47,113 bases of DNA from Triparma columacea (lineage: Eukaryota; Sar; Bolidophyceae; Parmales; Triparmaceae): positions 4,562 to 51,674 of the forward strand of contig BRYA01000470.1 of assembly GCA_030267965.1 (NCBI GenBank), given 5' to 3'. A program made the translations under genes and the position numbers. The notes below the pieces were generated by a model. The model saw nothing but the letters and a program-made list of their open reading frames with translations, had not been told where the DNA came from and made no database searches. Shown piece by piece: positions 1 to 47,113 of the stretch (position 1 is the stretch's first letter; each line of letters opens with the position of its first letter).

Positions 1-3000
1 AACATGGAGACAAATACCACTGCTCTCTTGCTTGCTTTTGCAGGTATATATCCATAGAAATCTGGTGATTCTTCTCTCTTTGCAGGGCTTGTGTCCCAGT
101 CATAACTAATTGTTGCAGAGGCAAAGCCTGTTGTAATTGCTGAAACTGCAACAGAAAGCCATGCTGAATTGCCAACCTCTTTGTCACTAGTTGCTATAGC
201 CATGAGTTGGATGATAACTCCAGGGATTGCCTCAGCAAACATCTCAGCCCCTTTCATGTATGACATCTCCACCATTGGGTCAACAGATGTCCCTAACTCT
301 TGTTTTCCTCCATTCGCAACCCTATAAGCATCTACAGCAGGCTTGAAGCCAATCAAAATAGGAGACCATTCCCTCAACACTCTTTTCATTCCCAAATTTT
401 TGTTATTTGCCCAAATGGCCAACATTTGAATCCCCATGGACAATGCCAAACTTGCCAAAGATGCCTTAAAGTACCCATACTTCTTATCAGTCCAAAACAT
501 GTACGTCACATACACATCAGTCAGCAAATCTGCCATACTAGTAATAGCACCAACAGTCACTCTTGCCTTCAACCCCCAAGGAACTTCCTCCAACAGCCTG
601 TAGCTAATTGTCTCAAGCATAGGTCTGAACCATTCATACTCCTCATCAAGCTCCTGTAGAGCAGGGAAATTTAAGATGAAGGCATCAACTGCAGCTATTG
701 GCTGAGTATTAATAGCTAAACTCCTTGCTAAAGACTCTCCAATCTCTCTCCCCTCCTTCTTCCCTACCTCTCTAGCCTTCCCCTTGACATTCCTAAGCCC
801 ATGCAATCTATTTTTCACCATAGCTGCAAGCATTGGTATGACAAACTCGTATTTCTGAGCCACACCGCTCAATATATTGTCATTTATGACAAATTCTCTG
901 ACAGCATGTTCTTTTGCCATTCTCTTCTCTCTCGACTTAACAGCATGTAACATTTGTCTACCTAGCTCCTGTCCTATACGTTTAGGATCTGAGATATCTT
1001 GTAAATTGTCTCTAAAGACGGCTGGAGCTATTCTCACACCATCATCTCCAGTTCCATATCCAATGCTTGCCATCAAAGCACCTCCTACGCCATTTTCTTC
1101 TTCAAGTTCAGCTTTTGCACGCCTGATAGTTTCCTGTTGTCTTAATGTAGCAGTAGGAATGTATTCCACAGGCACTCTAGATTTTGTTGCTTCATCAAAC
1201 CACTCTGGCTTCTCATCCTCCCAGCTATCCCAATTTGCCTCAACCCAAGCTTTCACGTCCGCTTCAATTGATTTCCAGTGATGCTTACTTGTACCAAAAG
1301 TTGCATCTGCTTTGACAGACTCGTTTCCTTCTTTAAATTTCTTGACAGTCAAGTCCTTACCCCTTTGCAAGCTGTAGAAGGTGCCCCAATATTTTTTCTC
1401 AATGCTCACGAAAAATACAGCAATCAACACAACTGTACATGGTATAAATATTCCAACTACTTTCCATGCAAATCTAAGCACCTCGCCTGCAACGTCTCCA
1501 CTTTCAGCTATAATTATAACTACTGGAAGACTTCCCATTGTCAACACAAATCCAAACATCCAATACATCCCTCCAACCTCATTTGGGTGCCTAAACTGCA
1601 CAATTGATGTAAAGTCTGTCACAACTTTCACCGACACTCTGCTAACAATGCTACTCACTATTTCTGTATTGCCACCAACAGGAATCCAATACCAAAAGTC
1701 TCCTCTTAAGACCTTCACCAACAAGTACAGAAGTATATCAGCACCAACATAGAGAGAGACCCATGTACCACCAAGGAGCCCTAATACAACTATTGTCATG
1801 CACCTTATCACAAGCATACATGCGCTAAAGAACATCATTGCAACAAAAATGATAGATCTCTTGGTGGGATTTGCAGGCACATACCCATAGAAGTCAGGCA
1901 CTTGCTCTCTCTTCACTGGGTCAGTGTCCCAGTCATAACTTATAGTTGCAGATGCATAGCCTGTTGTCAATGCTGAAACAATAAGTGAGGCCCAAGCTGC
2001 ATCCGCAACGTCTTCTTTACTTGTTGCTATTGCCGTAAGTTGGATAATCACACCAGGTATGGCTTCTGCAAACATCTCAATCCCTTTCATATAAGTTAAC
2101 TCAGTCAGAGCATCAATTGCTTGTCCAGCCTCTGGTTTTTCTCCCTTTGCAACCCTGTAAGCATCAACAGCAGGTTTAAATCCAATCAAAATAGGAAACC
2201 ATTCCCTCATCACCCTCTTCATCCCCAACTTTCTATTTTGACCCCAAACAGCAAACATCTGAAACCCAATTGATACCATCAAACTTGCCAAAGATGCCCT
2301 AAAGTACCCATACTTCTTATCACTCCAAAACATGTACGTCACATACACATCAGTGAGCAAATCAAACATAGATGTAACAGCACCAACAGTAACTCTAAAA
2401 AACAACCCCCACGGAGCTGCTTTTATAACACCCTTCCCTATCTCTACAAACATGCCCTCCATCCATGGAAACTCCTCAAACAGCTCCCCAACAGCCCTGT
2501 TCTGCAATTTCCACATATCTACCCCAGCCTTTATCACCTTCCTGCTCTTCAAACAAGGCATCAAGTTGTTCCCAATCACCCTTGCCTCCTTCTCATCTAC
2601 ACACTCAAGCTTAGTAGACACTGAACTGTTGAAGCTGTACTCACAAAGCCTTGCCCTCTTCAGCAGAGTGACAAACCAAGGGTACTTCTTCACAACCTCT
2701 CTCAAAGCGATATTCTCGTTGCAAACCTCCTCAACATGTCTCTCCTTATCCTTCCTTGAGTGTGCTCCTCCAAGTTGTCCTCCATCCCAAACCAAATCAG
2801 CACCCAAGGCCTCGCCATCTTGCTTAGACAACTTCATTAAAGGGATAAGGTCAATAAAGTATCGTTGTGCTTCAGCAGCCTCGTCTAGGTGCCTCTCCAG
2901 AGTTGATTTTGTTGCCTCCACACTCACAGAGCTACCAAGCTCTACCTTGGTGACAAATTCTACCTTGGTTGCCTTCTCTCCCCTTTTTGTGAACTTTATT

Positions 3001-6000
3001 GCGACTTCTTCAAATGCCCTTTGTGCAGTAGATCTCTGAGTGTTGCTCACAGCATTTTTTCTCTCTATATTCTCCATTATTGGCTCCATTATAATTACAA
3101 TAGTATTTTCATCCATCTTGTGCAATTCCATCACATTCCAGAACTCTCTATCTCTGTTCTTGATATCTTGTTTTGACTCCAACTTCTGCCTTCTCCTCAC
3201 AACCATTTCCCATGCCCCCTTCTTCTCCTCAACAACCCTCTCAATGTCTCCTGTTGTTTCTTGATGGACTCTGCTCTCAAAGTCCCAGAAGTAGGCAGCA
3301 GCTTCCTCCAAACCTGCTCTAACTGTCACTGTTGTCTTTCCCCGTCCCTCCCCCTTCTCTTCTACCTTAATCCAGGTATCTGAAAGAGGGAATGCACCTT
3401 TAACATTTTGTTTGCCTTCAACCTCTAGGAACTTAGCATCAAATGTCTCAGTGGACATTTCTTTGATTTCACCTATTCCCCTTATTATCTGGATCCTTGT
3501 TGAAGATTCAATGTCTCTGCTTCTGTCAAACTTCTTCCTCAAGTTTGAGCCTTGTGCAAGAAACCTTTGTGCAATCTTGTTCAGGACGGAAGAGAAGAAT
3601 ACACCACCAAGGTCTATCTTTGTTGCAAAAGTCACTGATGTTTGTGGCACACCTCTAATAGGGTCAAGTGGCTCAAACACCCATACTGTGTGTACCTTCA
3701 TTAGCACATTCCTAGCCTTCACTGGAAAGTCTACCTGAAGTTCATCTGTGTCTGCAACATCAATGATAACTTTGCCATCATCTTGCTTGTACCAGGTAAC
3801 TTTACTCCGACCATCACGTGGAGAAAAACCACGGGGACCAAGTCCCCTCGTTGTCACATAGTAGTTGGTGTGAGGATTTACTTTGATGACTTTCAAGAAG
3901 GTTATTCCATTCTTCTTAGCTTTCTTAACTTTCTCCCTGCTGTCTAGACCAACTATCTCATTTGCTGCACACTCCTCCACACTCGCATCAACCACAGTAG
4001 TGGCTAATCCAGTGCTAAGACTTGCCCCGTCAACATGAACTAGCTTTATCTTGACCCTCTCATCAGGACTCTTCAGTTCATCAAAGTTCTCATCTTCCTT
4101 GCACTTCTTATAAAACTCCTTCCCCTTCCTGATTGCAGCCTTCTCCTCATCAGTATAATCTTGGGGTTCATTCTTGATGATGTTGACAAGAGAGGCCAGC
4201 GCAGCTTTATCAACCTCTTCGTCTTTCTGGAAAGCGTCTGAAATGCTCTTCACAACTTTCAGTTGATTCGGAACCTTTTTATCAACTAGTTTGATTGGCA
4301 GACTCCCTCCTGCATTAAACTGCTGCAAGAGCTCAATTTTACACTGTGGGAAGCCAACCCCCTGCAATGTTTCTGCTTTGAACAAACCAGTTGTTGTTCC
4401 TCTAATGAACGTTCCTATCCCTCCCCCATAGTCTACTTCTTCGTCCACTGGTGTCCAAGCCACCTCTGAGGTTGTCTCGCCCTTTTGCCATATATATCTC
4501 ACCACAAATTCTCTATTGTGAAGGGGGAAGGGAAATTTCTTCACTGTTGCAAACAGCTTTTCGTTGGTTCTCTCCTCTCTATTTCTAATCTCTAGTCTTG
4601 CAGGATTGCCTTCGCCCCTGTCAATAGTCATCCTTGCCCTGCTGCAATACTCAAAGTACCAAGCAGCGGCTTCCTCTGCAGTACAGTCAGCTGTACCAAC
4701 AGCCCGACCAAGGGCAGCACGGTGATAGCCCTTCTCCTTCTCCTGCTGCTTGTACTTGATCTCCATCTTCACTCCCTCGTAAGGTGACTCAAGAGGCCCC
4801 CATCCTTCTTCATCCTCCCCACCAAAGAGCTCCTCCAACTCCCAAAACACCTTCTTCTGGTCCTCCTCCAACTCACTCCCCTCCCTCATCCTCTCCACCA
4901 GAACCCCCCTGACCTCAGCATCAACTTCCTTCCCATTCCTCCTAAATTTCTCCTGCAACCTGTTGGCCTCAACAAGCTGACTCTTTACAAGGTAGTCAAT
5001 GGCATTGTCCATCAGTGTCTTTTGAAGGCCTTGGAAATGCAGATCAACTGTTTGAATGCGAGTCACTCTACAGACATTTGGAGCAATCTCATCGAAGAAG
5101 TAGACACCTTTAGTCTCCGCCAGCACAAATTCTTCTTTACTGAGGTCCTTGAAGCCTCCTCCTGGGTACTCTGTCAGCGGTACAATTCCTAGCATGTACG
5201 AAGTCTGGCCATTCTCAAGTTTGACTTCCTTCCACACATACCAATTCTCAAAAAGTCGATTAGTGGCGGCAGGGACCTTCACGCCCAAATATTGATGCAA
5301 GCTTCTAGTTCCATCAATATCCTTCCTGATTGCTCTTGGAAGATTGCCATTCTTTGCTTTATGTTTGTTGGAAAATTCAAATGAGTCACGCTCATACATC
5401 TCAGCCAAAATGTCTCGAGCAGACTTGTCTAAGGTCACACTGTAGGTTCCCCAAACATTCCCAGCCTCTCTCCATTGGAACTTGTCCACCCCCTCCTTCA
5501 ATGTCCCCTTGACTCTCTTTCCCTTCTCATACAGCTCATTCTCCAACCCTCCAACTCCATCTAGCATGTTCTCCTCCTCAACTGTCAGCGGAGGCGGACT
5601 TGGAATAACATCATTCACAAAGTGCTTCTTCCTCCTCTCATCAACCACCTCAGGCTTGTGAAAGTTCTTCTCAATCTCCTCCATTATACCCTTGATTGAC
5701 ATGTAAACAGTATTGACGTCCCCCCTCCCCTCACTCCTCATCTCCTTGGCTTCCATTGTTCCGACGAGCGTGAGGGCGGTTTGCCCGTATTCGTAGGCCG
5801 CTAGTCTGATCTCCCCATCAATCCTCGCTCTTTGTGCATTCTTCGAACGCACAATCTTGACGAGTTTTGTCTTTGCCTCCTTCGGCAAGCCATTCTCGTC
5901 CTCTGACATTATCTCGATGCACTGGCCTGAGCCTTCATTGCGAACGGTTCTGATTCTAAGGAGATACTCGATGACCGTCGTTCCTTTCAGGAAATACTGC

Positions 6001-6899
6001 CAAAGCACAACCTTTTCATCCTTCTCCTCATGGACAGTGTCACGTAGAAAAACTCCCGCGTTTGATTTGGCAAGGATGTAATCGAGGACAAGCTGCTGCT
6101 CGTCATGAACAATTACGCTGACATTTGCTCTCTTAGTATCCCACGACTGCTCAATGATGCCTTCAACTGCACCACGCTCGACAAGCACACCCACCATCTC
6201 CTCGTGGGCTTGTTTGTGCTTGTATTTCATCTTATGGAAGGTGGTGTGACCAGTGTCATCGTCCATGGCACCCTCGTGGGCTGCAGCAAGGTCTTTTGCG
6301 GCCTCAGGGGCGGCAGTATTCTCTGCGGCAGCCTCAGTTGCGGCGGCACGGTCCACGGCGTCCTCAGGGGCAATGGCGTGGTGTTGGGTTGCCTTAATGG
6401 TTACATCGTTGTCGATTGCAGGCTCAGGAGCTGCTGCGCGATCTGCAGCGGCCCTAAGGATGACGGCATGGTTGTTTACAACCGTGACAATGCCAGCAGC
6501 AGTTGCGCCCTCGCCTGCTGCGTCCTTGACGGCCTCAGGGGCGGCAGTATTCTCCGCGGCAACCTCAGGGGCGTCGACATAGTCTTCGGTGGCCTTGGGG
6601 ACAACGGCGCGGCGTTGTGCTACCTCGATGGTCTCAACGCGGTCGACGGCATGTTCGTGAGCGGCGGCGCGATCTGCAGCGGCCCTAAGGGTGACGGCAA
6701 GGTCATTTACAACTGTGACAATGCCAGCTGCATTTTCGACAAGGTTAGATGCGTCATTGACAGCAGCAGCAAGCTCATTAGCGGTCATAGCGGTAGCAGC
6801 AAAGTCGGACGCATGTTTAGCATTCTCAGCCTTGAGTTTCGCAATCTCCTCGTCCCTCTGCTTCAAGATTGAGGTGAGTAAATCCTCGCGGTCCGACAT
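1..6899 (-). CDS. Giant START-like / multi-pass membrane protein (partial, 3' end beyond window)
   Basis: A single reading frame stays open from the ATG at 6899 to the left edge (at least 2,299 codons) with no intron seen. Residues ~45-210 are Ala-rich, with a 77-residue unit repeated twice. About five START/Bet v1-like lipid-binding modules follow, at roughly 260-385, 450-650, 705-900, 945-1130 and 1170-1350, recognised by fold pattern (for example the stretch REFVVRYIW). Then come a helical linker, a hydrophobic multi-pass block at ~1490-1900 and the start of a second copy at ~2105. The blocks share GAxTSMxDLLTDVYVTYMFW and EAIPGVIIQL. The E-x-x-P-x-x-x-QL and D-x-x-TD patterns recall XK-related scramblases, but that link is tentative. 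A one-block relative lies at 18274-20470. A role in lipid binding or transfer at membranes is inference. The frame is certain; the function is not. Confidence 0.85.
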   Translation of the reverse strand, partial: MSDREDLLTSILKQRDEEIAKLKAENAKHASDFAATAMTANELAAAVNDASNLVENAAGIVTVVNDLAVTLRAAADRAAAHEHAVDRVETIEVAQRRAVVPKATEDYVDAPEVAAENTAAPEAVKDAAGEGATAAGIVTVVNNHAVILRAAADRAAAPEPAIDNDVTIKATQHHAIAPEDAVDRAAATEAAAENTAAPEAAKDLAAAHEGAMDDDTGHTTFHKMKYKHKQAHEEMVGVLVERGAVEGIIEQSWDTKRANVSVIVHDEQQLVLDYILAKSNAGVFLRDTVHEEKDEKVVLWQYFLKGTTVIEYLLRIRTVRNEGSGQCIEIMSEDENGLPKEAKTKLVKIVRSKNAQRARIDGEIRLAAYEYGQTALTLVGTMEAKEMRSEGRGDVNTVYMSIKGIMEEIEKNFHKPEVVDERRKKHFVNDVIPSPPPLTVEEENMLDGVGGLENELYEKGKRVKGTLKEGVDKFQWREAGNVWGTYSVTLDKSARDILAEMYERDSFEFSNKHKAKNGNLPRAIRKDIDGTRSLHQYLGVKVPAATNRLFENWYVWKEVKLENGQTSYMLGIVPLTEYPGGGFKDLSKEEFVLAETKGVYFFDEIAPNVCRVTRIQTVDLHFQGLQKTLMDNAIDYLVKSQLVEANRLQEKFRRNGKEVDAEVRGVLVERMREGSELEEDQKKVFWELEELFGGEDEEGWGPLESPYEGVKMEIKYKQQEKEKGYHRAALGRAVGTADCTAEEAAAWYFEYCSRARMTIDRGEGNPARLEIRNREERTNEKLFATVKKFPFPLHNREFVVRYIWQKGETTSEVAWTPVDEEVDYGGGIGTFIRGTTTGLFKAETLQGVGFPQCKIELLQQFNAGGSLPIKLVDKKVPNQLKVVKSISDAFQKDEEVDKAALASLVNIIKNEPQDYTDEEKAAIRKGKEFYKKCKEDENFDELKSPDERVKIKLVHVDGASLSTGLATTVVDASVEECAANEIVGLDSREKVKKAKKNGITFLKVIKVNPHTNYYVTTRGLGPRGFSPRDGRSKVTWYKQDDGKVIIDVADTDELQVDFPVKARNVLMKVHTVWVFEPLDPIRGVPQTSVTFATKIDLGGVFFSSVLNKIAQRFLAQGSNLRKKFDRSRDIESSTRIQIIRGIGEIKEMSTETFDAKFLEVEGKQNVKGAFPLSDTWIKVEEKGEGRGKTTVTVRAGLEEAAAYFWDFESRVHQETTGDIERVVEEKKGAWEMVVRRRQKLESKQDIKNRDREFWNVMELHKMDENTIVIIMEPIMENIERKNAVSNTQRSTAQRAFEEVAIKFTKRGEKATKVEFVTKVELGSSVSVEATKSTLERHLDEAAEAQRYFIDLIPLMKLSKQDGEALGADLVWDGGQLGGAHSRKDKERHVEEVCNENIALREVVKKYPWFVTLLKRARLCEYSFNSSVSTKLECVDEKEARVIGNNLMPCLKSRKVIKAGVDMWKLQNRAVGELFEEFPWMEGMFVEIGKGVIKAAPWGLFFRVTVGAVTSMFDLLTDVYVTYMFWSDKKYGYFRASLASLMVSIGFQMFAVWGQNRKLGMKRVMREWFPILIGFKPAVDAYRVAKGEKPEAGQAIDALTELTYMKGIEMFAEAIPGVIIQLTAIATSKEDVADAAWASLIVSALTTGYASATISYDWDTDPVKREQVPDFYGYVPANPTKRSIIFVAMMFFSACMLVIRCMTIVVLGLLGGTWVSLYVGADILLYLLVKVLRGDFWYWIPVGGNTEIVSSIVSRVSVKVVTDFTSIVQFRHPNEVGGMYWMFGFVLTMGSLPVVIIIAESGDVAGEVLRFAWKVVGIFIPCTVVLIAVFFVSIEKKYWGTFYSLQRGKDLTVKKFKEGNESVKADATFGTSKHHWKSIEADVKAWVEANWDSWEDEKPEWFDEATKSRVPVEYIPTATLRQQETIRRAKAELEEENGVGGALMASIGYGTGDDGVRIAPAVFRDNLQDISDPKRIGQELGRQMLHAVKSREKRMAKEHAVREFVINDNILSGVAQKYEFVIPMLAAMVKNRLHGLRNVKGKAREVGKKEGREIGESLARSLAINTQPIAAVDAFILNFPALQELDEEYEWFRPMLETISYRLLEEVPWGLKARVTVGAITSMADLLTDVYVTYMFWTDKKYGYFKASLASLALSMGIQMLAIWANNKNLGMKRVLREWSPILIGFKPAVDAYRVANGGKQELGTSVDPMVEMSYMKGAEMFAEAIPGVIIQLMAIATSDKEVGNSAWLSVAVSAITTGFASATISYDWDTSPAKREESPDFYGYIPAKASKRAVVFVSM
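6257..6735 (-). repeat. Duplicated 231-bp coding repeat in the giant ORF
   Basis: Two copies of a 231-bp unit (77 codons) lie in frame in the Ala-rich N-terminal region. Marker strings at 6490 and 6721, and at 6303 and 6534, are each offset by exactly 231 bp. The copies are similar at DNA level, so the duplication is fairly recent. Confidence 0.8.
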
Positions 6900-7567
6900 T
6901 AGCCTGTGAGAGCGCGGCGGGAAACGAAATTGCGGAGAAAAGAGCTGGGTGAGATGCCTCGAAAATAGTATCGTAGGGTAACGATGCCGTAAAAGTCCAA
7001 AATAATGTTATTTCTCAGGCCCCCGAAAGAAATCCCACTTTGCTCATTTTTTCTCATTTTTCTCATTTTCACCAAACGAAATCACCCAGACCGAAGGAAT
7101 CGGCGTTGCGAGGTCACCGACGGGAAGTCACCTGAGGCCTCCCTCCCCTCTCCCATCCGCTCCCCACCTCCCCTCCCCCGGGCCTCCAATCCCACCGCAA
7201 TCCCTCACCTTTCTCGTTCCTATCCTTCCCACTCCTTGACAAGAGTAATTCCCTGCCCTCCTGCCGGTGCCTCGAGAATGGAGAAGCTTAGTCTGGAAGC
7301 CCCAAGTACCTCCTCAGGAGATTAAAACGTTATAAGGCTGATTGAATGTATATATGGAAGAGTCTGATGTGTATAAACAAAGCAGTACGATGTTCAGTTA
7401 GGGTTAGTAGTATATCAAAGAATTTGCCAGGAAGGAGGTGGGGTTTGTTATAATTATAGAACGAGACTTGTACTTAAAAAATGTCTTCTTACATGTCGGC
7501 GTAACGTCCTATTTCTATCTCCTTCCCCTCCTCTCCCTTCTTTCCTCCCCCTCCTTAGTTGTCACAA
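6900..7567. other. Intergenic, no clear gene
   Basis: This lies between the start of the giant gene and the stop of the VPS9 gene, both on the minus strand, so it should hold the giant gene's promoter. A plus-strand Pro/Ser-rich ORF at 7005-7325 has no recognisable domain and probably arises from the C-rich stretch at 7140-7200. The segment 7320-7500 is AT-richer. I see no RNA gene. Confidence 0.5.
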
Positions 7568-10559
7568 TTATTCACACGAATCTTCTTGCTCGTGCTCTCT
7601 CCGTTTCTCCAACATTGTTCTCTCCTTCTCCATCTCCAGTCTCCTCTTCTGCGACGAGTGGAAAAGGGGGGGTTCGTGTTGGTGGGCTTGGACAGCTTTG
7701 TGGGGGTTATGCTGGGGGAAATTCTCACCTCCTTCTCCATCACTCTCCTGTCGTTAAGTAGCCCTTCGACCGTCTTCACAAGCCCCTTGTATTCTGCGAG
7801 CAGGTCTGGGATGTCGCTGACCCGTATATTGCTAGGTTCGGCTGCAAGGAATCTGTAGGTCGGACGGGGGATCTTGTCCATGCTGCCATTTTTCCTTTCC
7901 CCGCTCCCTGATTCCCCCCCGTTTGCGAGGTACTCTTGAAACAGGTTCTCAGTGAGCTGCGACGAGTAGCAAGGCATTAGGTCGTTGCTTTGCGCCTCCC
8001 CGTGCAATAATTAAGTCATTGCTTCGTTCCTCCGTGCTCGCTTTCTCCGTTCTCACCTCGCCTTTCTGCCGCATTTCCCTGACCTTCCTCGCGCTCACTG
8101 GCCTGCGAAAGGTATAGAAAGTTAGCAGTGGTGGTATTGTGATGTTAACTCTTTCGCTACTTGTCTGTTCTCACCTAAACTTTTTTGGAACACACCCTTT
8201 CTCCTCCAGGAGCTTGATAATTTTTTCCATCTCGGGGTCAATTGCGTCGCTGATCACCTCCCTCTCCTCCCCTCCCTCCTTCCCCCTGGTGGCGCCTCCC
8301 CAGCTCTTGTTCCTCTCTGCGCAAAGAGTGGGAGGAGCGAAGCGACGACCGAACGGGGTTGGTTGAAACAGAGCGAGGAGCGAAGCTCAGGAGCTCTAAG
8401 GGTCAGTCCATTCTCACCTAGCTTTGCCAACGCCTCCACCCTCTTCCTCTCCGCCTGCGGGGATGGGGTAGGGGGAGGAGGGGGGGAGGGGGGGGGGAGT
8501 TAGTGGCGCCTCGAGGTATGCCGTTAAGTTTTCCCCCCTTCCCTCCCCAAGTTCTCACCTCCTCCTTGCACGTCTTGATCCCAGCCTCGTAGTCCTCCTT
8601 GCTTATGCTGAGGGAGCTCGCGTCGAGCATCTGCAGGAACTGGACCGCGCTGAACATGTGGGTGAGCACGTACCCCGCCTCGCTCATCATTTGCCTCTCC
8701 TGCGCAAAGTTCTGCACGTAGTCCAAGTTGGAGCTGAACCTGGGAGGGTTGGCGTGCACGATTGCGAGGATGAGGGCGGGCAAGAAGTCGTCCGCGCCTG
8801 GCATTTCCCCGGGCTCGAGGGCCGCGCGGAGGGCGACGGTTATCGAGGAGGAGGCCAGCATTATCTATGGTGGTGGATGGGGAGGGAGGAGGGGTCGGTG
8901 AGAGAGCGGCGATAAGTATACCTGGTAGTGCGGCAATTTCGGTGGCTCCTTTCCTCCCTCTAACGCAACCTTTTCAGCGACTCGTTTCGTTCCCCCCACT
9001 CACCTTCTCCAGCTTCTCAACGGGTGATTTGACGACGTCTACCTGCCTTAGCGCCTCAAGCGGTACCGTCCACAGGTCCTCCGGCGGTGAAATAGACTTG
9101 GTGCTCCCCGTGCTTGCGTTGCTTTCGATCGAGGGCCTCCCCCCCCCGTCCTCCTCCTCCAGTTCCCCCCCCCCCGAGCTGCTCCCCCTCCGGAGGGTCG
9201 CCTCGCTCAAGCACTTTATGTCGAGGTGCTCAAAGTTCATCCACTGAAGGCTGTCGAGCCTGTCCTTCATGGCAGAGTCCTTATCGGGGTCGTAGGAGAG
9301 CTCCCAGGTGCGGGGGTGGCACTTTCGCATTATGAACATCTCAAGGACGGAGCCTAGGACCTCGGGGGGCTGGTCGGCGAAGGAGGGGTGGTTGGTGATG
9401 GCCTCGACGGTCAGGTTGAGGTAAGCGTGGAGCATCTTGGCGGCTTTTGCGGCCTCTTTGTTGACTGCAAAGTTATTCTGTGGGGAGAAGCAAGGGCGTA
9501 GAGAAAGGGAGGGGAGTGGTTGGAATTATTTTCTTACGATAAGGAGGAGGAACGTAGCTGCGACTTGTCAAATAGAGCGATCCGAGGAACGTAGCTGCGA
9601 CTTATCAAATACAGCGATCCGAGGAACGTAGCTGGTACTTATCAAATAGAGCGATCCAAGGAACGTAGCTGGTACTTATCAAGAAGAGCGATCCGAGGAA
9701 CGTAGCTGCGATTATCAAATAGAGCAATCCGAGGAACGTAGCTGCGACTTATCAAATACAGCGATCCGAGGAACGTAGCTGGTGGTACTTATCAAATAGA
9801 GCGATCCTGGTCTCCCTCCTCCCTCCTCACCTCCTCCCCCTCGAATTGCCATGGCGCGATCTTCTTCCTCCTCAGCATTTCCATTCTCCCCTCCACCTCC
9901 CCCACAGTCCCCTCGTAGAAGCACTTCACAAAGTGCATCATCCCCTTCACTGTGTCAGCAGCCGAGGGGGACTCAAGGGTGGCTAGAAAGTCGTCGTAGC
10001 TGCTGCGACCCTCGCTGGGGGTTCCCTCGAGGCCTGAACCGAAGAGCTCCTCCCTCTCATCCTTGCCCATACCCTCCTCCAGGACATCGTGGATGATGGC
10101 GTCCAGCCTGGGAGGTGTAATGTATAGTAAGTAAGTGAATGAGTGCGTTAGTAGTGAGAGTTTTGTAGATTTTAGCGCTTGCCATTTTGATCCCCCCCTG
10201 TTATGCAGTCTCACTCACCTCTCCCTATCCTCCCCTCCCCCCCCTCCCCCAAATAGCATGACCTTGAGGGCATTCTCTGCGTTGGGCATGTGTTGAGCCA
10301 CCAGGGACGTTGACATGACCCTCTCTGTGCATCCGGCTAGAGGGAGATTTGAAGGTGGTGGTGAGGAAGATGATGGTGAGGAAGATGATTGTGAGGATGT
10401 TGTTGTGGCATTTGTTGTGGCATTTGTCGAGAGATTTGTGGGTGTAAGTTTGCCATCTATAAGGCATTCACATCTAATCCATGCTGACCGTGATCTTCTA
10501 GCTTCTAATAGTAGGGTATGTTTTCTTGATGGTGATACTGGTGTAGCATTCTGTTGCAT
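7568..10559 (-). CDS. VPS9-domain Rab5-family guanine nucleotide exchange factor
   Basis: Model: complement of 7568..7648, 7729..7995, 8057..8102, 8175..8316, 8418..8454, 8559..8864, 9004..9477, 9831..10107 and 10219..10559; 1,971 nt, about 656 aa. The VPS9 core is in the 8559-8864 exon: GADDFLPALI, then ANPPRFSSNLDYV, then SEAGYVLTHMFSAVQFLQ. The preceding exon carries the helical bundle typical of Rabex-5-like proteins (SLQWMNFEHLDI, then KSPVEKLEKV). VPS9 proteins load GTP onto Rab5-type GTPases at early endosomes. The N-terminus is Ser/Thr-rich and the C-terminus is a charged coiled coil ending SCE. The start is the first ATG of the open frame. All splice phases agree; the acceptor at 7996 has no pyrimidine tract and is the weakest junction. 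The gene is divergent from the ankyrin-MYND gene at 10926. Confidence 0.85.
9547..9807. repeat. 37-bp minisatellite inside a VPS9-gene intron
   Basis: Seven head-to-tail copies start at 9547, 9584, 9621, 9658, 9695, 9731 and 9768. Each has the form GAGGAACGTAGCTG...CTTATCAAATAGAGCGATCC with a few substitutions. All lie in the intron 9478-9830, so coding is unaffected. Confidence 0.9.
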
Positions 10560-10689
10560 TTGGCCTTAACTTGCCTGCCTTGCTGCTTTGAAGATTTGGA
10601 GAAGTTCGAAGGAAGAGAGGAAATCAGGAGAAAGCCTCAAAAGCCTTCTAAAAACCCTCCCTTTCAAGTTAGAGCAGAACAACCTTTTG

Positions 10690-10925
10690 TCGGGGTCACT
10701 TTTGAGTCCTTCACTTCACCCAAACTTCATCCGACTTATTCTTCATCTCAGACAACAAGCAGAACAGAGCTTTATAGGGGTCGGCGGCAGTCAGTTTTGG
10801 TTGCACCCATATTAGCACCTACACGACACTTCTTCCTCAGTGGAGTAGCTTGAAGGCTTTCTTGATAAGTTTCACGTCGTAATTTACCGCTATAAACTTA
10901 CACTTGGGGGTTGGTTCGCTGAAAA
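10690..10925 (+). promoter_or_regulatory. Conserved upstream region of the ankyrin-MYND family, with TATA-like box
   Basis: This segment is clearly homologous to the reverse complement of about 38700-38985 and partly 34647-34760, the 5' flanks of the two other ankyrin-MYND genes. A TATAAA at 10891-10896 lies about 30 bp before the ATG and recurs in the other copies (34677-34682 and 38778-38783 on the minus strand). Conservation of the flank shows that the duplications carried the promoter along. Promoter activity is inferred from position. Confidence 0.6.
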
Positions 10926-12056
10926 ATGATATCTCAATCAGAGGTACAATCGTCACACAATTATGAGAGCACAAATGTGACAGTAGATAGTTGGGACGAT
11001 TTGACAGACGGTCAGCAGTTGTGCATAGATTGGGTTCGTGTGCAAGACTGGGATCGCATCAAGGGGTATGCCAAGGAACATGGTCCTGAGGTTTTGTTAG
11101 GCGTTCATAAAAAGCGTGTTGATGAGGAATGGAGGGTACGTTCAGTCCTCACCAGCGCCTCTGCTGACGATAATGTTGAGATGGTCAAGCTTACCTTAGA
11201 CGCCGGCTTTGACAACGAGGAAGCCATGTACATGGCCGCACAAATATCAATAAGGAATAGTGACAATTCAGCAATCTTGAGATTGCTCTTAGAACATGGA
11301 CTTGACCCTAATATGGACCTACGAGTCGAAGGGGCGGAGGAAGGCGCTTCCAACTTTTTGATGGATGCTGCTTATGCGGGACACATTGATCACGCCATAG
11401 CACTTCTCGATCATGGAGCAAATGTGAACAAGACAATGGTTCATTGTGTTGATGGACATGTTGATTCACCACTTACTTGTACTGTCAATTATGGAGCACA
11501 CGACATGTGCAGGCTGTTTCTCACGCGCGGTGCTATTCCAACCACCAACGACGTGCTTTATGTGTTTGACAATTGCCTCGGAGCGTGCATAGGACAACAC
11601 CCTAACCTTAGTAGAGATGGCGCAATAAAGATGTTCACAACATTTGTTCATCTCGGAAAGCCCGACTCCGACGTAGTTCGAGACGAATTCAATAAGATCC
11701 ATCCTTCCCATCACGATCCTACAATCGCCAACATCACGAAACATTACCTTCAAGGCCGTCCCTTCTGCTGTTTCATTTGCGAGGCTCTAACCGCCAAGTC
11801 CCGCGACAAGCTCCTAATGTGTCCCTGTCGCAACGTCGCCTACTGCTCGAGGGAGTGCCAGCTCAAGCACTGGAAGGAGCACAAGGTGCTATGCACGGGA
11901 CCGCTGAACGAAAGGGGGGAAAGTGAGGCAATGGTCAAGAAAAGATCCAAGACAGGGAAGGGAGCGGCGGCGGGAGGAGCGGATGTGGGAGCAGCGGAAG
12001 GAGCAGTTGCGACGGGGAAGACGGGGAAGAAGGGCAAGAAGGGCAAGAAGAAGTGA
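10926..12056 (+). CDS. Ankyrin-repeat / MYND zinc-finger protein (paralog 1)
   Basis: An intronless 376-aa ORF. Residues ~60-210 carry ankyrin-type repeats (RLLLEHGLDPNMD, then AIALLDHGANVNK). Residues ~280-325 are a complete MYND finger: paired CxxC, then CPCRNVAYCSRECQLKHWKEHK and a final Cys. The tail is Lys/Gly/Ala-rich and basic (GKKGKKGKKK). MYND fingers normally mediate protein-protein contacts and ankyrin repeats do likewise, so an adaptor role is likely; the partner is unknown. Paralogs sit at 33495-34646 and 35325-38699 on the other strand, over 60% identical by eye. The ATG at 10926 fits the conserved TATA-like box 30 bp upstream. Confidence 0.9.
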   Translation: MISQSEVQSSHNYESTNVTVDSWDDLTDGQQLCIDWVRVQDWDRIKGYAKEHGPEVLLGVHKKRVDEEWRVRSVLTSASADDNVEMVKLTLDAGFDNEEAMYMAAQISIRNSDNSAILRLLLEHGLDPNMDLRVEGAEEGASNFLMDAAYAGHIDHAIALLDHGANVNKTMVHCVDGHVDSPLTCTVNYGAHDMCRLFLTRGAIPTTNDVLYVFDNCLGACIGQHPNLSRDGAIKMFTTFVHLGKPDSDVVRDEFNKIHPSHHDPTIANITKHYLQGRPFCCFICEALTAKSRDKLLMCPCRNVAYCSRECQLKHWKEHKVLCTGPLNERGESEAMVKKRSKTGKGAAAGGADVGAAEGAVATGKTGKKGKKGKKK

Positions 12057-12596
12057 ACGAAACAATACAGTAATGCGGCGGCTATAAGCAATTTTCATAA
12101 TTCTATGTACATCAAATTGCTTATTTTTTATTGCGATTAGCGTGAGAATGAACAATCTCATATTTCTCCAACTAATTTTGTTCCCTCCTCTCGACTCCTG
12201 CTTATTGGAGGAAAAATTGGGCAAGTTGCCCATCTTTTTATCACCTTAAAGGCCAAGTTTCCTTTTCACGCAGATATCAAGCATATCTATATACATCATT
12301 CGAATCACACCAATTTTGTTGTCAAGTTTGAATCATAAAATCGTAATTCTTACTCATCTCAGAGAAGTTAAACAGCTGGCCCCCACATCTGTCCCGAAAA
12401 GAGTGAGGAAGAGCTAGCTTAAAAGCACAAATCCCACCTCCAATCAACACCCCACCTATACATCTAACCCTAATAGATATAACCACACAATATCATACAC
12501 CCTGCAAGCCCTCAAACCGTACACAAATCCCACAAAACTCTTCAACTTCCTCCGTGAACTTTCGTCCCTCCTTCTTTGCGCATTCTTTGCTCAAAG
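12057..12596. other. Intergenic; conserved 3' flank of paralog 1, then bZIP 5' region
   Basis: 12057 to about 12200 matches, in reverse complement, the segment 34790-34930, so the 3' flank belongs to the duplicated ankyrin-MYND unit. The remainder is AT-rich and probably holds the bZIP gene's promoter and 5' UTR. No RNA gene was recognised. Confidence 0.5.
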
Positions 12597-14858
12597 ATGG
12601 TCGTAACTAAGAGCCGGCGCCTCAGAGACCAGGTAAGACTTGTGGAGACGTGGGATGAGCGATGGAACTTCTCAGATTCGCAAATTTCATGCCACAACAT
12701 AACCCAAAACCATAACTACCCCGAGGTAGTAAAAGGGTAAAAGACAATAACCCCCCCCGTCAACTACTAACCCCGCTTCAACTTTCCGCAGTCCCCCTCC
12801 CTCAATTCTTCCTCCTCGCCCTCCCCCAATTCCACCGCCAACAATACCCCATCTCCTGAGCAATCCCCCAAGCTTCTGGGGACCAGGATGAAGACAAGCA
12901 TGAGCATGCCCAGCCTAAGTACTGCAGGCGCCGGTGTGGCGCCTCAGTTCAGCATGGGGGGCGACGTCGGCGGCGGGGTGGACGTGAAGGACCCAAAGAG
13001 GCAGCGTCGCCTTGAGCGCAACCGGGAGTCCGCTCGTCTCTCCCGTCGCCGTCGCAAGCAGTACCTTGAGGTCCTAGAGGAGAAGGTCAACGTCCTCTCC
13101 GAGCAGATGGACAGCGGTCGCCGCCAGCACGTCCTCAACGCGATCGAGGACATCAAGAAGGTCAGGAGGGGGCTGATCGACGATGCCGTAACGCTGGACT
13201 CTGCCGACGTTCAGGGGGTGGGGAAGGCCACTCAAATGATCGACAGCTACACGTCCGCGTCCTGCCGCGAGCTCCGCCTAGCCCTCCAGTTCTACGTCCA
13301 GCAGATGAAGAGCCTGGTCCTACCCCCGCAGACCAGGTTCATCCTCTGGCTCACCCTCCAGAATGACTGCTACTTCGCGGGGGGGAGGGACAGCAGCCAG
13401 AGGCTGAGCGCCGCGAGGATCGGAGAGAAGCTCCTGCTCAAGGGTAAGAATAGGGCGAGCCCGGCGGACGGGATGTGGCCCTTGCTCTGCAACGACACTG
13501 GGCTGAGCTACGACCAGGAGGAGAAGGCCAGGGCGTACCAGAGGGAGGTTTTGCAGGACCAGCAGAGCTGGATGGACAGACACGCTGTGGGGGCGATAAC
13601 CAACACCATTGAGACCATCTACGAGGTGTTGAAGGGGCTGGGGGCGCTGGTCGAGGAGGGGGTAAAGGAGGAGAGCGTGGTGCTGACGATGCAGCAGAGG
13701 GTCAAGCTCCTGAAATACTGCAGCGACAACAAGGAGAGGCTACAGAAGTTTTTCAACACCAAGGGGGATAGCGAGGCCGAGTTCGGTAAAATGCTACAGA
13801 CGATTAACCAGTACAGCAACGACAGCATGAAGCTAGGGGCTTTGACGAACGTCCTTGACAACGTCAGGTCGACGCTAGCGCAGGTGCCTGACGTTGTGGT
13901 GGGGGATAAAATTAAGAAGCTTAGCAGGAGACCGTCCTTCGAGTCCCTCGCCAGCGCTACGGTGAAGGAGGTGGGGGGGGGGAAGGGTAGCAGTAACAAT
14001 TTGGTCGACATGGTTAACTTGGACGAACAACCAAAACAGCAGGGGGGGAGGAGGGACCAGGGACAGAGCATCACACCGGAGGCTGCTCAGCACGCCTTCG
14101 TGGGATCGCTGATTGGAGAGGCGGGGAGACACGTGGGGACGGGGTACCACCCCTTCCAGCCCGGCTTTGTGCAGGTCGCGGGGGTGGGACCGGTGAAGTC
14201 TACGAAACAGCAGGCGGCTGGGGAACAGGCGCAACCGATGGAGAACAGGATCACACCGGAGGCGGGGATGTGGGAGGGGGGGTTGCCAGGCGGAGCGGGG
14301 ATGTTCGGGGGGGCAACAGGGATGACGGGGGGAGCAGGGATGACGGGCATGATGGGGGGGGCAAGTACAGGGATGGGGGGGATTGTAGGAATGAACAACG
14401 GGCTGCAAGGAAGAGCGGCGCACAACGGGATGGACGTGATGCAGCCAAACCATCACATGCAGCCCCCCCACATGCAACCCCACCACGTGCTGGAGCCCGA
14501 ACCCAATGACGTTACGACTGGAAGACAAAAGGTTGACTCCATGGAAGTCCTCGATATGGTCCTTAATGATATTGACATGATTGCCAGCATGCCGCCCCCC
14601 CCCCAACAAGCACCAACCAACCACGTCCCTCTACAGCAGCACAGTCAGCCCCCTCAGCTTAACATGGTAGGAGGGATGATGGGGGGGGTGGGCAATCCAC
14701 TGGCGGTGGAGCCCACACCCATCATCCCCCAGCATCCAGGCGCAGCGGGGACGGACGTTGATGCGCTCATGCAGAGCTTCGCAGACGATGGATTTCTTTT
14801 CGACATTGCGTCTGATGATGACTGGACTATCGGGGGGTTTGCAGACAAATCCCCTTGA
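12597..14858 (+). CDS. bZIP transcription factor
   Basis: Model: 12597..12632 joined to 12792..14858; 2,103 nt, 700 aa. The 12-codon first exon (MVVTKSRRLRDQ) splices in phase through GTAAGA and CTTTCCGCAG, with CTAAC upstream as a likely branch site. The basic region is RRLERNRESARLSRRRRKQY (N-x7-R pattern), followed by a short leucine zipper. A conserved-looking helical region follows (QTRFILWLTLQND), like that of other stramenopile bZIPs, and then a Gly/Met-rich low-complexity C-terminus ending in an acidic patch (SDDDWT) that may act in transactivation. No LOV domain is present, so this is not an aureochrome. It should bind DNA as a dimer in the nucleus; targets are unknown. Confidence 0.88.
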
Positions 14859-15711
14859 GTGGGGGGGGGGGGTGGGGTGGACGGTAGTCACAATTTTATA
14901 CATACAACAAAAGGTAAAGGCGAAGTAAATAAGAGGCAGAGCTATTATATGCTATAGAATGGAGTATTTTAAGTTGTGCTGATGGACCACCAAGGATTCT
15001 TGGGTCACAATTTTGAGAAGAAAAGTGCAAAGTAACAATATCCCTAGAAAGCCGAGTCTTTGTTAGGGCTTGTGTAAACACTTTCTTTCACACAGTTTGT
15101 CTCCGTCGGTAGCACGTCTTACGACAACATTTTTTTTTGACGATTTGACGGTGATTACATTGTTCAAACTTCAGAAAATATCAATATGATTCATTTGAAT
15201 CAAATTTCTCTAGAAATCTGTATTACTTAATGGAAAACCATATTTGAGTTGGCGAGACTAAAAATTTTATATTTATTTTATTTGATTTGAGAACATCCAT
15301 TTATTTTTTATCTACTACAAATCAGCACCTTAAAAGAAATGAAACATAACAAAGAAAATTGACGAGTTTGAAAAAATTAAAATTATGATTTTTAGTTTGT
15401 AGATACAATAATATGCTTGAATAAACAATCAATCATTAATAAATAAGTTGGTAGCTCAAATATGAGTTTAGACAAACTTTAAAAAACTCAATTTTTTTCT
15501 TTTTTTTGATATAATGTGCTCTAAGAGAGGTTGTAGTCACTCTTTTAACCAAATTCCCTAACAAATAGACGAAAGATAGGTTATCAAACTCTGCTCTTCT
15601 TTCACTGGCTTTCATCTCTTTTTCCAGGATTCCACCCCTCCCTTCCCTAGGATTCACATTTTTTCTTTTTTTTTCTTAAAGGGGATCTGACAGTCGTTTC
15701 TACTTCCCACG
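14859..15711. other. AT-rich intergenic region
   Basis: It lies between the bZIP stop and the next gene's start, is markedly AT-rich from 15110 to 15500, and ends in pyrimidine tracts just before the ATG at 15712. Small ORFs here look random. I see no RNA gene or repeat. Confidence 0.6.
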
Positions 15712-17984
15712 ATGTCGTATTGTCATGTGGAGCCAGCGTTGTTACGCGTGGACCGTGGGGGTGAGCCAGAAAAGTTCACATCATCGATGGTGCGCAGAGG
15801 GTTGCCAAAAAGTCACATCTCAGAGTGCGTTAGAGTAGATTCCGAGGTTCGAGCGGATATTTCTGCACTTGCTTCAGCAAAAAACGATCGATCTCATATC
15901 CAAAAGGAGGTGAAGGCAAAGAAGAAGAATGGCGAGGATGTAGACGAGACTACTATTGCAAAGTTGAAGGTGAGAGAGTGGGGAGAATGAATGCGGGGGA
16001 GCCAATAGAAAGTCAGCGTTTTGCTTACCATGCGATGTACGATTCCGCCCCTCTCCTGCGTAGGGGTTGAATGTGGCGTTGAAGGGGAGGGACGCACAGA
16101 TTGTGAAGAAGGTGAGATATGGCAAAACAGCAGCATGTCCCGCCAAGAGTTCAACGTTCTTACCTCGACCGCCCCGCAGAGGAAATATCTGGATTCTTTG
16201 CTGTTCAAATGTCCAAATGTGATAGACGACGAGTGGTTAGTGCCTCCTCCCTCTGCCCCTGCCGCAGGTGGGGCTGCCCGTCTTCTCCCTCTGACTGCAA
16301 AATTTCTTCTGAAGCGCGACGGGGATCCTCAGTCGATCCTATCTGATTTTCGGCGGTTTCACACCTTCGCCTCCTACCTTACCCACCCTCAAGGGGAGAA
16401 AGAGGTGCCTTGCACCCCCCTTGAAATGTTATCCACACACTCTAACCGTTGGGTGACGGAGGTGAGTGACGAGGCGCGGCGAGCGAAGCGAGTCGCAAGA
16501 TGGATTGTAATGGCTTCGCGCAAAAGAGAGTTTGATATGGAACCTACGGATTACAACGTACAACTAAAATCTCACGCTCCTCCCCGCTACCAACCTCTCA
16601 GAAGGATTTGCCCTCTCTCTACCTTTGCTCCGGCCCTGACGCTCTTACAGTGCTGGGTCTGCACACTCACATGGTTAGCGACGGGAGGGGAATGATGACT
16701 AAAGTGGTGAGCGACTTTACCTCTGTGGTAACCACCCTGGGTCTCGAGTGCAGGGTGACAAAGGTCTCAGCAGGTGAGGGCGCGGCGAGCGGAGGCGCGG
16801 CAAGCAAAGCGAGTCGCGATGGGTTGTAAATGGCTTCGTGAATGTGGAGTGAGGTGGTCGACAAAATGTTCACCCATCATCCTCAACCCCGAGCGGAGGC
16901 GCGGCGAGCAAAGCGAGTCGCGATGGATTTTTAATGGTTTCGTGAATGTGGAGTGAGGTGGTCGACAAAATGTTCACCCATCATCACCAACCCCGTCGCT
17001 TGGCTCCTTGCTTCTCGCTTTGCTTCTCGCTCTGTTTCTCGTAGAGTCCCTTGACCCTCTGGCCGCCTGCAGCGTGGTTATCGATGGGAAAAGTAAAAGA
17101 GGTTGGGTGGCGGTCGGGGAAGTGTCGAACTTCACTGATTTCCACTCGAGATCCATGGGGGTCAGGGGGGGCGTCAAGAAAATGATACAGATTAGGAAGA
17201 ATTTCTGTCATAGTATAGAGGGGAGGTTGGAGGTTGGGGCATTGCGGGGGTTATTAGGGGGGGAGATTGGGGTGGATATCATTCCTCGTTTTGTTCTACT
17301 TTGGACGCTGGATCGGTTCCTTTGCTTGTCTTCCTTCCTTACAGCCGGGGCGTATGAGCCGGGGGAGGAGGATGTCATGGTTTGGGCCGAAATTATGAGG
17401 AGTGGAGGGTTGAGGATTGAAGAGTATGAGAGTTTCAAGGGGTTGAAGAGATGGGCGGAGTGTGTTGGGGGGAGGGCACGGTGAGCGAAGGCGGTGAGCG
17501 AAGCGAACCGCTGAAGGCGCTTGGGGTGGGGGCGGCGGTGAGCGAAGCGAACTGCCGAAGGAGCGGAGGTTTTGAGCCAAAGAAGCGTGTATTTCTGCCT
17601 GCTGGTAAGAGGAGCGAGGTAGACGTCGGGGTTAGGGATGAAGGGAGCGACAACGAATTTGAGGAATTCAGCCTAGACCAAAACCACGACGGGGCCGAGA
17701 GACCGAAGCCATTGCCAGAACAGTCGCCCCGAATCGACACGGGCGTCGGGGTCGGCGACCACATGCAGGGCGTCCACATGCAGATGTTCCACTCCCCCAA
17801 CACCCCTCTCCAGGACCTCCACGCCTCTGAGCTTGACATAATCGAGGAGAACCCCGACGAGGAGGAGAACAACGTTACCGAAACGGCCCAGGCCGGGAGG
17901 CAGAGCTCGGGAAAGAAGGACCTCTCAAAGTTCCTTGTGGTTTCTAAAATTTTGCCTATAACTTCGCTATTTTTATTTATTTGA
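15712..17984 (+). CDS. Seryl-tRNA synthetase-like protein, apparently catalytically degenerate
   Basis: Model: 15712..15969, 16064..16111, 16180..16461, 16602..16773, 17045..17480 and 17561..17984; 1,620 nt, about 539 aa. The N-terminus matches the SerRS coiled-coil arm (LRVDRGGEPEKF, ALASAKNDRSHIQKEVKAKK). The fourth and fifth exons align with the end of the catalytic domain: TTLGLECRVTKVSA for the LGL-YRVV-I-SGAL strand, and GEVSNFTDFHSRSMGVR for motif 3, normally SCSNC-DYQARRL-IR. The expected motif 2 Arg/Glu and the motif 3 ARR are not found, so aminoacylation is unlikely. This resembles SerRS-derived non-catalytic paralogs known in animals. The C-terminus is acidic. The 17481-17560 intron has a weak acceptor; frame and phases otherwise agree. 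Mis-splicing could hide some motif residues. Confidence 0.65.
16787..16995 (+). repeat. Intronic dispersed repeat, two tandem copies (~104 bp)
   Basis: Two copies, at 16787-16889 and 16891-16995, lie in the intron 16774-17044. Each opens with a GCGAGC(A/G)AAGCGAGTCGC core followed by GATGG...TAAATGGCTTCGTGAATG and GGAGTGAGGTGGTCGAC. This is a variant of the element found in introns of other genes in this window. A shorter copy lies near 16476-16520 in the previous intron. Confidence 0.85.
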
Positions 17985-18273
17985 TGGCTATATATCCGCA
18001 AATCCAGCGATCTGATTGGTCCAACGGGGTGCCTATGGGGTGCCTATTTGCCTATATAAAATTGCCTATTTCTTTGAAAACTTAGAGACCACCTGCTGAT
18101 CTGCCACTAACTGAAAAAGATGCCAACCCATTTGTTGGACTAGTCGAAATAGTCGAAAGTTAGAGCGTGACAGCTAGTTTTTGAGGGCGGGATTGATTAA
18201 TCGTTGCCCTCCTAATCGTAAAGTTAAGCCTTGAACAGGGACGTGTGCCGTATAATCCCAAACCTCAACCACC

Positions 18274-20470
18274 ATGACTGACCACGTGGCCAAGATTGCT
18301 CCTGCTCCGGCTCCAGGAACTCCTGTGATCATCTCCCCCGCCAGCCCGAAGAGAAATGGGAGGCGCGACACACTTATATCCCCTGAACTGGGAACTTCGG
18401 GCACGCTAATTCTAAAAATTCACCATGTGAGAGGACAAAGCAAACAATCAAGTGAATCGATTTTTTGGACTCGGACTAGCTGGTGCTCACGCCGAATGAA
18501 TGGAATGGAGTCACGACTCTCGGGGTGGTTGAACAGCACTGCTACATTGAAGGAAGCGACGCAAAAGTACCCTTGGCTCGAAGGCATGTTGTTCGAGGTG
18601 AGGGAAAACCAAAGACAAGTTGTTGCGCCAGTGCCTCTGACACCCGTGCCGCTGTCCCCTGACAGATTATGCTAAATAAGTATGGATTGGCATCAAGTAC
18701 CTCTGCGACGCTCAAGAATATGACGGAGAAGGACGCGAGGAAGGTCGGAGGCAACTTCGCAAATGCACTTATTGAGAATATGACGCCACAGACAGCTGTC
18801 GATGCGTGGGTCTTGACCTATCCTGTGCTGCCCGAATTAGAAGAAGAGTATGCTTGGTTTAGGTGAGACTCTGAGGGGTGCAAGTTACGCTAGATTAATA
18901 TTCTCACCCACCCACCAGACCAATGATGAATACCATCGCGATTGCAATCCGGGAGAAGTCTTTCTACGGGGTAAGGGCAAGAGCATATATTGGCGCCGTC
19001 GTCTCGTTCACAGACATGATTTCCGACGCTTTTATGGCGTATGAATTCAGCAGAACGGGGCGCGGGGGCACTGCTCAAGCGCTTTTGTTTTTGGTACTTG
19101 CGAACGTTTTCTGCCAGTCTGCTATCGTCTATATGCAGACGCGCAACACAAATAAAAAGACGATGGCCTTCGAGTTTTTATCAGTCGTCACCTTCACAAA
19201 GCCAGGCTTCGATGCGTATCGTGTCGCCAACGGGATGGAGCAACCGTCAGGAGTACCCTTAGATCCGCTGAAGGAGATGGTCTGCATTAAGATTTTGGAA
19301 ATCGTCTTCGAAGCGATTCCTGGCTTAGTGCTTCAGCTTGTTGCCTTCATCAAGGTCAAAGACAAGACTGCTTTTGCAATGGTTTCAATTTTCATCTCAG
19401 CTGCGTCCACCGCATTTACAGGCTCGACAATATTTTTCGACATTGACACCGACCCTAAAGTGAGGAGGCAAAACCCAACCTCGAGCGGCATCATCCCCAA
19501 CAGTGGCCGAGGGGGGGCTTTCCTCTCAGTGTTGTTGATCTGCGGTCTCCAAGTCCTAGCGAAGGCGTTCGCTACAGCCCTCCTCTTTGTGACTGATAAG
19601 TCCTGGCTCTTTTACTACATCTGCGGCGACCACGCACTGCATATTGTTTACCGCATCATCCGGAACGACTTCATATTCTTCGTTCCTGCACCCAAAGTGA
19701 TGTCCTATCTCCTTTTCCCGATCTTCCGAGTCGCCACCAAGGTCATCAATGATTTTACTGGCACTCCGCTTACGCGTCTCCGCTTGTTCATGGGCGGCTG
19801 TTACTATTTGTTCAACTTGATAACGAGCCAAGTGAGTGTTTTTGTCGCCGTATACTTATACAACAACTACGCGGATGTTGCCGAGGGCGAGAGGAAGATC
19901 TCAGCGGAGACCCTCTGGGCGGGGTCAATTGCGCTTGCAGCGGCTTGGCTTATCAATTTCTTGTATTTCGCAAGATTTGTTGCGGTTCCGAGGTTGCGCC
20001 ACACCCTCTGGAATACTCTGACGGGGAGACAGTGTGTGCAGGAGTACTTTCTCATGGGTGAGAGCGACGAACACAAATTCCACATTTTCAGCAACAACTT
20101 GTTGCTATGGAAGAGCGAGATTGGGGAGGATGTTAAGGCATGGACGTTCAAGAATTGGGCGACATGGAAGCAGGAGGAGCCAGAGTGGTTCAAGGAGGTG
20201 AGAATGAGTGCGGCGAGCGAAGCGAGTCGCAGGAAGGATGGAGGGGAGTGTGGGGGGGGTGGAGGGGGGTGGGGAGGTGGAGGTGGGAGATGGATTTGTG
20301 TTGGCACATAGGCGGCGAGATGCATAGGCAGCGAGATGGATTCGTGTTGGCATTTGCTTCTCCGCTAAACGAATTTCTCTAACCCCTTTACAAACCCATT
20401 TCACGATTCGTTCCGCTCTTCGCAGGAGATGGTGCCGGATGAGTTTAAACCAAAGGAAGTTCCTCAGTAA
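18274..20470 (+). CDS. Multi-pass membrane protein, single-block relative of the giant protein
   Basis: Model: 18274..18597, 18666..18862, 18919..20197 and 20426..20470; 1,845 nt, 614 aa. Junctions are supported by homology: WFRPMMNTIA across the 18862/18919 splice matches WFRPMLETIS in the giant ORF (1-6899). After a helical domain (KYPWLEGML; EKDARKVGGNFANAL) comes a block with about seven to eight hydrophobic segments, including VSFTDMISDAFMAYEF, FEAIPGLVLQL and FFDIDTDP, ending VKAWTFKNWATW and a short KPKEVPQ tail. It has no START-like module. The D...SD and E-x-IP-x-LVLQL patterns recall XK-related proteins, which include lipid scramblases; this is a resemblance only. The first exon could hide a further intron. 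Confidence 0.75.
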
Positions 20471-20662
20471 CTGGGAGGGGGGAGAGAGGTGCGGGGGAGG
20501 GGGGGTGATGAGGTATATTTTTTCGTCGGAGAAGGAGAAGGTTATGCGTTAATTTTTAGGTTTTAGGGGTTTAGGTACAAAAAATTAATCGGATTTTCGT
20601 TGACATCATAGGGAAGCTATCACCAATATCTTCCCCACCCTCCCACCCCACCGTCAGGTCTC

Positions 20663-23091
20663 TTAGTTCCCGTACCTCCCCCCGCCCCCACTCCTCCGGT
20701 TGGTTCTGAGGGTTTTAGTCTTGACCTCTTCTCCAGTCGCTTGGTAGCACGGCTCGCAGTGTTTGTCCGGGTTCACCCCGTCCCACACGTCCGGTCTCCT
20801 CTCGTCCGCGTACCTCCTCCACTGCTCGCTTTTGTCGGAGGATATCACAAAGGTGGTGCCTTGATCCTTGGCGTTTTTGAAGCACCGGATGCACTGCATG
20901 AAAGGGGGGCTGTACTTTCTATCCTTATTACATTGCACGTCGCGAAAGCTGTAGTCACCCGAAACATCGAGTTGGCCCTCGGCGCCCCCCCCGTCGTCTG
21001 TGCTCTGGTCGAGGCGGGTGTAGATGTAAATTTTGGTTTTTATCGTCTGGTTCCCGTCCTTGTTCCAGGTAAAATTGTCCCCCCCCCGCAGCGTAATCTG
21101 CTCCACGTCAAAAAAGCTAGCCCCGGCACTTTCCCCTAGTCCAAAAGCCGCTCGTTTCTGGTTGAGAAATTCTCTGCTCATGCCAAGCTCGTGAGACATT
21201 TCAGAAAGCGTGATGAGTTTGGTTCCTGGCCTCGAATGGGCGAAAAAGGAGGCGATGTATTGGTCGGCATGGTGGATGTACTGTGTATGTCAACGGCAGG
21301 GAGGGAGCGTCAGTTAGTCGGAGTTCCTGATTCTTGGTTCGTCATTCTTCATTCTCATTCCTCACTTCAAACATTGCGGAACCCAACCCCACCCAAAACT
21401 TACTTTCTTGTCATCCGTTTTGACCTTCTTGAAGACGTCTTCGTAATTGTTGGCGAACAAGACCAATTTGCCACGGCCTAACGCGGCACTCTTCGGTCCC
21501 TCCGTTACGAACTTGAGAACAGTCTCCTTCCCGTCTTTCAAATGTTCCTCCTGAAGGCTCCCCACCCTTAAGTCGACTTTTCCAACGTCGAGGTTGTTGT
21601 ACCTTCCAATTTGGGCACTTATCTCGTGAGCTAATACAGCGGCGACGGCGGCGCGCCCCTCGTCGAACTCCAGGCCCCTAGCCTCGCAGCCTACGGTTAG
21701 GGCCATCTGGAGCGGGGCGTTGCCTATTCCGTGGCCGAGGTCGACGAAGAGGTCGTCCTTTCCGAGCCGCACATGCTCGGCGATCGTCAGCATCGCCTTT
21801 TCGGCGATTCTTCCGTATTGGTGCTGCGGGGTGGGGGAGGGGCGAGGAAAAGGGAGGAGGTTAGGGTGGGCGACGAAGCGACGATAGAAGAGGGTTGCGG
21901 CGAGCGAAGCGAGTCGCAAGATGGATTGTTAATGGTTTCGTGAATGTGGAGTGACATGGTCGTTGATCGTTTGGTGTAGGGTTATGGGCTCTACTACTCT
22001 CAATGCTCGCCTCACCTTGCCCGATTTCCCCCCGGTGTTGTTTGGCCCTCTAACAATGTTAGCCCTTTCCATCCCTTGCACCCCGTCCGGGCAGGCTGAT
22101 TTCGATACGTGGTCAAACAATGCCTTGAACTGCGACGAGCCAAAGGGTTGGGTTAGTTTTGGCGTGGCCCAAGTCTTGGTTGCACGCTTTCCGCCGGATT
22201 CGCTGCCTTTCTCACCTCCCTCGTCAGGAGGAGGGGCCTCGTACTGTTCCCCCTGAAATCGATGAACTCGGAACCACCGCCCACATCATTCCTGGAATTT
22301 TCCAGCGCCTGCTTGACATCCGCCTGCTTGAAATCTTCATCAACGCCATTCCCGTCACCTATGCCATTTCCATCACCTGCGCCATCTTCATAATCCACGC
22401 CGTCGACCACAACAACATTTCCACCATCTGTCGCTTCGTCGGAATCATAATCAGGGTTGTTGTTGCCTTTGATATAGATTCCGCCGCTGCTCTGACTCGT
22501 GGTGCTCTGGGCGGAGGGGGAACCTTCAGCGGAGGGAATTTCAGAGGAGATGGTATTGGGGGAAGCTGCATTCGAGGTGTTTAGTTTCGCCGTTGCCGTC
22601 GTCGTCATCATCGTCGTCGCCCTCGCTGTCGCCGTCTTTGTTGTAGAGGAAGTAGAAGAAGACATGGATGCTGAGGTTGTGTTGAATGATGATTTGATGG
22701 CGTAGACAGGCAAGACTTCTGCGCCCTTCCCCTTCTTGCTGCCCCCCCCTCCGTTGGATGTTGAGGTTGTGTTGAATGATTTGATGGCGTAGACAGGCAA
22801 GACTTCTGCGCCCTTCCCCTTCTTGCTGCCCCCCCCTCCGTTTCCCTCCCCCCCCCTTCGTTCTTCTTTCCTCTTTCTGTCATTTTTGTACTTCCCCGAT
22901 TCCTCCTTCTTTTCTTTCTCTGCACTCTCTGCAGACTCCCTTATAACCCGCTGCAGGTCGTCCTCGTCACCGATCTCATTCTTCCACCTCTCCTGTCTCT
23001 CCTTCTCCTCTCGTTCTGTCTCTTTTGAGGCCTCTATGGCTCTCTTTATTTCATCAGCTTCTGTTCTCTTGAATGGTCTCTTGAATGTCAT
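20663..23091 (-). CDS. DOT1-type histone H3K79 methyltransferase-like protein
   Basis: Model: complement of 20663..21280, 21404..21823, 22016..22129 and 22216..23091; 2,028 nt, 675 aa, all junctions in phase 0. The SAM-binding motif I, DLFVDLGHGIGN (~354-365), with the upstream HQYGRI and downstream LVLFANNYED, fits the DOT1 fold (DLGSGVGQ and NNFAF elsewhere). The C-terminal exon has MQCIRCF and HCEPCY, a possible zinc-binding pair. The N-terminus has helices resembling ubiquitin-interacting motifs (DEIKRAIEASKETE) and a Ser/Thr-rich, partly duplicated linker. DOT1 enzymes methylate H3 Lys79 in the nucleosome core, stimulated by H2B ubiquitin. The UIM reading is inference. Confidence 0.8.
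21896..21985 (+). repeat. Intronic dispersed repeat in the DOT1 gene
   Basis: One copy lies in the intron 21824-22015: GCGGCGAGCGAAGCGAGTCG, then CAAGATGGATTGTTAATGG, TTTCGTGAATGTGGAGTG and ACATGGTCGTTGATCG. It is almost identical to the carrier-gene copies at 24814-25063 but antisense to its own host gene, so the element occurs in both orientations relative to transcription. Confidence 0.9.
22666..22846 (-). repeat. 90-bp tandem duplication in DOT1 exon 1
   Basis: Two near-identical 90-bp units (starting at 22666 and 22756 on the plus strand) encode two copies of a GGGGSKKGKGAEVLPVYAIK segment followed by FNTTS. They are in frame and very similar in DNA, so the duplication is recent. The repeated basic patch could be a nuclear localisation signal. 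Confidence 0.85.
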
Positions 23092-23419
23092 TCATAAACA
23101 CACGCTGAAATCACTAAGAAAAGGGGGCCAGTAAGTCAGATTTTGGCAAGAGATTTGGGCATTATTTGCCAAGAAAACTGTATTAAAGCTGTATTAAAGC
23201 CTATAATAATACTTTTTAACATTGAAACGCTATACAATACAAACAACAATACTATTACCTACATCATATCCAAACACATTGTAGTTTGAGCTCAAATTTG
23301 GTCCCAAAAAACTACTACATCGTCCACACCCAACTTTCAATCTCCTCCTCTCCATCTAAGCATTTACGCCATATCTAAGCACAAGCGCTATCAGTACTAC
23401 CACTTTCATCCTCCCCGAG
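23092..23419. other. Divergent intergenic region
   Basis: This is the shared upstream region of the DOT1-like gene (minus) and the LRR_5 gene (plus). It is AT-rich with no repeats or RNA genes that I could identify; it should contain both promoters. Confidence 0.5.
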
Positions 23420-24115
23420 ATGCCCAGCTCAGCAGTGTACTCTGGCGTAGAGAGCTTCTTGAATGATCATGAACTCACAGAGGTGACTTTTGCAGAGGGA
23501 GTGACAACGATTGGCGAGGGCGCCTTCGAAGGATGCTCCTCCCTTACGGCCATCACAATCCCGGACGGAGTGATGTCGATTGGCGAATACGCCTTCTGTA
23601 ATTGCTCCTCTCTTGCAGCCATCACAATCCCGGACGGAGTGGCCTCGATTGGCTTTCAGGCCTTCTTGGGATGCTCCTCTCTCGCAGCCATCACAATCCC
23701 GGACACAGTGACGACAATAAGCGATGGCGCCTTCTACGAATGCTCCTCCCTCGCAGCCATCACAATCCCGAACTCAGTGACATTGATTGGCAATGACGCC
23801 TTCTACGGATGCACCGCCCTGACGAGACTCAGTTTATCTCCTTCCGTCAACGTCGGTTTCGGCTGCTTCTGGAATTGCACTGCCCTAATCTCTGCCGCTG
23901 CTAATCAAAATATGTCGACTGTCGAGGACCTCCTCCATTCTAGGTGGCACCGCATACTTGAACGCGTCACCGTTCTGACCTGCCTCAAGATACTCTTTAC
24001 GGACCAAAAAAAGAGGAAGCGACTGGACGGAGGTGAAGCGCAAACACTTGGGGTAACTGCGGTAAGCAAGAGGCTCCCGAAGGTTATGTGGAGAGTTATT
24101 CTGGAATTTCTGTAA
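23420..24115 (+). CDS. BspA-type leucine-rich repeat (LRR_5) protein
   Basis: An intronless 231-aa ORF. Residues ~20-150 contain five to six 23-residue LRR_5 repeats of the form IPDGVxSIGxxAFxxCSSLAAIT, each 69 bp and similar at DNA level. The C-terminus is basic and ends RLPKVMWRVILEFL. No signal peptide or membrane segment is evident, so a cytosolic or nuclear place is likely. Such proteins are numerous in stramenopiles; a binding role is plausible but the ligand is unknown. A decayed copy of its 3' end lies at 28261-28327. Confidence 0.9.
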   Translation: MPSSAVYSGVESFLNDHELTEVTFAEGVTTIGEGAFEGCSSLTAITIPDGVMSIGEYAFCNCSSLAAITIPDGVASIGFQAFLGCSSLAAITIPDTVTTISDGAFYECSSLAAITIPNSVTLIGNDAFYGCTALTRLSLSPSVNVGFGCFWNCTALISAAANQNMSTVEDLLHSRWHRILERVTVLTCLKILFTDQKKRKRLDGGEAQTLGVTAVSKRLPKVMWRVILEFL

Positions 24116-24341
24116 CTCTCAAGTCACTGTTGAAGGCATGCAGAAGGGTCCCGAAATAACGAACAACGTTTTCCTTTATAATATTTCTTTTTGGATTCGA
24201 AGGCCCAAAGCTCCAAAAAGTGGAAGGCTGGAAAAAAAGGTTCAATTCTCTATCTCTCTTTGGGTGCTGCTTTTGAACTTTGTCCTCCTCCTTCACCCCC
24301 CCTCCCCCTCTTATCAACAAATACCATTTGATTTCGCGGTA

Positions 24342-26277
24342 ATGGGCGTCAGTGTTGCGGGAAGGCAGAAAAAATTTGGGCATAGAGAGCCATCTACAAA
24401 GAAAGTTGCCATAAAGAGGGTTCCACCGTACGTTGATGTTGTCGCTGGTGGTGTATCAGGTGCGTTTGTTGGGTTATTGATCCATTAGGACACTAATTGA
24501 GTCCCTAAAGTAACGAAAATGAACCAAAACTAACCAAAATGCCACCGTATTTCAAGCACAGGCCTCGCTGTTCGTCTCATCACTGCGCCTTTAGACCTCG
24601 TCAAGATCAGACTTCAGCTCTCTCCTACCGCCACATCCACCTTATCGACAGCCCGGACGGTAATTAAGAATGAGGGTATTTTTGCCTTCTTCAAGGGAAA
24701 CCTTGCTGCGACTTACTTGTGGGTCACTTATGCCGCAGTACAGTTCGGAGTTTACAGGGGGTTGCAGGGGTGGTTGGAGGATTGTGATACAGGTAAGAAG
24801 GAAGAAAAGGGTTGTGGCGAGCGAAGCGAGTCGCAAGATGGATTGTCAATGGTTTCGTGAATGTGGAGTGACATGGTCGTTGATCGTTTGGTGTAGACGT
24901 TAGCCTCCCCCCCTCTCTACTACTACTCTACTACTATTGCGGCGAGCGAAGCGAGTCGCAAGATGGATTGTTAATGGTTTCGTGAATGTGGAGTGACATG
25001 GTCGTTGATCGTTTGGTGTAGACGTTAGCCTCCCCCCCTCTCTACTACTACTCTACTACTATTCTCACGCAACCCCCCTCCCCCCCTCCATCACCCCCCC
25101 AGAAAGTTACTTCCCCTACAGGTCTCTTCCCCCCTCAACAATCGCCTTCATAGCCGGTGCCTCAGCCGGGCTGACCGCAACCCTAGCCACGTACCCCTTC
25201 GACTACATCCGCACCGCCTTCGCCTCTAATAAGCAGGGGGCGGGTCAGAGCATCTTCGGATTTATGAAGGGGACGTACATGAGGAGGGGGGTGGGGGGAT
25301 TCTACGCGGGGGTCCTGCCAGCGTGCTACAGGTACGAAGCGGCGAGCGAAGCGAGTCGCGAGATGGAAAGTTAATGGTGCGGCGAGCGAAGCGAGTCGCA
25401 AGATGGAAAGTTAATGGTGCGACGAGCGAAGCGAGTCGCGAGATGGAAAGTTAATGGTTTCGCTTGACCGTTTGGTGCAGACGTTAGCCGCCCCCCTCGG
25501 CGAGCGAAGCGAGTCGCAAGATGGATTGTGAATGGTTTCGTGAAAGTATCGTTGATCGTTTGGTGTGGACGTTAGCCGCCCCCCCTCTTTTGATACTTCT
25601 CTTTCCCCATTCCAACACTTTTGGCGATTCGCCTCTCGCCCGTCGCAGCATCGTTCCGCTTATGGGACTCAACTTTATGGCTTACGACGTGCTAATGGGC
25701 TATATTGGAGGGGAGGGGATGGGGAAGGTGGGTTAGGGGGGATGGAGGGGCGGAGGGGGGAGGGGGGAGGGGGGAGGGGGGGGGGGNNNNNNNNNNNNNN
25801 NNNNNNNNNNNNNNNNNNNNNNNNNNNNNNNNNNNNNNNNNNNNNNNNNNNNNNNNNNNNNNNNNNNNNNNNNNNNNNNNNNCCTCCCCCCCTCCCCCCT
25901 TCCCCCTGCCCCCTCCCCCCGTCCCCCTGCCCCCTCTACAGTCCTCAGCCTTGCTCGCAGGAACCGTCGGGGCCCTCTCAGGCGGGGTATCGAAGCTCTC
26001 CGTCTACCCCATGGACACGGTTAAGAAGCGGCTCCAGAAGCACGCCTTCACCTCCGCGTCCGTATCCTTTGTAAGGATGTCCCCGCTAAAGTGCGGGATG
26101 AGCATCGTGAGGGACGAGGGGGCCAAGGCGCTTTACAGGGGACTGGCGCCTACCGTGGTTAAGAGCATGGTGGGGACGGGATTGACGTTCGCATTTTACA
26201 ATGCGACGAGGAACGTTCTGGTGGAGGCAGGGGGGGAGGCAGGACTGGGGTGGGGTGAGGAGGAGGAGGGGCGGTGA
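24342..26277 (+). CDS. Mitochondrial carrier (SLC25 family), thiamine-pyrophosphate-carrier-like
   Basis: Model: 24342..24459, 24562..24792, 25103..25331, 25649..25727 and 25942..26277; 993 nt, 330 aa. All three signature repeats are present: APLDLVKIRLQ, YPFDYIRTAF and YPMDTVKKRLQKHAF, each followed by the G-x(3)-FF/YRG pattern (FFKGNL, FYAGVL, LYRGLAP). The third motif with KKRLQ and the segment AAVQFGVY are closest to SLC25A19/Tpc1, which exchange thiamine pyrophosphate across the inner mitochondrial membrane; substrate assignment is inference. An in-frame upstream ATG exists at 24138, but 24342 gives a usual length. The gap 25787-25882 falls in the last intron. Two introns carry dispersed repeats. 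Confidence 0.87.
24814..25063 (+). repeat. Intronic dispersed repeat, two tandem 125-bp copies
   Basis: Copies at 24814-24938 and 24939-25063 fill most of the intron 24793-25102. They run from GGCGAGCGAAGCGAGTCGCA through GATGGATTGT(T/C)AATGGTTTCG and GATCGTTTGGTGTAGACG to a C-run and CTACTACTACTCTACTACTA. The copies are almost identical, so the duplication is recent. Confidence 0.92.
25339..25575 (+). repeat. Intronic dispersed repeat, four short copies
   Basis: The intron 25332-25648 has three 40-bp head-to-tail copies starting at 25339, 25379 and 25419 (GCGGCGAGCGAAGCGAGTCG, then GAGATGGAAAGTTAATGGT), the third running on to TTGACCGTTTGGTG. A fourth, longer copy spans about 25498-25575. 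The element's 5' core is multiplied while its 3' part appears only twice. Confidence 0.88.
25787..25882. other. Assembly gap (N) flanked by G-run and C-run
   Basis: There are 96 Ns between a G-rich stretch (25741-25786) and a C-rich stretch (25883-25940), inside the last intron of the carrier gene. The flanks are complementary, so the gap may hide a hairpin or a longer G/C tract. True size is unknown. Confidence 0.95.
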
Positions 26278-26367
26278 GGAAGAGGAGAGGCAGTGAGCGC
26301 GCGGACGTGTAAAGCTAGAACCTGTATGTTACTTAGTCCCTAAAAAAACGCATGAATTTCCATACAA

Positions 26368-28164
26368 CTATAATATCTTTGACTTCCGCTTACGAGGTTT
26401 GCGGGTGGGAACGATCAGTTTTACAGCGAGGGCGAGGACGGAGAGAAGGGAGACCACTACGGTGGAGAGCGAAGCGACGGCGAGCGAAGCGAGTCGCAAG
26501 ATGGATTGTTAATGGTTTGTGAAGTGGGATGGTTGTTGATCATTGTTTTGGAGGTGGCTCTTGATCGATATCGAGACGACGCCTCGATTTTCGTCACATT
26601 CTCACTCACCAATCAAAGCAAAGGGACGGCTGAATTCACCCGTAAGCGTGTGCGGCACCTCCTCCCAACTAAGGGATGAGCAAGTAGGGGAGGGGGATGA
26701 GCGAAGGGAGGAGCGAAGCACAAAGAGGAACGAAGAAGGGGAGGCGAAGCATAACTCGTCGCTTTGCTCCTTGCCTCATCTCACCTGAAATTCTCTTCCA
26801 TTCTCCCCCTCCCTACCCTCATTTCCGCCAACACCCCACCCCACTCGTCGTGGATCTGCGGCGGCGACAAAAGACGAGCGAAGCGAGTGCAAAAGGGGTT
26901 GGATTTGGATGGATATGCGCAGTAAGGGAGTGCGTGCGCGCAAAGGAACTTTCCCTCAACAGTGCCGGGCGCTACACATTTACACGCATTTACACACATT
27001 TACACACATTTATTCTCACCTTAACGCCCATACCACCCTCGTCCACGTCGATGACCCCAAAGTTCTTGCCAGTGTAGTAAAAGTCCGAGGGATCGCGGTG
27101 GAGGGGAAAGGAAGAGAGCATATGAGGGCACACGAAACCGTACCAAGGGCCGTCGCAGCTGTGCGTGAGGCCGGAGGACGTCACCTCCTTGATGCCCTGG
27201 ACCTCGGCAATCTCTGCGTGGTGGACGTCCCCAGATATTACCAGCAAGCCCGGGGGGCGAGTAGACTTGATGAGCGTTAGGAGGCGGCGCTTGGAGAGAG
27301 GGAAATGACCCCACGATTCTACGAGGGGGTTCGTGGTGAGGAGCTGAATGGAGGATACGAGGATGGTGTGCTGGACGGCGGGGGTGGAAGCGGCGAGGTG
27401 CAGCTCTTTTTCTGCGAAGGGAGAGCGGTGAGCAAAGGGGCAGCGGAAGTTGTTGGCTACTTGCTCACTCTCACCTATCCAATCCCACTGTGCCTGCCCG
27501 AGTACGTCCCCCGTAAACCTGCTACCGGAACCTGTTAGCTTGACGAGGAGCCTCGTGAAGGATGCGATCACGGCGTTTAGTGGGAGACCCTTGATGCCGC
27601 CGACGGAGGGGACAAAGTGGGTGGAACGGAAGGTACGAGTATCTAGGAACAGCACGCGAACAACCCCACCCCCAGGAGAATCGACGTTCCACGCGTGGTA
27701 GACACCCTCCCTGACCCTCCTATCGTCACCCTCTGGCACACCAAGGAAGTCCAGGTACAGCCTCTGACGTTCAGCCTTGTCTGGGAGGTTGATACCAGCG
27801 TCATTTACGCCGTAGTCGTGGTCGTCCCAAGTACCTTCAACGTTGCCGGACGTGACATGGAGGAGATCAGTGTATTCTGGGCTATTCTTCATTGCTTTTA
27901 GGGAGGAGTCGTAGCCTTGGACGGTGGGATCATCCTTAGGTGGGTAGATTGCATCACCAGTCCATAAGAAGTTACTCGGTTGGAGATTTGTTACAACTGG
28001 GAGGATTGAAGGAGCATCAGGGGAAAGACGGTGACTGAAAGGGAGAGAAAGGGGGAGGGTAAGTGTTGAGCGAGGGGAAGGGAGGACTTCTTTTGGGTGT
28101 GGAGAGGTGGAAGGGGGGGGGGAGGGAGAACTTACCACGAGCCAAACGCAAGGAGTGGAGGCAT
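26368..28164 (-). CDS. PhoD-like metallophosphatase with C-terminal membrane anchor
   Basis: Model: complement of 26368..26456, 26610..26668, 26785..26855, 27020..27411, 27475..28034 and 28136..28164; 1,200 nt, 399 aa. The 29-nt first exon joins in phase to give AFGSCHR, the conserved PhoD start. Next come FLWTGDAIYPP, TWDDHDYGVND, RVLFLDTRTFR, VLGQAQWDWI, SSIQLLTTNP and ISGDVHHAEI, the metal-binding and catalytic pattern of the family. The last exon gives one hydrophobic helix (VVSLLSVLALAVKLIV) and a basic tail, so the enzyme is probably tail-anchored. PhoD proteins are Ca/Fe-dependent phosphomonoesterases or diesterases. The substrate here is unknown. The 63-nt intron 27412-27474 is in frame and stop-free, so retention would insert 21 residues. 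Confidence 0.85.
26478..26550 (+). repeat. Intronic dispersed repeat in the PhoD-like gene
   Basis: A copy in the intron 26457-26609 (CGGCGAGCGAAGCGAGTCGC, AAGATGGATTGTTAATGG, then a diverged TTGTGAAGTGGGATGG and GTTGATCATTG). It is antisense to the host gene and lies next to the intron's 3' end. Confidence 0.85.
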
Positions 28165-28260
28165 TGAGAAGGGGGGAGGGGGAAAGGGAGAAATGAGAAA
28201 CGAAGTTGGAATGAAAAATAGGATGAAAAAATCAAACCACACGTTAGTTGAAGCCACCGC

Positions 28261-28327
28261 TAAGGGTAACTGAGGCACGTGAGAAGATGCCGAAAGTTTT
28301 GTGGAAAGTAATTCTGGAGTTTCTGTG
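28261..28327 (+). pseudogene. Relic of an LRR_5 gene 3' end
   Basis: About 67 bp match 24047-24114, the last codons of the LRR_5 gene. The segment still reads MPKVLWKVILEFLW, against LPKVMWRVILEFL in the intact gene, but there is no repeat region before it. It lies between the PhoD-like start and the split tRNA gene. Confidence 0.7.
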
Positions 28328-28436
28328 GTTGTTGTGAATGAATGTGAATTATTCCACTTTGTATCCGAGAGCTCATGAGCTCCTTCTCCCCTTTTTTGAA
28401 AAATAGTAACAAAAAATCAAATTGCGCTCCACATGA

Positions 28437-28763
28437 GACACGTGCGTAAAATCACCCTTAAATCATTGCCACCCTTCTCTTCTTACCTTCTTTCCCTTCT
28501 CATAGTGTGGCCGAGCGGGTGAGTTTTCTCTCCCATTCTCCCTTTCATTACCTATTCTTACCATTCTTTCACAACACAGTTAAGGCGGTCGACTAGAAAT
28601 CGACTCTCATTTTGAGGCGTGTCAGTGAATTCTACCTTACCGTTATCACCACATATCAATGCTTACCTTCTTTCTTTCACAGAGGTTCGAGTGTAAGTCC
28701 TCCCACAAATCCTCCCTTTCCCTCGCTCGATACTTACCTTTCCCTTATAGCCTGCCAGTGTCG
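28437..28763 (+). tRNA. tRNA-Ser(AGA) interrupted by four GT-AG introns
   Basis: Exons: 28437..28441, 28506..28518, 28580..28618, 28683..28692, 28751..28763 (80 nt). Introns are 64, 61, 64 and 58 nt; each starts GT (GTGCGT, GTGAGT, GTGTCA, GTAAGT) and ends AG. After removal, GACACTG pairs with CAGTGTC (7/7), the D stem is GCC/GGC, and the anticodon stem GTCGA/TCGAC closes the loop CTAGAAA with anticodon AGA. The variable arm is CTC-ATTTT-GAG and the T stem GCAGG/CCTGC closes TTCGAGT. U8, G18-G19, U33 and the serine-type discriminator G73 are in place. The introns fall in the acceptor stem, D loop, T stem and T loop, none at 37/38. Without excision no continuous acceptor or T stem exists. CCA is not encoded. 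Confidence 0.93.
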
Positions 28764-28773
28764 CAAACTTGTA

Positions 28774-28782
28774 TTTTTTTTT
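28774..28782 (+). terminator. T-run, possible RNA polymerase III terminator
   Basis: Nine consecutive T residues begin 11 nt after the tRNA 3' end. This is the place and form of a Pol III stop. It argues that the whole split gene, introns included, may be a Pol III unit, though T4 runs also lie upstream, in intron 2 and the variable arm. Confidence 0.6.
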
Positions 28783-29126
28783 GCCCGGCAACGCCAAGAG
28801 CACGCTGGCAAAGTTTCGAGAGCGATTGGAGGCAGTGGTAACATACTGGTGGATGAACAACATTGCAATGGTAGGGAGCGTAAAAATCGCCGTAAAAAAA
28901 GCCGTTTTGGTGATAAATTAAATTATTGAGATCAGGTTTTATATGAAGGTGTACGTAATTTTATATATTTTTTCGATAATTCCGTATCATACGTATAACA
29001 ATACCGCTGCGCGAAATTTAAAGCTTAAACGCGAATATCAACCTTCCCCATAACCTCAAACACAATCTATCTCATCTGGGCCAAACTTTTTGCAAGGGTT
29101 AAAACAAGGAGCTTGAAATTAGAGCC
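28783..29126. other. Intergenic between tRNA and channel gene
   Basis: No ORF with recognisable content. AT-rich after 28900, probably the promoter of the channel gene. A structured RNA in 28783-28910 cannot be excluded, but I recognised none. Confidence 0.5.
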
Positions 29127-30911
29127 ATGAGGCTCGCTAACCTCGTTACGTTCTCGACCCTTATTTCGCTAATCCCATGCATTTCCTCCTTCCCTGTAAA
29201 CCCTCTCCAAACACCCCTCTCATCTCCCCCCCTCCTCCTCCCACCGAGACCATTCCCAGCAACCAGCAGTCCGTGTTCGTTCCTCCATCTCCCTCCTCCC
29301 TCCTCGTCGCTTAATCTCCTATCCCTCCAAGCTTCCCGTTCTGGTGATGATTTAGACAATGTTGGTTTCAACATGGCATCACCTCCCCCCCCACCCTCGG
29401 ATGTGATATCAATGGAGGATGGAAAGGAGGAGGCTATCCTGCCGACCGTAGAGGATGCGATCCTTCCAACCGTAGACTCCGCCACTCTCCAAGGCCGTCG
29501 TATATACTACCGTCGTGCTTTATCTGCTCTACTCCTCTTGATGTGTGTTGGTGTTACGTGGTTCTCTCAAGGGGAGGGTTTGGGTTTGGTAGATAGTGTG
29601 GTGAGTGCCACATCCCCCCCCCCCCCAACCCCCTTCGCTTCATCTCAAACCCCCCCCCCCCCAAAAGTACTTTGTATGTACAACCCTCACAAACATAGGT
29701 CACGGTGATGTTCTCCCCCCCCTCCTCCGTTACCCCTCAATCTCCCGCACCATAACCACCCTCCTCTCCTGCTTCGGCGTTCTCCTCGTAGGTAACTTCG
29801 CCGCTATATCCGTCTCCAAGAGGGGTAGGGGAAGTACGGAGGTGAGAATGGACGAGAAACGGAAATGATAAGGAAAGGCATTGCGAAGAAGAGTAATTAT
29901 CCTTCGCATTCGGAGTGCTCATTATGCGGTCCGATCTGATATCTCTGCGAATGTAATAATTCTCCTAACTCACTCGCTCCGCTCGTTCGCAGCAAGGCAG
30001 GGAGGACGCCATTTTCCAAATCAGGAGGCTGACTGGCGTGGTACTCGCGCTTTGGGGGGGAGGGACTTTGGGGCTTAAAATAATGGGGGGGGGGAAATTA
30101 ACAACGCAAGCGTACGTGGTCATGCAGACGTTGACAACGCTAGGACTAGGGGACGTTAAGCAGACATCCCCCCTAACCAAGCTGTTCCTGTCCTTCTACA
30201 GCCTCTTCGGGACGGCTATATTCGGCGGCGTTGTCGGTGCCATGGCGAGCATACCTTTAGAGATGAACGAGAAGAAGGCAAAGGAGTCTGTCTTGGACAG
30301 TCTCCCCGACGAGTTGAACTCAACAGTCTACAAGTTCCTCTCCTCCGGTTCCATAGTCCAGCGTCTAGGTTTGAGCAGGAGTGACGGTTACTGCACCCGT
30401 AACGAGTTCACTCTCCTCGTATTGGTGAGGCAGGGGTTGGTAACGGAGGAGGAACTGCAGATGTGCAGGGACAAGTTCGATAAGCTGGACACTGACGGTA
30501 GCGGGAAGATAACGAGGGTCGACCTTGTACAGGTGAGGATGATAAATACGGAGACGGCTCGACAACATAAGCCTTCTTACCACGAGTCCACAATCCTAAC
30601 CCACTCGACGCAACCCCTTGTGCTACTCGCTTCGCTCGTCGCAGGTGCAGGGGAGGAACTGGGCGAGGGGGGTGGTTAGAGGTTTAGTACGTGGTATATG
30701 GGGGTGGGGGGGTGAGAGGGGGAGGAGTGGCGAGGAGCGAAGCGACGAGCAGGATGGGGAGGAGGAGGTGGAGGTGGAGGAGGAGAAGGAAAAGGAGGAG
30801 GAGGAGGAAGGAAGTGTGATAGAGGAGGACGGAAGTGTAATAGAGGAGGAGGGAAGTGTAATAGAGGAGGTTGGAGAGGGAGAAGGAGAGGGGGTGAAGG
30901 GGGAAGTATAA
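29127..30911 (+). CDS. Two-pore-domain K+ channel with EF hand, probably plastid or secretory targeted
   Basis: Model: 29127..29600, 29668..29841, 29993..30532 and 30645..30911; 1,455 nt, 484 aa, all in phase 0. The N-terminus is a signal-peptide-like stretch ending CISSF, which fits an ASAF-type motif of secondary-plastid proteins (inference). One membrane helix follows (ALSALLLLMCVGVTWFS), then the first pore TTLTNIGHGD, a helix, and after a spacer the second pore TTLGLGDV with a helix. The C-terminal side has an EF hand, DTDGSGKITRVDL, and a degenerate one before it, as in plant TPK channels. The last exon as modelled gives an acidic tail with three GSVIEE units. An alternative last exon at 30957-31120 (SWETPDALTSSG...) is also open, so the C-terminus is uncertain. 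Confidence 0.82.
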
Positions 30912-31258
30912 CGACAACAACGACAATAACGACAATAACGACAATTCCCACACAGAGTTGGGAGACACCAGATGCGTTGACCTCCTCAGGAACCACGGCA
31001 GGGTCCAGCAACGCCCTCGCCAACTACGTCGACTGGAGGAATAATGTGCCAAGGGGAGAGAACGACAGGACGTACTCTACCCTTCCCACGGCTCGCTTCG
31101 CTCGCCGTACGCGGTTGTGAAAAAAATTAAAGTTACGACGCAAATATTGATTTTTTAATTAACCAATATTCTGAGTTAATGTGACAAATCTTCAGTTTAC
31201 AGTGACGACCGATGAAGGCAGGTAAAATACGTAAGTTCAAAATACAAAAAACATCCTT
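30912..31258. other. Intergenic, possible alternative last exon of the channel gene
   Basis: It contains an ACGACAATA-type short repeat (30908-30943). After a CCCACACAG acceptor at 30956 follows a 50-codon open segment (SWETPDALTSSG to the stop near 31119) with coding-like codon use. It may be an alternative 3' exon. From 31110 the sequence is AT-rich 3' flank. A CGGCTCGCTTCGCTCGCCG hairpin-like copy of the dispersed core lies at 31089-31107. Confidence 0.45.
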
Positions 31259-33326
31259 CTACACTGGCTTCACACCACACTTTTTCAGCCAATCAACGAG
31301 GGTCTCCTTCTTGTTTTTGTCGCTCAGCTTCCCATACTTCATATTTTGCAAGTAGGACATATTCAGTACCTTCCATCCGAGAGACTTGAGGAGCCTCTTC
31401 TTTGCCTTCGTTGGACCATTTCTTTCATTGCTGGGGGAGAGAAAGTGGGAGGGCCCGTCCAGCTCCAACGCCACTTTCTCCTTCTTCCATGCAATGTCAA
31501 TCTTGAGCAGGTTACCTCCCTCTCTGTTATCGAACGGTGTAACCTCCGTCTCAAATCCGCTGAACCCGAAACGCTTAAGATCATTTGCTATGTCACGCTC
31601 AAATCTTGTAGCGGGGTTATCAATGGTTTTTGCAGCCCGTTCCATCATGTCGCTTCTATTACCTCCCCTCCCGTCATTGTCAACGACCTCCAAATGAACT
31701 CCCTCGCTTCTAGCAAACAATCTAGCAATCTCAAGCTGAGTCCAATTTTCACTCTTAAACTCTGTGGGAGGCCTTTTCATCGCTTCGTCCCAAAGTATTC
31801 TGACCGTCTCCTCGTGCTTAGCAATAAGTCCACTGATACCGAAGGCCCAAAGTGTATTACAGATGTGCTGATTACTGCCCCCGATCACAACATTGACGTG
31901 CTTCCCAATCTGCTCAAATATCATCTCGTTGAAGTAACCCAGGTCAGCGAGCCCAAAGGCCGTGTTTGAGATATCCTGGCCTGTACATGACCCCATGATC
32001 TCCCAACCACTAACAGCGAGCGCATGAACTAGCCTAGGACAGTCGTACTTGAGTTTACTCATAGCCCAGATTGTGTTGGCGATCGCCTGCGGCGTTCCCT
32101 CCCTCATGAGCTTCGTTACAACTTCCTTACTATCAATAGCTCGTGCAAGAGAAGGCGCCTCGTGACCCAACGTCGCCATCGCCCAGATTGTGTTTGCTAA
32201 TGCCTGAGAATTCCCCTCACTCACGAGCTTCGTTACAACTTCCTTACTTTCAATAGCTCGTGCAAGAGTAGGCGCCTTGTGACCCAACGTCGCCATCGCC
32301 CAGATTGTGTTGGCGATATTCTGCGGCTTCCCCTCACTCACGAGCTTCATTACAACTTTCTCACTTTCAATAGCTCGTGCAAGAGAAGGCGCCTCGTGAC
32401 CCAACCTCGCCATCGCCCAGATTATGTTGGCGATCGCCTGCGGCTTTCCCTCCCTCATGAGGTACGTTACAACTTCTTCACTTTCAATAGCTCGTGCAAG
32501 AGTAGGCGCCTCGTGACCCAGCGTTGCCATCGCCCAGATTATGTTGGCGATGTCCTGCGAGTTCCCCTTCCTCATGAGGTACGTTACAACTTTGTCACTA
32601 TCAATAGCTCCTGCAAGAGTAGGCGCCTCGTGACCCATCCTCGCCATCGCCCAGATTGTGTTGGCGATCTGCTGCGGATTTCCTTCCCTCATGATCTTCG
32701 TTACAACATCTTTAGACTCGACAGCTTCCACGAATGCACTTCCGCGGATACTCATCACCGCATAAGCATGGACAACGTTAGCAACCTCGCGAACCCCCAG
32801 CCAGCCCATCCCATCATCCTTAACCCTGGCGGGCGAAGCGGCGGCGAGCGATGAAAAAGGTTGGACGGCGAACAACACGATCAGTAGGAAGGTTCTTGTG
32901 TATCATCCCCAAAGGATTGGAATGACATGATGACATGATGAAATGATGCCGTGATGCCATGCTCTTTGAACCTTCGCCTGCTTGCTCGTCTCACCTCCTC
33001 TCGAAGTCCTTTCGAACCCTATTGAACATCTTATCATTCTTGATTACCCTTGCCTCCCTCCTCATCCTCCCCAACTTGCTCCACATGGTCGCCCAGTTGA
33101 CATCATCGAACTCGTTTCTCTTCTCATCCGCGTACTTTACCAAACCCCTCCAATCCCTGCTCCTCTCGAATTCCGTTATCCTCTTATTCTGCTCAATTGC
33201 TTGTGGTCTCGAGGAGCCATGCCGTAAGAGGTATGACAATGGCTCGTGTGGTTTGAATCCAACCGTGGGAATGCGGAGGGGTGATGATACCAACCCGATT
33301 GTATGCCTGCTGAAGAGTCGCAGCAT
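31259..33326 (-). CDS. OPR-repeat / RAP-domain organelle RNA-binding protein
   Basis: Model: complement of 31259..32825 and 32995..33326; 1,899 nt, 632 aa. The first exon gives a mitochondrial-type presequence (MLRLFSRHTIGLVSS) and an N-terminal domain. The second exon has about seven 38-residue repeats with the core PQAIANTIWAMAxLGHEAP, matching octotricopeptide (OPR) repeats. The C-terminus is a RAP domain (LKIDIAWKKEKVALELDGPS, then KKRLLKSLGWKVLNMSYLQ). Such proteins bind organelle transcripts in processing or translation; the target is unknown. The junction FERR/VKDDG is chosen because the phase-2 splice 32995/32825 keeps the frame. The hydrophobic ORF end just upstream (FLLIVLFAVQPF) is then intronic, not a signal peptide. 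Confidence 0.85.
32050..32720 (-). repeat. 114-bp coding repeats of the OPR array
   Basis: About six 114-bp units lie head to tail, each encoding one 38-residue OPR. Neighbouring units differ at only a few positions (for example CTCGTGACCCA and CGTTACAACTT recur with every unit). The DNA-level likeness shows recent expansion or gene conversion. Confidence 0.88.
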
Positions 33327-33494
33327 CTCTCTTTCCTATTTGCTTAATTAATTCTTGACTCCCCCAAATATCCAACAATGCAAATTTCACCCCGTGATTT
33401 AATTGTATATCTTTTCGTTGATAATGAAAATGTTTGACGCATTAAAAACACAAAATTGCGTCTCGTTCTCCTCCACCTCCACACCCCAAATCGT

Positions 33495-34646
33495 TCACTT
33501 CTTCTTACCCCTACCATTCTTGCCCTTCTTCCCCTTCTTGCCATTCTTCCCCGTCGCAACTGCTCCTTCCGCTGCTCCCACATCCGCTCCTCCCGCCGCC
33601 GCTCCCTTCCCTGTCTTGGATCTTTTCTTGACCATTGCCTCACTCTCCCCCCTTTCGTTCAGCGGTCCCGCGCATTGCACCTTGTGCTCCCTCCAGTGCT
33701 TGAGCTGGCACTCCCTCGAGCAGTAGGCGACGTTGCGACAGGGACACATATGGAGCTTGTCGCGGGACTTGGCGGTTAGAGCCTCGCAAACAAAACAGCA
33801 GAAGGGACGGCCTTGAAGGTACCGTTTCATGATGTTAGCGATTGTAGGATCGCGTCTGGAAGGATGGTATGAATTGAATTCGTCTCGAAGTACGTCGGAA
33901 TCGGGCTTTCCGAGATGAAGAAATGTTGCGAACATCTTTATAGCGACATCTCTACTAAGCCTAGGGTTTAGTCCTTTGCACGCTTTGAGGCAGAAACCAA
34001 ACAAATGATATACGTCGTTGGTGGTTGGAATAGCACCGCGCGTGAAAAACAGCCTGCATATATCGCGTGCCCCATATCTCACAGTATAAGTAAGTGGTGA
34101 AAGAATGTGTCCATTAGGGAAAACCACTGTCTTGTTCACATTTGCTCCATGATCGAGAAGTGCTATGGCCTGATCAATGTGTCCCCTTTCAGCAGTAAGC
34201 ATCAAAAGGTTGTAAAAGCCTTCCACCAACCCTTCGAATCCTGCGTCCATATTAGGGTCAAGTCCATGTTCTAAGAGCAATCTCAAGATTGTTGAATTGT
34301 CACTATTCCTCATTGACACATCTGCGGCAATGCACATGGCTACCTTGTTGTCGAAGCCGGCCTCTAAGATAAGCTTGATCATCTCAACATTATCGTGACG
34401 AGAGGCGATTGAGAGGACTGAAACTACCGTCCTTTTCTCATCAACTCGCATCTGCTTTGTATAAACGCCTAACAAAACCTCAGGACCATGTTCCTTGGCA
34501 TACCCCTTGATGCGATCCCAGTCTTGCTTACGAGCCCAGTTTATGCACCTCTTTTGACCGTCTGTCAAATCGTCCCAATTATATACTGTCACATTTGTGG
34601 TCTCTGATGATTTGTGTGACGATTGTTCCTCCGATTGTGATTCCAT
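33495..34646 (-). CDS. Ankyrin-repeat / MYND zinc-finger protein (paralog 2)
   Basis: An intronless 383-aa ORF collinear with the protein at 10926-12056: the same WDDLTDGQ start region, ankyrin units (LRLLLEHGLDPNMD; AIALLDHGANVNK), MYND finger (CPCRNVAYCSRECQLKHW) and a basic GKKGKKGK tail. The start ATG at 34646 is preceded by the family's conserved flank and a TATA-like box at 34677-34682. An adaptor role is likely, with no known partner. It is part of a minus-strand tandem cluster with a relic (34790-35028) and the fused paralog (35325-38699). Confidence 0.9.
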   Translation of the reverse strand: MESQSEEQSSHKSSETTNVTVYNWDDLTDGQKRCINWARKQDWDRIKGYAKEHGPEVLLGVYTKQMRVDEKRTVVSVLSIASRHDNVEMIKLILEAGFDNKVAMCIAADVSMRNSDNSTILRLLLEHGLDPNMDAGFEGLVEGFYNLLMLTAERGHIDQAIALLDHGANVNKTVVFPNGHILSPLTYTVRYGARDICRLFFTRGAIPTTNDVYHLFGFCLKACKGLNPRLSRDVAIKMFATFLHLGKPDSDVLRDEFNSYHPSRRDPTIANIMKRYLQGRPFCCFVCEALTAKSRDKLHMCPCRNVAYCSRECQLKHWREHKVQCAGPLNERGESEAMVKKRSKTGKGAAAGGADVGAAEGAVATGKNGKKGKKGKNGRGKKK

Positions 34647-34789
34647 TTTTGTGCGAACCTACCCCAAAATTTGTGTTTATAGCGGCAAATTACGACGTGA
34701 AACGTATAAATTAAGACTTGAACGTACTCCACTTAGGCAGAAGTGTCGTGCAGATGCTAATATTGGAGTCAACCTCTGAGAAAGTTTCA

Positions 34790-35028
34790 TCTTGGAAGCA
34801 GAAGTCGAAAGGAGGTGACAAAATTAGTTGGAGAAATATGAAATTGTTCATTCTCACGCTAATCGAAATAAAAAAAATAAGCAATTTGATGTACATCGAA
34901 TTCTGAAAAATTGCTTATAGCCGCCGCTTTACTATATTGTTTCGTTCACTTCTTCTTACCCCTACCATTCTTCCCCTTCTTGCCATTCTTCCCCGTCGCA
35001 ACTGCTCCTTCCGCTACTCCCACATCCG
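34790..35028 (-). pseudogene. Relic of an ankyrin-MYND gene 3' end
   Basis: This segment matches, in reverse complement, the tail codons and 3' flank of paralog 1 (about 11965-12200), and its coding part also matches the tail of paralog 2. The part encoding the basic tail and stop remains (34947-35028); the rest of the gene is gone. It lies directly upstream of paralog 2's promoter, as expected for a decayed middle member of a tandem array. Confidence 0.85.
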
Positions 35029-35324
35029 TGAGAAAAATTAGATGGAATAGTCTAAAACATTTACATTTTTCGTACTCCTACTTGCCTGCACCACCTACTT
35101 GATGACACATGAAGTTTCATGACTTCTTCTCTATTTCGTGTATGACCCCACTGTCAAATGGCGAGGTGTTGGAAGTGAGAATGGCAAGAGAAAACAAGCA
35201 GTCCCTCGCACATCATTATTTCTCAATGTTTGTTATCCCCCATTCAACATTGGACAACGTTGGACCCTAATGATTAGCCCCCATCCCAAGTCCCCCCTTC
35301 GCTTCTCTCACCTATACTCAGCGC

Positions 35325-38300
35325 CTAACCACCCCCCCCCCCCAATCCCCCCCCACGGCTCGCTTCGCTCGCCGCCCCCTCAAGCACGTCCCTCCGCACG
35401 TAAACGAGACTGGATATTGGTGGCGACGTGATTGGAAAGGTGAGAAGGACAGGAAGGAAAAGAATATCGTCTGCCCACTGACGAATACTCAACATTGACG
35501 CAACATTAGCCCCCACCCCAAACCCCTTCAGCGGTTCGCTTCGCTCACCGCGTTCGCTTCGCTCACCGCGTTCGCTTCGCTCACCTGACCGCGTACTTCG
35601 ACGAGATGCGCCTCGCAGCGTCCATCGCGGGAGCCCTCCGCGTCTCGTTGCACACGTCGTACTCGTACCACTTCTCATCCGTAGCTTTCGCGTAGCCCAT
35701 GTACCTGCCTTCCGGAACAGGCACCGCGATGGTTCCGCTGACCGAAGCTGAAGCGTGGAGGAGCGAAGCGACGAAAGGAGGTGGTTAGATCTAAAATACT
35801 ACGCTTGCTGCAGAAACCATGCATTAATTTTCACCGTCGTCGCTGCGCTCCTCCAGATCTAAACTGCTACGCTTGCTGCAGAAACCTGATTAATTTTCAC
35901 CGTCGTCGCTGCGCTCCTCCGTTTCCTCACAAACTACTACGCTTGCTGCAGAAACCTGCATTAATTTTCACCGTCGTCGCTGCGCTCCTCCGTTTCCTCA
36001 CATTTTCCGAACCCATTTATCGGCTGGTACTTCGCCATGAATCGAAGGTCGTACAGTGTGCAGGCTCCCTCTGGCGGCATGCAAGGTAGCATCGGCGCGA
36101 GGTCTAGGCCGACAACAGGGAAACTGACCTCAGAGAAGTCGAAGTCTTTGAAGGTAGACCTTACGATTGAGATGGGAAAAATGGGCGGCAGTGAGAGGAA
36201 GAAGCCCCGCTTCCAGGGGGCGTCGGGAATTTCATCCCATTTATCCTCTTCGCCGCTCTGGAACCAGTTGTCCCCAACCGCCGTGTATCTCCAGCCCCCA
36301 AACCTAGAACTTTGAAGGCAGCCGTTGCAGCTCTTGCTGGTTCCGAGCACCAGACCTTCCTCGAGATCCGTGAAGTCTCTCGAACTGATACTCAGAATGT
36401 AAGAGTTGGAGAGGTTGACACGGCCGAACGTATCGATGCCGCAGACGCTGCATCCCGCCGTGGCATCCAGCTGAAGCGGGGCAGTGAACACATCCTGGTA
36501 GCCATTCACGCGGCGATCCAGGAGCGTAGAGGCCAGCACATCGTTGAGCGAGGTGCTGTGCTGCGGCGGACTCTTGATCAAGCCAGAATCGAGCCTGAGG
36601 CTAAGCGACGTCGACATGAAGTCGCCGGCGAACTTGCCAGGAGGAGGCGTCAAGGAAAAACCATAGTTGTTCCCGGCGGTGGATTTGACTGTGAAGGAAA
36701 ACGAAGGCGACGCCGGACAGGAAGAGTCAGGAATGCGAACCCTGGTCTCCACTCTCAACTCGATCTCCTTCTGGCAGATCGGGCATTTGGTTATGCCCGC
36801 ACCGATCATCTGCCGGAAGCACGTGGTGTGAAGAACGTGCCCGCACTGCAGAGTAGTCTGGCTAGTATTATTTGAAAATAAGAGGTTGTTGACAACGTCC
36901 AGGGCCTTGCAGCAAACCGGGCAGTCGTTTGTCTCTGTCGGTGCGACCTTGACGAGAGGGAACGAGACGTCAAAAACACTCATAAGCATCATAGAAAAAT
37001 CGTAGCCGTCACCGAGCCTCGCAGCAGCAGCGTCGAACTCCTTCCCCTCCTCAAAATTCACGCAGCTCTTCAGCTCATCGAGAGTGCGGCCGAGGCACGT
37101 TCCCGTCATTGCCGACTGGAGCTGCGGAACGGCCTGCACGAGCGCGAGAATGCAAGCCATAGCGTCGCACTTGGAATCATTGTGGTGTCGCGCGTCGGAT
37201 TCGCAGCCGGGGAGGAGGAGAGGGGAGGGAGGAAGGGGAACAAATGTCTCCAGACAGGGCGGGGTCGGCTGCAGAACGTGCTTGGAACGCCACTCAACCA
37301 AGGCTGTGGTCCGGTCCTCGCTTGCGAGGCAGTTGGGGAGAGGCTGTGGCTCAAACCGCTTCTTGCACTCTGCCTTGTGGCTTGCTTTCCAGTGCTGCAC
37401 CTGACAGGCCTTCGAGCAGTAGCTAGGCCCCTTGCACCGAGAGCATTTTTTTTTACCAAAGGAGCCGCAATTGGCGCACATCGAAGAGCTATGCAGCACT
37501 TCGATGGTGGTCTCTCCAGAGGACGGTCGGAAGGAGGGAGCAGGAGGAGAGCCGGAGGAGGCGTGAGGCGAAGACGACTTGGCCGACTTTGACTTTGACT
37601 TTGACTTTGACGGCGACGACGACGCTACTCCCACATCCGCTCCTCCCCCCTTCGTCCCCTTCCCTGTCTTGGATCTTTTCTTGACCATTGCCTCACTCTC
37701 CCCCCTTTGGTTCAGCGGTCCCGTGCATTGCACCCTGTGCTCCCTCCAGTGCTTGACCTGACACTCCCTCGAGCAGTAGGCGACGTTGCGACAGGGACAC
37801 CTTAGGAGCTTGTCACGATCACGCTCCTTGGCAGTTAGAGCCTCGCAAACAAAGCAGCAGAAGGGACGGCCTTGAAGGTAATGTTTCGTGATGTTGGTGA
37901 TTGTAGGATCGCGATAGGAAGGTACAACAGAATTGAATTTGTCTCGAAGTACGTCGGAATCGGGCTTTCCGAGATGAAGAAATGTTGTGAACATCTTTAT
38001 TGCGACATCTCTACTAAGCCCAGGGTGTTCTCCTTTGCACGCGTTGAGGCAGAAAGACAACGCATAATGCACGTCGTTGGTGGTTGGGATAGCACCACGC
38101 GTGAGAAACAGCCTGCATATGTCGTGTGCTCCATAATTGACACTAAAAGTAAGTGGTGAAGCAACATCTCCATCAGAGGTAACCCCTGTCTTGTTCACAT
38201 TTGCTCCATGATCGAGAAGTGCTATGGCCTGATCAATGTGTCCCATTTTAGCAGCAGATATCAAAAGGTTGTAAGAGTATTTCACCACCCCTTCGACTCG

Positions 38301-38699
38301 TAGGTCCATATTAGGGTCAAGTCCATGTTCAAAGAGCAATCTCAAGATTGTTGAATTGTCAACATTCTTCATTGACATTTGTGCGGCAGCGAACATGGCT
38401 TCCTTGTTGTCCAAGCCGGCCTCTAAGGTAAGCTTAACCATCTCAACATTTTGGTGAAGAGAGGCGAATGAGAGGACTGAAGCTGCCATCCATTGCTCAT
38501 CATGCTTTTTCCAAACGCCTAACAAAACCTCAGGACCATGTTCCTTGGCATACCCCTTGATGCGATCCCAGTCTTGTTCAGCAGCCCAGTTGCAGCACAA
38601 CTGCTGACCGTCTGTCAAATCGTCCAAACTAGATACTGGCACATTTGTGGTCTCTGATGAATTGTGTGACGATTGTACCTCTGATTGAGATTCAAACAT
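35325..38699 (-). CDS. Ankyrin-MYND-MYND-USP-like protein with inserted RING finger
   Basis: Model: complement of 35325..35409, 35585..35747 and 36002..38699; 2,946 nt, 981 aa. Residues ~15-325 are the ankyrin-MYND unit. A Ser/Lys linker and a second MYND (CANCGSFGKKKCSRC, then YCSKACQVQHW; ~407-443) follow. The rest looks like a ubiquitin-specific protease: Cys-box-like NDSKCDAMACILALVQAVPQ (~507), GYDFSMMLMSVFD (~565), a CxxC finger and LPPIFPISIV. The two spliced exons then supply GRYMGYAKATDEKWYEYDV and LVYVRRDVL, the usual end of the fold. A RING-H2-like finger (CPVC, CGHVLHTTC, CPIC; ~592-640) is inserted. The USP box His is replaced by Arg (GRY for GHY), so protease activity is doubtful. 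Start 38699 is chosen from paralog alignment. Confidence 0.75.
35791..36001 (-). repeat. Three ~65-70 bp repeats filling a USP-gene intron
   Basis: Three copies of a unit (CTACGCTTGCTGCAGAAACC, then TTAATTTTCACCGTCGTCGC, TGCGCTCCTCC) occupy the intron 35748-36001. The two right-hand units also repeat the donor sequence (minus strand GTGAGGAAACGGAGGAGC), so donor-like and CTGCAG acceptor-like sites recur through the intron. Confidence 0.88.
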
Positions 38700-39107
38700 A
38701 TAATCTAAATCATCTAGTATTTTGATCCGATCCGCCTCTGAGATTCCATTTTTGAGCGAACTTGCCCCAAATTTGAGTTTATAGCGGCAAATTACGACGT
38801 GAAAGCGATCAACAAAGCCTTGTAAGTACTCCACTTAGGCAGAAGTGTCGTGTAGGTGCTAATATTGGAGTCCAACCAAAACTGACTGCCGCCGACCCCA
38901 AAAAAGGCTGTGCTTGTTGTCTGAGATGAAGAAGAAGTCGGAGAAGTTTGGGTGAAGGACTCAAAAATTGACCCCGTCAAAAGGCTAGGGTAGCACTAAC
39001 TTGGAAAGGGAGGATATTAGGAGGCTTTTTAGGCTTTGGTCCTTCATCTTTTGGGATCTGCTCCGACTCATTCTCCTTTTTGCCCAAAAACACTTCTAAA
39101 CTTTGTG

Positions 39108-40316
39108 ATGAAATCTCTATCTCAATTTACTCTCTTCATCACCTTGGCTTATGCCACGGCCTTTATCAATACTCCTCCTAGTGCAAATCCAACATTTCCA
39201 CGAAGATTTAGCCGTTTTATGGTCAAGGAGGATTTCTCTTTAGCGGTGAGCTGTCGGACATGTTTTACTCTTGCAACTTCATTTTTGCCCTCTATTTACA
39301 TCCATACGACCATACTACATCAAATTCGCCCACACACTACCCTAATCTCCCTATATACACACCCACATACCCACAAAATCTCCATACACCCACAAACCCA
39401 CACCATATACACACTCAATCCCGACTCACCCATACCCCCCTCCACCCTTCCCACCCCCTTTTCGCTCGCCACCCCTCATCCTTCCTGCGTCTCGCTCCCC
39501 CCACCGCTTCACACACTTCACACACCACAGTCCCCCCCATCCTTAGAAAGCAAGGCAGGTAAAGCTGACTCAGCTTTTGCCAAGCGTTTCGGCCACCTTG
39601 CTGGTAAGCCCATCAAGACAGTATCACAGTCAATGAAGATATTCTCAGACTCCTGCGGCGGTCCCATCAACGCCCTCTACCGTAACTACCTCACCGACCT
39701 CGTAGCCACTACTCACCTGAGCGTGGTGGACGCAAGGTTTGTTATGGACCCGATTTGGGCGCTTGGGTTCACCACTGTCACTGACGTGCTGCTTAAGAAT
39801 TACCCTGAGAAGGACTTCGCTGCGCGGATGGTCGAGTCCCTCGCAAAGTCCGTGGACCTGAACTACGATACCGTTGTTGCTGACGCGTCGAAAGCGAGCA
39901 CCTGGGCGACTGGGAAGACAGCTGAGGACGTCGCCGCAGCCCTTAGGGGTGAGGGTGATAGCGATATCGCCGTTCTCGCGAACAAGGCAAAGGGTGACGA
40001 GTTCTGGCTTTACACTAGGTTCTTCGGGATCGGGCTTATCAAGATAATGGAGCTCACAAATACTGAAGTCTCAGACGACGTCATGATGAAGTGGGTTAAG
40101 GACGACCTCGGGAAGTCCCCCCAGAAGGCCCAGGCCGACCTGGACCAGTGGAACGGGCTGAACTCTAAACTTAGCATGATGGAAACGCTCATGAAGGAAA
40201 TTGAAATCAGGGAGAAGAAAAAACTGGCTGACAGACTTGAGGATAGGGCCAACGCTGCTATCCGAAAGGCGGAGAGGGAGAAGAAAGTTGAGGAGGCACT
40301 CAAGGTTGAGGAATAG
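39108..40316 (+). CDS. THF1: Thylakoid formation protein Thf1/Psb29
   Basis: Model: 39108..39245 and about 39555..40316; about 299 aa. The start gives a signal peptide followed by YATAFIN, an ASAF-type cleavage motif of secondary plastids, so import through ER-derived membranes is expected. The mature part matches Thf1/Psb29: PINALYRNYLTDLVATTHLS, DPIWALGFTTVTDVLLKNYP, LYTRFFGIGLIKIMEL and a charged coiled-coil C-terminus. Thf1 works in photosystem II assembly or repair and thylakoid biogenesis, partly with FtsH proteases. The frame stays open through the intron, which is Pro/Thr/His-rich and unlike the family, so I treat it as intron; its acceptor is uncertain. An in-frame ATG at 39036 would spoil the signal peptide. 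Confidence 0.85.
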   Translation: MKSLSQFTLFITLAYATAFINTPPSANPTFPRRFSRFMVKEDFSLAVSCRTCFTLATSFLPSIYIHTTILHQIRPHTTLISLYTHPHTHKISIHPQTHTIYTLNPDSPIPPSTLPTPFSLATPHPSCVSLPPPLHTLHTPQSPPSLESKAGKADSAFAKRFGHLAGKPIKTVSQSMKIFSDSCGGPINALYRNYLTDLVATTHLSVVDARFVMDPIWALGFTTVTDVLLKNYPEKDFAARMVESLAKSVDLNYDTVVADASKASTWATGKTAEDVAAALRGEGDSDIAVLANKAKGDEFWLYTRFFGIGLIKIMELTNTEVSDDVMMKWVKDDLGKSPQKAQADLDQWNGLNSKLSMMETLMKEIEIREKKKLADRLEDRANAAIRKAEREKKVEEALKVEE

Positions 40317-40448
40317 GGGACGAAGGTTTTGGGAAGGGGGGGGAGGAAAGGGGGGGGGAATACAAACCGAAAAAAACATATTAGCACACACACACACACA
40401 ACAACTAACAAGGCAATCCACACAATTTGTTTTAATGAAAACGCTCTT

Positions 40449-42486
40449 TTACCTATAGTAGTATAAGTTTGTCTCCTCGTGCATTTCGAGATTACCCAGG
40501 TTGCTGTATAGTGTTCGACGATTACGCAGCATCTTGTTAGTAAAAAAAACCACCCCCCCCTTCACCACACCCTTTTGTTCTCTCACCTCTGTGCTTTCAT
40601 ACTCCCCACCTCCACCTTGCCGTCTCCTAAATCCACAGCTTGCAACCCCTCCATGAAGTCGATAGTAGCAGCGCTAGATTTCCTCTTGATAGGTGACCTC
40701 CGAATTCCGTCCGTGCCTAATTCCTGCTTGTTTTAAATATGCGCGTAATGGTGTGGTTCTCAAAAGTGAGTCTCGCGTGTAGTTTTTGCTTCCCTCCTTA
40801 ACCCTCACCCCAATAATAAACGCACCCCCCCCTTCCGCGAATTCTCGCTTCGCTCTCGTCGCCCTCCTCACCTCTTCTTGATCTCTAACGTTCATGAAAG
40901 CATCGACCAAATGTTCCACGACGAAATTCCTAATCCTCCCACCCCCCCACCACCACCGAGGTTCATCAATGAGTTGATCATGACCATAACCGTAAACGTC
41001 CATCCTCCTCCACCCTACATCGTTAATCATTTCAAAAATATACCTCCTAAAAACTCTCTCATCTCCCCCCACCTCTTCCTTAGTCTTGGAAATCATACTC
41101 CCCTTCTCGTCATCCTCTCCCCCCTTCCCCTTCCCTTTATTTTTCTCCCCCCCACGTGGTGGTGAAGAGTTAAGAGATACGAATTCGTCCTCCTCCCCAC
41201 TATCATCCTGTTCGCTGTTAGTATCCCCCTTTATCACACCGTCGTCCCAACCACGTGTAGAGGGAGGGTTCCCTGATGTGTCAGTTGCTATTACACCTGA
41301 GTAATTATTGTGGAACTGGTGTTTAGTGTGTTAGAGATTTTGATATGTTGACCACCACGCACGCACAACGTACAACACACATCAGATCTAGATCTCCATC
41401 TTCCCCCCTCTCTCTCCCTTACCTTTGCCTTTAAGTATGCTTCGCTAACGTCCTTGTATATATTAACGTTCCTTATACTACCACTGCAAAGGTCGACTCT
41501 ACCATCGTCTTGTATGTTTGCGTAGACCATCCTGTTCGGGAAGAATAATAGGGCTTGAAGAAACTAAGGAGGGGGGGGGGGGATTTTTTTATGGAGGAGG
41601 AGGGGAAGTTAGAAAGGAAAACGAAAAGGATTAGAAAGGACGTTAGAAGGTGGGACGGGGCACACCCACAAGATTAAGCAAACTTCAAGGGGAAACCATT
41701 CCCTTGGGGCTCGCTTCGCTCGCCTCGCCTCGCTTCGCTCGCCTCACGCTTCGCTCGCCTCACGCTTCGCCTCACCTGGCGGTGACATATCTTCATCATC
41801 ATGGGTTCCACACCCCTCCCTACCCCCGCGTCTCTCATCCCTAGCTGCTGCCCAGTCTCCCCAAGTAGCAGGTTAGCCATACCGTCGCTTAGTAGCGTTC
41901 CCCCGAATCCCAAGTGCGGCGTCCCTAGAGTTACGAAGTTTACGGGCTTGATGATGTGGAACATGCCGTTAGCGTAAAGGGCACCGGCGGCGTACCTGCA
42001 GTAAAGGCCGCCGATGTTGTGACCAATCATTGAGATCTTGCAGAGGTCAGGGTGCCTCTTTACGCACCCGACAATGTCTAAAGCGAGCCTGTGAAGGGGG
42101 GATTCGGAGCATTTTAGGGTGGGGACGCGAATTAGCAAAGGGGAGGGGGAGGACTTGTGTACTGGCCACCAATCTAAATCCCCATTTTCCCGAGAGCCAG
42201 ATTTGCTTCGCCGCTGCCCCCCCCACGCTCACCTGTGTCCTCCGATGTTGATACCGTCCTTCGTGCATCCTAGCGACGCGTTGGCTGTAGAGTTAAGGAC
42301 GAGGAGATCCGAGGCTCCGTAACGGGACAGCAGCTGGTTTTGGACGAACGACATGCAGCCGTCGTGGGCGGCGATACCGTGGCTGAGCACGACTAGGTGG
42401 GTAGGATCAGGGCTGTCGACTAAGAGGAAAGCGAAAGTGGGGATGAGTGAAAGTAAGAGGAGCTGGATGATTGAAGATGCCACCAT
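40449..42486 (-). CDS. DUF676-type esterase/lipase-like protein lacking the nucleophile Ser
   Basis: Model: complement of 40449..40503, 40587..40723, 40872..41315, 41423..41563, 41776..42088 and 42233..42486; 1,344 nt, 447 aa. It begins with a signal peptide (IIQLLLLSLIPTFAFL). Alpha/beta-hydrolase landmarks follow: LVVLSHGIAAHDG, TKDGINIGGHRLALDIVG, the nucleophile elbow ISMIGHNIGGLYCRYA, VNFVTLGTPHLG, and MVYANIQDDGRVDLCSGSIR. This order matches DUF676 (ROG1-like) esterases. The elbow is normally G-H-S-x-G; here Ser is Asn, so hydrolase activity is unlikely. The later exons are acidic then Gly/Lys-rich and have no known domain. Every junction keeps phase. Convergent with Thf1, with 132 bp between the stops. 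Confidence 0.75.
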
Positions 42487-42496
42487 TCCGCTTGGC

Positions 42497-44993
42497 TCAC
42501 TGCGTTAATTCGTCGCTCGATGATCGAATATTCCACCATTCCCCTAGGCTCACTGCGTTAACAACTCGTCGCTCCGCTCCGCCCCCGCTGCCTCACCTTC
42601 CTTTGTCTTAACAGCCTCACTGACGGCGCTCCAGTCGCTCCAGAATCCCCTGTCGTTCATTGCCCTGCACATGAAAACGTAGTTCGTGTCCTTCTCCAGT
42701 CCAGTGATTACGCACATCGGAGTGGCAGTGTTGTTGGACACCGAAGGCGCAATGCTCCATCCGAGGGTGAATCTGTTAAGGGTTGCCGTGGGCGAAAGTC
42801 GAATCGGCGAGAAATGGTTAGCACGAAAGGTGGTCGCGGGTACGAACTTTCCAATTCGATACCGGACCGGAAGACTTGCATTCACAATTACTTCAACCCG
42901 TACCCTAACCCTTCACTCACCTCACACCGTACTTGACCTCGAAGCGGGTAATGTTGCAACCCTTCGGTGGAGCATCCCAGGCTATGGATACGGACCGGGT
43001 GGTCCTTCTAATGCAGTAAGGAGTGCTTGGTGGTTCGAGGGTATTCTTGTTGTCAGACGGTAGCTGCTTTTTCGTTTTGAGCTTGGAACCCTTGGCCTTG
43101 TAGGGGTCTTTTCTATTCTTGCTCTTGACTGTCATGCTGTTCACTCTCTGTTTGCACTCGTCCAGGATAACCTGCGTTCCCTGGTAAGGAGCGCATCCCG
43201 ACCAGAGAGGGGTATTTGTTAGGCTTAGCACACAAATTATCTCCCCCCCCCCCCCCCCCTCTCTCCACTCGCTTCGCTCGTCACCCCCCCCCTCACCTTT
43301 CCCTTCTCCCTCAAAGTCTGGAACTGTAGACACGCCGGTTCTTTCCCTCTCTCCGCAACGATTGCCAGGGCGTAATCCATCAACAAACCACTCACGTAGT
43401 AGCCGTCTTTTGTCATGACAGAGTACTCCGTCCCAGTGTGCAGCTCGTTCCAACAGAGGATGTTCTTTGAGTACGACCAGCACTTGATGGAGAAGAGGTC
43501 CCAGGAGAAGACCTTGCCTTCTGGCGTCATGATGTGAATCCCATTGCCATTGACGCCGAGATGGACCTTGTTGCCTTCTGAGATGTCTAGCAGGTGTGAA
43601 GTATCGTTGAAAATCTCTTGCTCGTCGGAATCGTAAATAGTAGGGTACTTGGCGCCGTCAGCTGTTGGCGCGCGGCGGGAGCAGCGAGTGAGAGGGAACT
43701 ACGAGATTCTCAAAGCACGACACCACAAAGTAACCAGTTCGCCGCTTGCCTCCCCCCCCCCCCCCCCTCCCCCACCTGTTCTGGAAGCAAAAGAGCACTC
43801 GCAAGCTTCTACCATCCACACTTCCATGCCGAAGTAGGTGTTCTCGATGCACTTTGAGCAGTATAAGGTTTGCAGCGCTTCGAGGCTCGGGGGCTCGTGC
43901 GATTCGTGTATCTGCGTGCTCAGAGAAGTCAGCTCATCCTTGATCAGCTTTGTCCAATCTTCTTTTGGCAGCCTCTTGAACGCGAGTGGGGACATTAGGG
44001 TGGAAACGTCGTCCTCCAGGTTTGGGTCCGAGGAGGAGGGGAAATTTTTCAATAAGAGGCTTCGGGCAATCAAATGGGCCACCTCTGCGGGCTTGAAGAA
44101 TACGTCGAAGCTCTGGGATCGCAAAATTTCGCGGCACTGCTCAGACAAAAATGCACTGCACCTGGGGGGGGAGGGGGGGAGAGGTTGTGTAAGTCCGGAT
44201 CGTCGCTTCGCTCCTTCAATCCCCGCTTAGCTCCTTCAATCCCCGCTTAGCTCCTTCAATCCCCTCCCCCCTCCTTCAATCCCCGCTTAGCTCCTTCAAT
44301 CCCCCACCCCCCCTCTCCCCCCCCCCCCCTCTCCCCCCCCACTCCACTCCCCACCTACCTCTTCTTCATATTTCCATTCTTGAAGAGGGTCGGGGTGAGG
44401 ACGCGGCACTGATAAATGATCTTTGACGGTGGGGAAGAAATGGTGGCCACCACGGGCTCCAAAAGGCGGTCATCTTCAAGGCAACACCGGAGAGTTGGGC
44501 TTGGGAAGGCCTCGATAGCGTCGGGGAACGGGTCAACAGAAGGGGGGAAGTCGGGAACGGTGTAGATGCAGAACTTGTTGAGTGGAGCCTGGGGGGGGAG
44601 GGAGGGATGGGTTTCAGTACAGGAAACAACCATAAGGTAGCAAACCGTTACCTTCCCGAGGGACATATTTTGGGACCGTTCTCACCTTGCACCACTCCGA
44701 AAGCCTGGGGGGAGGAGGGTGTGGGTATAGGCGGAGCGAAGAAAAGGGTGAGAAAATTTAACGTAGGGTGATGTAGAGAGAGCAAGACTTCCGGGGAAGA
44801 GGGGGGGAGGGTGGGGGCAGAGGATAACTCACATCTGGCAAACATCACGAGTTGTTGTCACATCGTAAATCATCGTACTGCGGGTCGAGCCATCCGGACA
44901 GGCTATGTCCGCCCTAAGGTCGGAGGACATATGAGTGAACTGGTTTGCGGGGATGTGAGATAGACCTATCTTTCGATTTTGATCATTTTTCAT
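42497..44993 (-). CDS. FERM-like and fibronectin type III protein
   Basis: Model: complement of 42497..42552, 42597..42772, 42921..43171, 43297..43661, 43776..44161, 44359..44588, 44686..44704 and 44833..44993; 1,644 nt, 547 aa. It includes a 19-nt exon (44686-44704). The centre resembles FERM F2 (DVFFKPAEVAHLIARSLLLK, then LEALQTLYCSKCIENTYFG), and the next exon resembles the PH/PTB-like F3 lobe (VHLGVNGNGIHIMTPEGK, then EYSVMTKDGYYVSGLLMDYA). The C-terminus is an FN3-like fold (PPSTPYCIRRTTRSVSIAWD and TGLEKDTNYVFMCRAMNDRG). FERM modules bind membrane proteins or lipids; no partner can be named. The last exon is uncertain: reading through the donor at 42597 gives a stop at 42550. More 5' exons may exist. 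Confidence 0.6.
44205..44305 (-). repeat. Short tandem repeat in a FERM-gene intron
   Basis: Units of about 20 bp (CTCCTTCAATCCCCGCTTAG) recur four to five times within the intron 44162-44358, followed by long C runs. Coding is not affected. Confidence 0.85.
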
Positions 44994-45425
44994 TTTTTCA
45001 TTTGGGTCCTCGGATTGGGAGGCCAAGGGAAAATAAATATGAAGGTTTGAGATTTTTCCGCGCGGCTTCGTCAATAAAAATTACACTCAAGTTTGATCCA
45101 TTCAAATAGGGAGCGCGAGTATGCAAAAACAAGCAAAATCGCTAAGGCCTCAGAGGAGGGGTCAATCCTAATGTTACCCTTGGCTTCGTGTACGCTTCGC
45201 GCAATTTGAATGGGGGGTAGGGTTGAAAAAATGTTTGTAACCATGTTTCATCACCAACGACAACGCTTAAACCAGTGATTAGAGAACTCCCAGCTTTCTC
45301 ACTCTAGGTATTGTGTCTGTCTCTGTGACCATCCCTCTTTCCGTCCCTTACGACCTATCTTTTCGCGCCCCGGCACCCAAACCCCCTCTCATTCATTAAT
45401 GTTGGTGGCGAGGTGGTTGGGGAAC
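44994..45425. other. Intergenic region
   Basis: This lies between the FERM-like gene's first ATG and the stop of the repeat protein, both on the minus strand, so it should hold the FERM-like promoter. The FERM reading frame stays open upstream to 45074 without an ATG. No RNA gene or repeat was recognised. Confidence 0.5.
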
Positions 45426-47113
45426 TTAGATTGTGGTGCAATTGTTTTGGCCCTGCACGTACTGTCCGGAGCCAGAGGTGGTACCGGCAGGGCAAGCAAT
45501 GCATTCTCCGTTAGCGTCGGGTTCCAGATCAGTTTCTGGTTGGCCGGAGTTAAGGAACATGTTCTGAAAATTGTCGACTTTGCATACGTTCCAGCCTATG
45601 ACGACCTTGTCGAAGGCACTTGCGCTATCGAACATAAAACTCATATCAGTGACACTGGAGACATCCCAACTCCCAATATCCTGGTTGAAGACAAAAGTGT
45701 TACTGCGTTGAATTCAAGGCCGAGTGGAGATGTGCGAGATGTGATTTGCGTGTGCGTGTGTGAATGTTAGAATGAGAAGCGAGTATATTACTTAATATAG
45801 AATGCAGCAAAGATAACACGCAAACCACAAAGACCTCCACTCCAAAGCATCACTCAATACTCACCTGAACATTTGATTCATGTCAGTGACACTGGAGACA
45901 TCCCAACTCCCAATATCCTGGTTGAAGACAACAGTGTTACTGCGTTGAATTCAAGGCAGTGTGGAGATGTGCGAGATGAGATTTGTGTGTGCGCGTGTGA
46001 ATGTTAGAATGAGAAGCGAGTATATTACTTAAAATAGAATGCCGCAAAGATAACACGCAAACATTGAAGACCTCCACTCCAACGCATCACTCAATACTCA
46101 CTCGAACATAGACGTCATTTCAGTGACACTCGAGACATCCCAACTCCCAATATCCTTGTTGAAGTCAAATGCGCCCCTGCGTTTAATTCAATGCAGAGTG
46201 GAGATGTGCGAGATGAGGTTTGCGTGTGCATGTGTGAATGTTAGAATGAGAAGCAAGTATATTACTTAAAATAGAATGCCACAAAGATAACATGCAAACC
46301 ACAAAGACCTCCACTCCAAAGCATCACTCAATACTCACGCAAACATAAACGCCATATTCGTGACACTCGAGACATCCCAACTCCCAATATCCTGGTTGAA
46401 GACTTCTGCGAAACTGCGTTTAATTTAATGACGAGTGGAGATGTGCGAGATGTGATTTGCGTGTGCGTGTGTGAATGTCAGAATGAGAAGCGAGTATATT
46501 ACTTAAAATAGAATGCCACAAAGATAACATGCAAACCACAAAGACCTCATCTCCAAAGCATCTCTCAATACTCACGTGAACATATCCTGCATGTCAGCAA
46601 CACTCGAGACATTCCAACTCCCAATATCCTGGTTGAAGACTTCTGCGAAACTGCGTTGAATTCAATGCCGAGTGGTGATGTGCAAGATGAGATTTGCGTG
46701 TGCATGTGTGAATGTTAGAATGAGAAGCGAGCATATTCCTTAATATAGAATGCAGCAAAGAGAACGCGCAAACCACAAAGACCTCATCTCCAAAGCATCT
46801 CTCAATACTCACCCGAACATATCCGCCATGTCAATGACACCCGAGACATTCCAACTCCCAATATCCTGGTTGAAGGCTTCTGCGAAACTGCGTTGAATTC
46901 AATGCCGAGTGGAGATGTGCGAGATGTGATTTGCGTGTGCGTGTGTGAATGTCAGAATGAGAAGCAAGTATATTACTTAAAATAGAATGCAGAAAAGATA
47001 ACATGCAAACCACGAAGACATCATCTCCAAAGCATCTCTCAATACTCACGTGAACATATCCTGCATGTCAGCAACACTCGAGACATTCCAACTCCCAATA
47101 TCCTGGTTGAAGA
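45426..47113 (-). CDS. BspA/DUF285-type repeat protein made of single-repeat exons (partial, 5' end beyond window)
   Basis: Exons on the minus strand: 47050..>47113, 46813..46887, 46576..46650, 46339..46413, 46102..46176, 45865..45939 and 45426..45702. Each internal exon is 75 nt, phase 2 at both ends, and encodes one 25-residue repeat with the core FNQDIGSWDVSSVTDMxxMF (DUF285). The last exon adds a further repeat-like unit and a Cys-rich end (NGECIACPAGTTSGSGQYV), like GCC2/GCC3 extracellular modules, which suggests a secreted or surface protein. DUF285 proteins are often surface-exposed and may bind partners; no function is assigned. A retained intron would stop translation at once, since each donor's TGA comes into frame. 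Confidence 0.88.
45703..47049 (-). repeat. Array of 237-bp exon-intron modules
   Basis: Six introns (45703-45864, 45940-46101, 46177-46338, 46414-46575, 46651-46812, 46888-47049) are all exactly 162 nt and nearly identical. They alternate with 75-nt exons, giving a strict 237-bp period. Shared intron strings include GTGAGTATTGAG at the donor side and AATTCAACGCAG at the acceptor side. Confidence 0.93.

Follow-up and report, generated by a model that had tools for sequence, protein, structure and literature searches.

Five exons and four GT-AG introns in a tRNA-Ser(AGA) gene of Triparma columacea, where many tRNA genes are probably matured by the spliceosome

The window analysed here is the whole 47,113-nt stretch of DNA from Triparma columacea, a bolidophyte; the genome paper places the Bolidophyceae as sister to the diatoms (PMC10328945). 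A tRNA-Ser(AGA) gene in five exons is flanked by a minus-strand PhoD-like phosphatase gene and the plus-strand gene TrCOL_g7716, and has the following parts:

28410..28418, plus strand: upstream element CAAAAAATC, 18 nt 5′ of the first tRNA base, a probable core promoter element
28437..28441, plus strand: exon 1, GACAC, tRNA nucleotides 1-5
28442..28505, plus strand: intron 1, 64 nt, donor GTGCGT, CTTAC A 20 nt from the end, acceptor TAG, splitting the acceptor stem at 5/6
28506..28518, plus strand: exon 2, 13 nt, containing an intact TGGCCGAGCGG, which we take from its consensus to be A-box-like
28519..28579, plus strand: intron 2, 61 nt, donor GTGAGT, CTTAC A 19 nt from the end, acceptor CAG, in the D loop after tRNA nucleotide 18
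28580..28618, plus strand: exon 3, 39 nt, anticodon arm (AGA) and variable arm
28619..28682, plus strand: intron 3, 64 nt, weak donor GTGTCA, CTTAC A 17 nt from the end, acceptor CAG, splitting the T stem at 50/51
28683..28692, plus strand: exon 4, 10 nt, AGGTTCGAGT, at whose end what we take by consensus to be the B box is interrupted after nucleotide 9 of 11
28693..28750, plus strand: intron 4, 58 nt, donor GTAAGT, CTTAC A 14 nt from the end, acceptor TAG, at site 60/61
28751..28763, plus strand: exon 5, 13 nt, 3′ part of the T stem, 3′ acceptor strand and discriminator G
28774..28782, plus strand: T9 run, a probable RNA polymerase III terminator
28798..28831, plus strand: conserved downstream element GAGCACGCTGGCAAAGTTT(C)GAGAGCGATTGGAG

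When joined, the five exons (5, 13, 39, 10 and 13 nt) give an 80-nt sequence that ARAGORN calls as tRNA-Ser(aga) with a score of 119.2. It pairs completely in the acceptor stem (GACACTG/CAGTGTC, 7/7) and in the anticodon and T stems (GTCGA/TCGAC and GCAGG/CCTGC, 5/5 each), and it has the long variable arm, the AGA anticodon and the discriminator G that the original prediction had described. All coordinates of the four introns proposed there, and their lengths of 58-64 nt, are borne out, as are the GT start and AG end of every segment and the presence of a pyrimidine tract, which we measured as 73-93% pyrimidine across the 30 nt 5′ of the AG in all four. Two of the four donors are GTRAGT (GTGAGT and GTAAGT), one is near it (GTGCGT) and one, that of intron 3, is weak (GTGTCA), which counts against the model.

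A 387-nt stretch holds 46 GT..AG segments that are 45-100 nt long; their combinations were spliced in silico and the products scored with ARAGORN. When this was done without the YTNAY branch-point filter, the four-intron model came out at the top of 4309 combinations (119.2), with the runners-up, in which one or more ends were shifted by a few nucleotides, scoring at most 117.9; with the filter (3758 combinations) the same model was again the best. A comparable splice search gave no tRNA call in 300 dinucleotide shuffles and none in 478 other tiles of the window on both strands (482 overlapping tiles minus the four plus-strand tiles covering the gene), although the combinations available per control were fewer, averaging ~390 for shuffles and ~620 for tiles against 3758 in the real stretch. 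A chance origin of the cloverleaf is rejected on these controls. With six alternative dinucleotide pairs at the gene, five gave no tRNA call and GT..AC gave 10 calls with a best score of 103.0. The unspliced gene was reported neither by ARAGORN, which found no tRNA in the whole window, nor by Rfam at gathering scores. The observation of a five-exon tRNA-Ser(AGA) is confirmed.

The genome search covered 37.85 Mb in 789 contigs, compared with a published assembly of 43.0 Mb (PMC10328945). The original prediction had called for a search for an intact tRNA-Ser(AGA) elsewhere, and no second copy was found in the 37.85 Mb; the joined-tRNA query matched only exon 3 of the window gene. This search missed the related tRNA-Ser(TGA), so a diverged copy would be missed as well, but an identical intact copy should have shown. 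The accompanying suggestion that other split tRNAs be sought proved productive, as 19 further tRNA genes are split likewise and the pattern is genome-wide. Altogether, 20 of the 30 tRNA genes that we reconstructed hold 38 GT-AG introns, one to four per gene and 57-80 nt long, typically of the form GTRAGT...CTTAC...YAG, and the affected genes serve 11 amino acids. Four introns each are present in Ser(AGA) and Leu(AAG), which thus also has five exons; three each in Ala(CGC) and Thr(AGT); two each in Arg(TCT), Arg(TCG), Thr(CGT), Phe, initiator Met, Val(CAC) and two copies of Val(AAC); and one each in Leu(TAG), Leu(CAA), Arg(CCT), Lys(TTT), Trp, elongator Met, Gln(TTG) and a permuted Ser(CGA). 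The ten genes with no GT-AG intron are Ser(TGA), Leu(TAA), Leu(CAG), Thr(TGT), Gly(CCC), Ile(TAT), two Lys(CTT), Pro(AGG) and Val(TAC). One of the Leu(AAG) introns lies between nucleotides 33 and 34, immediately 5′ of the anticodon.

These genes were collected starting from a tRNA search in which 63 of 675 candidates were scored, giving a few intact and several broken tRNAs, and then with the downstream element, the upstream CAAAAAATC and a T-loop pattern as baits; the proportion of 20 in 30 should not be read as a rate for the whole genome, since the sample is incomplete and was partly found through shared elements. The T-loop plus terminator pattern gave 65 matches against 60 with a reversed control and so is by itself no evidence; it was used only where a match forms a tRNA, which yielded Leu(AAG) and Phe. 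Within these non-exhaustive searches (63 of 675 candidates, 37.85 of 43.0 Mb), tRNAs for Asp, Asn, Cys, Glu, His and Tyr, among others, were not found. Automatic models required GT..AG ends and a loose YTNAY motif, and models built by hand and checked were used for both Val(AAC) copies and for the permuted Ser(CGA). For Thr(AGT) the second-best model (120.1 versus 120.2) was taken because it preserves the usual variable loop, and the introns that the automatic model placed in Thr(TGT) were rejected as spurious, being outside the tRNA; that gene is intact. Left out of the 30 were Arg(CCG) repeat copies (L005-L008, L017, L022), Glu-like repeats (L015, L020) and a tail fragment (C208). The Arg(CCG) copies look like a repeat family, some of them degenerate, and the stretches examined for them show none of the external elements that accompany other tRNA genes.

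Two of the reconstructed genes have further peculiarities. The tRNA-Ser(CGA) gene (L074, G000:C199:16940-17500, minus strand) is circularly permuted, its 3′ half preceding its 5′ half, and a 59-nt GT-AG intron lies in its T loop; ARAGORN scores it at 116.8 once joined and makes no call if the intron is retained. The tRNA-Trp (L037, on G000:C81), once spliced, has an unusually long variable region of ~16 nt from the anticodon arm to the T arm.

The extreme fragmentation of the window locus might suggest a decayed or processed copy rather than a working gene. We regard this as the remotest of the explanations considered, given that every stem of the spliced form is perfect, that the 37.85 Mb searched yielded no further copy, and that the upstream element, the T run and the downstream element are all retained. 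Moreover, initiator Met, elongator Met, Trp and Phe tRNAs were likewise met in split form only in our non-exhaustive searches.

Intron signals were compiled for 38 introns, namely 36 from tRNA genes (one duplicate Val(AAC) copy left out) and two from the U6 gene described below. The donor is GTRAGT in 28 of the 38 (GTAAGT in 19 and GTGAGT in 9), and the introns end in CAG (18), TAG (17) or AAG (3). Of the 38, 33 carry a CTTAC or CTAAC at a distance of 12-40 nt from the end, compared with a mean of 6.3 and a maximum of 15 in 200 shuffles; because the automatic reconstruction required YTNAY the branch-point count is partly circular, this stricter CT[TA]AC count less so.

Ordinary eukaryotic tRNA introns occupy one fixed site, are cut by the tRNA endonuclease and follow no GT-AG rule. 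Such 37/38 introns without GT-AG ends also occur in T. columacea, alone in Pro(AGG) and beside GT-AG introns in Met and Phe, so that a second, different route exists, and the two intron kinds coexist even inside single tRNA genes. The genome also encodes the tRNA endonuclease family (PF01974), and multiple and ectopic tRNA introns cut by this enzyme at bulge-helix-bulge motifs are described in the red alga Cyanidioschyzon merolae (PMC3978253, PMC9602550), both of which would be in keeping with GT-AG introns of the archaeal and red-algal kind, whose terminal dinucleotides would then be incidental. Against this explanation are the GTRAGT donors and the CTTAC or CTAAC motifs, in the proportions given above, and the fact that none of the 33 automatically modelled GT-AG introns lies at site 37/38. 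In the bulge-helix-bulge, a 3-nt bulge at each splice site flanks a central helix of 4 bp. This helix was complete and in exact register in one of the 33 introns against 0.9 expected, and in none of the four in the window; the test is only moderately sensitive, with three canonical-intron positive controls giving 4, 3 and 3 of the 4 pairs within 1 nt of register. We therefore consider endonuclease cleavage of the GT-AG introns very unlikely.

A similarly rearranged tRNA set is described for C. merolae (PMC3978253, PMC9602550). As among the genes reconstructed in T. columacea, most tRNA genes are disrupted (34 of 43 in C. merolae), permuted genes occur, A and B boxes are interrupted, and a TATA-like upstream sequence and a T run are present; the introns number up to three per gene there and up to four here. 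In contrast, the C. merolae tRNA introns are described as bulge-helix-bulge, whereas those of T. columacea have GT-AG ends and branch-point motifs with bulge-helix-bulge at chance level, and in C. merolae spliceosomal introns are reported in only a few protein genes (PMC3978253, PMC9602550).

In T. columacea, the introns of the protein genes on both sides of the split tRNA are, by sequence, broadly alike in kind to those of the tRNA genes. One in the PhoD-like gene, 101 nt long and at 28035-28135 (minus strand), has the form GTAAGT...CTTAC...CAG, and its removal gives a protein start, MPPLLAFGSCHRLSP, in agreement with MPLTLAFGSCHRLHP of the Triparma laevis relative. TrCOL_g7716 has ion-channel and EF-hand matches, and three aligned blocks of it are 100% identical to a T. 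columacea protein, with a fourth, extending into an intron, at 87%; its introns are GTGAG-type and the first (29601-29667) is without a clear branch-point motif. For 19 candidate protein introns, delimited from open reading frames of the window and of loci near it, lengths were 63-154 nt and CTNAY was present in 13; the tRNA introns, at 57-80 nt, are shorter and more uniform than this small ORF-based sample.

Other small RNAs bear on the same question. A U1 match (E 1.5e-13) and a U3-like match (E 1.1e-4), both under the Rfam gathering score, are without large insertion, and the U1 5′ end, ATACTTACCTGG, is complementary to the GTAAGT donor. The single U6 match (E 1.2e-14; 47 of 1886 candidates scored), at G000:C272:8150-8640 (L100, L101), is interrupted by two GT-AG introns, 66 and 72 nt long, each having a branch-point motif, with the exons read by eye; the first intron lies inside the 5′ hairpin, which its removal restores. 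A separate undescribed machinery, perhaps a dedicated spliceosome variant for polymerase III transcripts, would sit well with the shorter, more uniform tRNA introns and with the presence of introns in U6 beside U1 and U3-like matches that show no large insertion. We hold it to be improbable, if somewhat less so than endonuclease cleavage, as the signals are ordinary spliceosomal ones, including those of the neighbouring PhoD-like intron. The length difference and the TrCOL_g7716 intron without a clear branch point leave room for a partly specialised route.

The flanking elements are shared with other genes. The upstream element CAAAAAATC occurs in exact form in 18 of the 27 tRNA gene contexts compared and as a variant in the remaining nine, and is exact in 14 of the 23 contexts that were found without using it as bait; it also lies 5′ of U1 and the U3-like gene, with a variant 5′ of U6. 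The upstream pattern had 42 matches against 13 in the control, made up of 17 tRNA genes, the U1 and U3-like genes, one further locus (L071) and 22 places whose first 480 bases show no visible tRNA. This pattern was the sole route to five of the tRNA genes, which are not counted as support for it. The further locus (G000:C145:18374-18940) has the same upstream element and a AATTTTTTTG stretch, and matched nothing in Rfam at E 1. Runs of T7-T9 (T5-A-T5 in Ile) stand at the same place in 21 genes. Of the 27 tRNA gene contexts, 21 have the downstream element 3′ of the T run, several of these having been found with it as bait; it is present in 12 of the 14 non-repeat tRNA genes from the unbaited tRNA search. 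It has the form GAGCAYGCTGGCAAAGTTTGAGAGTGATTGGAG at 28798-28831 and at loci L024-L043, with a partial match 3′ of the U3-like gene (L070). Two patterns of it gave 20 matches and 22 rows at 21 places, respectively, each with none in the control and 19 at tRNA genes; a looser pattern gave 45 matches against six, the unexplained ones having three mismatches except two with two. No exact match to it was present in viral contigs or GTDB genome contigs, collections from which near relatives may be absent.

These elements fit an external, snRNA-like promoter with a T-run terminator, an arrangement argued for the tRNA genes of C. merolae (PMC3978253). In tRNA-Ser(AGA) the B box is cut by intron 4, so transcription is probably by polymerase III from the external upstream element. 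Runs of at least five T inside the introns number two in 38 against 5.5 expected from shuffles; this is a weak depletion, so the polymerase III case rests mainly on the terminal T run.

Taken together, the sole tRNA-Ser(AGA) gene found in the 37.85 Mb has five exons and four GT-AG introns with CTTAC branch-point-like motifs, which are probably removed by the spliceosome. The original prediction had proposed maturation by the spliceosome or by machinery using its signals, and this gains support from the like introns in 20 of 30 tRNA genes, the chance-level bulge-helix-bulge, the 37/38 introns alongside and the U1 5′ end; on such sequence signals, spliceosomal removal is the best-supported mechanism. 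Polymerase III would transcribe the gene from the external CAAAAAATC to the T9 run; U1 would then pair with the donors and U2 engage CTTAC, and the four short introns would be removed by intron definition, which would allow exons of 5-13 nt. End trimming, CCA addition and folding would yield the 80-nt tRNA. The same course may be proposed for the 19 further tRNA genes and for U6, and since these tRNA genes are split in the same way, the cell likely makes many tRNAs through the spliceosome. The ordinary 37/38 introns presumably go through the tRNA endonuclease, in which case Met and Phe tRNAs would need both machineries.

A precedent for such processing is fission yeast U6, likewise a polymerase III non-coding RNA, which is matured by splicing of an mRNA-type intron thought to stem from reverse splicing (PMC10484740); there, U6 occupies the active site of the spliceosome, unlike tRNAs. 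If our U6 model is right, the spliceosome of T. columacea depends on splicing for its own U6, as reported for fission yeast (PMC10484740). The original prediction knew of no described case among tRNAs, and within the open-access literature searched we likewise came across no nuclear tRNA gene described as having GT-AG or spliceosomal introns. The T. columacea genome paper names tRNAscan-SE, and the word "intron" does not occur in its main text (PMC10328945). As ARAGORN found no tRNA in the window, a standard tRNA finder can miss many tRNAs in such a genome.

Some of the introns are similar to one another. The two introns of tRNA-Val(CAC) (L047, G000:C52:47054-47203, minus strand) are 93% identical, with no other place reported in the genome searched, and are a candidate case of an intron recently copied inside a single gene. 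Arg(TCT) and Arg(TCG) have similar introns at a common site, which gene duplication would lead one to expect. Similarity above the best of 703 shuffled pairs (16.5) was also present between Val(AAC) and U6 (24.5), initiator Met and Val(AAC) (18.5), Lys and Phe (18.0) and two Leu(AAG) introns (17.0), although scores other than Val(AAC)-U6 are marginal and shared signals inflate them. These likenesses suggest that introns may have been copied between polymerase III transcripts, conceivably by reverse splicing. A few near-identical introns, such as those of Val(CAC), recall introner elements, but no large family was found in the 37.85 Mb searched; a genome-wide introner family was rejected, as the window locus matches only itself and the Val(CAC) intron is reported in two copies, both in the same gene.

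We lean, by a little, towards a broader reading in which the spliceosome of this lineage is a routine tRNA-maturation machine, introns have spread among polymerase III genes (tRNAs and U6) by reverse splicing, invasion became tolerable once an external element shared with snRNA genes had freed the tRNA genes from their internal promoter, and the Val(CAC) twins are a fresh copy. If spliceosomal-type introns do break up a large part of a nuclear tRNA set, translation would be tied to the spliceosome, and exons as short as 5-13 nt would prove joinable in structured RNAs. Such a set, with intron copies that appear recent, would also allow tests of intron gain by reverse splicing.

Elsewhere in the window, three open frames (10923-12056, 33495-34658 and 35961-38834) are mutually similar by eye and form a local gene family with ankyrin-like and zinc-finger sequence, the latter of which we take to be MYND-like.
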